From contig PXYT01000016.1 of the NCBI GenBank assembly GCA_003023725.1, positions 1 to 52,274 of the forward strand: 52,274 bases of DNA, in the 5' to 3' direction. The first letter of the stretch is position 1. Each line of letters begins with the position of its first letter. The notes beneath the pieces were generated by a model. The model made no database searches. It saw nothing but the letters and a program-made list of their open reading frames with translations, and had not been told where the DNA came from. Position numbers and translations under genes: made by a program. Below, piece by piece: positions 1 through 52,274 of the stretch. Origin of the DNA: Sulfobacillus benefaciens. GTDB taxonomy: Bacteria > Bacillota > Sulfobacillia > Sulfobacillales > Sulfobacillaceae.

Positions 1-25
1 CATCACCCCCTTGTCGACTGCCGCT

Positions 26-1477
26 TTACGCGGCGGTGCGGATCCAGGCCTCGTGGTGGGAGACCATGGCAGCGAGCGCTAATCGGGCATACCAGAGGTA
101 GGGCCGGCGGTGGTGCGCCGCCTTAATCCCGTGGGCGGTCCATAAACTAAAGGACCGCTCCACCCCGGTTCGTTCGTTATATAAGGTCGTCCATTCCGGC
201 GTGCCATAGGGCACGCCACTGTCGGCATAGCGCGAACCCCGGGAATTGACGGTGACGGTTTTTTTGGCCTTGTCACACGGATTCGGACACGGCGGAGCCG
301 ACTTTTTCCGGAGCGGACACCCATAGACCATGACTCCTTGACGGGGTTGTCCGATGCGCGGCATCGGACGTGCGTCACGACAGATCGGCTGATTCGTGTC
401 GGATAGGGTGATGCCCGCCGCGATGGCGTCATCACTCACATGGGGCGATTCGACCGGTTGCATGGGCGCAAAGGCTGGGATGAGCCCGCGTTGCCGCACA
501 AAATCCCAAAGGGCTTGGACATCATAGGCCGCATCGCCAATCAGATGGTGCATCGTTATGGCCGGCGTGGGATAAAGGGCCTGCGTTTTCACCAATAAAT
601 CGGGAAGGGCTACGCCGTCATGACGATTGGCGGGATGGAGGGCTAAGCTCACAATCAACGGGTGACTCGGTTGCCCGGGGATGGCATTCACCACCACCAT
701 GGCGGACGGATCATAGCCCAAGTAATACCGATTCCGGTGGCTGTCCCACCCGACCAAAGCCATCGGATCACTAAAATATCGCAAACAGCCACAGCCCCGC
801 TTGGTACAGGCGCAGCGTTTCTCGCCGAAACTCGATGCCCCACTCTCGATGGGTGAGCCATCGGCGGCCAGATCCCACACCGACGGCAACACGCCTCGAT
901 CCACACTGTCACGGCTGGTGTCGGCTAAAAATCGGTCCCAGAGATCGCCGGGCGCCGACCGGCGCCCCCGTTGAGCTTCGCGCTGAACCCGTTGGGCCAC
1001 CCGGCCAATGGCACCCGGGCGACGCGGCGGCATTTTTTGACCACGTTTCAACTTCAGCCGACGTCCCGACGATCGGCGGAGGGCCCCCAGCCGAGGCCGG
1101 GCTTCGGGATACAGTCGCCGGAGAAAGGCGTAAAATGTACTCACCGCGGGCACCTCGGTCGGGCCAGTCCATCCACAGAGGTGGCAGAGCCAGACGGATT
1201 GGCGGATCATCGCGACGCCATCCACCAAACTCGGGATTTGCCGGACGGTGATCAGCCCCAGAGCGCGGAGCAGTTGAAACGGATCCTCGGCGGGACGCCC
1301 TCGATCGACTGTATATCGTGACTGGGCCACTTGAGCCTGCGCATCTAGCGTCGCTGCCAACGTCCACGCCGTCTCTTTGCTCCAAGCGGTGCGATCCCCC
1401 CAGTCGTCGTTCCAGTGATCTAAGTGCTGTTGCACTGTCGCCCAGAGTTGGGCATCGGTCATCATTGTGCGTAACAT
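26..1477 (-). CDS. DDE-type insertion sequence transposase
   Basis: Transposase of about 483 residues. The N-terminal part resembles the DUF772-like domain of IS4/IS1182-type elements (a stretch containing DPFQLLRALG, then a VSTFYAFLRRL segment). The catalytic core shows candidate acidic residues in AADGSPI, in IGDAAYD and in ERTGVERSFS. A Cys-rich patch (CACTKRGCGC) sits between the first two. The frame is open up to 1555 (TTG), but I place the start at the ATG of 1475-1477 because AAGGAG lies 8 bases upstream; the longer start has no clear ribosome site and would run through a hairpin. I could not match terminal inverted repeats, and the left end probably lies outside the window, so neither element size nor family is fixed. 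The frame is intact, so the enzyme could be active. Confidence 0.85.
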   Translation of the reverse strand: MLRTMMTDAQLWATVQQHLDHWNDDWGDRTAWSKETAWTLAATLDAQAQVAQSRYTVDRGRPAEDPFQLLRALGLITVRQIPSLVDGVAMIRQSVWLCHLCGWTGPTEVPAVSTFYAFLRRLYPEARPRLGALRRSSGRRLKLKRGQKMPPRRPGAIGRVAQRVQREAQRGRRSAPGDLWDRFLADTSRDSVDRGVLPSVWDLAADGSPIESGASSFGEKRCACTKRGCGCLRYFSDPMALVGWDSHRNRYYLGYDPSAMVVVNAIPGQPSHPLIVSLALHPANRHDGVALPDLLVKTQALYPTPAITMHHLIGDAAYDVQALWDFVRQRGLIPAFAPMQPVESPHVSDDAIAAGITLSDTNQPICRDARPMPRIGQPRQGVMVYGCPLRKKSAPPCPNPCDKAKKTVTVNSRGSRYADSGVPYGTPEWTTLYNERTGVERSFSLWTAHGIKAAHHRRPYLWYARLALAAMVSHHEAWIRTAA

Positions 1478-1499
1478 GATTTGTCTCCTTCGATTCGGA

Positions 1500-1524
1500 T
1501 TGACTGCAAAATATTGCCAGTCAA
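1500..1524. promoter_or_regulatory. Inverted repeat upstream of the transposase
   Basis: TTGACT and AGTCAA arms enclose a GCAA/TTGC inner stem with one bulged C, about 10 paired bases in all. It lies just upstream of the transposase Shine-Dalgarno sequence. It could be an operator or an RNA hairpin limiting transposase translation; the role is inferred from position only. Confidence 0.4.
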
Positions 1525-1601
1525 CGAATTTTTGGGGACGTTTGCCCATTGTCAAGAAATTACTCCGATTTAATCGAAATAATGGGTCGGGCGGGTGGAA
1601 T

Positions 1602-1619
1602 ACCGGCCGCTAAGCCGGT
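1602..1619. repeat. Short hairpin, ACCGGC/GCCGGT
   Basis: A 6-bp perfect stem with a 6-base loop in the non-coding stretch after the transposase. It is followed by GATTTCCGTCTGAAATCATG, which recalls the ends of some IS21-type elements as I remember them; that match was not checked. Confidence 0.35.
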
Positions 1620-1655
1620 GATTTCCGTCTGAAATCATGACCGTTTTTCCCGGCG

Positions 1656-1676
1656 GAATGACACTTAGTGTCATTC
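1656..1676. repeat. 21-bp perfect palindrome
   Basis: Two 10-base arms, the left being GAATGACACT, around a single central T. There is no gene here. It could be an operator, or part of a mobile-element end together with the neighbouring repeats. Confidence 0.5.
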
Positions 1677-1715
1677 ACACAAAGACGGGGTTTCCCAATT
1701 ACTGGTGTTAGAAAA

Positions 1716-1734
1716 CGCCTCCCAATGGGAGGCG
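1716..1734. repeat. Hairpin with 8-bp stem
   Basis: CGCCTCCC and GGGAGGCG around the loop AAT. It is not followed by a T-run on either strand, so it is not a typical terminator. It is one of four dyads packed into 1600-1850. Confidence 0.45.
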
Positions 1735-1825
1735 AAAAAGCACGGATGACGCGGCTACTAGACTTTATGAAAACCCTCATAGTGCTCAGTTCCAAAGATA
1801 TCGCCGCCGCTCGCTTGGATGTCCC

Positions 1826-1847
1826 AAGGCCACCGGCGGCCTTTTTT
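1826..1847 (+). terminator. Intrinsic terminator (plus strand)
   Basis: AAGGCC/GGCCTT stem around ACCGGC, followed by a T-run. It faces the 3' end of the dhaM operon and would stop transcription entering from the left. Confidence 0.6.
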
Positions 1848-1878
1848 GGGTGTACCCGAGTTTTCCTTCCGGCCCTTG

Positions 1879-2265
1879 CTACCGCTTACGAATCTGATAG
1901 GCTTCTTCGGCTGCCGCCATGGCCTCTTCGGCCCCACCTCCGGTACTGAGGCTCATTGCCGCTGCCACGGCGCCCTCCACAAAAGGTGCATCGACGACAT
2001 GAACCCGGGCAGACACTGGCATCAAGTCTTTGGCGTTTTCGGCGCTAAGAATCGCGCTGCCCAAATCCCCAAACACCAAAATCTCGGTCGAACCCATGTC
2101 CGTCAATTGATTCAGCCCTTCCATAACCATGGTCGCATCCACACCCAACGAACCCACTCCACCAACGCTTTCGACAAAAACATCCTCTCCGCTCAGGGAA
2201 TGCAGCAGTTTTTCGAGGCCTTGAGCCAGTTGTTTTGAATGAGAAACCAGTAGTATACCCGTCAT
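1879..2265 (-). CDS. dhaM: Dihydroxyacetone kinase phosphotransfer subunit DhaM
   Basis: Cytosolic EIIA-type (mannose-fold) subunit of about 128 residues that takes phosphate from phospho-HPr and passes it to the ADP bound in DhaL. The N-terminus runs MTGILLVSHS, putting the phosphate-accepting histidine at residue 9 as in E. coli DhaM. Only the EIIA domain is present; the E. coli protein carries fused HPr and EI-like domains, which here are separate genes nearby (5598-5873 and 10730-12424). The start ATG has GGGGGAA upstream and begins one base after the dhaL stop, so it is the last gene of the operon and likely translationally coupled to dhaL. Confidence 0.93.
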   Translation of the reverse strand: MTGILLVSHSKQLAQGLEKLLHSLSGEDVFVESVGGVGSLGVDATMVMEGLNQLTDMGSTEILVFGDLGSAILSAENAKDLMPVSARVHVVDAPFVEGAVAAAMSLSTGGGAEEAMAAAEEAYQIRKR

Positions 2266-2266
2266 C

Positions 2267-2893
2267 TTATTCCCCCATTGCTCGGTTTAAGCATTCCCAC
2301 CACAGAGCGGCGGAAAAAGATCCCGGATCAACATGCCCCTGACTGCGTTCGCCCAAATAGGCCGCCCGTCCGCGTTTAGCTATCAAGCTCCGTGTCGCTT
2401 CCGACCACTCACGGGCCGACGACGCCACGGTGTTCAACCGCTCGGAGAACGAAGGAGGGTCCCCTTTGATTAGTATATCGACCCCAACCCGCAGGACATC
2501 AATCATTGTTTTGTCGCCAATGCGGGCTTTGCCGCGATTCTCCATCGACGCAACGATCGCGTCAAGCCATGCAATTTGGGTTTCGGTGGTGCATGTGCCT
2601 TGCACGGGCAGCTTCTGGCTAGCCTGAACCATTGCCGAGCCCCACAGAGCTCCTGACGCGCCTCCCACCGTACTCAAAAGCGTCATCCCCGTTGTTTTGC
2701 TGAGTTCGAGCAAATTTTCCACCGGTGTTTTTGGAAGAGACCACAACTCACGGACTTTACTCAACCCCCGGTCCATATTGGTTCCATGATCCCCGTCCCC
2801 GATAGCACGATCGAGTTCGTTTAAGTCATCCAAATGGGCATGGACTTCTTGCCCAAAACAAATCCACCAACGCATAAATTGTTCAGCGTTCAT
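2267..2893 (-). CDS. dhaL: Dihydroxyacetone kinase ADP-binding subunit DhaL
   Basis: 208-residue all-helical subunit that holds ADP/ATP as a tightly bound cofactor, is rephosphorylated by DhaM and phosphorylates dihydroxyacetone bound on DhaK. The nucleotide/metal motif GDGDHGTNM lies near residue 32, and the glycine-rich TVGGASGALWGSAM segment follows around residues 75-90. Length is normal for the family. Its start overlaps the end of dhaK by 11 bp and its stop is one base before dhaM, so the three subunits are probably made in fixed ratio. Confidence 0.95.
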   Translation of the reverse strand: MNAEQFMRWWICFGQEVHAHLDDLNELDRAIGDGDHGTNMDRGLSKVRELWSLPKTPVENLLELSKTTGMTLLSTVGGASGALWGSAMVQASQKLPVQGTCTTETQIAWLDAIVASMENRGKARIGDKTMIDVLRVGVDILIKGDPPSFSERLNTVASSAREWSEATRSLIAKRGRAAYLGERSQGHVDPGSFSAALWWECLNRAMGE

Positions 2894-3896
2894 GCATCAC
2901 GCCCTGCCTCATCGCCGGCGTATCGCACGGAGCTTTGAGCCACCGTTCCAAATCATCACGCAATCGCAGCAAGGTGACTGAGGCACCGGCCATTTCCAAA
3001 GATGTCATGTATTCGCCCATCAAGGCAAAATTACAGGGTATATTGGCGTTTTGCAGCCACATGCTGACGTCCTTGGCCAAAATGGCCAGTTCCATAAGCG
3101 GGGTCGCTCCCATGCCATTGATGAGACAAGCTACCGAGTCACCCGCTTTGAGCTGGAGATCTTCGACAATGCGGCTGAGCACGTAGTCCGCCAAGTCCCG
3201 AGCAGGTTGGACGGGCTGGCGCCGGGTGCCCGGTTCCCCGTGGATGCCGATTCCCATCTCCATTTCATTCTCTGCCAGGGTAAAACTCGGCTGTCCGGCC
3301 GCAGGCGGTGTGCAAGGAGCCAAAGCAAACCCCATGGACCGCAGGTTTTGAATAGCGGTGTTGGCACCCCGGCTCACCGTAGTCAAATCGCAGCCGTCCT
3401 CCGCTAAAGCCCCAGCAATTTTGTGAACCAAAATGGTTCCCGCTATCCCACGGCGGCCGGTCGTGAAAAGCGAGTCCTCTACGGCCACATCGTCGTTGAC
3501 AATCACGGCCTCGGTGAGAATTCCTTCTGCACTCGCCATGTCCTTGGCAATTTCAAAGTTCATGACATCGCCCGTATAGTTTTTTATAATCAATAATACT
3601 CCCGCTCCGCGATCGGCTACCCGTATGCCTTCTAAAATCTGGTCCGGGGTCGGCGAAGTAAAAACCTCGCCCGCGACCGCCGCGTCCAGCATCCCAAATC
3701 CCACATACCCACTGTGAGCAGGCTCGTGACCCGATCCCCCTCCCGAGACAATGCCCACTTTACCCAAATCCTTCGGTCTGGCTCTGGTCATGACGCGGGT
3801 TTGCGGGATGCGTCGAAGATAGTCAGGAAACGACCACGCCAACCCGTCGAGCATATCATCAACCACGGCCTCGACACGATCCAGAAGTTTTTTCAA
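2883..3896 (-). CDS. dhaK: Dihydroxyacetone kinase substrate-binding subunit DhaK
   Basis: About 337 residues. DhaK binds dihydroxyacetone covalently as a hemiaminal on a histidine and presents it to DhaL. The motif [15 protein letters not shown] lies near residue 53, and the substrate-linking His is in GIGIHGEPG at about residue 219 (E. coli His218). The frame is open to 3917, but the TTG at 3894-3896 is the better start: AAGGAGG lies 9 bases upstream and the product then begins [16 protein letters not shown], as DhaK proteins usually do. It lies 24 bp after glpK. With dhaL and dhaM it forms a PEP-dependent, PTS-driven kinase, not the ATP-dependent single-chain type. Confidence 0.95.
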
Positions 3897-3920
3897 CCTT
3901 TCATCCCTCCTTATCAAGCC

Positions 3921-5423
3921 TCATTTATCCGGATCTAACCAGTTCATGGCCCTGCCGACCGCTTTCTTCCACCCCCGGTATAATCCCTCGCGAGTCTTTT
4001 CATCCATAGCCGGGGAAAACAGGCCGTCTGGGCGCCAAATCTTTTGCAAGGGATCCAGGCCGGCCCAAAACCCCACACCAAGTCCCGCCAGAAAGGCGGC
4101 TCCCATGGCTGTGGTTTCGTGAACCTTGGGGCGTTCCACGGGCAGTCCCAGAATGTCCGCTTGAAATTGGACGACAAATTCGTTGGCGATTGCCCCGCCA
4201 TCCACCCTCAAGGCTTTTGGCGGGGTTCCGCTCTCACGGATCATGGCCTCCAGCACATCCCGCGTCTGATAGCCAATGGACTCCAGGGCGGCCCGGACTA
4301 TATGGGCCCGGTTGCTTCCCCGGGTTAACCCGACAATGGCGCCTCTGGCATAACTGTCCCAGTAGGGAGTGCCCAGTCCGGCGAAGGCCGGAACCACATA
4401 GACTCCCTCGCTGCTGTCCACAGACAACGCCAAAGTCTCACTTTCTTGAGCACTGTCAATTAATTTTAATTCATCGCGCAACCACTGCACGACTGCTCCG
4501 GTAACAAAAATCGATCCTTCAATGGCATAGGTCATGTGGCCTTCCAGTCCCCAGGCAATGGTCGTAAGGATCCCATGGTCGCAGGACAGGGGTTGCTCTC
4601 CGGTGTTCATCAGAAGAAAAGAACCGGTGCCGTAGGTATTTTTCACGGTACCCCGGGCAAAACATCCCTGGCCGAATAAGGCCGCTTGCTGGTCTCCGGC
4701 TATGCCGGCAATGGGAATAGGGCGCCCAAACCAGTGTTCGGCGCTCTGCGCACAAACCCCGGACGAGTCCACCACAACAGGGCACATCGAGGTAGGCACC
4801 TCAAGCCAGGCTAAAAGGTCCTGATCCCACCTCAAATCATGAATGTTATACAGTAGTGTCCGCGATGCATTGGAATAGTCGCTCGCATGAAGCATGCCGT
4901 CCGTCAGCTTATAAATCAACCAGCTGTCAATGGTCCCAAACGCCAGGTGTCCTTGTTCGGCGAGGGTCCTGGCCCCGTCCACGTGATCTAGAATCCACGC
5001 AACCTTGGTACCCGAAAAATAGGGGTCAATGACCAGTCCCGTTTTCTCGTGAATAGCTGGCGCAAGACCTCTTTCTCGCAACTTATCGCAAATTCCGGCA
5101 GTTCTTCGGCACTGCCACACAATGGCATTATAGATCGGACGCCCCGTGCGTCTGTCCCACACCACCGTCGTTTCGCGCTGATTGGCCATGCCGATGGCTA
5201 CGATGTCCTTAAGCGGCGCTCCGGCTTCAAAAAGACAGTCTTGAACCGCCTGCCACTGGGAGCTCCAAATTTCTTCCGGATCATGTTCAACCCATCCGGG
5301 ACGGGGATAGATTTGGCGAAAGTCTTTCCGGCCCGTGGCAATCACATCGCCCTTGCGATCGAACAAAAGGGCGCGGCTTGACGTGGTTCCCTGATCCAGC
5401 GCAAGTACATACTGACCACTCAT
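3921..5423 (-). CDS. glpK: Glycerol kinase
   Basis: FGGY-family kinase of about 500 residues that converts glycerol and ATP to sn-glycerol-3-phosphate, the substrate of the GlpABC complex encoded upstream. The N-terminal phosphate-binding motif [15 protein letters not shown] is intact, as are [10 protein letters not shown], the glycerol-site stretch RETTVVWD and the C-terminal [11 protein letters not shown]. An earlier in-frame GTG at 5468 exists, but the ATG at 5421-5423 gives the normal [13 protein letters not shown] start and has AGGGGTG about 9 bases upstream. In low-GC Firmicutes GlpK is activated by HPr-dependent phosphorylation of a histidine; HPr is encoded just upstream, but I did not locate that residue with certainty. 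No glycerol facilitator gene is present. Confidence 0.96.
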
Positions 5424-5597
5424 GGGCTTCAACACCCCTGATATCCGGACCGCCTCAAAACCAGGCACCAGCGTACGCCTTTGATGTCAGACCATGGTCA
5501 GCGCCGGCCTAACGCCTGGCCGCACGGCCTTCAGAATTTTGTTGCTGCCGGCCCTTTTCGTTCTTTGGCTGTCATCCTTCTATTTTCGTTATTTTCG

Positions 5598-5873
5598 TTA
5601 TTCTTGTTCGCCATCCACTGTTAACAATTCCTGTAGTTCTTGTTCCAGCAACAGGACCCGATCCAACTCCCCGGTATCGTAATGCAGGGCTAAAACATCG
5701 CCCGATCCCGCACCCACGGTCAAGACCTGAAGGATGCTTTTGGCGTTGACGACCTTGCCGTGACAAAACAACTGAACTGGGAAAGGACACGCCGACAGGG
5801 TTTTGACCAATTGAGCCGCAGGGCGGGCATGCAGCCCTTCCGGCGACACGATTTTGTATTGTCTTTGAATCAT
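5598..5873 (-). CDS. ptsH: Phosphocarrier protein HPr
   Basis: About 91 residues. HPr receives phosphate from enzyme I on His15 and passes it to EIIA-type proteins, here most likely DhaM. His15 lies in EGLHARPA and Ser46, the site of HPr kinase in Firmicutes, lies in NAKSIL, so both regulatory positions match B. subtilis numbering. The open frame extends to 5936, but the ATG at 5871-5873 has a GGGGTGGGGAA ribosome site and starts at the usual point. Finding ptsH between glpP and glpK, and not beside sugar EII genes, suggests that its main client is the dihydroxyacetone kinase and perhaps GlpK. The 170 bp between it and glpK contain a duplicated TTTTCGTTA-type repeat but no gene. Confidence 0.93.
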   Translation of the reverse strand: MIQRQYKIVSPEGLHARPAAQLVKTLSACPFPVQLFCHGKVVNAKSILQVLTVGAGSGDVLALHYDTGELDRVLLLEQELQELLTVDGEQE

Positions 5874-5910
5874 TTCCCCACCCCTAAGGCATTCTGTGTC
5901 AGTTAAAAAA

Positions 5911-6483
5911 CTAGCCCTCCCGCCGAGATAGCGCAAAGAGATCCCGGGTGCTGGTCGACACGCTTACCGCCCCGGCTGCCAGCGCCATCTCCACCTGCTC
6001 GGCCGTGGTAATCAACCCTCCGGCAATCAAAGGGCGTGTAAGACGGGAAAACAAGATCCGGATAAGATTGGGCAAAATACCGGGCAACACTTCTACGGCA
6101 TCGGCCCCTTGGTGTTCGACCTGAGCAATTCCCGATTCCACCGACTGGCTGTCGATGAGGAAAATCCGCTGGATCGTCATCAACCCCAATTTTACGGCAT
6201 GATTCACGGTATGGCTATGGGTGGAGATAATCCCGTCAGGGGCGGCGAATTCGCGAAAGAACCGTAAGCCTTCGAAATCCCCGGTAATGCCTTTGACCAT
6301 ATCGATATGAACGAATACATGCCAGTGGCGCCTTTGCAATAACGCCACAGCCTCCGCCACCACATCCACCCGCCCCCCCAAAAGAAAAACCCATCGTCCT
6401 TGCCCGTCCCCCAGGGCATTCCACTGTTCCGGGTCCCTTATTGCCGGAATGACGGAGGGCATGAGCGACTTTTCAATCCGCAT
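5911..6483 (-). CDS. glpP: Glycerol uptake operon antiterminator GlpP
   Basis: 190-residue GlpP-family protein. In Bacillus, GlpP bound to glycerol-3-phosphate acts on leader RNA and prevents termination before glp genes. Family features seen here are the IPAIRD start, FVHIDMVKGI near residue 58, GIISTHS near residue 85, VEVLPGI near residue 130 and IAGGLITT near residue 153 of a TIM-barrel-like fold. It starts 3 bases after the glpC stop, with AAGGTGG upstream, and is followed by HPr. A hairpin terminator before glpA (10320-10361) is its probable target, which would make the operon self-inducing when glycerol-3-phosphate appears. Confidence 0.93.
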   Translation of the reverse strand: MRIEKSLMPSVIPAIRDPEQWNALGDGQGRWVFLLGGRVDVVAEAVALLQRRHWHVFVHIDMVKGITGDFEGLRFFREFAAPDGIISTHSHTVNHAVKLGLMTIQRIFLIDSQSVESGIAQVEHQGADAVEVLPGILPNLIRILFSRLTRPLIAGGLITTAEQVEMALAAGAVSVSTSTRDLFALSRREG

Positions 6484-6486
6484 GCT

Positions 6487-7659
6487 TTACACCACCTTAA
6501 CGTGTTCTTGAGCTTCCCGGTAGGCTTTATAAAGCCAGTACGCCGGATGACTCGCTTTCAAACCGGTCATGCCCTGCAAATGCAAAGCGCAGGTTCCGCT
6601 GTCCGTCATCACCCTGCCCTCATCTAATGCCAGCTGGCCCATTTCCCGGGCCAGCTCTTCGTGTTCTGCTTTAAACGCATACGATCCCGCGGCACCGCAG
6701 CAGGCCAGCATCAAAGGCTTGACGGTCCACCTGGCTCTTTGCCCAATTTGTTCCATCCATCCTGTTCCGCGAGACACCCGGGAACGGCAGGTTGTATGCA
6801 CATAATAAGGTAAATCCGGTTTGTCTGACGACAGCCGCTGCAAAAGATGCCAAAACTCTAAGGGTGCGTACTCCAAGGCAAACTCGGTGAAAGGCACAAC
6901 CTCGCACGATGCGGAGAGGTGCCAAAACCGAGGCCATTCCTCTCGCAAGGTACTGTCACAAGTGGCATTCAGAGTCAGCATCAAATCAACTGTGTCCCCG
7001 TTTGCACGCCGTAAACGCTCGGCCGTAGCGGAAGCAATCCGCCGTCCCAATTCCGCATTTCCGGCAGCATAGGCGGCGGCTCCGCAGCATGATCCGGCAC
7101 CGGGCATCACAATGCTCTCATAACCCCACGCCTCCAAAAGAGCGATGACCGCATCGAGGACGGGTCCATCAAAGGCCTCGGTATAGCAATCCCCATACAC
7201 CCCCACTCGCATGGATTTCTCCCGGACAAGGAGATCGTGGGTCACCTTGGCCGGACGGTTTGGAGAGGGCCAAGGCGTGCGCGTGCTTAACCCCAGAACT
7301 TTCGTCCATTTGCGAGGTACTCGGGTGATTTGCGGAAAGCGGGCAATCCAGTGAGGATGAGCCAAGAGATAATCACGCCACCGATAACGAGCCGGTTTGG
7401 CTTGCCGCCGCTTATGCTCGGCAATTAAATGGGCCACCGGAACTCCGACCGGGCACGCGTCCTCGCATAACTGACAAAAGGTGCAATCATCGACAAATTC
7501 ACTGGTTTGGCCCTCGGTCCGGCTGTCTTGGCTGTCTCGCCACCATTCCGGGCCCAAAACCTTGGGACCCGGAAAACGAAAATCTCTGGCATAAACTGGG
7601 CAAACACTCACACACGCCGAACAGTTGACACACGCATCCTCAAAATCAAAATCCCGCAT
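6487..7659 (-). CDS. glpC: Anaerobic-type glycerol-3-phosphate dehydrogenase subunit C
   Basis: 390-residue iron-sulfur subunit that passes electrons from GlpAB to the menaquinone pool. Two 4Fe-4S ferredoxin motifs lie at the N-terminus (CVNCSACVSVCP near residue 12 and CTFCQLCEDACPVG near residue 59). Two CCG-type cysteine-rich domains follow (GSCCGAAAYAAG near residue 191 and ACCGAAGSYAFK near residue 315), as in heterodisulfide reductase-like subunits. The ATG at 7657-7659 has AGGAGG 11 bases upstream and overlaps the end of glpB by 14 bp. It closes the glpABC trio and precedes glpP. Confidence 0.93.
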   Translation of the reverse strand: MRDFDFEDACVNCSACVSVCPVYARDFRFPGPKVLGPEWWRDSQDSRTEGQTSEFVDDCTFCQLCEDACPVGVPVAHLIAEHKRRQAKPARYRWRDYLLAHPHWIARFPQITRVPRKWTKVLGLSTRTPWPSPNRPAKVTHDLLVREKSMRVGVYGDCYTEAFDGPVLDAVIALLEAWGYESIVMPGAGSCCGAAAYAAGNAELGRRIASATAERLRRANGDTVDLMLTLNATCDSTLREEWPRFWHLSASCEVVPFTEFALEYAPLEFWHLLQRLSSDKPDLPYYVHTTCRSRVSRGTGWMEQIGQRARWTVKPLMLACCGAAGSYAFKAEHEELAREMGQLALDEGRVMTDSGTCALHLQGMTGLKASHPAYWLYKAYREAQEHVKVV

Positions 7660-8767
7660 GGGACATTAGGCCTCCTTTTCGCGGCACAGTCAAAATATTG
7701 AGACCTTGCTCCCGCAAGGCTTGATAGACCGTGGCCAGAATCATTGCGCCGCCGTTGCGGTCGCGGTCGGGATCCCAGCCGGATCTTTGCCGACCACAGG
7801 CGGACAAGGAGCCATTGGCTTCCGAGCCCCAGCGAAATACCGGCCCCCACCCCGTCTCCGCAGTGATTTGCCCCAGGGCCCGGTGTGTAATGGCTTCTTC
7901 AACCACTCCGTTGGGAAGCACTTTGATACCCCCTCCCAAAATTCCGCCTGTAGCCATCAAGACGTGATCGGCTCCCCAGCTTCGCCCGTCATCCAGATGA
8001 ATGCGGTGCTTGAGGTATTCGGTGACACTCCCGGATATCAAGGGCACGCCACGGTTTCTTAGCCATGCTTGCCACAAATCGCGAATGCGCATACCGCCCA
8101 AGGACGGCATGACCAAAGGATATTCGAAAACCGGACGACGTAAGTCGCGGCCGATTTCGCGCAAAATTTCCCCGGTACGGATACGGCCGATGACCTGCGG
8201 CAACAATAACGGCCATCCGGCCGGAACCCGCGGGTTAAGATCCTGCAGCAGCGTCTTCAGCCAAAACTTGCCCTCCGTCTGGTCGATAAAGGAGGCCCAA
8301 CGTACCGCGGTCCAACTGTCATCCCATCCCGGCGGGCGGGGAAGCCGCTGCCAGAAGGGACTGTGTCCTGTCGCTGCTTCAATGGCGCTGAGATGAATGT
8401 CTTGCAAGCTGTCCGGCAGACCTTCAAAGGCCACAATCCACAGGGGCCCCGGATCCGGAGTACAATATTGCCAGGTGGGACAAAGAAAAGTGGCTTTTAG
8501 GCTGCCGGTACAACTGAGGGTGAGAGCCGGTCCGAGCCGTGTCTCAATCCCCATGGACCCCCACAACCGGCTCAAGAGAGTCCACAAAGTCTGCCATTCT
8601 TCGGCATTTAAAGGCAAAAGTTCGGGATCCCCCCGGTCCATCACACCGCTCCACAAGGCCATTGTGCCTTCGTGGGCCGCAACCAGCCGGCATTCTTCTC
8701 CGTGCATGTTCAGTAATGATGCTGCCAACAGACCTGCGGGTCCTCGGCCGATCACCGTCCAGCTCAC
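7646..8767 (-). CDS. glpB: Anaerobic-type glycerol-3-phosphate dehydrogenase subunit B
   Basis: 373-residue flavoprotein-like subunit. A nucleotide-binding GRGPAGLLAASLL loop opens the protein, and an ATGGILGGG motif and a C-terminal NGGAMILATV segment agree with GlpB. It links the catalytic GlpA to the membrane-facing GlpC. The start is GTG at 8765-8767, overlapping the glpA stop as GTGA, with GAGGAA 8 bases upstream, so translation is coupled to glpA. GlpB is the least conserved of the three subunits, so the assignment leans partly on its place between glpA and glpC. Confidence 0.9.
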   Translation of the reverse strand: MSWTVIGRGPAGLLAASLLNMHGEECRLVAAHEGTMALWSGVMDRGDPELLPLNAEEWQTLWTLLSRLWGSMGIETRLGPALTLSCTGSLKATFLCPTWQYCTPDPGPLWIVAFEGLPDSLQDIHLSAIEAATGHSPFWQRLPRPPGWDDSWTAVRWASFIDQTEGKFWLKTLLQDLNPRVPAGWPLLLPQVIGRIRTGEILREIGRDLRRPVFEYPLVMPSLGGMRIRDLWQAWLRNRGVPLISGSVTEYLKHRIHLDDGRSWGADHVLMATGGILGGGIKVLPNGVVEEAITHRALGQITAETGWGPVFRWGSEANGSLSACGRQRSGWDPDRDRNGGAMILATVYQALREQGLNILTVPRKGGLMSHAGF

Positions 8768-10305
8768 GTTCGGTATTCCTCCTCGCTATCCTTTTCCGGT
8801 CTTGTAGCAATGTCCGCCACGCCCTTAGGCTCATCCCAAGATTCCCCCAAAGTTTGAAACCTTACGGCCTTCTGAAGTGCCCATTGCCGTGCATTAATGC
8901 CCAGGGCCGCCGCCTGCATCCCTTTTTCTCGTTCATGCCGAAAATGGCGTAACTGGCTGGCATAGTCTTCGCCTGGATTCTTCTGGCAGTACAGCGTCAC
9001 TGCCCGGTGCGCACAAACGGTTCCTTGACACGGTCCCATCGAAAACCAGGTTCCCGTTCTCCAATTGTCAAGAGAACCGTCCATGGCTTGCAATTGATGT
9101 CCTTTGACGCTTTCACACTCGCAATAGATCGTCTGGTCCCCGGGCTCTGGACTTATGGGTTGATGCAAATCCGGCTGAGGCGGACGCAGCGGCACACGAT
9201 CCGTGCGACATGGCGTATAAGCTCCTAGATACCGGCAAACATCATCTACGCAATGTTCCGCCATAAGCCGAAAGGTTGTCCATTTTCCACCCACGACCGA
9301 AAAAGCTCCCTCAGGTCCCTGACGCGTTTTGTGATCGATTACTTTGAAATCCCGGCTCACCTGCCTCGGATCCGAAGTGTTAGCGGTTCCGGCGTATAAA
9401 GGCCTGACCCCGGTAAATGCTCTTAAGACCCGCCAGTTTTCGATGCCGGGGACCATGTCCTTCCCTAACTGCCATAGTTTTATCACGTCGTCGATCGGCG
9501 GTTGGGGTGCATCAGGTTCATCCACCGCGATGTCGGTGGTACCCAGTATCGCCACTTCGCGGTGAGGCACGATAATATCACCGTCCCCGGGTTCCCGAAG
9601 CCGATTGACAACGGTTTTTATTCGCCTCTGGGCAAAAATAAGCATGAGCCCATAGGACAACTGCAAAGAAAGCTTATCCCCGATTAGTGCGGACACATTC
9701 TGGGCCCAAGGACCCGCTGCATTAATTAACACGTCCGCAGCCATTTCGCGTTGACCATCCGGGCCTTCGACGAGAACGCCACGGACTGTTCCTCCGTGGG
9801 TATTCACGCCGGCAAGCCGGGTATGAACCAGAACGTCTCCGCCAAGCAAACGAATATTTTGCTGCAGCAGCTGCAACAAACGAAAGCCTTCCAGAACCGC
9901 ATCAGGAACATAAAATGCCCGAAATGCTGCCAGGCTTTCACCTGTTGCCCGAGACAATGTGCCGAGGGCCTCGGCCCGGTAGGGAATACCCATCTGTCTC
10001 ATCCCTTGTTCCCAGCGAATTCGGTACGCCTCATCGCTTTCGTGAGTTTGAACGAAATACCCCCCGGTATCATCAATGGCAGCCGCAGCAATCCGTTTGA
10101 GAACCTGGTTTTCATGCCAACAATCCTCGGCAGCCACCGGATCCGTGACAGCGTAGCGAGCTCCGCTGTGAAGCAATCCGTGAAATCGTCCCGAGGTGCC
10201 GCTGCCTACCTCGCCTTGTTCAATGACGGTGACCCGAATGCCTCTCAAAACAAGATCCCAAGCAATTCCCAGACCAGTGGCACCCGCTCCCACGACGATA
10301 ACCAT
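8764..10305 (-). CDS. glpA: Anaerobic-type glycerol-3-phosphate dehydrogenase catalytic subunit A
   Basis: 513-residue FAD enzyme oxidising sn-glycerol-3-phosphate to dihydroxyacetone phosphate. The Rossmann motif VVGAGATGLGIAWDL starts at residue 4, followed by the family signature SGRFHGLLHSGARYAV. The C-terminal BFD-like [2Fe-2S] domain shows CECE near residue 397 and the GPCQGTVC pair, as in GlpA proper and unlike aerobic GlpD. Two ATGs lie 6 bp apart; GGAGGG directly abuts the first (10311) and stands 6 bases before the second, so I choose 10305. It is the first gene of the operon and its leader holds a terminator. It implies growth on glycerol or phosphodiesters with electrons going to quinone, including at low oxygen. 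Confidence 0.94.
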   Translation of the reverse strand: MVIVVGAGATGLGIAWDLVLRGIRVTVIEQGEVGSGTSGRFHGLLHSGARYAVTDPVAAEDCWHENQVLKRIAAAAIDDTGGYFVQTHESDEAYRIRWEQGMRQMGIPYRAEALGTLSRATGESLAAFRAFYVPDAVLEGFRLLQLLQQNIRLLGGDVLVHTRLAGVNTHGGTVRGVLVEGPDGQREMAADVLINAAGPWAQNVSALIGDKLSLQLSYGLMLIFAQRRIKTVVNRLREPGDGDIIVPHREVAILGTTDIAVDEPDAPQPPIDDVIKLWQLGKDMVPGIENWRVLRAFTGVRPLYAGTANTSDPRQVSRDFKVIDHKTRQGPEGAFSVVGGKWTTFRLMAEHCVDDVCRYLGAYTPCRTDRVPLRPPQPDLHQPISPEPGDQTIYCECESVKGHQLQAMDGSLDNWRTGTWFSMGPCQGTVCAHRAVTLYCQKNPGEDYASQLRHFRHEREKGMQAAALGINARQWALQKAVRFQTLGESWDEPKGVADIATRPEKDSEEEYRT

Positions 10306-10319
10306 CGCCATCCCTCCAC

Positions 10320-10361
10320 AAAAAAGAGCCCAACATCACCAAAACCGGTGTGTCAGGCTCT
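10320..10361 (-). terminator. Leader terminator, candidate GlpP target
   Basis: Read on the minus strand, AGAGCC pairs with GGCTCT, and inside it ACA/TGT and CACC/GGTG pair around a GGTTTT loop. A run of six U follows at once and then the GGAGGG of glpA. This is a transcription attenuator placed between promoter and first gene, as in the GlpP-controlled leaders of Bacillus. GlpP is encoded in the same operon. That GlpP acts here is inferred. Confidence 0.75.
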
Positions 10362-10396
10362 CCATATCTCTGCCCGTACGGCAACCTTACCAGGTC

Positions 10397-10425
10397 ATCA
10401 TATAAATTAAATTTTCTCATAGTAT
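10397..10425 (-). promoter_or_regulatory. Possible glpA operon promoter
   Basis: TATGAT on the minus strand (10402-10397) in an AT-rich stretch, with ATACTA 17 bp upstream as a weak -35. A start near 10390 would give a leader of about 85 bases that contains the attenuator. The -35 match is poor, so this is tentative. Confidence 0.3.
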
Positions 10426-10729
10426 GAAGGAAGCGGAGTCTAATGTAAAGGAATTGCGTAAATGATTTCTCACGAGTTAAGCGACATCCAAGAAATCTGG
10501 CCACAAAGGCATGCGACTACCACTGAAGGGTTTTTGAGCACATAGTTCACCACTCAACATCTTGACATCCCTGGTTCATGGATTGACATCGGTCCTTTTC
10601 AGGCCTGCCGGTGAATTCCCCCCGTTTTGCCTCTTCGCGACCTGGCTCCAGGGATGCCAAGCTGAGCGAAAGCAGCTTTCCGCTTGGCCATGCAGAGAGT
10701 ATGATAAGGAGAAAAAGGAGTGGAAAGGC

Positions 10730-12424
10730 GTGCGCTACCAAGCCCAGGTCTTGGCGCCCGGAACGGCTCAAGGGCCTTGTTTCCTGACTTCGGATCCTCA
10801 TATTGCGCAGATGGAAAAAAAGCAGGAAGACTGGCGAGCGGCCAGGCTGCAGGCTGTAAAAGCTCTCACTCAAATGCAAGAAGAATTACAGGACAAGGCA
10901 AGCAAAGATATTGTGCAAGCTCAAATACTCATGCTGGAAGACCCCGAGTGGACTTCGCGGATTGAAGCGCTGGTGGCGTCCAATTCCCCCGCAAATGCCA
11001 TTATCGAGTCCGCCGAAGAATTTGCGGCTTCGCTGGAACAACTGACCGATCCCTATTTGCAGCAACGGGCTCGCGATATCCGGGACGTCGCTGGGTTATG
11101 GTGCCGTTTTCTGAGAGAAAAGGCCCTTTCGCAACCGCCTGGCGGATCCATTGTCATCACCAAGACGCTGACGGTACACGATGTGGTCCATTGGGCCGAG
11201 ATTGGAGTCCCGGGTATCGTGTGCGAGCTGGGGACCCCATTAATGCATGCCTCCCTTGTCGCTCAAAATCTGGGGATTCCCGTTGTGGCACTTCCCCAGG
11301 CCCTGTCTCTCTTCGAAGCCATGGACGGCAGCGAGGTTCTCGTTGATGGCGACGCCGGTTCTGTGTTCATCAATGAGACAGAGCAAGGGAACCAACGGTC
11401 TGTGGCCCCGGAAACTGTTCCTAAAACCCGTTTACGTCTTTCATGGAAGGGACAAAGGCTGCAAATTTTTGCGAATGTTTCTTCGGTGGCGGAAGCCGCC
11501 CGTAGCCACGCCTTTGATGCCGAGGGTATCGGTTTGGTGCGTACGGAGTTCCTATTGGAAAGCGCCGGACATCTACTCGGCTTGGAAGAGCAAACGGCCC
11601 TTTATCGCGATATTCTCCGCCAAAGTCCGGGCCCCACAATCTTCCGGACATTCGATCTCGGGTCCGACAAAGCGTTATCCTTTTGGCCCATAGAAACCCA
11701 CGAACCCAACCCGGCTTTAGGAACGAGAGGTGTGCGCCTCTATTATCTTTATCCGGAATTGCTGCGCACCCAATTAACCGCTCTCGCTATGGCAGGTCAA
11801 GGACCCGGCGGCGTGTCGGTGATGTTCCCTATGGTTAAAGATCTTGAGGACTGGCAACATTGCCGCCGTGTGGCGAGTGATGTCCTGAGCGAATTAGGGT
11901 TGCCGCCGTTCTCCCTTCACTTGGGCGTAATGCTGGAAGTGCCTTCTTTGGGATTTCTCCTACCCGAACTGGCCGCAAATCACGCGGAATTTGTCTCCAT
12001 CGGCAGCAATGACCTCTATCAATACTTTTCGGCCACGGACCGGGAACGGTCAACCCCGTCCCGGCCCCAGGTCGATTTGCCAAAGCCCTCAATCTCCGAC
12101 ACCTCCCCAGGTGAACGTCACAACATTTCTTCCGCTGATTTTGCTTTGGCTCGTTTCCTGGCCTATATTAGCGAACAGGCCGGTGCCACCGGCCTGCCCC
12201 TCAGCGTATGCGGACAGTTGGCCACCCACAATCGCTGGGCTTTGTTGTTCACCGCTCTGAAAATGTTTCGCCTGAGCGTGCCCGCACCGGCCATTCCCCC
12301 GCTCAAGGCGTATCTCTTTGAATCTTTCCGCGATCTGCCTGAATTGGAAAGCGAAGCCGCAGAGGCCTTGTCCTCATGGTTGTTGTTCGCCCGGTGGATG
12401 GAGCCGGACTTACCTGGTTCTTGA
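10730..12424 (+). CDS. ptsI: Phosphoenolpyruvate-protein phosphotransferase (PTS enzyme I)
   Basis: About 564 residues; passes phosphate from PEP to HPr. The phosphate-carrying histidine is His173 in GTPLMHASLVAQNLGIP, in the place of the usual GGxTSHxAI motif. The PEP-binding half shows RTFDLGSDKAL, GTRGVRLYYLYPELLRTQL, EVPS, SIGSNDLYQY and the Cys-containing SVCGQLATH. The motifs depart from those of typical sugar-PTS enzymes, but all core residues I looked for are present. The frame opens at 10562, but the GTG at 10730 has AAGGAG 9 bases upstream and fits the family N-terminus. It is divergent from the glp operon and completes the relay EI > HPr > DhaM. No sugar EII is in the window. Confidence 0.93.
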   Translation: MRYQAQVLAPGTAQGPCFLTSDPHIAQMEKKQEDWRAARLQAVKALTQMQEELQDKASKDIVQAQILMLEDPEWTSRIEALVASNSPANAIIESAEEFAASLEQLTDPYLQQRARDIRDVAGLWCRFLREKALSQPPGGSIVITKTLTVHDVVHWAEIGVPGIVCELGTPLMHASLVAQNLGIPVVALPQALSLFEAMDGSEVLVDGDAGSVFINETEQGNQRSVAPETVPKTRLRLSWKGQRLQIFANVSSVAEAARSHAFDAEGIGLVRTEFLLESAGHLLGLEEQTALYRDILRQSPGPTIFRTFDLGSDKALSFWPIETHEPNPALGTRGVRLYYLYPELLRTQLTALAMAGQGPGGVSVMFPMVKDLEDWQHCRRVASDVLSELGLPPFSLHLGVMLEVPSLGFLLPELAANHAEFVSIGSNDLYQYFSATDRERSTPSRPQVDLPKPSISDTSPGERHNISSADFALARFLAYISEQAGATGLPLSVCGQLATHNRWALLFTALKMFRLSVPAPAIPPLKAYLFESFRDLPELESEAAEALSSWLLFARWMEPDLPGS

Positions 12425-12472
12425 CGGATGACGATCGGCAAAGAGAAGACAGGGCCCCTGGCGCTCCTTCCT

Positions 12473-13300
12473 TTAGCCCTTTACGCTACCCGCCGTGAGC
12501 CCGGATTCGATCCGTTGCTGTAAGAACAAGACAATCAGAGCGATGGGCAACGACGCCACCACCACACCTGCATAAATCTGCCCGTAATGCACGTAATAAG
12601 CGTTGCGGAAATTCACTAACGCCAGCGGCACCGTGTCCATATTGGGGCTTTGAATAAAGGACAGAGCAAACAGAAAATCATTCCACGACAGCAAAAACCC
12701 CAAAATGGCCGCGGTGAAGATCCCCGGCAATGCAATCGGGGCAAACACTTTGAGTATGGTTTGGCGGATCGAGGCCCCGTCAACCATGGCCGCTTCTTCA
12801 ATGTCCACCGGAATTTGACCGAAAAATGCCGTTAAAATCCAGGTGGTAATGGGAAGTGCCAGAATAAGGTAGGGGATGACCAAACTCTGGTAGGTGTTTA
12901 GCCAGTGCAAATGGCGAAACACCAAGTATAGCGGTCCAACCATGGCAATTTGGGGGAAAAAGGAAACCAGCAGGACAAATCCCAAAATGAGTGCTTTCCC
13001 TTTGATGGGCATCCGCGCTAAACCGTAAGCCGCCATCGACCCCAGAATGACGGACACGATAGTGGTGAGACCTGCCACCAGCATACTGTTAAGCAATGGA
13101 CGCAAGAAATTCTCCACCGCAAAGATAGCCTCATAGTGGACAAACGTCCATTGCACAGGCAGCATGCCCGTCGTCGGCTGGTTCAGTGCAACACTTGACT
13201 CCATTGAGGATTTGAATACCCAGTAAAACGGGAATAACGAATAAAGAATGATCACCGCCACTAGGACATAAAATCCTGTGCGTCCAAACCACGTTCTCAT
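12473..13300 (-). CDS. Carbohydrate ABC transporter permease (MalG type)
   Basis: 275-residue inner-membrane permease with about six transmembrane helices, starting near residues 8-30 with FYVLVAVIILYSLFPFYWVF. The EAA motif that contacts the ATPase reads EEAAMVDGASIRQTI near residue 168, followed by LPGIFTAAILGFLLSWNDF, the usual MalG/UgpE signature. Its start overlaps the upstream permease by 4 bp. Third gene of the minus-strand importer operon; no ATPase gene follows, so it probably uses a shared MsmX-type ATPase encoded elsewhere. Substrate not readable from sequence; the divergent debranching-type enzyme suggests an oligosaccharide. Confidence 0.93.
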   Translation of the reverse strand: MRTWFGRTGFYVLVAVIILYSLFPFYWVFKSSMESSVALNQPTTGMLPVQWTFVHYEAIFAVENFLRPLLNSMLVAGLTTIVSVILGSMAAYGLARMPIKGKALILGFVLLVSFFPQIAMVGPLYLVFRHLHWLNTYQSLVIPYLILALPITTWILTAFFGQIPVDIEEAAMVDGASIRQTILKVFAPIALPGIFTAAILGFLLSWNDFLFALSFIQSPNMDTVPLALVNFRNAYYVHYGQIYAGVVVASLPIALIVLFLQQRIESGLTAGSVKG

Positions 13301-14244
13301 GTCACGAATCCCTCCCGTTGCCGCAGGATGCGGACATAAATTCCGGCCAGCAACAGTGCCAGAATGGTGATGACCACCGCCACCGCGGCGCCGTAGCCGA
13401 AATTCAGCGACACCATGTATTTATACCAGTTATAGTAGGCGATGACTTCAGTACTCTGTCCTGGCCCTCCCCCCGTCATTACGAAGATGGTGTCGAACAC
13501 CAACATGGCGCTTAACGTACGGAAAATCAGAGCCACTAAAATGGCCGGGCGCAAGAGGGGAAGAGTCAGGGACCAAAAAGCCTGCCAGCTTGAAGCCCCG
13601 TCAATTTTGGCGCTTTCATAGATTTCTTGGGGAATGGTTTGAAGACCGGCCAATAGAAGAAGAGCAATAAAGGGCGTATTTTTCCACATATCGCTCAAGA
13701 TAATCGGCACCCAGGCCAAAACCGGCGAATTGAACCAAACCGTTTGCGCCCCCGGCAGATGCAAAGCGCTCAGGGCGAAATCCACGAATCCAGAACGAAT
13801 ATCAAAAAACATTTTCCACAACAACGCTGATACAGCGGTGGGGATGGCCCAAGGGATCAGAATCGAGGCCCGTACCAAACCTCGTGCGCGAAATTTCCGG
13901 TTGACCACCAGTGCCAGGATCATTCCCGCGACAAATTCCAGAGTGACGGAAATGACGACAAATATTCCCGTGTGCAGCAAATCACCCCAGAAAGCCGGGT
14001 CCACGACCAGACTATGATAATTTTGCATCCCGACAAAATGCTGCGTACCGGGTTCTGTCGCCACGTCGAACCGTGACGACAGAACCAGATTATATAATAA
14101 TGGGTAAATGGCTACCAAGGCCAGCGCAATCAGCGCGGGTAAGACCAGCAGATATCCGACTCGCCTGCGCCTTGCCAGGTATGATGCGCCGCGGCGGCTT
14201 CGCGGTAACTGATCCCGGGGTCTTGTCGCCAGTTTAGCTGCCAT
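13297..14244 (-). CDS. Carbohydrate ABC transporter permease (MalF/UgpA type)
   Basis: 315 residues. A basic N-terminus is followed by a first membrane helix (YLLVLPALIALALVAIYPLL) and five more. The EAA loop reads YESAKIDGASSWQAFWSLTL near residue 220, typical of the first permease of a sugar importer. It overlaps the binding-protein gene by 11 bp upstream and the second permease by 4 bp downstream, so the three genes form one operon. Together with 12473-13300 it should form the transmembrane channel. Confidence 0.93.
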   Translation of the reverse strand: MAAKLATRPRDQLPRSRRGASYLARRRRVGYLLVLPALIALALVAIYPLLYNLVLSSRFDVATEPGTQHFVGMQNYHSLVVDPAFWGDLLHTGIFVVISVTLEFVAGMILALVVNRKFRARGLVRASILIPWAIPTAVSALLWKMFFDIRSGFVDFALSALHLPGAQTVWFNSPVLAWVPIILSDMWKNTPFIALLLLAGLQTIPQEIYESAKIDGASSWQAFWSLTLPLLRPAILVALIFRTLSAMLVFDTIFVMTGGGPGQSTEVIAYYNWYKYMVSLNFGYGAAVAVVITILALLLAGIYVRILRQREGFVT

Positions 14245-15508
14245 GGCCGCTCACAATGGCCTGAACGGCTTTTTGGGCTTGATCCAGGGCTTGTTTAGGG
14301 GTCAATTGACCGGAGTATGTGGCGGACAATGCCTCCTGAATCCGGGCCGATATTCTGGGGTATAACGGGGTGACCGGACGCGGTGTGGCATCAGCATAAA
14401 CGGCCTCTTCCTGTTTGAACCAGGGAGCCTTTTTAAGCAGCGCCGGTGTGTAAGCATCGGTCCGGGCTGGCGGATCCCCCGAAATTAGGGCTCGTTGCGT
14501 CATCGTCTTGGCCGAAGTCAAAAAGCTAACCAGTTCCCATGCTTGCTTAGGATATTTGGTATTCTTGTTGATCACTAAGTCGTCTCCCCCCAAAGACGCC
14601 GTCGGCTTGCCACCTTGAGTGGGAGGAGGCACAAATCCCACTTTATTGATCACCGCCGATCCTTTTTGTTCGGCGAGAGGATATAAATAGGGCCAGTTGG
14701 TGGCAAATACGGCATCGCCCGATAAAAAGGCCTGTTGCACATTGCCTTCTTCCCATCCTGTTACCGCTTTCGGCGACAAACCGGTCTTAATGGCGTTATC
14801 CAGCCATGTTAGGGCCCGGATATTTTGCGGAGAATTTAAAACCGGCTGTCCCTTGGAATTCAAAAACGACCCGCCAAATCCGCCCGAGACATCCTGAAAA
14901 ACCGTGACGGCTCCCTCGTATTTGTTGCCTTCAAAAGCCAGTCCGATCAGCTTGGGGTTTTTGGCCATCGCTGCCTTGGCATCGGAGACCAGTTGGGTAA
15001 ACGTTTTAGGCGGACTCTTGACCAAATCGGTGCGGTAATACACTCCTTCCACGTTAATGAACCAGGGAATGGCGTAGAGTTTTCCTTTGTATTCGCCCGC
15101 CTTGACCATGCCGGGATAAAAACGGCTCATATTGGGGTGAAATTGATTCAAAGGCATGATCCACTTGGCCGCCGCAAACGTGGGCGGCCAAATGACGTCG
15201 GAGGTGATAACGTCGGGCGTGGCCGACCCGGAGTTTAGATCCGTGACCAGCGTTTGATAAGCGCTATTCGATGACGCCGAGAGCGTCTCGATTTGCACAT
15301 GGATATGTGGATGTAATTTTTCGAATTCTTTGACCGCTTGTTGCGTGGCTTGGGCCTCAGTCCCAAGACCCTGGGTCGCAAACACTAAATTGACGGTTTT
15401 GGATCCCGAGCTCTGTGCGGCCGAACCACATCCTGCTAAAGCCCCCATTAAAATCGCGCCGCTTAAAATACCCATTCCAGCGCGTTTTGCTCGCGTTCGA
15501 CTCACCAT
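14234..15508 (-). CDS. Extracellular sugar-binding lipoprotein of ABC importer
   Basis: About 424 residues. It starts with a lipoprotein signal: basic MVSRTRAKRAGMG, a hydrophobic core and the lipobox LAGC (Cys near residue 27), so the mature protein is lipid-anchored outside the membrane. The rest is the cluster of solute-binding proteins related to MalE/UgpB (for example DVITSDVIWPPTFAAAKWIMPL and YAIPWFINVEGVYYRTDL). The ATG at 15506-15508 has GGGAGGAA upstream; the longer frame to 15613 lacks one. First gene of the importer operon; it is divergent from the LacI-glycosidase gene and shares its 200-bp control region, so that repressor probably governs it. Confidence 0.93.
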   Translation of the reverse strand: MVSRTRAKRAGMGILSGAILMGALAGCGSAAQSSGSKTVNLVFATQGLGTEAQATQQAVKEFEKLHPHIHVQIETLSASSNSAYQTLVTDLNSGSATPDVITSDVIWPPTFAAAKWIMPLNQFHPNMSRFYPGMVKAGEYKGKLYAIPWFINVEGVYYRTDLVKSPPKTFTQLVSDAKAAMAKNPKLIGLAFEGNKYEGAVTVFQDVSGGFGGSFLNSKGQPVLNSPQNIRALTWLDNAIKTGLSPKAVTGWEEGNVQQAFLSGDAVFATNWPYLYPLAEQKGSAVINKVGFVPPPTQGGKPTASLGGDDLVINKNTKYPKQAWELVSFLTSAKTMTQRALISGDPPARTDAYTPALLKKAPWFKQEEAVYADATPRPVTPLYPRISARIQEALSATYSGQLTPKQALDQAQKAVQAIVSGHGS

Positions 15509-15535
15509 ACTTTTTCCTCCCTCTGTCGACTCGTT

Positions 15536-15559
15536 GGCATTGCCATGCCTGTCTAGACA
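15536..15559. promoter_or_regulatory. Dyads in the importer leader (GGCAT/ATGCC and TGTCTAGACA)
   Basis: A 5-bp stem GGCAT-TGCC-ATGCC (15536-15549) runs into the 10-bp palindrome TGTCTAGACA (15550-15559), 27-50 bp upstream of the binding-protein start. Possible regulatory site for the minus-strand operon; the binder is unknown. Confidence 0.35.
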
Positions 15560-15654
15560 AGAATATTTTGTGTTTTCAGTGATTTTTTGGTTTCTCAATT
15601 TGTGTTCTGTCATTAATGTTTTGCGAATTTCTCGTATTGTGTCATACTTTCAGA

Positions 15655-15660
15655 TATAAT
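15655..15660 (+). promoter_or_regulatory. -10 box TATAAT of the LacI-glycosidase gene
   Basis: Perfect TATAAT. No good -35 at 17 bp. A start near 15667 would put the operator at 15674-15685 just inside the transcript, a position for repression by roadblock. Confidence 0.45.
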
Positions 15661-15673
15661 TCAATCGTTTAAG

Positions 15674-15685
15674 TGAAACGTTTCA
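15674..15685. promoter_or_regulatory. LacI-family operator TGAAACGTTTCA
   Basis: A perfect 12-bp palindrome with the central CG step typical of LacI/CcpA-family operators. It lies between the divergent importer operon and the gene for a LacI-type protein, 24 bp before that gene's ATG. Autoregulation and control of the importer are inferred. Confidence 0.75.
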
Positions 15686-15708
15686 ATATTTTTTGACGGA
15701 GGCATCCT

Positions 15709-18700
15709 ATGTCGCAAACGTTTCGCCGTGCCCGCATTGGCGATGTGGCCAAATTAGCCGGAGTCTCCACTGCCACGGTCTCGTACGTTCTAAATAACCG
15801 GGGACATTTTTCCACCGAGACAATCGAGAAAGTTCGAGAAGCTGCCAGGGCTTTGAACTATTCTCCGAATATCCGCGGACGGATATTGGTTAGGGGGCTT
15901 TCCGAATCCATCGGTATTCTTCTTCCCCCATTGCGTAAGGGACAATCTCCCGGGATCTTTGCCGCCCTCATGCCCGGGTTGATTACCGCCTGCCAGGAAA
16001 GCAATTATCAAATCATCGTCTTGTCCGGATCCGGCCTCGACAGTTCCGATTATTTGCAACAAGTTGGACTGTCCGGGCGTGCCGACGGTCTGATTTTGCT
16101 GAACGGTCCCGACCTGGCGCAAAACCGGGAAATTTTGTCCCGGCACCGCATTCCTTTTGTGGTGTTTGGCGATTCCCACCACGACGATTTTTCGTATGAT
16201 GTGGATCTCGAAACAGCGGCCCGCATGGCCACCATGTACTTAATCGGCCTGGGGCATCGCCACATTACCTTCCTGGCATCAGATTCCCTGTCCTGGCAAA
16301 CTCAGCGTTACCGAATGGCTTTCGAAGAAACGATGGCCGAATTCCACCTGACCCCGGAATATCCTTATCGGCATTCGCCTGAAGACTGCCCGAACGGAAC
16401 AAGTCTAGGGGATTATCAGCGAGCGTATGACGTCTTAACCCAGCCGAATCCGCCCACCGCGCTGTTGGTCACTACCAGCTACGGAGCCCGGGAAGTCGTC
16501 CGCTGCGCTCAGGATCTGGGTATGCATGTGCCAAGGCGGCTATCCGTCATGAGTCTCGAACCCACCTGGGAGTCCCAGGACACCCATCCGTCTCTTTCCA
16601 CCGTGGAAATCAACCTCAGGGAGGCCGGATACCAATTAGCCCGGATGCTGATATCACTCATTCAGGGAAAACACGTCACGAGTCAGCGGGTGACTCCCCA
16701 GCTGAACATTCGCCAGTCAACCGGCGTCCCTGCGGTGTTCCAGACTCCGACGACTGACATCAGTGAACCGGTTCTCAAATCAGGATCAGCCTTTGCCCTT
16801 TTTTCCACCCAGGGCCATGTAGAGATCCATTCCAAACGGCACGGAATTTATAGTTTTGACACGCGCCTGCTGTCCGTGTACCAGTGGCGAATTCAGGACG
16901 AAGTGTTAAATCCCTTGGCTTTCGATGTCAGAGAAAATGTTCTGATTATCCGGTATGCGGCTTCCCAGGACGGGTCCACGCTGGTTCTTAAACGGCATCT
17001 CACTCTCTATGATGACCATTTGCACGATCAGTGGGCCTGGGAATATTACGGATCGCCCACGTCCTGGGCCCTATCTGTGTCCATGGATGCGGATTTCACC
17101 GACATCTTCGAACTTCGGGGAATCTCGAAGGCGGAAGCAGGGCTGAAATCAAAATTCTTCAAGGATGGACAGTATGTGATCGAATACATGGGCATCGATA
17201 AGGTGACTCGTCAAGTGCGCATGGCAGCCAACCGGAATCCCCTTGAAGCGCAGGAGGGAAAATGGCAATGGCGGATTGATCCTTGGGAAAAACAAGGAGA
17301 ACTGACCGTGAGCATCCGTTGGATCAATCCGGTAAAGATCGTGGTCTCCAATGCCGCCGTTTCCACTAGGCGTCAATCATCACTACCGTCTCCTCCGTCT
17401 TTGGTCTTTTCCTTCCAGGATTATCCCTGGAATCAGGTTATCCGTCGCGCTTATCAAGACTATCACCAGCTTCTCACCGACTTTGGCCAGGGGCCTGTTC
17501 CCATGGCGGGTCTGCCTTGGTTTGCCACTTTTTTTGGACGCGATGCTATTATCGCCTCGTATCAATACTTGCTGTGGAATCCTCAAATAGCCGTCAACAC
17601 GTTGTATACGCTGGCACAGTGGCAAGGGCAGGAAGAAGATCCGGATCACGAGGAAGAAGCGGGAAAAATGGTACACGAAGTGCGTTTGGGCGAAATGGCC
17701 CAGAGTGGCCAGGTGCCATTCTCACGGTACTACGGCTCGGTGGACGTCACGCCGCTATTCTTAATTCTCCTCGTGGAGACTTGGAAGCGTACGGGCGATG
17801 ACCAACTTATAGCGGATTTGTGGCCTGAAGCCGAAAAAGCTCTGTCCTGGCTGATAGCATCCCAGGACGTGCATAGCGGATTATTTTCCTTTAAAAATCA
17901 CGGAAACCAAGGCTTAATCATCCAGTCTTGGAAAGATTCGTTTGACTCGATGGTTTACGGCAGTGGTGAGCATGCTCAGCCACCTCTAGCTGTCAGTGAG
18001 GTTCAGGGTTATGCCTATCGGGCTCTGAGCCTGTGTGCGCAGTATTATCTTTACATAGGTCGCGAAGACAAGGCGCGAGAGTTGAAAAACCGGGCCACCC
18101 ATCTCAAACGCCACTTCAATAAACGCTATTGGGTCGAAGAGGGATCATATTATGCTCTCGCCCTTGATTCCTCGGGACGCCCTCTCGATGTCTTGACCTC
18201 GGATACCGGCCAATGCCTATGGTCCGGTATCGTGCGAACGTCGCGCATCCGGGCTCTCGCTCACACCATCATGACGCCACAGTTGTTTTCCGGATGGGGA
18301 ATCCGCACCTTGTCTTCCGACGCCGTCACCTATGACCCATACAGCTATCACCGGGGCAGCGTCTGGCCCCACGACACGGCTTTAATCGCCAAAGGGCTGG
18401 CGCAGTCGGGCATGTGGAACGAAGCTCGCGTTTTGGCGCGAAGCCTCTTGGCCGCAGCTTCCCATTTCCCCTATTACCGCCTGCCAGAATTATTTTCAGG
18501 CGAGCACTCCACGTCTGTCCCCTACCCGTATAAGGGCGCGTGCAGTCCTCAAGCTTGGGCGGCGGGAGCGCCTTTGTTGCTTCTTCAGATCATACTGGGA
18601 ATGGACATTGACGCCACTCGGCACCTCATTACTCTCCGCCCTGAGCCGGAGGGGTCGTTGGGTTCTTTTTCCATTCACAATATTCCCTTGACTGGCGAGG

Positions 18701-18780
18701 AATTCGTGTCGGTAGAGGCCAATTCCAAGGGGGTTGTGATTGATCATGTTCCAGATCACTGGACCGTGAAAAAGGGGTGA
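15709..18780 (+). CDS. Fusion of LacI-family repressor and glycogen-debranching-type glycosidase
   Basis: One continuous 1023-residue frame. Residues 8-60 are a LacI DNA-binding helix-turn-helix and hinge (IGDVAKLAGVSTATVSYVLN); about 65-343 form the periplasmic-binding-like sensor domain. After a linker (344-358) residues 359-545 match the N-terminal domain of bacterial debranching enzymes (HGIYSFDTRLLSVYQWRI). Residues 565-965 match the amylo-alpha-1,6-glucosidase catalytic barrel, with LPWFATFFGRDAII (603), WKDSFDS (741), EVQGYAYRAL (764), HRGSVWPHDTALIAKGL (881) and SPQAWAAGA (946). No Met lies between residues 281 and 458 and I see no internal ribosome site, so the enzyme half is not obviously made alone. 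The ATG follows GGAGGCATCCT. A cytosolic enzyme able to bind its own operator, and perhaps to sense its own substrate, is inferred. Confidence 0.93.
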   Translation: MSQTFRRARIGDVAKLAGVSTATVSYVLNNRGHFSTETIEKVREAARALNYSPNIRGRILVRGLSESIGILLPPLRKGQSPGIFAALMPGLITACQESNYQIIVLSGSGLDSSDYLQQVGLSGRADGLILLNGPDLAQNREILSRHRIPFVVFGDSHHDDFSYDVDLETAARMATMYLIGLGHRHITFLASDSLSWQTQRYRMAFEETMAEFHLTPEYPYRHSPEDCPNGTSLGDYQRAYDVLTQPNPPTALLVTTSYGAREVVRCAQDLGMHVPRRLSVMSLEPTWESQDTHPSLSTVEINLREAGYQLARMLISLIQGKHVTSQRVTPQLNIRQSTGVPAVFQTPTTDISEPVLKSGSAFALFSTQGHVEIHSKRHGIYSFDTRLLSVYQWRIQDEVLNPLAFDVRENVLIIRYAASQDGSTLVLKRHLTLYDDHLHDQWAWEYYGSPTSWALSVSMDADFTDIFELRGISKAEAGLKSKFFKDGQYVIEYMGIDKVTRQVRMAANRNPLEAQEGKWQWRIDPWEKQGELTVSIRWINPVKIVVSNAAVSTRRQSSLPSPPSLVFSFQDYPWNQVIRRAYQDYHQLLTDFGQGPVPMAGLPWFATFFGRDAIIASYQYLLWNPQIAVNTLYTLAQWQGQEEDPDHEEEAGKMVHEVRLGEMAQSGQVPFSRYYGSVDVTPLFLILLVETWKRTGDDQLIADLWPEAEKALSWLIASQDVHSGLFSFKNHGNQGLIIQSWKDSFDSMVYGSGEHAQPPLAVSEVQGYAYRALSLCAQYYLYIGREDKARELKNRATHLKRHFNKRYWVEEGSYYALALDSSGRPLDVLTSDTGQCLWSGIVRTSRIRALAHTIMTPQLFSGWGIRTLSSDAVTYDPYSYHRGSVWPHDTALIAKGLAQSGMWNEARVLARSLLAAASHFPYYRLPELFSGEHSTSVPYPYKGACSPQAWAAGAPLLLLQIILGMDIDATRHLITLRPEPEGSLGSFSIHNIPLTGEEFVSVEANSKGVVIDHVPDHWTVKKG
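15716..15723. promoter_or_regulatory. Second AAACGTTT core inside the fusion gene
   Basis: AAACGTTT lies in codons 3-5 of the gene, centred 40 bp from the main operator, close to four helical turns. It could let a repressor dimer pair loop or bind side by side. It may also be chance. Confidence 0.35.
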
Positions 18781-18815
18781 GGCTCAAAATCATCACATTA
18801 CGCTTCACCAGGCTG

Positions 18816-18830
18816 CCCCTAATCTAGGGG
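18816..18830. terminator. Weak hairpin between convergent genes
   Basis: CCCCTA-ATC-TAGGGG in the 54-bp gap between the fusion gene and the patatin gene, which converge here. There is no clear T-run on either side, so the terminator role is tentative. Confidence 0.35.
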
Positions 18831-18834
18831 GTCC

Positions 18835-19710
18835 TTATCCGTTCTTTTCCTGGCCCGAAATGAACGGTTCTATTTGCGGCCAGAGCTTCAGCGCACTTTC
18901 ACGCCCGGTTTCGACCAAATGATCAAAATCCTGAAACCCGAAAAAGGGCGTACCTTGGGTTGGTGGGGAAATGGTCATCACGGGATATCCACGGTTCTCC
19001 ACATTCGCTAAATACTGCGTCACAAAGGCTTCGGATCGGGACAAAATATCAGCAATGCCCATATTTTGCCCGTTTTGCACGGACGTTGGAGCCACATTTA
19101 CCGACAGCACCGGTCCCGGTCCCAACTGATAGGCCCAGTCGGCCGGCAAAGTATTGGCGATTCCCCCGTCCACATACATATGAGATTTCCGTCTCACCCC
19201 GTCAAAGAGACCGGGCATAGCCATGGTGGATCCCAGAGCCCACAGCAAATCCGCTCGGTTAATAATTTGCCAACCGGGTTCCGGCGGATGCAAGTCCCGA
19301 ACCGGGCTGAAAACAACCGGAGACATAGTGGCAATGTCCACGGCAATCACCGCGCAGGGCATAATCCACTCTTCAATAGACCCAATCTGCGGAGCGAGAT
19401 CCAAAAGGCTGGCCAGGAATTTCCCGGGATTGATTAATCCCGCGGCGGGCTTCCCGGAATCCGGCCAAATTTCTTCCACTAATCCACGAATATTTAAATC
19501 AAAATAATCCCAGGGGGCCCCGCTCACTCTTTTCCCCCAGCCGATCATGGCGGCACTGCCGACACCTGAGGCCACCAGGGATGCCACCAGCCCCCCGGCC
19601 GAGGTTCCGGCCACAGCCAAAGGTTTGACTTTCTTTTCTTCCAGAACCTGAATCACGCCTAAGTGAGCCGCTCCCAAGATCCCGCCTCCGGACAATGCTA
19701 AAGAAAACAT
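18835..19710 (-). CDS. Patatin-like phospholipase/esterase
   Basis: 291 residues. Patatin-fold hydrolase with the oxyanion motif SGGGILGAAHLG at residue 7, the serine nucleophile in GTSAGG near residue 41 and the catalytic Asp in YVDGGIANTLP near residue 184. This is the bacterial RssA/YchK-like group. No signal peptide, so cytosolic or peripheral; likely cleaves acyl ester bonds of membrane lipids. The ATG at 19708-19710 is preferred over 19725 because AGGGGGG lies just before it. It lies 114 bp downstream of the MMPL exporter on the same strand and may be cotranscribed; a joint role in lipid handling would be a guess. Confidence 0.9.
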   Translation of the reverse strand: MFSLALSGGGILGAAHLGVIQVLEEKKVKPLAVAGTSAGGLVASLVASGVGSAAMIGWGKRVSGAPWDYFDLNIRGLVEEIWPDSGKPAAGLINPGKFLASLLDLAPQIGSIEEWIMPCAVIAVDIATMSPVVFSPVRDLHPPEPGWQIINRADLLWALGSTMAMPGLFDGVRRKSHMYVDGGIANTLPADWAYQLGPGPVLSVNVAPTSVQNGQNMGIADILSRSEAFVTQYLANVENRGYPVMTISPPTQGTPFFGFQDFDHLVETGRESALKLWPQIEPFISGQEKNG

Positions 19711-19824
19711 AGGATCCCCCCTCATTTCATCTATGATTCAGAGTATTCGCCGGTGGCGTCATACGTCCCATCGTCTCACCGCAACTTTCGCTGGACGGGT
19801 AACAATAGAAGCCAAATTATAAAT

Positions 19825-21990
19825 CTAGTCTTCTTCCTGGTAACGTCTTTGTGCCAAAACTGGAGCAACATCGTCCCGTGAAGCCTTCTCGGCTAAGCGC
19901 CAAGGCCAGTAGGCATAGCGCCCCAAAACTGAGATGGTCGCCGGAACCAACAACGACCGCACAACCCACGTGTCGACCAGAACCGCAAAACTCAGTCCGA
20001 TCGCCATCGTTTTCATGACCTGGAGCGGACTGATTAACAGGGAAAGAAACACCACCACCATGACCATCCCGGCCCCGGTGATCATCGACCCGGTTGTAGC
20101 CACACCATGGGCGACGGCACGGCGTATGGTTTCCCCCTCCCTTAACGGTTCTTGAATGCGATGCAGCAAAATGACTTCATAGTCCATGGACAGTCCAAAG
20201 AGCAAAACAAAAATGAGAGGGGTGATGGAACTGTCCAAGGGCTGAGCTTGAAATCCCAAGCGCCCATGCTGCACCACCAGCACCAGAAGTCCTGCTGTGG
20301 CCAATGCTACCAAGGCGTCGAAAAGCACCCCCAAAAAAGCCTGAACCACCGACGAAGTGGCAATGGCTAGAACGACGAAAGCCACCGCCAGAGCCGATGC
20401 GATGATCAAGGGCAAGCGGTGCGCAGTTAACAGGTTGAAATTGCGTAATATCGGCACCTGTCCTCCCACTGCGGCTTTTGACCCTTCGGGGAGCCAGTGC
20501 GGCAAATTCTGATCGATCCGGGTGACCAAATTGGACGTCGCCGGATTATCCGGTCCGGTATCGGCCGTGACGTACAAAACCACAAGGTTTTTGGCAGAGG
20601 GAGTCATAAAGTTGCTTAGCGCCGTTCTGAGAGGCACCGGAAACGCCTGGGGATGGCTCACGAGTGCAGCGAATTGTGGCGCTTTTAGGCCTAAGAGGGT
20701 GGTTGGCGAAGCCACTTTTTTCACATCCGGCAGAGATCCCAGCTTCCATGTGACCAAAGAGATTCGGTTCCAGCTGCCAGTTTTCGCGAGGGATGAGGGA
20801 AGACGGATAGCAACGGCAAGGGGAGTAATGCTTCCGGGTCCGTTCAGCTGCTGCTCTTTAGTCACAGCTTCACGGACCGCACTGTTAACTGGCAGCATAG
20901 CAGCGAGATTCGCCGGAGTCTGCATATTGATCTGCGCGCCGAAAATTGCCAACGGCGCCAGAATGGCAAGGCCCACGATAATGGCCACCCAGGCTCTTCG
21001 TGTGACCCACAAACTCAATTTTCTCCAAAACCCCAAGTTGGGAACCCGTTTAAGACTTCCCCAGTCTATATGGCGGCCCATCAGGCTCATAATAGCCGGG
21101 AGCAGGGAGTGAGTGGCTAAAAGCACGGAAACGATGGCGATAGATCCTCCCAAGGCCAGTCCCCGCCAATAGGCATCACCGCCAATTAACAGTGCGGCAA
21201 CAGCAAGGGCTACGGCTATACCGGAATATAGAACAGACCGGCCGGCGTAGCGCATACTCTCAGCTACGGCCGCATTCACTGGTCTTCCCCGGAACAAGGC
21301 CGATCGAAATCGGTTGCTGATAAAGAGCGCATAGTCGATGCCGACTCCCAAGGCTAGGAAAGTCGTGATGTTGGTTAAGAAAACTGAAAGCTGAATATGG
21401 GTTTCAATCACGGAGATAGCCGCTAGGGCCAGTTCCGATCCGGTGATCGCAATGATTAACGGTAGAAGAATTGCAGCCACAGAACCATAGATGAAGAACA
21501 ATAAGACCGCCAGTACCGGCAAGGCCATGAGGCCGCTTAAGGCTAAAGTTTTCGCACTGTCATGAGACACCTGTTTGCCTATCGTCCCCTGACTCACCTG
21601 TTGCCATTGTCCGTGATCCTCGTGAATTCCCCGGACAAAACCGCCTACCTGAGTCAGGTGGGTTCCACGAGCGGGCACATAGAGAATATAGCCGGCCGCC
21701 ACCCGGTAGAGCGTTGTGCTCGAAATGTGTTCACGCTGAGCCAAAGCCACGGTCCTGGACAAAGACAACTTTTCAATCAATAGCGGCACCGGGCTTGGCG
21801 GAGGATGAAGCCGGGCCACTTGGTTGGTAGCCCATGCAGCCTGACTTTGGGGGCGGCTAAATCCATTGGCCGTTAAATGTTTGGTGACATTGAGCGCTAA
21901 TGGCAGCGTGGCGATAAACAACACCACCCAGGCGAGAATGATGAAGCTCTTTCGCCTGGTCAAAAAATCCGTCCAGCCCTTCTCTGCCAT
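19825..21990 (-). CDS. MMPL/RND-family membrane exporter
   Basis: 721 residues with the two-fold repeat of MmpL/YdfJ proteins: an N-terminal helix, an extracellular loop, a block of membrane helices around residues 155-310, a second large loop, and another block around 525-695. Each block carries the proton-relay signature, LGVGIDYALFISNRF near residue 215 and FGLSMDYEVILLHRI near residue 598. It is full length. The start has GGGGGACGAC upstream. Such proteins export lipids, siderophores or drugs using the proton gradient; the substrate cannot be read here. The gene is divergent from a peroxiredoxin. Confidence 0.92.
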   Translation of the reverse strand: MAEKGWTDFLTRRKSFIILAWVVLFIATLPLALNVTKHLTANGFSRPQSQAAWATNQVARLHPPPSPVPLLIEKLSLSRTVALAQREHISSTTLYRVAAGYILYVPARGTHLTQVGGFVRGIHEDHGQWQQVSQGTIGKQVSHDSAKTLALSGLMALPVLAVLLFFIYGSVAAILLPLIIAITGSELALAAISVIETHIQLSVFLTNITTFLALGVGIDYALFISNRFRSALFRGRPVNAAVAESMRYAGRSVLYSGIAVALAVAALLIGGDAYWRGLALGGSIAIVSVLLATHSLLPAIMSLMGRHIDWGSLKRVPNLGFWRKLSLWVTRRAWVAIIVGLAILAPLAIFGAQINMQTPANLAAMLPVNSAVREAVTKEQQLNGPGSITPLAVAIRLPSSLAKTGSWNRISLVTWKLGSLPDVKKVASPTTLLGLKAPQFAALVSHPQAFPVPLRTALSNFMTPSAKNLVVLYVTADTGPDNPATSNLVTRIDQNLPHWLPEGSKAAVGGQVPILRNFNLLTAHRLPLIIASALAVAFVVLAIATSSVVQAFLGVLFDALVALATAGLLVLVVQHGRLGFQAQPLDSSITPLIFVLLFGLSMDYEVILLHRIQEPLREGETIRRAVAHGVATTGSMITGAGMVMVVVFLSLLISPLQVMKTMAIGLSFAVLVDTWVVRSLLVPATISVLGRYAYWPWRLAEKASRDDVAPVLAQRRYQEED

Positions 21991-22204
21991 GTCGTCCCCC
22001 CAGCTGCGCCGGAAATTCCCCGCTTAAAAATATGGTATCATAACCGCCGTCAACCGTCGTGACGATTGCAAAATCCTTACGGTCGTTCGCCAAAATGCCG
22101 TCCGGTCCGGAAATTGTGCCGAAGTATAGGAGAAATTAAACCGTAACCCAGGGATGCACAAATGCCACGACATTGGTTACACTAAGAAAGTCGGTTATGA
22201 TTGT

Positions 22205-22223
22205 CCCCGGGTTTTCCCCGGGG
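22205..22223. repeat. GC-rich hairpin upstream of the peroxiredoxin
   Basis: CCCCGGG and CCCGGGG arms around TTTTC in the 349-bp divergent gap. It is followed by no T-run. Regulatory role unknown. Confidence 0.4.
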
Positions 22224-22262
22224 GATGACGTTGCAATGACTCGGGATATTGAACCGTTAGCG

Positions 22263-22277
22263 CCCGGATGATCCGGG
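22263..22277. promoter_or_regulatory. 15-bp palindrome CCCGGAT-G-ATCCGGG
   Basis: Perfect 7-bp arms around one G, 62 bp before the peroxiredoxin start. It resembles an operator in size, but is not a PerR-type site (TTATAAT-N-ATTATAA). Confidence 0.4.
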
Positions 22278-22299
22278 TCCGAAACGAATACCCGACATC

Positions 22300-22323
22300 G
22301 ATGATTTGATGATCTGATGATCT
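22300..22323. repeat. Three tandem 8-bp repeats before ahpC
   Basis: GATGATTT, GATGATCT, GATGATCT run directly into the TAAGGAGG ribosome binding site of the peroxiredoxin gene. The leader position suggests a possible effect on translation or slippage-prone variation. Confidence 0.5.
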
Positions 22324-22339
22324 TAAGGAGGATTTTTGT

Positions 22340-22876
22340 ATGGCTCTGGTCGGCTATCCCGCACCATTTTTTGAGATGCCTGCGATTATGCCTAATGGCG
22401 AAACACAAAATGTCCGTCTCGACAACTACAGAGGCAGATGGCTGGTTCTCTTCTTCTATCCGCATGACTTTACCTTTGTCTGTCCAACGGAAATTACCGG
22501 ACTGTCACAGGCCTATGACCGATTTCGAGAACTGGATGCAGAAATTTTGGGCGTATCCACGGACAGTCCTCATGTACATAAGGCCTGGATGTCCCAAGGC
22601 CCGGACCAAGGAGGAATTGGGAAAATCCGCTATCCTCTGGCCAGCGACTGGACCCATGATAATGCCCGCCGTTACATGGTCTATGTTAAAGAGGAAGGTG
22701 CAGCCTACCGGGGACTATTCATTATCAACCCGGAGGGTTACGTAGAATATGAGGTTGTGCACAACCTAAACGTTGGGCGTTCAGTTGATGAAACGCTCAG
22801 GGTTTTGCAGGCCATCCAGGCCGGTGGATTGTGCCCCGTCGACTGGACACCCGGGAAACCCTTGTTAAAGCCATAA
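22340..22876 (+). CDS. 2-Cys peroxiredoxin (AhpC/TSA family)
   Basis: 178 residues. Cytosolic thioredoxin-fold peroxidase reducing hydrogen peroxide and alkyl hydroperoxides. The peroxidatic Cys is in DFTFVCPTE near residue 49 and the resolving Cys in GGLCPVDWTPGKP near residue 165, so this is the typical two-cysteine type. Length and the N-terminus (VGYPAPFFEMPAI) are normal. The start ATG has AAGGAGG upstream. Monocistronic: a strong terminator follows and the neighbour upstream is divergent. No AhpF or thioredoxin reductase gene is adjacent. Confidence 0.95.
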   Translation: MALVGYPAPFFEMPAIMPNGETQNVRLDNYRGRWLVLFFYPHDFTFVCPTEITGLSQAYDRFRELDAEILGVSTDSPHVHKAWMSQGPDQGGIGKIRYPLASDWTHDNARRYMVYVKEEGAAYRGLFIINPEGYVEYEVVHNLNVGRSVDETLRVLQAIQAGGLCPVDWTPGKPLLKP

Positions 22877-22911
22877 ATCCCACCCACACAGGCCGTTTCG
22901 ACTGGGCTTGG

Positions 22912-22957
22912 GCCCCGTACTGCCATACCGCCTGCGGCAGGCAGCACGGGGCTTTTC
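22912..22957 (+). terminator. Intrinsic terminator of the peroxiredoxin gene
   Basis: GCCCCGT pairs with ACGGGGC, with further pairing inside (GCCTGC/GCAGGC), and is followed by TTTTC and more T. It lies 35 bp after the stop. Confidence 0.8.
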
Positions 22958-23164
22958 TTTTTATCAACCGGATCCTGACACGGCACACGGGTACTGCCCC
23001 GCCTTCATGATTCTCGTGCCAGTTGTCTGGCATTCTCTGGCACACACGGCATGAAAACATCCTGCCGCAGCCAAAATAACCACCATGCTGAGACACACTC
23101 TGTCTTAACCTGATGATGGATCAGACCTCTCTAGTAAACCCAAGAGCCAACAGGATCGCTCGTG

Positions 23165-23441
23165 TCACTTTCTACGAAAAATAGGGCATTCTCCCCAAAC
23201 GGCATCCGGGTCGATGCGGTAAATGAGACGGTAAGGCGGCACGATGAGTTCGCAAAGGTGCGGGTCGTCTAGCTCGGGCACCCTTCGCCCGCGGTGGAGA
23301 AAGAAACGAAAGAGATCGGCCGGCAGCGAGAATTTCCATAATCAGCGACGCCGCATAATGGGGCGAATCACGCTCAATGTATTCAGCAGCAGCTTCGAGG
23401 TCGCCCAACGCTGCCAGGCTCCAGTTTACTTGTCGGTCCAT
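23165..23441 (-). pseudogene. Frameshifted ParE/RelE-family toxin
   Basis: The first half reads MDRQVNWSLAALGDLEAAAEYI and so on up to AAGRSLSF, a normal ParE N-terminus. The conserved second half (RRVPELDDPHLCELIVPPYR, then LIYRIDPDAVW and a terminal FRRK) continues in another frame up to a stop at 23165-23167. The total length, 277 bases, is a multiple of three plus one, consistent with one extra base near 23290-23300. As written the gene makes a truncated, scrambled product and should be inactive. It overlaps the equally broken antitoxin gene by 16 bp. Confidence 0.8.
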
Positions 23442-23614
23442 TTGGCCATCCGCCGCTCAACCTCTTCGTGGCTCAGCACCCGGCCGGTGCGCACATCCGC
23501 GAGACCCCGCTCCACCTTCTGCTGCACGTACAGGTGATACTGGACGTCCTCCACGGTTCAGTCATCCGGCAGACGCTCGATCAATTCACGCAGCTGTTCT
23601 TTGGTGCTCGCCAT
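23426..23614 (-). pseudogene. Antitoxin partner of ParE, broken by an in-frame TGA
   Basis: A 62-codon frame starting MASTKEQLRELIERLPDD, then TGA (23558-23560), then TVEDVQYHLYVQQKVERGL up to a C-terminal MAKWTDK and TAA. The start has GGAGGGA upstream. The text before and after the TGA reads as one small antitoxin of the kind found directly upstream of ParE genes. A single substitution making the stop is the simplest reading. With the toxin frameshift next door, the whole module appears dead. Confidence 0.75.
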
Positions 23615-24321
23615 CGCCCAATCCCTCCTCACATGCGTGGTTCTGATAGGGCCGTTCGCCATGCAGTTAGACCGACCGGATATGGGTGTGTTCCTCCTCT
23701 TAACCACAGCGTATCTTCGGGCGAGCAACACATTAACAGAAGTAGAGGATTGGCTGGCTTCTTGTGAAGAACCAACAAGATCAATACCCTAGCCCGCCTA
23801 CTACCAATGCTGGCAAGACCCACGGACACGGCATGGTCCCCATCTGCATTAACGATACGCCGTCTGAAGTTCGTCAAGGTCGACCAGAAGTAGCCACTAT
23901 GAGCAAAATTGATGACATCCCGACTATCGATGTCATCTACAATGTGCCGGAATACGCGTTGTTGCCCAATAATGGCTTCGTGGTGGTACATCGCGGTGAG
24001 CGCTTCTAGCCTGGCGGCTCATCTGGCCATTCGTCCTGAAATGGTGGCCGCCATGTATCCATCGGATCAAATCGAAGCGTTACGGGAAGTCTGTGGGGAG
24101 GTGTCCGGGAGTATGTGGACGGGAATGACCGATATCTATGTTCCCGAGCTCGACATGCCACAGGGTTACACGCCGACGTTCCGACGTGCTATGCTTCCTC
24201 AACGCCTTCACCCCATCGTGTGCGGGATACACATCCAGATTCTTCCGGAAAGATCGCCCCATCACCACACCCCTAGCAATTACCGGTCTTATCTCATCGG
24301 TGGCCCGAAAGCCCATGCTCA
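23615..24321. other. About 700 bp without a convincing gene
   Basis: Several short open frames on both strands (plus 23764-24009 and 24002-24340; minus 23629-23991), none with a good ribosome site and a recognisable product. The minus frame of 120 codons reads somewhat protein-like, but I recognise no family. The stretch lies beside a dead toxin-antitoxin pair and is probably decayed accessory DNA. Confidence 0.5.
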
Positions 24322-25485
24322 TTATGCCCCATGCATTACAAATTGCAGAGCGCGAGCCGCCGCCTGCGCAATCCATTGTTGTCCATGCTGTTCAATGTCC
24401 AAAGGGCTTGCTCCATCTGGAGTGGCCTGCTCTAGCCACACGTCTCCTAACGTTTTGAGCTGTTCAGCCCCTTGCCCCAAATGCCCCGATACCACCACAC
24501 ACCGTTTATGATATTGCCGGCAAAGTCTCAGCACGCTCACAGGCACCTTTCCTGCCAATGTCTGGGCATCCGTCGCACCCTCGCCTGTAAACACCACATC
24601 GGCTTGGGCAATGGCCGCTTCCAATCCAATCGACTCAGCAATCAATTCTGCCCCACGAACCAATCGCAAATTGCGGGCTAATAGGCGTAAAGGAAAGGCC
24701 GTGCCCCCTGCAGCCCCCATGCCCTCTTCAAACATCACGGACGTATCCCGAGCACCAGCAGCTTGTGCCAGCAAGATGCCAAAGCGTTTCAATTCTTGAT
24801 CGCGCTGGTGTACCCCCTCTGGGCTTAACCCCTTTTGCGGTCCATAGACCGCCGAGGCACCTTGAGAGCCGCACAACGGGTTCGTGACATCTGTGGCCAC
24901 AACGACTGTCGTCGGTTCTAGCAACTCGCGGACTGCATCAATATTTTCAATTCGGATGGGCAACGCCAGTTGACGCGCATCATCTCCCGACAACAGAGTC
25001 TCTTGATACCAATAGTGCGCCCCCAAGGCCCCCAAGAGTCCAAAGCCACCATCCGTCGTGCCACTGCCGCCGATCATAAAGAAGATTTGCTGTGCACCGC
25101 GAGCAATCGCATGATGCCACTGTACCCCTGCACCCCATGTGGACGCTCGCAGCGCCCATTGATTTTTTGAGTCGGAGGCACTAGGAGCGTCGGCAAAAAA
25201 GTGCAAACCGCAGGTTTGTGCGAGTTCAATCCATGCCGTCCGGTCATGCCATCCATATATCGCTGAAATCGGCCGTCCATAAGAATCCACCGTTTGTATC
25301 GATACTGGCTCCGCTGGGGTCGCGCTCAGTACCGCGTCTAAACTGCCCTCTCCGCCATCAGCCATGGGTTTGAGCACGATATCAGAACCTGGCACGACTT
25401 GCGCACAGCCCTGAGCCATCGCCACTGCTGCTTGCTGCGCTGTAAAGGTTCCCTTAAAGGAGTCAGGCGCAACCACAATCTTCAT
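24322..25485 (-). CDS. glxK: Glycerate 2-kinase
   Basis: 387-residue GarK/GlxK-type kinase phosphorylating D-glycerate to 2-phosphoglycerate, the exit of the glyoxylate route into lower glycolysis. Family marks are MKIVVAPDSFKGTFTA at the start, MADGGEGSLDAVLSA near residue 61, GGSGTTDGGFGLLGALGA near residue 139 and VFTGEGATDAQTLAGKVP near residue 296. Length is normal. The ATG overlaps the glcD stop as ATGA, so it is the last gene of the glycolate operon and translationally coupled. Confidence 0.95.
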   Translation of the reverse strand: MKIVVAPDSFKGTFTAQQAAVAMAQGCAQVVPGSDIVLKPMADGGEGSLDAVLSATPAEPVSIQTVDSYGRPISAIYGWHDRTAWIELAQTCGLHFFADAPSASDSKNQWALRASTWGAGVQWHHAIARGAQQIFFMIGGSGTTDGGFGLLGALGAHYWYQETLLSGDDARQLALPIRIENIDAVRELLEPTTVVVATDVTNPLCGSQGASAVYGPQKGLSPEGVHQRDQELKRFGILLAQAAGARDTSVMFEEGMGAAGGTAFPLRLLARNLRLVRGAELIAESIGLEAAIAQADVVFTGEGATDAQTLAGKVPVSVLRLCRQYHKRCVVVSGHLGQGAEQLKTLGDVWLEQATPDGASPLDIEQHGQQWIAQAAARALQFVMHGA

Positions 25486-26957
25486 AAGTGTTCGCCGCCC
25501 TGACTTACCCCGGCCAGGACTGTATCATCCGTGTGATGTGCACTTCTGTTCTCGACACAGGCGCCGGGACTAGGAATCAGTTTGCCGGCATTGCATAACC
25601 CTTGGGGATCGAATACCCTTCGTAAGTCGATCTGTGCCTTGATCTCTTCTTCCGAAAACATGTAGGCCATATGTCCAATTTTTTCAATCCCGACCCCATG
25701 CTCACCGGTAATGCTCCCGCCCATATCCACACACACTTCCAAAATGCGTTGTCCCAGCGCCAGCGCTTGCTGTAATTGGCCTTCGACTCGCGCATCATAA
25801 CAAATGAGGGGGTGCAAATTACCGTCCCCGGCATGAAACACATTGGCAACGCGCAGCCCATATTCCTCGCTTAACGCACTCACCCGCTGCAATGCCGCGG
25901 ACAATTTGGTCCGCGGGATCACGCCGTCTTGTACCAAATAATCTGGCGAAATACGCCCAATGGCGGGAAAAGCCATTTTTCGACTATTCCACCACAGAGC
26001 CCGCTCACGGTCATCTTGGGCAATGCGGGAGGTTCGCACGTGGTTTTGAGCACAAACGTCCAAAACCCTTTGAGCATTGTCTTCCACGCTTTCTAGCATC
26101 CCGTCGAGCTCCACCAGCAAGACAGCTTCAATGTCTTGAGGGTAACCGACGTGATACACACTCTTTTCAACGGCATGAATCATCAACTGGTCCATAATCT
26201 CACACGCTGCAGGCACGATGCCTTGGGCAATAATGTCCGAAACCGTTTGCGATGCATCGTCGACTTGGTCAAAATACGCCAAAATCGTTTTGACGGCTTG
26301 CGGTTTCGGAAGAATTTTCACGGTGATGGCGGTGGTAATGCCCAAAGTGCCCTCGGAACCCACCAGAACACCCAATAAGTCCAAGCCCACCGGGTCACCG
26401 TAAGGTTCTCCCACCGTCACGATCTCTCCCGACGGCAACACGACTTCAGCAGCAACCACATGGTTGGTCGTCACCCCATATTTGAGACAGTGCGACCCCC
26501 CCGAATTTTCGGCAAAATTGCCGCCAATCGTACACACTGACTGGCTCGATGGATCGGGGGCATAATAATACCCATTATTAGCCACACGTTTCGTGAGCAT
26601 TAAATTCACAAAACCCGGTTGTACAGTGGCCCGGCGGTTTTCGAAATCCAGATTGAGCAACTGGTCCATTTTCGCCAAACTAATAACCACTTCATGGTTC
26701 ATAGGCGTAGCACCGCCGCTCAGCCCTGTTCCCGCTCCACGGGGCAAAAAAGGAATTCCTTTCCGCGCCAGGCAGCGGACGATGGCCACGACCTGTTCGG
26801 TGGTTTGGGGGAACACGACTGCACTGGGCATAAACTTTTCCGCCACATAGGCATCACAATCGTAGGCCATGATGCGGTGCTCATCCACAATGATGTTATC
26901 CCGGCCCAAAATGCCCTCAAGTTCTTGAATCACGGTCACTGGCAGCATCTCATGCAT
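25482..26957 (-). CDS. glcD: Glycolate oxidase FAD-binding subunit GlcD
   Basis: About 491 residues. GlcD oxidises glycolate to glyoxylate with FAD in complex with GlcE and GlcF. The FAD_binding_4 domain carries PRGAGTGLSGGATP near residue 75 and GSEGTLGITTAI near residue 197; the C-terminal domain has VFHAGDGNLHPLI and TGEHGVGIEKIGHM. The frame is open to 27125, but that would intrude into glcF. The start is probably the ATG at 26955-26957, or that at 26948, which is better spaced (11 bases) from AAAGGA. It lies 33 bp after glcF and overlaps glxK by 4 bp. The order E-F-D differs from the E. coli order D-E-F. Confidence 0.94.
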   Translation of the reverse strand: MHEMLPVTVIQELEGILGRDNIIVDEHRIMAYDCDAYVAEKFMPSAVVFPQTTEQVVAIVRCLARKGIPFLPRGAGTGLSGGATPMNHEVVISLAKMDQLLNLDFENRRATVQPGFVNLMLTKRVANNGYYYAPDPSSQSVCTIGGNFAENSGGSHCLKYGVTTNHVVAAEVVLPSGEIVTVGEPYGDPVGLDLLGVLVGSEGTLGITTAITVKILPKPQAVKTILAYFDQVDDASQTVSDIIAQGIVPAACEIMDQLMIHAVEKSVYHVGYPQDIEAVLLVELDGMLESVEDNAQRVLDVCAQNHVRTSRIAQDDRERALWWNSRKMAFPAIGRISPDYLVQDGVIPRTKLSAALQRVSALSEEYGLRVANVFHAGDGNLHPLICYDARVEGQLQQALALGQRILEVCVDMGGSITGEHGVGIEKIGHMAYMFSEEEIKAQIDLRRVFDPQGLCNAGKLIPSPGACVENRSAHHTDDTVLAGVSQGGEHL

Positions 26958-26989
26958 CGTCCTTTCTGTTGCCAAGAGTCGTACCATAC

Positions 26990-28357
26990 CTACCGTTTCG
27001 GCGCGGAGGACGCCTGAGCCTCCGCCATCTCCGCCTGATACGCCATGTCTAGAAGTTGCACGGTGTGCAACACCGTAGTGGAGCGTCCATGGGCGGCCAA
27101 CCCCGCACGAATTTGAATCATACATCCGGGATTCCCCATTACAACAGCCGAAGCCTGCTCGGGAATATCCGTAATTTTTCTGTCCAAGAGCTGGCGAGCC
27201 ATGTCAGGATGAGTGAGATTGTAAACTCCGGCACTGCCGCAACAACGCTCGGAGTCCGGCATTTCGATCAAGTCTACACCCTCAATGGCGGTGAGCAATT
27301 GCCTGGGTTGCTCCCGAATACGCTGAGCATGACAGAGATGGCAGGCATCGTGATATGTCACCTGCCGGTCAAGACGTCCGGCCGGGGCATCAAATCCTTG
27401 TTCAACCAAGATCTCGGAAATATCCCGAACCACCGCACTGAAGGCCTGCGCCTTCTCGCGGTAAACCGGATCATCGCGCAGAAGATCACCGTATTCTTTC
27501 ATGGCGGCACCGCATCCGGCCGAATTCGTCACCACGAAATCAACCTGCGATCCCAAAAATTCATCAATATTTCGCCGAGCCAACGCCTGGGCTTCTTCGC
27601 GGTCACCTGCATGAACGTGTAACGCGCCACAGCATACTTGCCCCTTAGGAACCACAACCGTCATGTGATTGCGTGCTATCACCCGGACTGTCGCATCATT
27701 GACGTCTGCAAACAGCACATCCATGACACAGCCGGTTAACAAGCCGACGCGAACCGGCTGAGTACTCCGATGATCTGAGGGAGCCGGCACAGGCAAAGGA
27801 AGCGAAAAATCGGAACGCCGTGAGGGCACGGTCGGCAAGCCTGCCTCTATTTCTTGCAGATGGCGTGGCAAAAGTTTTAGCGCCCCCACTGCACGCGCTG
27901 CCCGACGCAGACCCGAAAGCTGGTAAAACCGCAAAAGACCGCCCGCAAGACGCAAACGCCTAGGATGGCTAAAGAGCCCTCGCAGCATCCACCGTTCGCG
28001 CCGGGATTGCTTTTGCGCTTGCGTACGCACGTCATGAATTTGACCGCGGGACATTTCAATAAGATGGCCCACAGGCACCCCAGACGGGCACACCGTTTCG
28101 CAAGCTCGGCAATCTAAGCAGGCAAATACCGGATCTTCGGCGGCTTCCAATGGCAATGTGCCCTCCGCGACTTGCTTAATTAAAAACACACGGCCACGGG
28201 GGGAGTGATTTTCGTCAGACAATTGCTGATATGTGGGACAGACCTCGAGGCAAAAACCGCAATGCACACACTTGGAATATTCATCGGGGTCTGGGCCGGC
28301 AAACATTTTCATTGTCTGGTCGGTGCTGCGGTCTGTCAGTTCTTCAGGCTTGAGCAT
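26990..28357 (-). CDS. glcF: Glycolate oxidase iron-sulfur subunit GlcF
   Basis: About 455 residues. Carries electrons from GlcDE towards the quinone pool. Two 4Fe-4S motifs, CVHCGFCLEVCPTY near residue 30 and CLDCRACETVCPSG near residue 80, precede two CCG domains (QVCCGALHVHAGD, near residue 239, and SERCCGSAGVYN, near residue 372). A GTG at 28363 is possible, but the ATG at 28355-28357 is better spaced from GGGGG. It starts 2 bp downstream of the glcE stop. The family also includes lactate and other 2-hydroxyacid oxidases, but the flanking gcl, hyi and glxK genes argue for glycolate. Confidence 0.93.
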   Translation of the reverse strand: MLKPEELTDRSTDQTMKMFAGPDPDEYSKCVHCGFCLEVCPTYQQLSDENHSPRGRVFLIKQVAEGTLPLEAAEDPVFACLDCRACETVCPSGVPVGHLIEMSRGQIHDVRTQAQKQSRRERWMLRGLFSHPRRLRLAGGLLRFYQLSGLRRAARAVGALKLLPRHLQEIEAGLPTVPSRRSDFSLPLPVPAPSDHRSTQPVRVGLLTGCVMDVLFADVNDATVRVIARNHMTVVVPKGQVCCGALHVHAGDREEAQALARRNIDEFLGSQVDFVVTNSAGCGAAMKEYGDLLRDDPVYREKAQAFSAVVRDISEILVEQGFDAPAGRLDRQVTYHDACHLCHAQRIREQPRQLLTAIEGVDLIEMPDSERCCGSAGVYNLTHPDMARQLLDRKITDIPEQASAVVMGNPGCMIQIRAGLAAHGRSTTVLHTVQLLDMAYQAEMAEAQASSAPKR

Positions 28358-28359
28358 GA

Positions 28360-29622
28360 TCACATCCCCCTAGCATAAACACCTGGATTAAAGATTCCCC
28401 GTGGATCATACGCGTCCTTTATTTGTTGCATGAGACGTAATTCGGACTCCCGCACCCGCGGGCTTTGCATCATCGGTTGGGTCCACAAGAACTCCGGAGG
28501 CAGCGCCTCAATCACACTGGACGCCATAGTGGACTGACACTGACGTACCACGGTGTTCACCAAGGTTTCGACATTCTTGGGATCCCGGTCGTGTCCGTAA
28601 ATCTTGCCAACGCCTTCACTGAGGGTAAGCGACCACTTCACAGAGATCCCCAACTCCGAGAGAACTTGCCGTAAGGAGGCGGCGAAGGCCACCATCCGGG
28701 TGGGCGCCATCTGTACCCGAAGGACCGTCGCGGCGGGTATTAGCTCCTGTCGGTAGCGATTCCAAAATTCTGCTACTTGGCTATTTTGCATTATTTCTAA
28801 AGACACGCGCCCGTCTATGGCCTGAATTTGTGCCTGGAGCGCCTGAGCCGCATCAGCCACCTCATCGCTCCCAACCAGAAGCATCCAATCGTCGCTGTTG
28901 CTAGATGGCGAGGATTGCGGGGCACCGACCAGTTCCAGCGCGCAGACGCTCAACGCCCTTCGCATGATTTCTTGATAAATGCGGGCAATCTCTGTGGCAG
29001 AACCCGTTAACGCAAACAGTGTGCGGTGACGGGGGATAGGACGCAGTTTAAAGGTACACTCCGTAATGATCCCAAGGCTACCGTGCGAGCCAATAAATAA
29101 CTTCGGCAAATCATAACCCGCAACGTTTTTAACAACCTTGCTCCCCACCTTAATGACACTGCCGTCTGCGCGCACCACGCGCATGCCCGTCACCATGTCC
29201 CGCAAGACCCCATATCCGACTCGGGAAGGGCCATACGCCGCACATGCAACCAGACCCCCAACCGTTGCGTGAGAGTCACACACTGGATCCAGTGCCAACA
29301 TCTGCTGCTTCGTGCGCAAGCTGTCTTGCAACGCCTCAAAAGGAGTTCCGCTGCGTACGCTGACAATCATATCTCCCGGCGCGTACTCGCTAATCCCCAC
29401 CAGTTTGTCGGTATAGAGCACAACAGTCGGGGTCGAATTTTGTTGAACCAAAGGGCGATTTCGGGGCACAAGACGCCATTTGTGATCCTGGGCCAGACGG
29501 CAAATCTGGGAAATCTGCTCTTCACCATCAGGGTGTACCGCTATGACCCCCGGATTCCCAGAAGGATCAATAGCTGATGTTCCGACGATCTCTGCCAGCA
29601 ATGCGGCTACCGTACCTTGCAT
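28360..29622 (-). CDS. glcE: Glycolate oxidase FAD-binding subunit GlcE
   Basis: 420-residue second flavin-domain subunit of glycolate oxidase. The FAD-binding core is seen in DSHATVGGLVACAAYGPSR near residue 116, VKNVAGYDLPKLFIGSHG near residue 163 and GIITECTFKLRP. It lacks the GlcD GAGTGLSGG loop (here VPRNRPLVQQ), as GlcE proteins often show. The C-terminal YDPRGIFNPGVY is the usual family ending. It follows the tartronate semialdehyde reductase gene by about 43 bp and precedes glcF, all on one strand. Confidence 0.92.
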   Translation of the reverse strand: MQGTVAALLAEIVGTSAIDPSGNPGVIAVHPDGEEQISQICRLAQDHKWRLVPRNRPLVQQNSTPTVVLYTDKLVGISEYAPGDMIVSVRSGTPFEALQDSLRTKQQMLALDPVCDSHATVGGLVACAAYGPSRVGYGVLRDMVTGMRVVRADGSVIKVGSKVVKNVAGYDLPKLFIGSHGSLGIITECTFKLRPIPRHRTLFALTGSATEIARIYQEIMRRALSVCALELVGAPQSSPSSNSDDWMLLVGSDEVADAAQALQAQIQAIDGRVSLEIMQNSQVAEFWNRYRQELIPAATVLRVQMAPTRMVAFAASLRQVLSELGISVKWSLTLSEGVGKIYGHDRDPKNVETLVNTVVRQCQSTMASSVIEALPPEFLWTQPMMQSPRVRESELRLMQQIKDAYDPRGIFNPGVYARGM

Positions 29623-29665
29623 ACCCCTGTCTCCTCGCTTCCCCTCACGGTTGTGCGCGCCCTCT

Positions 29666-30574
29666 TTAAATTACCGAATCCGCTTGCGCCAAATTGCGGA
29701 GATATTGAATCAAGTAGGAATGGTCCTCGTTCTCGTGACCATGGGCAAGCAACACGTTTATCATTTCCCGAGCCCCCGCCGTGTGCGGCAATGACACGCC
29801 CACTTCCGACGCGGACGATAACGCAATGCCCAGGTCCTTGTGATGCAAACGCAGACGAAATCCCGGTTCATAACGCCGTTCTAAGGCCCGCTGACCATGA
29901 AGCTCAAGAATGCGGCTCTGAGCAAATCCACCTAATAGCGCGTCCCGTACTCGGGCCAAGTCCACTCCCGATTTTTCGGCTAGCGCAAACGCTTCTCCCA
30001 CAGCTTCAATGGTCAACGCCACCACAATTTGATTGCAAGCCTTGGTTACCTGACCCGAGCCTGCCGGACCCATGTGGACAATGTTTTTCCCAATCGCTTG
30101 AAAGATCGGCAGAGCCCGGGCATAAGCCGCTTCATCTCCGCCGACCATAATGGAAAGCGTCCCCGCTTTGGCACCTACGTCACCGCCCGATACCGGTGCA
30201 TCGAGCGTATCAATCCCGCGTTCTTGAGCAGCCTGCGCGATGCGTTTTGCTATCGCGGGCGCCGCCGTCGTTGTGTCAATCAGCAACATCCCCGCTCGCG
30301 ACGAGGCTAAGAGTCCGTCGTTTGAGAAATAGACCGCTTCGACATCTGGTGTGTCCGGCAACATGGTGAACACGACATCACTGGACTCCGCGACTTGCGC
30401 AATGCTATTCACCACTCGGGCCCCTGCGTGTGCCAGACGATTAGCAGCCTGGGCACTGCGATTAAACACGGTGAGGGAATAGCCAGCCTGCAGAAGATTT
30501 TCAGCCATTGGCTCCCCCATCACTCCCAATCCGATAAAGCCAATTCGGTCAGGGGTTCTGTTCTCATTGTTCAT
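29666..30574 (-). CDS. glxR: Tartronate semialdehyde reductase
   Basis: 302-residue beta-hydroxyacid dehydrogenase using NAD(P)H. The Rossmann motif GFIGLGVMGEPMAENLL opens the protein, followed by the substrate motif DAPVSGGDVGAKAGTLSIM near residue 118 and the catalytic lysine in GSGQVTKACNQI near residue 170. By family it could be 3-hydroxyisobutyrate dehydrogenase, but sitting between hyi and glcE in a gcl operon it most likely reduces tartronate semialdehyde to glycerate. Of several Met codons the ATG at 30572-30574 has AAAGGA 9 bases upstream. Confidence 0.92.
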   Translation of the reverse strand: MNNENRTPDRIGFIGLGVMGEPMAENLLQAGYSLTVFNRSAQAANRLAHAGARVVNSIAQVAESSDVVFTMLPDTPDVEAVYFSNDGLLASSRAGMLLIDTTTAAPAIAKRIAQAAQERGIDTLDAPVSGGDVGAKAGTLSIMVGGDEAAYARALPIFQAIGKNIVHMGPAGSGQVTKACNQIVVALTIEAVGEAFALAEKSGVDLARVRDALLGGFAQSRILELHGQRALERRYEPGFRLRLHHKDLGIALSSASEVGVSLPHTAGAREMINVLLAHGHENEDHSYLIQYLRNLAQADSVI

Positions 30575-30610
30575 GATTGTCATTCCTTTCGTCAATATTT
30601 TCGCGTTCAA

Positions 30611-31393
30611 TCACCGTTTCTCACGGGGGAGCCACCGCAGGCCGGCATCGGTATCGGCAGCCGGAATATATTCCAGTCCTACGAAACCCTCATATCCTAA
30701 CTCCTCAAAAGCTTGCAAGACATGATCATAATGAATTTCACCCGTGCCCGGTTCATGACGCCCCGGATTATCCGCAATTTGCACGTGGCCAATGCGAGAG
30801 GCCAACCGTTTAAAGGTCCCAATCAGCTCTCCTTGCATGCGTTGCGTGTGATAAACATCATATTGAATGTAGGCATTAGGTCGTTGAATCTGATCCAATA
30901 GCTTCTCAACACGTGTTGGGGTATTCAAAAAGAATCCCGGTATGTCCAGTGAGTTGACCGCTTCAACCATCAAACGAATGCCATGTTCGGCTAATCGATC
31001 GGCTGCGTAAGCGGTATTGTCCGCCAACGTGGCCCAGGCCTCGTCCGCAGAGAGATCCCCTGGCAATATCCCTGCGAGACAATTGATACGTGAACACTGA
31101 AGACGGGTCGCATAACGAATCGCTTCCGCCACACCCTCTCGAAATTCCGAGCGTCTATCCGGGAGGATGGCAATACCACGTTCGCCATCCTCCCAGCGCC
31201 CTGCGGGGAGATTGAATAAGATCAGTTGCAGTTGATGATCGGTTAACGCCTCTTCCACCGCGTCGAGCCCAGCTGCATAAGGAAACATAAATTCTACAGC
31301 CGAGAAACCCGACCGCCTAGCTGCCGCAAAGCGTTCTAAAAATGGCCGATCAGGATAAAGCAGAGACAAATTGGCTGCATAGCGTATCATCAC
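30611..31393 (-). CDS. hyi: Hydroxypyruvate isomerase
   Basis: 260-residue TIM-barrel enzyme interconverting hydroxypyruvate and tartronate semialdehyde. Start MIRYAANLSLLYPDRPFLER, then EFMFPY near residue 35, the metal-binding MVEAVNSLDIPGFFLN near residue 141, YDVYHTQRMQGEL near residue 178 and HVQIADNPGRHEPGTGEI near residue 203 are all typical of Hyi. GGAAA lies upstream of the tandem ATGs at 31393 and 31390; either may be used. It lies 29 bp after gcl, in the expected gcl-hyi-glxR order. Confidence 0.94.
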   Translation of the reverse strand: MMIRYAANLSLLYPDRPFLERFAAARRSGFSAVEFMFPYAAGLDAVEEALTDHQLQLILFNLPAGRWEDGERGIAILPDRRSEFREGVAEAIRYATRLQCSRINCLAGILPGDLSADEAWATLADNTAYAADRLAEHGIRLMVEAVNSLDIPGFFLNTPTRVEKLLDQIQRPNAYIQYDVYHTQRMQGELIGTFKRLASRIGHVQIADNPGRHEPGTGEIHYDHVLQAFEELGYEGFVGLEYIPAADTDAGLRWLPREKR

Positions 31394-31422
31394 ATTTTCC
31401 TGCCTTTCCGTGGAACGATTGA

Positions 31423-33165
31423 TTACCGTTGTTCTGAAGCCAGAGCCACATCACGATCAATGACCTCATCGAACTCGCGAATCTGATCAAGGCTCGGGCC
31501 CATCGCGGCATCGGCTTCACGTTCAATGAAGACTTCTACCAACACGGGCAACTGGTGGCTATGTGACGCATCTTGAGCCCATACCATGGCCGCTTCCAAC
31601 TCGGCGGGATTCATCACTTTCTTACCCAAACCGCCCATGGCTTCCACCGCCCGCACGTTATCCATACCCCGGTCTTCATTCATGCCGTAACTGATATCCA
31701 CGCCAAAGTTCATGTCGTACTGGTACTTCGAGGGCTGACGGATCAGTCCGAGATAGCCGTTGTTCAACATGACAATGACCATAGGAATGTGATACTGCAC
31801 CGCTACCGCGATTTCTTCCATGAGAAATTCGAAAGAGTAGTCCCCGACCACCGCGACGACCTCTTCGTCCGGATGTGCGCACTTCACCCCAATAGCTGCA
31901 GGAATCTCCCAGCCCAAAGGTCCAGCCTGGCCACAGACAAGATAGTGACGCGGCTTATAGACATGCTGAAACTGCCCCGACCAAATCTGATACAACCCAA
32001 TAGCAGTTGTAAAAATGGCTTGTGCACCAAAGACGGTATTCAGCGCCTTAAAGACACGAGCGGGCTTGATCGGCACGGTGTCGATGTCCATGCGGCGATC
32101 CTTGGCCTCTTTCAAGAGGCCCACGCGTTCAACCCACTCTCCTGGCTTCTGTCGGGGCATTCGGGATTTGGCCGCCGTTAACAGCGCCTCAATCGCCAAA
32201 CGGGCATCGGCTACAATGCCCAGGTCCGGTTGAAAAATGCGTCCAATTTGGGTGGCCTCCACGTCGATATGCACAAATTGGCGGCCGCGGGTATAGACGT
32301 CTAGCTTACCGGTGTGGCGTTCAGCAAAACGAGCCCCAATCGCCAGGACAAAGTCTGATTCCAAGAAAATCTGATTGGCCGCCCGGGTCTGGGTTTGAAT
32401 ACCCACCGTCCCAATGTACAAGGGATGGTCGGCCGCTATGGCGCCCCAGCCCATCAATGTCGGTGAAACAGGCACTTGCAAATATTCCGCCAAATCCACT
32501 AACGCGTCCGAAGCGTTGGCATTAATCACCCCGCCCCCAGCCAGAATTATGGGGCGTTTCGCATTCATCAGCATGGCCAAGGCCTTCTCAATTGCCGGCA
32601 AATACGGAGGCATGGGGAAGACTGGCAGACTGTGGTCCGTGCTAGATTCGTAATCAATCATCGCCTGCTGAACGTCTAGCGGCAAGTCGATATGCACAGG
32701 CCCAGGACGTCCTTCGCGAGCAATGCGAAACGCCTCCCGAAAAATCCAGGGAACTTGGGCCGGCTCCATAGCCAGAAAACTCTTTTTGACCACCGGTTTC
32801 ACAATCGAACAGATATCGACGGCCTGAAACCCTTCCCGGTGCAGCTGCGCACGTGGCGCCTGGCCGGTAATTGTAATCATGGGAATCGAATCAGCCCACG
32901 CGGTATATAATCCCGTCACCATATTCGTGCCCGCCGGTCCTGAAGTTCCGATCGCCACTCCCACTTTCCCTGTCGCACGAGCCCATCCGTCCGCGGCATG
33001 CGTCGCACCTTCCTCATGGCGCACGGTAATGGACTTAATTCCCGGGCTTTGGGACAATGCCTTGTATAAGGGTAGAATAGCCGCCCCCGGAATACCAAAG
33101 ACGACATCTACCCCTTCCGCTTCCATTATCGCCACCGCCGCTTCCATTGTGGTCATTCTTGGCAT
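31423..33165 (-). CDS. gcl: Glyoxylate carboligase, with Glu at position 51
   Basis: 580-residue thiamine-diphosphate enzyme joining two glyoxylates to tartronate semialdehyde and CO2. Similarity to E. coli Gcl is clear along its length: GTSGPAGTNMVTGLYTA, TGQAPRAQLHREGFQAVDI, PTLMGWGAIAADHPL, CGQAGPLGW, the ThDP/Mg motif starting GDYSFEF and ending NNGYLGLIRQ. Residue 51 is Glu (RHEEGATHAADG), whereas E. coli Gcl has Val there (RHVEGASHMAEG), the known exception among ThDP enzymes. Residue numbering agrees exactly from the chosen start. The ATG at 33163-33165 has AGGAGG 6 bases upstream; the ATG at 33171 abuts it. First gene of the operon. Confidence 0.95.
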   Translation of the reverse strand: MPRMTTMEAAVAIMEAEGVDVVFGIPGAAILPLYKALSQSPGIKSITVRHEEGATHAADGWARATGKVGVAIGTSGPAGTNMVTGLYTAWADSIPMITITGQAPRAQLHREGFQAVDICSIVKPVVKKSFLAMEPAQVPWIFREAFRIAREGRPGPVHIDLPLDVQQAMIDYESSTDHSLPVFPMPPYLPAIEKALAMLMNAKRPIILAGGGVINANASDALVDLAEYLQVPVSPTLMGWGAIAADHPLYIGTVGIQTQTRAANQIFLESDFVLAIGARFAERHTGKLDVYTRGRQFVHIDVEATQIGRIFQPDLGIVADARLAIEALLTAAKSRMPRQKPGEWVERVGLLKEAKDRRMDIDTVPIKPARVFKALNTVFGAQAIFTTAIGLYQIWSGQFQHVYKPRHYLVCGQAGPLGWEIPAAIGVKCAHPDEEVVAVVGDYSFEFLMEEIAVAVQYHIPMVIVMLNNGYLGLIRQPSKYQYDMNFGVDISYGMNEDRGMDNVRAVEAMGGLGKKVMNPAELEAAMVWAQDASHSHQLPVLVEVFIEREADAAMGPSLDQIREFDEVIDRDVALASEQR

Positions 33166-33198
33166 AAACATCCTCCTTGGCTTTTACGTTCTGTCATC

Positions 33199-33212
33199 CA
33201 GAACTCCGTTCC
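33199..33212. promoter_or_regulatory. Possible IclR-family operator before gcl
   Basis: CAGAACTCCGTTCC, with the short dyad GAA-N5-TTC, 34 bp upstream of the gcl start. It matches at 11 of 14 positions a sequence in the iclR/MFS divergent gap (35133-35146). Confidence 0.45.
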
Positions 33213-33315
33213 TGTGGGAAACGTGAATTGGGTGTGAAAACAGAAAAATGATATAAGTCATACTATGCCATGAATGCCCTAGTGTCTAATTCGGATTTTG
33301 TTGCTGTTACCTAGG

Positions 33316-34236
33316 TTATCCGAATGTTTCCGTGCGGCAGGTTGTGGCAAACAAGTCTTGACCAATCTGGCGCACGGCCTCGATAAATGCCATCCCTGCC
33401 GATGACTGGTCCCCACGCCGCCAGCCCACCGCCATATCCGCCTGCGGCATGCCATCGCCCAAGTCTTTGTACACCACTTCCTCCGTATGCAGGTTTTGCG
33501 CGGACTTAGGCACCACTGCTACGCCCATCCCTGCTGCTGCCAAGCCAATCACGGTGTGGAACTCCATTGCTTCTTGAAGAATTTTGGGCTGAAATCCCGC
33601 ACGCTCCGCATACGCCAGGACTTCGCGATAATACCAGTCCCAGGTTTTCGGGGAGAGAAGGACAAAAGGCACTTCGCGAAGATCTTGCCAATCAATGGAA
33701 CCCAATTCCGTAAGCCAATGATTCTTCGGAACCGCGAGCACAGACGGCGTCGAATAGACGGTTTCGGTTTGGATCGCAACATCATCAACGGGAGGTCTGA
33801 GCATTCCCAGGTCAATCTGCTTCTGGCGCAGAGCCTCAATTTGCATAGGCGTGGACAGTTCTCGGGTTTCTACGGACACATTGGGATAGTTTTGCCGATA
33901 GATCCGAATGACACGGGGCAGAATATCATAAGTTGCTGAACCCACGAACCCGACCGTTAACCGCCCCCACTCACCCCGGTGGACCCGCCTCGCTCGCTCC
34001 ACTGCATGATCTGTAGCCCGCATGACCTGGCGTGCTTCTTCCAAGAAAGCTTCTCCGGCCGGCGTCAGACGGATTCGCCGGTGGATACGCTCAAAGAGCT
34101 CCACCCCGATCTCTTCTTCGAGTTGCTTAATAGACTGACTCAAAGGCGGCTGGGTCATGCTTAACCGGCGCGCCGCACGTTCGAAATGCAGTTCCTCCGC
34201 AACCGCTAAAAAATACCTCAATTGTCGCAGCTCCAA
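33316..34236 (-). CDS. LysR-family transcriptional regulator
   Basis: 306 residues. The N-terminal winged helix-turn-helix reads FERAARRLSMTQPPLSQSIK from about residue 17, followed by the LTPAGEAFLEEAR dimer helix and a two-lobed effector domain (GFVGSATYDILPRVI from about residue 88). The frame opens at 34275, but the product should start at the TTG of 34234-34236 (LELRQLRYFLAV), with GGGAGG about 8 bases upstream. It lies upstream of gcl on the same strand, not divergent as is common for LysR genes. It may activate the gcl operon; the effector is unknown. Confidence 0.93.
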   Translation of the reverse strand: MELRQLRYFLAVAEELHFERAARRLSMTQPPLSQSIKQLEEEIGVELFERIHRRIRLTPAGEAFLEEARQVMRATDHAVERARRVHRGEWGRLTVGFVGSATYDILPRVIRIYRQNYPNVSVETRELSTPMQIEALRQKQIDLGMLRPPVDDVAIQTETVYSTPSVLAVPKNHWLTELGSIDWQDLREVPFVLLSPKTWDWYYREVLAYAERAGFQPKILQEAMEFHTVIGLAAAGMGVAVVPKSAQNLHTEEVVYKDLGDGMPQADMAVGWRRGDQSSAGMAFIEAVRQIGQDLFATTCRTETFG

Positions 34237-34298
34237 TGCACATTCCTCCCGGTTGTTGTGAACTGGGAAACTCAACCGCGCGTGTTACGGGACGACGG

Positions 34299-35081
34299 CT
34301 ACAGCGTGCCAACCGCCCCTGACTTGAATCCCAAGCGGCGCGAGATTTTTTCTGCCGTCTCCTTAACCAAAGGCACCACCGTCTGGATCTTAGCCGAGTC
34401 CATACGGGAACATGGGCCTGACACACTACAAGCCGCCGCCACTTGGCCACGGCTATCTCGAATGGCTGACGCCACGCAGCAAATGCCTACCTCGTTCTCC
34501 TCCTTGGCAATCGCGCAGCCCACTAAACGAATTTTCTGCAACTCTTTATATAGGTGTTCCGCATCGGTAATGGTATAATCGGTCAAGCGAGATAGCCCAT
34601 AGCGCTGAACATACGCACGGCTTTCGGCTTCGGGTAATGCCGCCAACATGGCCTTGCCTAATCCGGTAGCGTGGGCATACACCCGCATACCGACCCGTGA
34701 ATGCATGCGAATCGTTCCCTCACTGTCAACTTTCTCGATGTAGACCACATCGCGGCCATCAAGCAGCGCCAAATGGGCCAATTCGCCCGTTTTATCAACC
34801 AACTCGTGCAAAAACGGCAAAGCCTCACGTCGCATGTCAATAGAGGACAGCAGGCGCATACCGAGATCCGCTACGGTAAATCCCAACTTGTACTTTCCCG
34901 TCTCCGAGTTTTGCTCGACATAACCTCTTTTCATCATGGTACCGAGTAATCGGTGGGCTGTGCTCTTATAAAGTCCCAAACGAGCCGCAAGTTCCGTAAT
35001 GCCTACGCCTCGCGGAAACTCACTTAGCGCTTCCAATAGCCCCAATGCCTTATCCACCGACTGTACCGTGTAATCTTCCAT
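34299..35081 (-). CDS. IclR-family transcriptional regulator
   Basis: 260 residues. An N-terminal winged helix (ALGLLEALSEFPRGVGITEL, LYKSTAHRLLGTMMKRGYV) is followed by the IclR effector domain with SRVGMRVYAHATGLGKAMLA near residue 132 and a C-terminal EENEVGICCVASAIRD segment. IclR proteins of this type (AllR, GlcR, KdgR-like) often answer to glyoxylate or related small acids. The ATG at 35079-35081 has GAGGGGG upstream; the open frame to 35234 is a chance extension. Divergent from the MFS carrier and upstream of lysR and gcl, it is the likely local repressor. Confidence 0.93.
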   Translation of the reverse strand: MEDYTVQSVDKALGLLEALSEFPRGVGITELAARLGLYKSTAHRLLGTMMKRGYVEQNSETGKYKLGFTVADLGMRLLSSIDMRREALPFLHELVDKTGELAHLALLDGRDVVYIEKVDSEGTIRMHSRVGMRVYAHATGLGKAMLAALPEAESRAYVQRYGLSRLTDYTITDAEHLYKELQKIRLVGCAIAKEENEVGICCVASAIRDSRGQVAAACSVSGPCSRMDSAKIQTVVPLVKETAEKISRRLGFKSGAVGTL

Positions 35082-35132
35082 GGCTTCCCCCTCTTGATTT
35101 AAAACACCAATTGTTTTGATTGTTCTACTATA

Positions 35133-35146
35133 CAGAATTTTGTTCC
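35133..35146. promoter_or_regulatory. Possible IclR-family operator in the divergent gap
   Basis: CAGAATTTTGTTCC (GAA-N5-TTC dyad), 52 bp upstream of iclR and 131 bp upstream of the MFS gene. It is a near-copy of the sequence before gcl (33199-33212). Confidence 0.45.
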
Positions 35147-35277
35147 ATTTGTCTTGTTTTTCAACCAGCTTTGGCCATACACTGTTGCTGCGTTGGCGCT
35201 CGATCTTTAGCACTGCGTAAAATTTACCCGGCACGACCTTGTCAAAATCACATTCCGCTCTATAGGAGGAGTCCTAG

Positions 35278-36561
35278 ATGTCTGGAAAGCCACAATTCAC
35301 GGCAGAACAGCAATCGTCTTATCGGTGGGTTATGGCCATTGTCGCAGGCATATTGATGACCACAAGCTTTGTGGCATTAACCTCGTTTGGCGTGGCTTCT
35401 CCCGCAATCGCCCAGTCTCTCCGTCTGAATCCCGCCACGGTCAACACTTATGGGGTGGACAGTTTCTCCATTGGCCTCTTTTTGGCCTTCTTCTTGGGAC
35501 ATGGAGGCATTTTTGACACCCGTGTCAAAACCGGTGTCCTGATGGCTCAAATTCTCCTCATTGTGCCGCAGTTTCTGCTTCCCATTACCACGAGCCTGTG
35601 GCTGTTAACGGTATTGCGATTTGCTCAAGGATTGATGATCATGATGCTCGCGCTATTTTCCCTTCAGTTGTCAGGATGGTTTCGTCCGAGCGAACGCGGA
35701 CGCTCATTGGCCTTTACACTCGGGGCTATAACTTTGGGAGGAGCTGTCGGCGGCCTCCTATCGAGCCGTCTTGAGTCCCTAGGATGGCATGAAATGTATT
35801 ACATTACCGGCTTAATCATGATTGCCGGAGCAGTGATTTATTTCGTCTTCGCCCGCAATGCTCAATCCTTGCAAGAAATGCTTCTCAAAGAGAAACAGCG
35901 AGCCACACATCACCAGAGCGCTTGGAACCTGGGCATTACATGGATGATGGGCCTTGTGCAAATTCCCTTGACCTGGACCCTATTCAGTGTCGGCGGGTTT
36001 TTACCTTCCTATGCTTATCATTTGGGCTATCATACCAATCAGGTCGGAACCCTCATGTTTGTATGGGGTGTGGCCGGGTTTGTCGCTGCCTTTGTCGGAG
36101 CCTTTTTAGGAGATGCGATGTCGGCCAAACACTCTTCGCATTCCGGTATTTTCCGCGCCCGCCTGAAAGTCATGACAACGGCTAACATCCTTATGGGGCT
36201 GGGTGCCTTGCTAGTGTTAGTGCTAGGTCACGCATCTTTTGGCCTCTTAATGTTTGCTGTCATCGTCAATGCCTTTATGATGATGCTGCCTCCCAATTAT
36301 TGGGCCACGCCGGGCACAATTTTCCCGCTGGCTTTAATTGGTGCGGGCGCCTTCGGCATGGGGCTTATTTCAAATTCCACAAGCGCCATTGGCCCTTTAG
36401 TATCCTCGGCCCTGGTACCGAATGTTGGTTGGAACGGCGTCTTCATCATCATGGCTGTATTAGCCGCTATCGGCGTGATACTGAACCTCATTGCTGGTCG
36501 CATGCGTCTTCCCTCGGAAGAACGTATGGCCCCGGCCCGATCACAATCTATGAACGGGTAA
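35278..36561 (+). CDS. MFS transporter, probably for glycolate or a related acid
   Basis: 427 residues with about 12 predicted membrane helices. The loop after helix 4-5 contains WFRPSERGRSLAFTLGAITLGGAVGG, a typical MFS segment; a charged central loop (around residues 200-215) separates the two six-helix halves. The ATG has AGGAGG upstream. Divergent from the IclR gene and beside a complete glycolate catabolic operon, it most likely imports glycolate, glyoxylate or glycerate; this substrate is inferred from position only. A perfect 11-bp hairpin follows the stop. Confidence 0.85.
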   Translation: MSGKPQFTAEQQSSYRWVMAIVAGILMTTSFVALTSFGVASPAIAQSLRLNPATVNTYGVDSFSIGLFLAFFLGHGGIFDTRVKTGVLMAQILLIVPQFLLPITTSLWLLTVLRFAQGLMIMMLALFSLQLSGWFRPSERGRSLAFTLGAITLGGAVGGLLSSRLESLGWHEMYYITGLIMIAGAVIYFVFARNAQSLQEMLLKEKQRATHHQSAWNLGITWMMGLVQIPLTWTLFSVGGFLPSYAYHLGYHTNQVGTLMFVWGVAGFVAAFVGAFLGDAMSAKHSSHSGIFRARLKVMTTANILMGLGALLVLVLGHASFGLLMFAVIVNAFMMMLPPNYWATPGTIFPLALIGAGAFGMGLISNSTSAIGPLVSSALVPNVGWNGVFIIMAVLAAIGVILNLIAGRMRLPSEERMAPARSQSMNG

Positions 36562-36587
36562 TCGGCGTATAAACCATCACAAAGATC

Positions 36588-36621
36588 GTAGCGCTCCAGT
36601 ATGTTTTTCATGGAGCGCTAC
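36588..36621 (+). terminator. Hairpin with perfect 11-bp stem after the MFS gene
   Basis: GTAGCGCTCCA and TGGAGCGCTAC around a 12-base loop that contains five T. The stem starts 27 bp after the stop. The following sequence TTCATACTC has only a weak T-run, but the stem is strong enough to end the transcript. Confidence 0.6.
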
Positions 36622-37104
36622 TTCATACTCATCGTGCTTTCCTCCAATGTGTCATCCAACTAGCATCTTCGGCAGACGATTTGTGCGATTCACACCATCC
36701 TGAGAACGAGCGCCGCCAGAGTGGCCGTCGCGTACTGTCCAGCACCCTCTTGTTCGATCCCCGGGTCCCTAGCCGCTAATAGGGATCCTGCATTGTCTTT
36801 TAGGGTTCGCTTACCGGGAACAATCTCAATCTCGAGATTTTTAGCCATCGTCCCGTTATCCGCAATATTCCTTTTTGCCCTGAACACAAAAGACTCTACA
36901 CAAGGTTCGTGATATTATCAATTGAGTTAGTAGAAGAGGACCAGCCAGCATGAACCATGTTAGCGCAATAATGGCCAAGGTCGTCTAGCTCCCGGACTAC
37001 TGCAATATTTATCGCTATCTTGTGATGGCGTTCGGCACTTCTGCCTGCTGTTTTGACAAGAGATATTGTTTGAACACAACGCCCAATGCGAGGAGGAAGG
37101 TATC
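36622..37104. other. Gap of about 480 bp
   Basis: Only a minus frame of 65 codons (36690-36887) that I do not recognise and that lacks a clear ribosome site. Probably the control region of the membrane-protein gene at 37105 plus decayed sequence. Confidence 0.5.
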
Positions 37105-37563
37105 ATGTCTCAGTCAACCCAAGCGCAAGAAGAACCGAGGTCCACAGATTCGCTGGTTAAGATCCAAAGACTTCGACTTTCCTTAGCATTCTTTGCCTTG
37201 TTGGACGTTGCCGCTCATCTATTTGCAGGACCCAGCAGCAGCAAAATTATTTCGTACTGGATCGATATCGAGACGGCTTCCTATGGGCTGATTGCCGTCA
37301 TTTACCTCTTAGGGCTTCGCCAGTTTTATAGTCCCCCTTTGTGGTTCACAGCTTACAACATGTTTATGTATTTTCTTTCGGGGTTTATTTCCTTGCCATT
37401 TGGCATTAATCCTCATCCCTTAACCGGCCACATTGAGTTTGCCCATTATTCTTTCGGACGCGGGTTTTCGCTGATTGCCTGGGTTTATTTGCTCCTGGTC
37501 GGATGGTGGATGTTAAAGCACGACCGGGGTTCCAAGCTTAACGAGCTACTGCGAACCTCGTGA
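37105..37563 (+). CDS. Small four-helix membrane protein of unknown function
   Basis: 152 residues, not recognised. A polar N-terminus (about 25 residues) precedes four hydrophobic segments, near residues 28-46 (LSLAFFALLDVAAHLFAG), 58-74, 80-99 and 121-138, and the C-terminus is charged (KHDRGSKLNELLR). The ATG has GAGGAGGAAGG upstream, a strong site that supports a real gene; the earlier ATG at 37066 has none. The next 310 bp to the YVTN gene hold no gene. No motif points to a function. Confidence 0.75.
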   Translation: MSQSTQAQEEPRSTDSLVKIQRLRLSLAFFALLDVAAHLFAGPSSSKIISYWIDIETASYGLIAVIYLLGLRQFYSPPLWFTAYNMFMYFLSGFISLPFGINPHPLTGHIEFAHYSFGRGFSLIAWVYLLLVGWWMLKHDRGSKLNELLRTS

Positions 37564-37872
37564 CATCCAAGCGATCTTCGGAAAAACCTTATCTTTTCCA
37601 GACCGGATTCCTGAGACCAACAATGAGAAGTTGCTCACTCTCCTTCCGTCCTGGTCTTGGGCCCGCACTGGCAGTCACCGGGCTTCTTTTTCGCGGCGAA
37701 GCCCACGGCCTCTCTCCGGGCCATCTTGTTTGGCCTTGGTCTCGGTATTCTTCATATTTTGTTCCATTTTTATTCGTTTCTTATCAAAACAGCGTATTAG
37801 TGAAATAATGTGGGCGTTTTCATCATGCAAGCACGCTCACGGAGCCAGACATACCAGAAGGGGGACAAGATC

Positions 37873-39024
37873 ATGCATATACCAACGTCAAACAAATGGT
37901 TCATGGCCCTGGCCGGTTCGGCGGCTCTGGCGGCAGGACCGCTTTTAAATTCCACCGTCGCCTCGGCACATTCCCGTCCGCCAATATCGTATCAGGTACA
38001 AAACACGTGGACCGATGTCGGCCCCACTCCACATTTTGCTGGCGTTGATATGCGCCTGAACAAACTATTCGTCAGCAATCTGGCTCATGGCACCGTGACG
38101 GTTGTCAACGCCAGCACCGGCCGACAAATCGGCACCATTCATATTGGAGGCACCCTGCACACCGTGATGGTAGACCAAAAAACCAGCACCGTTTATGTCA
38201 CTGACATTCAACGGGGACTGGTGGACGTCATCAATGCCAAGACCGACCAGCTAGAAAAAGAAATTAACGTGGGGGGCCACCCTCATGGTCTCGCCGTCTC
38301 CCAGCGGCTGCACCAAGCCTTCGTATCCAACATCAGTCTGGACGCTGTGGAAGTCATCAACCTCAAAACCAATCAGGTCATCAAAACCATACCTGTAGGG
38401 CCCAACCCTTGGGGAGTTACGGTCAACCCCAAAACCGACACCATCTATGCCGCCAACACTGGCATCGATCCCTTTGCCGCCAGCAAATCGCAGCAAGTAA
38501 ACCCGCTGGGCGACTCAATTTCCATTATTAACGGCAAAACCTTTCAGGTTGAAAAAACCCTCCCTGTCGGCCCCCACCCCTGGAACATCATCGCCGACCC
38601 CGCCACCCACACTGTGTACACCGGCGTGAGCGGTGCCCATGAAGTCGCCATGATTCAACACCAGCGGGTTGTCAAGGATATCGGCGTCGGCAACTCACCT
38701 CACGGATTGGCCTTGGATGCCCGCACCCACCGCCTCTTTGTCAACGATTCTCTAAGTAATCAAATCAGCATAATCAATACTCGGACCAATCAGGTTCAGC
38801 AAACACTGCCCACCGGCAAGCAACCGCAGGGCGTGGCGGTGGACGAGCATACCGGCACTGTCTATGCCATCAATCAAGCTGCTCAGAGCGCCACCGTGCT
38901 TGATCCAACGCCATCTTCAAAGCAGCAGGAAATTGCTCGGCTGATCAAAGAGGAACGCCATCTAGTGCTAAAGTTGGCGTCCGTCGCCAGACAGATTGCC
39001 CACTTGGAACAGAACAATAATTAG
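37873..39024 (+). CDS. Secreted YVTN-repeat beta-propeller protein
   Basis: 383 residues. A signal peptide (basic start, hydrophobic FMALAGSAALAAGPLL, then a likely AxA-type cleavage near VASAHS) sends it outside. The rest is about seven copies of a 42-residue repeat with cores such as VYVTDIQRGLVDVINAKT, AVSQRLHQAFVSNISLDAVE and TIYAANT, the YVTN/YncE type that folds as a propeller. A short charged helix, possibly a coiled coil, ends the protein (EIARLIKEERHLVLKLASVA). The ATG has AGAAGGGGGA upstream. Likely a cell-surface or wall-associated protein binding a ligand; YncE-type proteins have no settled single function. A strong terminator follows. Confidence 0.88.
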   Translation: MHIPTSNKWFMALAGSAALAAGPLLNSTVASAHSRPPISYQVQNTWTDVGPTPHFAGVDMRLNKLFVSNLAHGTVTVVNASTGRQIGTIHIGGTLHTVMVDQKTSTVYVTDIQRGLVDVINAKTDQLEKEINVGGHPHGLAVSQRLHQAFVSNISLDAVEVINLKTNQVIKTIPVGPNPWGVTVNPKTDTIYAANTGIDPFAASKSQQVNPLGDSISIINGKTFQVEKTLPVGPHPWNIIADPATHTVYTGVSGAHEVAMIQHQRVVKDIGVGNSPHGLALDARTHRLFVNDSLSNQISIINTRTNQVQQTLPTGKQPQGVAVDEHTGTVYAINQAAQSATVLDPTPSSKQQEIARLIKEERHLVLKLASVARQIAHLEQNNN

Positions 39025-39043
39025 GGGCCGAGAGGGCGAAGGC

Positions 39044-39088
39044 ATGGGCCAAAGAACGGGTTCCACTCCGTGTCTTTGGCCCATTTTT
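39044..39088 (+). terminator. Strong intrinsic terminator after the YVTN gene
   Basis: ATGGGCCAAAGA pairs perfectly with TCTTTGGCCCAT over 12 bp, with a run of T at 39084-39088. It lies 19 bp after the stop and separates this gene from the flippase downstream. Confidence 0.88.
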
Positions 39089-39230
39089 GACGTGAATACC
39101 GGCTCAATCTCTTGTACGTGGCTATTGCAGGCAATTGCAATGGAGGCGAGAATTCACTATGCTATCCGGTATGGCAACAGCATTTCACCGCAAGTTGAGA
39201 ACCATGACATGGATGTGTGATGGGTAGCCA

Positions 39231-40820
39231 ATGAACACCATAAGTCACCGCTTGTTCAAAAATTCATCGATGATTGCCACGGCGAATGTCCTGACCCTCC
39301 TGATCGGGTTTGCGGCTCTTCCCATCGTGATTCATTTCATCGGTTTGAGTCTCTATGGGGTCTGGGTTATCGTTTTCGGACTCGTGACAATGCTAGCAAT
39401 TTTTGACTTTGGAGTCGGCGGGACTTTCGTGACTCAGCTGTCCATGGCGCTGGCGCGGCACGATACCCGGCAGGCGCGGCAGATTTTGACGTTGAGTGTT
39501 ATTTTTTATTTGGCATTGGCTGCTCTGTTTTCTCCGTTGCTGTACTTTCTTGTTCCCTCTCTGCCTCTCTGGCTCCATATTGCGCCGCGTTTCTGGCACG
39601 CTGTGAAGCCGTTGATTCCCTGGCTTTATCTCTTTGTTTTCTTGTCCCAGGCATTTTCCGCCTTTACGTCATTGGCTGCGGCCGACCAGCGATTTGCGTT
39701 TGTTTCCATTCTGGGGGTTCTGGGGCAGCTGACCAATTCCGGGCTATTGATTCTCTTGTTAATTTTCCATTTAGGACTCCCCTCTTTCATCATCGCGCTT
39801 TATGCGTCCTGGGTCATTCCGACCCTGGCCTATATCGTCTTGAGCCTGCGGATTTTGAAACAATGGCCTTTCACGATCCCCTGGCCTTTGCCCCGTCCCC
39901 TTATAGTTCAGCTGGCATCGTTCAGCGGCTGGCTTCAAATCAACCGGATCTCCAACCAGATTACCAACGAAATCGACCGGATCCTGATCGGCATTTATGT
40001 TAGCCCGGCCGCGGCCGGGGTCTTTCAGATCGCTTACCGGATTACCCGGGTAGCCAAAAGTTTTCCGGGATCCTTGACAGGAGCCATTTTACCCGTCATT
40101 TCTCATTGGGAAGCTACCGACAATCACGACAGAATCCGCCAGTCGTTCCGCGATGCCAGCCGTTATATGGTCGCCCTGACTTTTTTTCTCGGTGTTTTCT
40201 TCTGGAGCAGCGAACGGGTCATCTTTCATTTCTGGCTGGAACATCATTATCAGGGCGAATTTATCGCTATGGCTCTATTAACCGTAACAGTTGTGGTCAA
40301 TAGTCTCACAGCCATCGGCACCACCATTTTGCGCGGCATCGGAAAGCCGCGCCTTGAGTCCTATTACGCCATTTTAAATGCACTCGCCAAGATTGCCATC
40401 AGTTTGAGTCTGGCCGCGCGCTTCAAGTTGCCGGGAATCCTTTTGGGAACGGTACTGGGGACCACTTTAGGGTCATTTTATTTTCTCTGGCTGTTCTTCC
40501 GCTATATGGATATGACGTGGGGCGAGGGCCTGTGGTCGTGGGTTCGGCCAATTGTCATCGTGTCGGCCTTGAGCGGCATCGCGACTAATATCCTAACCAA
40601 GCAGGTGCCTCTTCCCCCGGGACGACCCGGCAGCCTAGTTCTCACGGCGGCGTTCGGGATCTTTTACACAGTGATCTATGCCTATGGACTGAATCTTTTC
40701 GGATTTTACCGAGAGTCATCGGATGTGGAACGCCTCACCCAAATCTTGCCTCGCCCGCTCCTGATTATAGGACAGCGCTTGCATGTTCTGCCGCGGCTTT
40801 CCCATACCGCTCACATCTAA
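39231..40820 (+). CDS. Polysaccharide flippase (Wzx/MviN-like)
   Basis: 529 residues with about 14 hydrophobic helices. The N-terminus has the family pattern (SMIATANVLTLLIGFAALPI, then FIGLSLYGVWVIVFGLVTML, then FDFGVGGTFVTQLS) and the middle carries RISNQITNEIDRILIGIYVS. It probably moves lipid-linked sugar units across the membrane for exopolysaccharide or wall polymer assembly. No glycosyltransferase or polymerase genes lie nearby, so its pathway is unknown. The ribosome site (GATGGGTAG) is weak. A GNAT gene follows after 54 bp and may be cotranscribed. Confidence 0.88.
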   Translation: MNTISHRLFKNSSMIATANVLTLLIGFAALPIVIHFIGLSLYGVWVIVFGLVTMLAIFDFGVGGTFVTQLSMALARHDTRQARQILTLSVIFYLALAALFSPLLYFLVPSLPLWLHIAPRFWHAVKPLIPWLYLFVFLSQAFSAFTSLAAADQRFAFVSILGVLGQLTNSGLLILLLIFHLGLPSFIIALYASWVIPTLAYIVLSLRILKQWPFTIPWPLPRPLIVQLASFSGWLQINRISNQITNEIDRILIGIYVSPAAAGVFQIAYRITRVAKSFPGSLTGAILPVISHWEATDNHDRIRQSFRDASRYMVALTFFLGVFFWSSERVIFHFWLEHHYQGEFIAMALLTVTVVVNSLTAIGTTILRGIGKPRLESYYAILNALAKIAISLSLAARFKLPGILLGTVLGTTLGSFYFLWLFFRYMDMTWGEGLWSWVRPIVIVSALSGIATNILTKQVPLPPGRPGSLVLTAAFGIFYTVIYAYGLNLFGFYRESSDVERLTQILPRPLLIIGQRLHVLPRLSHTAHI

Positions 40821-40874
40821 GCAGCGAGTTGCGTTCCTCGGCATTTACAACATCCGGCAAAGGAGATACAACAA

Positions 40875-41399
40875 TTGGCCCTCACTCGCCGTAACGGGTT
40901 TTTCATCCGTCAGGCCACTGCCAAAGACCGCGAAGTCCTGACGACTTTGATGCTGGATTTTTGGCAGTTTAACAGGGCCCATTATTCCCGGGTGCATGAT
41001 GGCACAGCTCTCAAGGCGTACCGCCAACACCTGGAAGAGAGTCTGCAAGAGGTCATACGCCAAGACGAGATGTGGATTGTTGAAGGCCAAAGTACAAAAG
41101 ATGTTGCCGGTTATGCACGAACCCGCCTCTTTCAGCCACCTCCTTATGAAGACAACGGCGCCGAGCCTGTCGGGATCATCGACGAAATCTTTATCCTTCC
41201 CTCGCACAGGGGCCAAGATCTCGGCAAAACATTCCTAAGATTTCTGATCCGCACTCTCAAAGAGAAGGGAGCCGTCCATATCCGTCTCGCCTCTTACTCA
41301 TGGAATACCGGAGCTAATCAGCTTTACCAAAATCTCGGGTTTAAAGTGTTTGCCTATTCCTGGGAGTGGGAGGGGAACAATACGCCCCCGGAGAAATGA
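40875..41399 (+). CDS. GNAT-family N-acetyltransferase
   Basis: 174 residues. Acetyl-CoA-dependent transferase fold: FFIRQATAKDREVLTTLM at the start, the central strand GIIDEIFILPSHRGQDLGKTFL near residue 98, holding the pyrophosphate-binding (R/Q)-x-x-G-x-(G/A) motif, and the C-terminal NTGANQLYQNLGFKVF. The start is TTG with AAAGGAG 9 bases upstream. The substrate is not known. Possibly cotranscribed with the flippase, but nothing links the two functions. Confidence 0.88.
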   Translation: MALTRRNGFFIRQATAKDREVLTTLMLDFWQFNRAHYSRVHDGTALKAYRQHLEESLQEVIRQDEMWIVEGQSTKDVAGYARTRLFQPPPYEDNGAEPVGIIDEIFILPSHRGQDLGKTFLRFLIRTLKEKGAVHIRLASYSWNTGANQLYQNLGFKVFAYSWEWEGNNTPPEK

Positions 41400-42301
41400 C
41401 CCGCCCGTTTGCTCCTAAAAACGCCGTTTCACACTGACAACAAACAGTCATCACAAAACCACGGCACAGGTTATTTCGATGAGTACGGCAGAAGCGGATG
41501 CAATCCAAGCCAGATCCCGCAGGCAGGTTGACAAAAGTGCCCGCCGCTTCCAATATCGGAGCCTCACCGCCAGTCCACCTTCATCGCGCTATGAGTGGGC
41601 CACTTCGACAACCTGATATGGGTCAGGGGCCCGGTTTAGAAAACGTGCTGTGAAATGACGGCTCATAATGGTTTGCACGGAGATTGTCAGGATCCAAACC
41701 CCGACGCTGAAATACCGTGCACAAGGAGCTGAAAGAGAGAGCAAAACAGCGCGGCGACACGTAAAAGAGCACGTTGGGAATTCCGGGAACAACCGCCAAA
41801 TGACCTGCGAGAATCCAAATGCCGCCAACATGCGCCTGGTATGTATTTGAACATCCAGGCCGTGTGAGCGTTGTTAAGATCGAAATGGCTGGCATTGCTA
41901 GTCACCCACGCGGATTCGTTGTCTTCACAGCCAAACCCCATGGGCCCAGAGAGTCAGCCCCACTATAGGCATCTGAATCTGGAATATTCAGGATCGTGAG
42001 CCCGTGTCAGCGGTCGCCGTGACACGGTCCAAGGAACAACTGCGGCCATTAACGAAAGCGGACAAGACGGTGCCACGGTACCAACCAAAGCGACAATAAC
42101 GGGCACCCTCTTCGCTATTTTTGCACTATCGAACTTCTTATATTGGCGTCACGGTAGCTGATTAAGGCAGACACCACAATAACCGGACCAGAAACATTCG
42201 CCCTGCACGACGGGTGCCAGGCACGCCCAGTTGAAAGCTCAAGTTTCGCCTCGATGCATTCCGAAACGCACAACACGTTGTGCCGTCAGCCTCTTTCCGC
42301 A
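41400..42301. other. Gene-poor stretch of about 900 bp
   Basis: Three overlapping minus-strand frames at 41589-41941 switch frame among themselves and carry hydrophobic runs (for example GGIWILAGHLAVVPGIPNVL), as if a membrane-protein gene had decayed by frameshifts. No family recognised. The rest shows nothing. Confidence 0.45.
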
Positions 42302-42333
42302 AGGAGCCGAAATCCCGGGGGATCTCGGCTCCT
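42302..42333 (-). terminator. Hairpin downstream of the APC permease
   Basis: AGGAGCCGA and TCGGCTCCT form a perfect 9-bp stem 33 bp after the permease stop. There is no T-run, so it is a possible terminator or RNA 3'-end structure. Confidence 0.45.
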
Positions 42334-42365
42334 CCTCACTTTGAATGTTGCCGTGAGACCAAGTC

Positions 42366-43910
42366 TTAGCCCTGTTCCGCAAGCCGAGTATGGGCATCCA
42401 GTTCATCTGAGGACATCCGCGAAGCCACACCCCAAGGCAGAAACAGAGCCAGGGCAACAACCACTACAATCAAACTGCCGACATCAATATTCATCCATTT
42501 CTGGGCTCCGACACCACCGACATAGGTCATTGCCGTCAAAAAAACAATATATACCATGTACCAAACCGCATTCTTGGCATGATCCGCAACCTTATACACT
42601 AGGCCAAAAATCACCGATGCCGCCAAAAGAAGCACTGTGGCGTAAGGCACTGAGGGCCATCCGCTCCAGTACACGATCAAAGACGCGGAGGCAAAGGCGA
42701 TGGCCGCAACCAGGCCTCCTTGCCGCAGCCGCCCTTCCCTTCCCTGTTTGCGCAGAGCCAGCATCACCACTGGGTTTACGGCGAATCCCAAATATCCCGC
42801 CACGACCGCATCGGTAATCAGACTGTAAATCGACGGCAGAGGAGCCGCAATATAGGCTACCACTGCCCCCACCACAGTAAACACAATTAGGGCCCATGCC
42901 GGAATGGCATAGTGGCGGTCGATTTCCTTCATCCGGGCACTGACCAGACCGGTACGGCTCATGGCCAGAAGAATCCGGCTTCCTCCCCCCTGATAGATGT
43001 ATCCGGTCACAAACGGACCCAAAATCGCTATAATCACCGTAAATCCAATCAACCAACCAACATGTGCCCCACTGGCAATGGCGAGAAAGGGATTGCCTGC
43101 GATCCCCGACAAAGCGCCCCATGTTCCCGGATGAATTTTTAGAGCCAGCCAGTTCAAAGAAGTCAAAAATCCCACGGCCAGCAACACATAAATGAGGGTT
43201 TGGCCCACGACCACCCAGATAATGGCCCGGCCCAAAATCGACGGAGAGTTCACTTCTTCGGCATAATCGGGGATGACCCTGATGCTGCCGAACGCAAACA
43301 TCCCCAGCGGAATGGCGGCAAAAACTCCCTCAGCCCCGAACGGGGCGAATCCACCATAATGAGTAAAATTGCCGAAACGGGCAAAGGCGAGAAATCCCAG
43401 CGCAACCAGAATGTATAAGAATAGCTTGATCACCCCGAGAAAGTCCGTAGATTTGGCAAAAGCCCGAACCCCGAAATAGTTGAAGGGAAAAAAGAGCACC
43501 ATGAGAACCACACCCATCACGGCCCCTAAGGTGGTAGGACTTCCCGAGGCGGCCACCAAATGAGGATAGAAATAGTTAATACCCTCCACAGAAGCCAAAG
43601 CTTCCACCGGCGGGATAAACAAATACCAAATCAAGTCCGCAAACGCATTGATCATATTGGTCATCTTTCCGTAGCTGTAAAGACTATACCGCGAAGGCCC
43701 GCCGGCTTCAGGATACAGATAACTGAGCTCCACATAAGTCAGCCCGACGAAAAGATACATTATTGCCCCAATGACCCAGGCGATCACAACCCCCGGCCCG
43801 GCCAGAGCTGCCATGCCCGCGGTGGAAAACAGCACACCGGTGCCCACGGCACCCGCAACACCGATAATGATCAGATCCTTCAAATCGAGATCCCGCTTCA
43901 AGCTGTTCAT
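42366..43910 (-). CDS. APC-superfamily amino acid permease
   Basis: About 514 residues with about 12 to 14 hydrophobic helices. Helix 1 carries the substrate-binding break IGVAGAVGTGVLFSTAG near residue 15, helix 2 region VELSYLYPEAGGPSRYSLYSYG is the APC signature, and AFGSIRVIPDYAEEVNSP near residue 215 is the helix-6 region. The ATG at 43908-43910 has GGGGGGGTG upstream and fits the usual short cytosolic N-terminus; the frame to 44000 is a chance extension. It probably imports or exchanges an amino acid or polyamine. It is monocistronic and divergent from the diguanylate cyclase. Confidence 0.92.
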   Translation of the reverse strand: MNSLKRDLDLKDLIIIGVAGAVGTGVLFSTAGMAALAGPGVVIAWVIGAIMYLFVGLTYVELSYLYPEAGGPSRYSLYSYGKMTNMINAFADLIWYLFIPPVEALASVEGINYFYPHLVAASGSPTTLGAVMGVVLMVLFFPFNYFGVRAFAKSTDFLGVIKLFLYILVALGFLAFARFGNFTHYGGFAPFGAEGVFAAIPLGMFAFGSIRVIPDYAEEVNSPSILGRAIIWVVVGQTLIYVLLAVGFLTSLNWLALKIHPGTWGALSGIAGNPFLAIASGAHVGWLIGFTVIIAILGPFVTGYIYQGGGSRILLAMSRTGLVSARMKEIDRHYAIPAWALIVFTVVGAVVAYIAAPLPSIYSLITDAVVAGYLGFAVNPVVMLALRKQGREGRLRQGGLVAAIAFASASLIVYWSGWPSVPYATVLLLAASVIFGLVYKVADHAKNAVWYMVYIVFLTAMTYVGGVGAQKWMNIDVGSLIVVVVALALFLPWGVASRMSSDELDAHTRLAEQG

Positions 43911-44416
43911 GAGACACCCCCCGCCGCCAAAATTGAAAATCCGCGGAACGCGACTCAAAAAAATTGAATGAAAACTATTCAGAAAAGACTCGGGTAGCAA
44001 CCGTGATCCTAGATATTATACGGAATATTCTGTTCGACAGGACATGAATTGACGCTCCCTTCCCAAATATTATGATTTGGCACGCCTCATCTGCCGATGT
44101 CTCCGTCACCCGCAACCGGATTTTTCCTGTTTTTATCCTTCCCATTGGGTTTTCGTCCGAACACCGGGGAGAACAACCCGACACGAACCCTCCCATGCAA
44201 TCAGTACTTTGTTCTTCGAACTTCGCGAAACAAAGATAGCCATTTCCTATTCTTCGACATGAAATTCTCTTATCTTATCATCTTCGTCAAGAGGATTTTA
44301 ATGTGAATAGAAGGAATTTCTTAAAATTTGCCGAAATATCTAAAGAACGGTGAAGAAGGTTTTCGTCTAAGGCAAGCGCTTGAATCCATGTAATCAGCAA
44401 CAAAGGAAGTGAGTCC
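43911..44416. other. AT-rich divergent control region
   Basis: About 500 bp between the divergent APC permease and the diguanylate cyclase. More AT-rich than the surroundings, with no gene longer than about 70 codons and no convincing promoter that I could pick out. Confidence 0.5.
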
Positions 44417-45124
44417 ATGACTTCGCGGTTTCGGTGGTTTCATGGCCAATCGCGTCCCCTATGGTGGAAACTTAGCGGCGTAACTATAGCGGGCAGCATC
44501 GTCACCGGCGCCATTGCGATTCATGCTATTGAGAATGTTCCTCTTCATTGCCGCCACTCGCTGTGGATAGCATTAATTGCCGAGGCATTCGTATGGATCC
44601 TGCTCTGGATTATCTGGAATCACGTGGTCGCGACCTGGCAAAAAAGGGCTCTTAGGGATTCCCTAACCGGTTTAGCCCGTCCCACTGCTTTTTGGGAATT
44701 CACCGAATACGCTGCTCTGCAACAAGGTGCCAGCCCGTGGGTGATTGCATACCTGGATCTCGATAATTTCAAACAGGTCAATGATAGATGGGGACACGGC
44801 ACCGGAGACGCCGTACTAAAAATGTGGGGCCGGTTATTATTGTCGCAGTCGCGCAATTGCGATATTATTGGCCGACTCGGGGGTGAGGAAATCGGATGGT
44901 GGTTCCCGCACACGACAGCCGAAGAAGCCCAAACCGCTTTGGAAAGGGTGTTGCACCTGTGCTGTTCCACATCCGTGGACGGGTTAGCGGGATTTTCGTT
45001 CTCCGCAGGCATTGCTTCGGGACAAGCTCAGGAGAGCGTCTGGGATGCGGCACGCCGAGCAGATCGGGCTCTGTACGAGGCCAAGCGAGCAGGCAAGGGC
45101 CGAGTCAGCGAAGCGTCCCTTTGA
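44417..45124 (+). CDS. Membrane-anchored diguanylate cyclase (GGDEF)
   Basis: 235 residues. Two membrane helices (near residues 16-36 and 50-70) are followed by a GGDEF domain: RDSLTGLARPTAFWEF near residue 77, YLDLDNFKQVNDRWGHGTGD near residue 112 and the active-site RLGGEEIGWWFP near residue 153, with GGEEI as the permitted variant. The C-terminal ADRALYEAKRAGKGRV is intact. It should make cyclic di-GMP. There is no separate sensor domain beyond the short membrane part and I did not see an RxxD inhibitory site. The ATG has AAAGGAAGTGAG upstream. Monocistronic. Confidence 0.93.
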   Translation: MTSRFRWFHGQSRPLWWKLSGVTIAGSIVTGAIAIHAIENVPLHCRHSLWIALIAEAFVWILLWIIWNHVVATWQKRALRDSLTGLARPTAFWEFTEYAALQQGASPWVIAYLDLDNFKQVNDRWGHGTGDAVLKMWGRLLLSQSRNCDIIGRLGGEEIGWWFPHTTAEEAQTALERVLHLCCSTSVDGLAGFSFSAGIASGQAQESVWDAARRADRALYEAKRAGKGRVSEASL

Positions 45125-45698
45125 CAATAGGTGGATATTTCTACCACGCGGAAAAAGACGAAGGCCCCTGCCATTAGAAAATGAAAAAAGGGCGACGCTC
45201 CCGCCTTATCATAATGTGATTTTTGTCTGCCATTGGCGAACGACAAACCCATTGTAAGCCAGCATTAAAATCTCCATTGAGTGTCAGATCACCCAGAGCG
45301 CTCCGGACGGTGTTCAGCTCACAGTGAAATCCGGCCTCCGGGAAAACTTTTCAAGGAAAAGAGACGGTGTCAGGGTCCAAGGTCTTTTAGAGGCTTGGCC
45401 AAACGAGTTTAAAACCCTCGAGGATTGTCCTGGCAATTAATGCCACGACCATGGTGTTTTCACCCGATATCACCACAGGAGACAAATAGTGCCCGTCTAT
45501 GTCGTCTGGAAAAATCGGTGAAACAAGGGGAAACATGCTCTCGGTTGCACTTGTCTTTCCGGGTCCCACATCCCTCACGACATTATCCCAATATTTAAAA
45601 AAATGAGGAATAAGACGGCCGGGCAACCTTGATTTCCCGAATGAGAGAGAGGATGGACAGGTTTTTGTGGAGCCTTAGGCGGCGGCTTCCAATCAGGC
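45125..45698. other. Gap of about 570 bp
   Basis: Only a minus frame of 79 codons (45387-45626), not recognised and without a good ribosome site. The two flanking genes converge here. I see no strong terminator. Confidence 0.45.
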
Positions 45699-46583
45699 TC
45701 AGCTCCAATGATCGAAGAAATCCCGGATTACGTAGCCAATTTCGGGATGGGAATAATGAACATAATGGCCGCCGCTCACTTCGTACAGAAGCACCGGCAA
45801 CCCCCTTTCATCAATTTGGGTTAAAGGAGGATGGTGTGTCATATTTTCGGGAATGACCAACAGAGTAGGCGATTTAAGACGGTTGAAGGCGCTGACAGGT
45901 TTAGTACGATAAATACCGAGTAATAATTTGATCGTGTCCTCATTCACCTGAATGACTTTATGGGCTATGTAAAACGCTTCACGCAATTCGTTGGTAATTA
46001 ACAGGCGCTGGCTTTCGACGAACTCTTGAAATTCCGCTTCGATTAGCTCATTATCCGGCGAATGCAGCGAAGTGTTACCCGGCTTGCCACTGGCCACGAT
46101 CCGGCGCGTCACCCATTCAACCCATCCTAAGGAAGCCAGCATATTTGCCAGCGGCAGGAAATAGCGAAGGGGCTTAGCGACATCCTCGGGAAAACGGGGA
46201 ATGGACTGATACCCGGCATCGAGAAGAACCAGCTGATAGAGCTGTTCCGGAAACTGATCGGCGAAAGCCAAGGCAATTAGACCCCCGATGGAGTGACCAA
46301 TAATTCGCACCTGATCCCAACCATGGTCTCGGCAGTACCCGTGTACCCACAAGGCCAGATCTTTCCATCCTGGTATGCGGGTTAAGGGCTCACTGCGACC
46401 CATACCGGGTAAATCAAGCCGGTGAAGGCAATACCGTTCCTCCAGAATCGGGCTTAACACTCCGGCCGACTCGGCCGTCCATCCCATCCCAGGAAGGTAA
46501 AGTACGGGGTCGCCTTCACCACCGGTAAGCGAAAAAATATTAATCTTGTGTGCCTCGCCTTCCTCTTGTGGAGACGGAACCAT
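45699..46583 (-). CDS. Alpha/beta-fold hydrolase
   Basis: 294 residues. The nucleophile elbow GHSIGGLIALAFADQFP (Ser near residue 97), the oxyanion region VLYLPGMGWTAES near residue 28 and a C-terminal His in VSGGHYVHYSHPEI near residue 275 form the expected triad pattern. A cap domain lies around residues 130-210. No signal peptide, so cytosolic. The family covers esterases, lipases, haloperoxidase-like and C-C hydrolases; the substrate cannot be read. The gene stands alone and is divergent from the aldolase operon. Confidence 0.88.
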   Translation of the reverse strand: MVPSPQEEGEAHKINIFSLTGGEGDPVLYLPGMGWTAESAGVLSPILEERYCLHRLDLPGMGRSEPLTRIPGWKDLALWVHGYCRDHGWDQVRIIGHSIGGLIALAFADQFPEQLYQLVLLDAGYQSIPRFPEDVAKPLRYFLPLANMLASLGWVEWVTRRIVASGKPGNTSLHSPDNELIEAEFQEFVESQRLLITNELREAFYIAHKVIQVNEDTIKLLLGIYRTKPVSAFNRLKSPTLLVIPENMTHHPPLTQIDERGLPVLLYEVSGGHYVHYSHPEIGYVIRDFFDHWS

Positions 46584-47008
46584 GATCGTGAAATCCCTGC
46601 CTTTCCGTACGTGCTTGCCAAATTACGCCTTCAATTCTACAAAAAATTACGTAATGCGGACTAGAGAAAAAAACACTGCACAGGTGCCTTCCCAATGTTC
46701 CATCCCTTATTCCGGTGTCTCATTCATAATAGCGAAATAAACCCGCGGGGGCAGGATTTTCGGTAAAACTTGCCTGGTAGTTTATTCTTTCACATCTTTC
46801 GCAACGTCTTCACCTTGTTTCGCAGGTCCAGCACCATGAACGGGACTTTTTCCCTTTCGTCTCAATACCCCTGAATTTCCCAGAGAAGGTTCACAACCAC
46901 GAAAATTGATCCGTTAGGATAGGAAAAACGGTACATTTGGCCCTGGCTTAGAAGTCCAAAATTTGACAAACTAACTAGACACGGCAATAAATTTTGGTGG
47001 GGAGAGTG
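46584..47008. other. Divergent control region, about 425 bp
   Basis: Lies between the hydrolase and the aldolase-dehydrogenase operon. AT-rich in parts. I could not name a clear promoter or operator. Confidence 0.45.
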
Positions 47009-48106
47009 ATGCACTTGGATAAATTTTGGTTCACTCAGGACTTCCAGGAGTCGGGACTAACCAAGACATTTCAAACCCGACTCGTTGAAGCTGTGAACGA
47101 AGCCGGGTTTGTTGAGACTCAGGAAGTCAATGAGGCCAATACCGTATTCCAAGTCGTGAGCGACAAAATCCGTCCATTTCGCCGTCGGCACTATGCCGTC
47201 TACGTGATTGGAGTCTTATTCACGCCGTCTTTGGATAACAACCAGGATTTATTGAAACAATTCTATTCCACCCACATCAGGTCTTTGTCCAATATTCTGA
47301 TCGTCGTCGCGGGCACTTTAGCCGATCCCACTTTCGTCATTACCACCCTCGAACGGGGGGCCATTATGGTATCCTCTCCCGAGGACAGCCTTGACACGCG
47401 GTATCAAAAATTAGTGGAGCGCATAGCGCCTTTAATGCGCAGTCACTTAATTATCCGTAATCGCTTTGACCCGGATTTGAGTCCCTCCTTGTGGAACGGC
47501 ACCCGTGAAACCGCGAGCCTGTCCAGAGCCGGCCAAATTCTCGAAAGCTGGGATCTTTTGCCCACCCCATTCCCGATGCAGGATTACCTCTCTCCCGAAG
47601 AAATGGCCCATGTCAACCGGCTGTTCGGAATCGGAGGACTCAGTTACGGCAACCTAAGCGCCCGTCATGACGATGGCAGCTTTTGGATGAGTGCCAGCGG
47701 CGTGGACAAAAGCCGTCTGCATGAAATTGGGCGGGATATTCTTTTGGTTAAGGATTTTGACGATGAGGAAGAAAGTATCGAATTAAGCGTGCCGCGAGAC
47801 ATCTCTCCCAGGCGGGTATCCGTAGATGCCATCGAACACTGGAATATTTATCACCAGCATCCCGATATTGGCGCCATCATTCATATTCATGCCTGGATAC
47901 CAGGAGTGCCCGCTACGGAATTCAACTATCCTTGCGGAAGCAGAGAACTAGCCGACGAGGTGTCCAAACAACTGGCCAATGCACCGGATCCCCGACACGC
48001 CGTGATTGGGCTCAAAAATCATGGCCTCACAATTACCGGAGACAGCCCAGAGGAAATTCTCGCCCGGATTCACGACCATGTTCTGCGTCAGGTTCCCATG
48101 CAATGA
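47009..48106 (+). CDS. Class II aldolase/adducin-family protein with an extra N-terminal domain
   Basis: 365 residues, well above the 200-250 usual for FucA/AraD-type class II aldolases. The class II domain occupies roughly residues 185-360: IGGLSYGNLSARHDDGSFWM, the zinc-binding HIHAWIPG pair and KNHGLTITG. The first 180 residues (for example VYVIGVLFTPSLDNNQ and LSNILIVVAGTLADPT) match nothing I know. The ATG at 47009 has GGGGAG just upstream; an upstream TTG at 46994 is less likely. The stop overlaps the start of the dehydrogenase as ATGA, so the two act in one operon, probably on a sugar or sugar acid. Reaction unknown: lyase, dehydratase or epimerase are all open. Confidence 0.85.
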   Translation: MHLDKFWFTQDFQESGLTKTFQTRLVEAVNEAGFVETQEVNEANTVFQVVSDKIRPFRRRHYAVYVIGVLFTPSLDNNQDLLKQFYSTHIRSLSNILIVVAGTLADPTFVITTLERGAIMVSSPEDSLDTRYQKLVERIAPLMRSHLIIRNRFDPDLSPSLWNGTRETASLSRAGQILESWDLLPTPFPMQDYLSPEEMAHVNRLFGIGGLSYGNLSARHDDGSFWMSASGVDKSRLHEIGRDILLVKDFDDEEESIELSVPRDISPRRVSVDAIEHWNIYHQHPDIGAIIHIHAWIPGVPATEFNYPCGSRELADEVSKQLANAPDPRHAVIGLKNHGLTITGDSPEEILARIHDHVLRQVPMQ

Positions 48107-49281
48107 GCTATACGGCTCTTCGTTATAATCTCTCTTTAATTCGCGTTGTCCGACAAAAGGTCGCCCCGGCCACAAGCCGGTGGCGAGCTCTTTTGTCATT
48201 ACGTTATGAACGAGCCGAGGAACCGCGATGGATTCGGAACAATCCCCAAAGCGTCGAAATCGAGCCATTGTTATCGGGCATATGTGGATCTGATCTGGCT
48301 TTGATCTTGGGGAATAGCTCCCCTTATCTTGCGTCTTTGACCCGGTTCCCCGCAGTGCCGGGGCACGAGGTGGTGGCCCGAGTTGTTAAAGAGGCACCGG
48401 GATGGCCGCAGGGAACACGGGTTGTGGTCAATCCGTCCCTGTCCTGCGCTTCTTTGGCAATAAAAGATGCCTGTGCCGCCTGCGCTTCAGGGCATCCCGA
48501 ACTTTGTTATAATCGCGGCCGGCACGACTTGGGTCTGCTCATGGGATTTCATACCGACTTCCCGGGAGGATTCGGAGAACGGATGTGGGTCCCCTCTCAC
48601 CAACTTTATGCCATTCCCTCCAACATGGCGATTCAAAGAGCCGTGCTCAGCGAGCCTTTAAGCATTGTGCTCCATGGACTTTCTCATGTTCACTGGGCTC
48701 CAGTGCGGCATATTTTGGTCATTGGCTCAGGGCCCATTGGTCTGCTCGCCCTTCTGGCCATTCCCACCCGGCTTGTCTCTCCCGAGCTGGTCATGGCTGT
48801 TGCCCGCTATCCCCAGCAGCAATATTGGGCCAAACGATTGGGGGCGGAAGTTGTGTCCCATCTTGGAGATCCCGCCATCACAGAAATCACAGGCACGCCC
48901 TATCCGAGCATCCTGAACGCTTCTCCATGGCGCCCCAGAGGATTTGACTTGGTGATCGACGCAGCAGGTTCTCCTTCATCACTTAAAAGCGCTTTGGCAT
49001 GCGTCCATCCAGGCGGGCAAGTGCTGCTCTTGGGTGCCGCCGGTGAAATGAAGTGGGATTTTGCCCCTGTCTGGTCCCGCGATATTTCCCTCTATGGCAC
49101 ATATGGTTATGGTGCCTCCGATCAAACGTTTCGGGAATCCTTGAGGTTGCTGGCCGATTCCTCAATTCCCATAGAAGAACTGATTACTCATACATTTGCA
49201 TTAAAGGATTACAAAGAAGCATTTCATGCGCTATGGGACAAAAATAGCGGTGCCGTCAAAGTCTGTTTAAAACCCCATTGA
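48103..49281 (+). CDS. Zinc-type medium-chain dehydrogenase
   Basis: 392 residues. A GroES-like N-terminal domain has the catalytic-zinc motif GICGSDLALI near residue 56 and GHEVVARV near residue 80; a structural-zinc-like Cys group (DACAACASGHPELC) lies near residue 118. The NAD(P)-binding half shows VIGSGPIGLLALLA near residue 205 and VIDAAGSPSSL. It oxidises an alcohol, polyol or sugar; the substrate is unknown. Start ATG overlaps the aldolase stop (ATGA), giving translational coupling; the open frame to 47932 is a shadow within the aldolase gene. With the aldolase it suggests a small sugar or polyol pathway. Confidence 0.9.
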   Translation: MSYTALRYNLSLIRVVRQKVAPATSRWRALLSLRYERAEEPRWIRNNPQSVEIEPLLSGICGSDLALILGNSSPYLASLTRFPAVPGHEVVARVVKEAPGWPQGTRVVVNPSLSCASLAIKDACAACASGHPELCYNRGRHDLGLLMGFHTDFPGGFGERMWVPSHQLYAIPSNMAIQRAVLSEPLSIVLHGLSHVHWAPVRHILVIGSGPIGLLALLAIPTRLVSPELVMAVARYPQQQYWAKRLGAEVVSHLGDPAITEITGTPYPSILNASPWRPRGFDLVIDAAGSPSSLKSALACVHPGGQVLLLGAAGEMKWDFAPVWSRDISLYGTYGYGASDQTFRESLRLLADSSIPIEELITHTFALKDYKEAFHALWDKNSGAVKVCLKPH

Positions 49282-49769
49282 GATCTCCGAAATCTTAACA
49301 GGCCCTCCCCGTCGCCGAACCCGGCTGCAGCTGTCGCACCATATTGGAGAAAGCACGATCCCAAACGGGGCTTCACCCATGAAAATTTTTGGCGGTATTG
49401 AATAAACACCGCAGGGCCGCCGAACCGGCCATTGCTCCGTTGCCGGAAATGACGGTTACCAGTGAAAAATTGAACGCAACACCGGGAGAATGTCCCCACT
49501 TTCGTGGGCTGGACCGAAAATTCCGGTGGTGACACGAATGACACGGAAGTGCCGGCATACAAAAGAATGTCTCGTTCATTACGGCCTTTATCGGCCTGAC
49601 GCGGAACACGATTGGAAGAGTCTGCTCTCACCGGTCATCGGTACCCACGGGGGCTGCAGCAGAAACTGACAGAGCATCCCCGGCTGGGAGAAGATATTCC
49701 TAAAACCCATCACCCACGCAGGGCGAAGAAAAAATGTTACACGGAACGGAACGCCGCAATCAGGATGAC
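49282..49769. other. Gap of about 490 bp
   Basis: Overlapping frames on both strands, none with a supported start or recognisable product. The flanking genes converge here. No strong terminator seen. Confidence 0.45.
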
Positions 49770-50594
49770 TCAGGTTTTAGTTCGGTCTTTTGGTTGTCTC
49801 AGTGCCGTTATCGCCAGTACAGTCGTTGAAAAAGTACACGAAGACTGGGTGCAAATCATTTTTGACCCATGATCATCCCGCACAACCTCCAGTACGCTCC
49901 CGCACACGGGGCAACGGCCGCTGGCAACTTCCAGACTATTACCCAAATCCCGCTTATGGTGCCGCAGCCTTTTCCATATCCACCAACGTGCTATGGAGCG
50001 ACGGCGTTTCCATCGTATCAAAGTCCGGATGACATGCTCTCTCTGAGCAGCAGACAAGGGCTGTCCTATGTGGCTGTTTGCACGGGTAATAAATTCGGAA
50101 AGATGGGAAAACTGTACAATGTGGGCGCCTGAGATTTCTTCGACATATAAGCGCAGTGAGTTGGGAACCGCAATGACTGAGAACCACACATCCTTGGGTA
50201 AATCGGGAAAATTTCGCCGCAAGGTCTTGATGTGGACAGCATTTTGACGGTGAGGCGAATAAATCCGCCGTTTCTGGATGCCAATGACGTGCGTCCAGTA
50301 CATGTCCTTGCGCTTCCCATGCAAAGCCCCTTGAATGTTTGTGGTTTCAATCACAAAAATCGCACCCGGGCCGACCACGACGTGGTCGATCTGACAGCCG
50401 CCGGAGGCCGTAGACGCACACGGCACGACGATGTCGTGAAAGATATCATATTGAAGCGGATCCAACAGTCGCAACGCACCCTGGACAATAAACTGCCCTT
50501 GCTTGCCCCGAACATAGGCACTCGGCGGACGCAGGGCGAGAAGCACAACCACTATGGCAATTAATATCAGCGTTCCCGCAAGGGCAATCTCCAT
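49770..50594 (-). CDS. Membrane-anchored NERD (nuclease-related) domain protein with zinc-ribbon tail
   Basis: 274 residues. One N-terminal membrane helix (ALAGTLILIAIVVVLLAL) is followed by a NERD domain: GKQGQFIVQGALRLL near residue 30, QIDHVVVGPGAIFVIETTNI near residue 68 and the conserved GIQKRR. The catalytic-type pattern (D of QIDH, E of IETTN) is present, although the usual K after E-T is replaced by N. A C-terminal four-cysteine zinc finger (CPVCGSVLEVV and CTQSSCTF) resembles the topoisomerase I type. The gene is alone. Role unknown; NERD proteins are thought to act on DNA or RNA. Confidence 0.85.
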   Translation of the reverse strand: MEIALAGTLILIAIVVVLLALRPPSAYVRGKQGQFIVQGALRLLDPLQYDIFHDIVVPCASTASGGCQIDHVVVGPGAIFVIETTNIQGALHGKRKDMYWTHVIGIQKRRIYSPHRQNAVHIKTLRRNFPDLPKDVWFSVIAVPNSLRLYVEEISGAHIVQFSHLSEFITRANSHIGQPLSAAQREHVIRTLIRWKRRRSIARWWIWKRLRHHKRDLGNSLEVASGRCPVCGSVLEVVRDDHGSKMICTQSSCTFSTTVLAITALRQPKDRTKT

Positions 50595-52274
50595 ACCTGC
50601 CTGCCTTTCTCTGGACTTTTGCGCATCAGTGGCGATGGGGCCATATCCTCTTGATCTCTATTATAAAACAACTGAATTTTCCGTTAACATATTTTTATAA
50701 AGACTGACTATTTAATTCCTAGGCTCATTTTGCCATGTTTCCCAGTCAAACGATAATTTTTAAGCCTCACCAGGGCCACTTCTGGGAAGCTGCCCAAAGC
50801 AGTCTAAGACCCCTAGACTGCGTGCATCATCACTTTCGGGACTAGGATATTTCGGAGTTCCGCGCCTCTAAACACTGACATGAACTGTCCAGCCGAATCA
50901 TTCTCCCCCAGCTTTGTCCCCTACTACTCGCAACACAAGGACAAATATCACCACCGGATTGTGTTATCCGCTCCGGTCACCGGCAACGGAGGACTACGTT
51001 TCAAACCTATGATACATGAGGTCTTTCGGCCTTGACAATGGACTTGCGGCTTTGGACTCAGACCATCTTTGGCAGAGGGGTTCAAATGGCCGAACATCGA
51101 TGTTGCGAGCAGTTTTAAGCCGGAAGCTTTGGTTTTCTCGTACCACGGTGAAATAGCTCTTGAAAGAGTGTCAAAGATTACCTGCTGTCTTCCCGTCTCT
51201 TTCATTCCGGAGCACGTGCGGGAGTGTGGTAGATTTTGTTGTTTTCTAGATCCCGCTAATGGCACAGGCGCACCCCGGGACCTCAAAGCCTTCACTCATG
51301 ACCCAAACAAGAAGAATTGTCTTAGCCGAGAATGGCGTGAAAAACCACGAGTGGACCTGGAACAATCCAATTTTCGGCGGATCGGCCGGTCCATAAGAAA
51401 TTTGTATTATCACGCAGGCACAACTGAGATTTGGCGTTACGCTGGCATTTAACATCCACAGAGTCACCCGGAAATTATCCCGTCTCACCCAAGCACCGGT
51501 AAATATGGGAATCCGGTGTACGTACCAAAAAGGCCTTAAACGGCAGAAATCCGACCTATAGCGGATTTAAGGCGTGTATTTGACCACAATGTCCCAGTTC
51601 TGACCAGGTGTCTCGTGCACCAATCCCCCCAAGCTATCCGCAGAAAGAGAGTCCATGAGAAATAAATTGGACAAGCTCGCAGCAGACTGAGTTCAAAGAC
51701 ACGCCCCTTCACTAAAGTGCTGATCACAGAGACTGAGACCACCAAAGAGGATCGAGGCTGCCCGAATTTTCGGGTCGGAATCTTTCCGACTTGGGAAACA
51801 TCATTTCAGCCCTAACCGGTTTCGGGGAAGGCGCACCTTCTGGGCACCTGAAGTCCAAATAACGAAAAAATCCAGGTTATTGGAGGGCCAGCAGGCAGAA
51901 AGCGGGCAAGAACGGATTGGAAATCTGTTTGAAAACAGTTCCGCCATAGCCACCAAAATGGTCACAACCGACACGTCTGCCAAGGGATATCATGTATGTG
52001 ATCGCCCTCAAAAGCACCAGACCTCGATTTGTCGCAGGACATTCTCTGCCGAGCTTTGGTGACGCTCTAAAGAGCGTCTTGCTGGTCATTGTGACAGAAC
52101 TGCCGACACAGCTGCTATAGCCCGTCATTGGTGTACGGGCACGACAAACCCATCGATCAGTCACCTTTTAGGGTGGAAATGCGGCAAGATCATCCCTATG
52201 GTCAGAACCTCCCCCCTCATTGGAAATCAAAAAGAGGAGCGCGAAGGGATACCCGCTTTACCCGGTTTCCGGTT
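50595..52274. other. 1.7 kb without a supported gene
   Basis: The longest frames are 51069-51452 (plus, 127 codons) and 50948-51295 (minus, 115 codons). Both overlap other frames, lack ribosome sites and match no family I know. There are no tandem repeats, tRNA-like folds or long inverted repeats that I can see. The first 150 bp are AT-rich and probably hold the promoter of the NERD gene. The rest looks like decayed coding DNA. Confidence 0.55.

Follow-up and report, generated by a model that had tools for sequence, protein, structure and literature searches.

The window, a 52,274-nucleotide stretch of a Sulfobacillus benefaciens contig (PXYT01000016.1), carries at 15709-18780 on the forward strand a single open frame that is translated without interruption from an ATG start into a protein of 1023 aa, with GGAGG about 8 nt 5' of the ATG. 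In the Pfam domain search, in which all matches exceeded the curated cut-offs, the protein showed LacI (10-54), Peripla_BP_3 (177-338), GDE_N_bis (356-524) and then an (alpha/alpha)6 glycosidase region matched by MGH1-like_GH (681-918) and GDE_C (674-953), which is the domain order that the first-pass annotation had predicted from the letters of the sequence. The frame and the Pfam domains also confirmed its claim that a LacI protein continues in frame through a 15-residue linker into a debranching-type enzyme. The enzyme half was found as the sole copy in the window's genome. The features of the locus are shown in Table 1.

Table 1. Features of the fusion locus in the window, with the evidence for each.
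Feature	Position	Strand	Evidence or remark
ABC importer permease, MalG-like	12473..13300	-	MalG/GlcU-like NCBIfam matches; adjoins fusion in relatives
ABC importer permease, MalF-like	13297..14244	-	BPD_transp_1; adjoins fusion in relatives
Divergent sugar-binding lipoprotein of ABC importer	14234..15613	-	SBP_bac_1 E 7e-47; likely start 15508
Predicted tandem LacI-type operator TCAATCGTTTAAGTGAAACGTTTCA	15661..15685	+	two palindromes, centres 13 bp apart
Fused LacI repressor - debranching-type glycosidase	15709..18780	+	1023 aa; frame, Pfam, orthologues
LacI helix-turn-helix, residues 10-54	15736..15870	+	PF00356 E 7e-17
LacI effector-binding core, about residues 63-340	15895..16728	+	PF13377 E 2e-27
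Linker, residues 341-355	16729..16773	+	stretch between Pfam domains
Enzyme N-domain GDE_N_bis, residues 356-524	16774..17280	+	PF14742 E 5e-24
(alpha/alpha)6 catalytic domain, about residues 574-964	17428..18600	+	Pfam; 7vma fold match
Presumed acid D743	17935-17937	+	invariance in alignments
Presumed base E927	18487-18489	+	invariance in alignments

The nearest solved relative of the binding protein encoded divergently from the fusion gene was the trehalose/maltose-binding protein 1eu8 (E 2e-61). Genes resembling malE, malF and malG adjoin the fusion in most loci of the order with enough contig, in divergent orientation in the window's clade and on the same strand, downstream, in most other genera. 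Elsewhere, genes of the GH15 glucodextranase and glucoamylase types and one for a second (alpha/alpha)6 enzyme also neighbour the fusion. In four genomes (L066, L069, L070 and L073), the last gene of the fusion operon, past the importer genes, encodes a second, free-standing (alpha/alpha)6 enzyme (734-749 aa), and the two such enzymes that were examined gave an MGH1-like_GH match without GDE_N_bis. In the window itself, positions 2883-12424 hold a glycerol/dihydroxyacetone cluster encoding DhaK, glycerol kinase, GlpC- and GlpB-like proteins and a FAD glycerol-3-phosphate dehydrogenase-like protein, and a gene for an EI-type PEP phosphotransferase (10562-12424) adjoins the sugar importer genes.

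The predicted operator lies just 5' of the fusion gene, in the region common to the divergent importer. Both the gene map and the tandem operator bear out the earlier proposal that the fusion gene faces a sugar importer across a common operator region; the extent then assigned to the operator (15674-15685) was too short, since the element is a longer, tandem pair. Tandem palindromes spaced 13 bp centre to centre were observed upstream of 14 fusion loci, with the centre of the first palindrome 24-54 bp before the annotated start, and 10 of these 14 conform to the strict consensus TNAANCGNTTNANTNAANCGNTTNA. It occurs once in the window (15661-15685) and was absent from 100 shuffles of the window, even with one mismatch. 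In the whole-genome pattern scan, the near-identical pattern gave one zero-mismatch site and no second good operator was found in the window's genome, indicating that control by this single-copy operator is local; a wider regulon was rejected for the same reason. In family f2 and the second paralogue groups, one site stands in place of the tandem. A consensus promoter scan gave no clear promoter overlapping the tandem operator, and its position relative to both promoters was judged by inspection.

By its fold and its helix-turn-helix (HTH), the window protein is classed as a LacI-type repressor rather than as a proven sugar sensor. An N-terminal HTH with hinge (PF00356), a periplasmic-binding-type core (PF13377) with fold matches to PurR, RbsR and CcpA, and a predicted palindromic operator near the regulated gene were all found, and the HTH signature positions were invariant in 20 aligned fusions. 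Foldseek matches of the AlphaFold model of the fusion protein (mean pLDDT 78.5, pTM 0.66) included LacI-family repressors. The usual Arg/Asp/Asp effector contacts, which are common in LacI/GalR proteins but not strictly defining, with CcpA-type members differing in ligand, were absent from the window protein and its clade. In the HMM alignment with PurR, compared at these three contact positions, Y201, S257 and E284 of the window protein replace PurR R196, D248 and D275, and all three contacts are also replaced in the same-clade sequences G002, G006, G007a, G003a and G004. Beyond the window's clade, most fusions retain the three contacts, as do the unfused LacI neighbours. One or more of them have been lost in some of the remaining fusions, with Gly at position 275 in G017, G001a and G034 and further deviations at effector-contact positions in G009a and the G010b/G019b pair. 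The earlier proposal that the chain could sense sugar through its LacI domain is doubtful for the window protein, because its three canonical contacts are replaced. The accompanying trigger-enzyme proposal, in which the substrate state of the enzyme half would alter regulator activity, is hypothetical.

For the enzyme half, 7vma was the only solved protein that matched over the whole length by sequence, with about 32% identity, and the model of the fusion protein matched it with Z 44.5 over 604 residues. This structure is the amylo-alpha-1,6-glucosidase of Thermococcus gammatolerans, for which debranching activity has been measured (PMC9142091). As in archaeal-type debranching enzymes, GDE_N_bis and GDE_C cover the full length of the enzyme half, and the two presumed catalytic carboxylates, D743 in a WKDS motif and E927 in an LPEL motif, are present, as they are in 7vma. 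Both were invariant in the 20 fusions and also in a set of 11 enzymes, of which ten are free-standing. In the glucosidase domain of the Candida glabrata debranching enzyme the catalytic pair is D1241/E1492 (PMC4837477), and by analogy D743 is presumed to be the acid and E927 the base. The best explanation of these matches is that the enzyme half is a predicted intracellular alpha-glucan glycosidase of the alpha-1,6 debranching type.

No match to the glycogen phosphorylase family was found in the window's genome, and on this ground classical glycogen breakdown was rejected as the context; CBM48 was found in one protein of the genome. From the fold, the transporter and the neighbouring genes, we infer that the substrate would be imported alpha-glucosides rather than stored glycogen.

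The fusion was present in 21 of the 154 genomes of the class, in 10 genera and four families, with 25 copies in which a single frame spans the two halves, a few being clipped by contig ends. Of the order's 42 genomes, 18 carry a fusion that is intact or limited by a contig end, and G005 carries a copy frameshifted in the LacI core; the profile search of the whole class added G495, G523 and G524. Two fusions each were found in G003, G007, G010 and G019. The earlier reservation that relatives might always have the two halves as separate genes was thus not borne out, as relatives carry the same fusion. Identity to the window protein falls as low as 37%, indicating that the fusion is old. In close pairs, dN/dS was at most about 0.2 in both LacI domains, the linker and both enzyme domains, indicating purifying selection on every region; for the HTH it ranged from about 0.02 to 0.2 across pairs, and the linker was 94-100% identical in most close pairs.

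Outside the class, single-sequence searches that could miss a strongly diverged LacI half gave no fusion in two other phyla, that of a Nocardioides MAG (396 genomes, 139 with the enzyme) and that of a Truepera MAG (111 genomes, 66 with the enzyme), and none among 398 genomes sampled from the window's own phylum. Since the enzyme is widespread and the fusion was seen only within the class, the fusion looks like a lineage-specific invention. Two variant copies were observed. In G005, a complete genome of the window's genus, the frameshift splits the LacI core and leaves the enzyme frame open (L063, 9775-10617 and 7601-9871 on the reverse strand). In G003, one fusion copy (L060, 8509-11463) is about 40 residues shorter (985 aa) than its near twin in G004, and the other fusion of this genome is its paralogue.

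An unfused version was found in nine loci, in which lacI immediately precedes a co-directional enzyme gene, with a gap of 3 to about 180 bp, and most of these loci also have the importer genes adjoining. In five of them (G026, G028, G024, G325 and G009b) a LacI-type palindrome was found between lacI and the enzyme gene, so that lacI can sit outside the regulated unit there; the palindrome is CCGAAAACGTTTTGG or CCGAAACGTTTCGG, at 7379-7461 of L046 and in the same place in L047, L052, L078 and L049. Fusion thus seems to bring a repressor that lay outside the regulated unit into it, under the enzyme's operator.

In the enzyme tree, the fused proteins formed two clades, a larger one with G495 and all fusions of the order, and a smaller one with G523 and G524 that adjoins the unfused G521, where lacI, malE, malF, malG and the enzyme gene form one run with lacI and the enzyme gene at opposite ends. 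Constraining all fusions to one clade was 57 log units worse (p-AU 0.0009), for a grouping picked after inspection of the tree, and a single origin of all fusions was rejected on this tree; the LacI tree alone does not force two origins. Two independent fusions are favoured from the phylogeny, and one fusion followed by fission is possible, because the grouping was seen before the test and the LacI tree is not decisive.

There are few repressor-enzyme fusions, of which PutA is the one usually cited. It represses both its own gene and the transporter gene putP (PMC5293562). The window protein shares with PutA a DNA-binding domain and an enzyme with a predicted intact active site in one chain, with the repressor domain N-terminal to the enzyme and with autogenous control of its own gene and a transporter gene predicted, and both the operator and the synteny fit such control. 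By homology it lies outside the PutA family, since no ribbon-helix-helix (RHH) or proline/P5C dehydrogenase domains were found in the fusion protein with Pfam. PutA has an RHH domain where the fusion has LacI, lacks a separate effector domain, acts on proline rather than sugar, and switches by flavin redox and membrane binding. The fusion belongs to the known class of repressor-enzyme fusions, with LacI in the place of the RHH domain.

LacI is the best-studied repressor family. With its members, such as PurR and CcpA, the fusion shares a complete HTH, hinge and periplasmic-binding-type core, a AAACGTTT-type operator and a local regulon; the members stop after the core, whereas the fusion continues with a 670-residue enzyme and, in the window's clade, has the usual effector contacts replaced. 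Two domains only were described in a 2014 survey of the family (PMC4052901), and no prior description of the fusion was found in the open-access literature; the architecture may well be listed in protein databases. The T. gammatolerans enzyme shares GDE_N_bis, the (alpha/alpha)6 domain over the full length and the WKDS and LPEL motifs, but is free-standing, without a DNA-binding part. In BzdR, an XRE HTH is joined to an enzyme-type, shikimate-kinase-like domain (PMC3602430); there the kinase-like domain is the ligand sensor and catalysis is thought to be lost, in contrast to the invariant presumed catalytic acids and the separate LacI core of the fusion.

The observed architecture, the conservation of domains, catalytic sites and operator, the synteny and the unfused counterparts are consistent with the fusion being, probably, a PutA-like autogenous local repressor-enzyme of an alpha-glucoside uptake locus, in which we infer DNA binding, repression, induction, hydrolysis and oligomer state. 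The LacI half would bind the tandem operator before its own gene, in the region common to the divergent importer genes, and would hold down both the fusion gene and the importer genes. Entry of substrate would relieve repression, importer and enzyme would be made together, and the enzyme half would hydrolyse the imported oligosaccharide. Because repressor and enzyme are one chain, each new enzyme would also be a new repressor, giving a negative loop with 1:1 stoichiometry.

It is quite possible that the chain is instead two independent machines on one string, co-produced 1:1 with no signalling between enzyme and repressor and with the core sensing its own ligand; the oligomer state of the enzyme would perhaps also change, to a dimer. 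This explanation overlaps with the PutA-like one, because only the coupling differs. The existence of unfused versions with the same gene order is consistent with it, as is the fact that, beyond the window's clade, the core of most fusions retains most of the Arg/Asp/Asp contacts. However, the linker is nearly invariant among close relatives, the contacts are replaced in the window's clade, and the fusion has been retained over long divergence and was probably arrived at twice, suggesting more than the chance loss of a stop codon.

The replaced contacts are also relevant to a second explanation, that the LacI core in the window's clade no longer senses and serves as a scaffold or a constitutive autorepressor that would only keep enzyme and importer at a low, steady level. 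We consider this unlikely: Y, S and E stand at the R196, D248 and D275 positions, with similar changes in five sister sequences, but purifying selection on the core continues in this clade (dN/dS 0.07-0.2), and the comparison covered three contact positions, so that another ligand or pocket may serve. For this core, either the ligand has changed, or sensing has been lost, or sensing has passed to the enzyme half. The last of these is a speculative and rather doubtful variant of the PutA-like scheme, in which sensing in the window's Sulfobacillus clade has shifted from the LacI core to the glycosidase and substrate in the active site would free the repressor. Such a shift would have been caught part-way, since sister lineages retain the LacI pocket; if true, the result would be a LacI repressor with an enzyme as its sensor.

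Separation of the halves during or after translation, by a protease acting on the linker or by an internal start, so that the fusion exists at the gene level only, is improbable. The open enzyme frame behind the frameshifted LacI core of G005 would suit it, but this is a single genome, and the linker is short and conserved. In agreement with the earlier observation at the junction, no internal start with a ribosome site is conserved there, as the candidates fall in differing alignment columns, and an internal start yielding free enzyme was excluded on this basis. That two adjacent genes were joined by an error of assembly or frame is hardly credible: lacI and the enzyme gene do adjoin on the same strand in unfused relatives, but the identical in-frame join is present in about 20 other genomes, complete ones included. 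A sequencing error near 16735-16785 had been named as a risk; no stop or frameshift was found in this stretch, and 19 other full-length aligned copies, complete genomes among them, cross the junction in frame, which excludes an artefact or hidden stop.

The fusion has been kept across four bacterial families, apparently arose twice, and has unfused counterparts that share its gene order. Since fused and unfused relatives coexist, the benefit of fusing a repressor to its enzyme can be tested by comparison, and the loss of the effector contacts in one clade allows a test of a possible transfer of sensing from regulator to fused enzyme. Two further long frames were observed, a 1139-aa frame in G487 with the enzyme in C-terminal position (L093, 5377-8793) and a 952-aa frame in G056 with LacI in C-terminal position (L051, 7696-10554), each of which may be another fusion or a GC-rich read-through.
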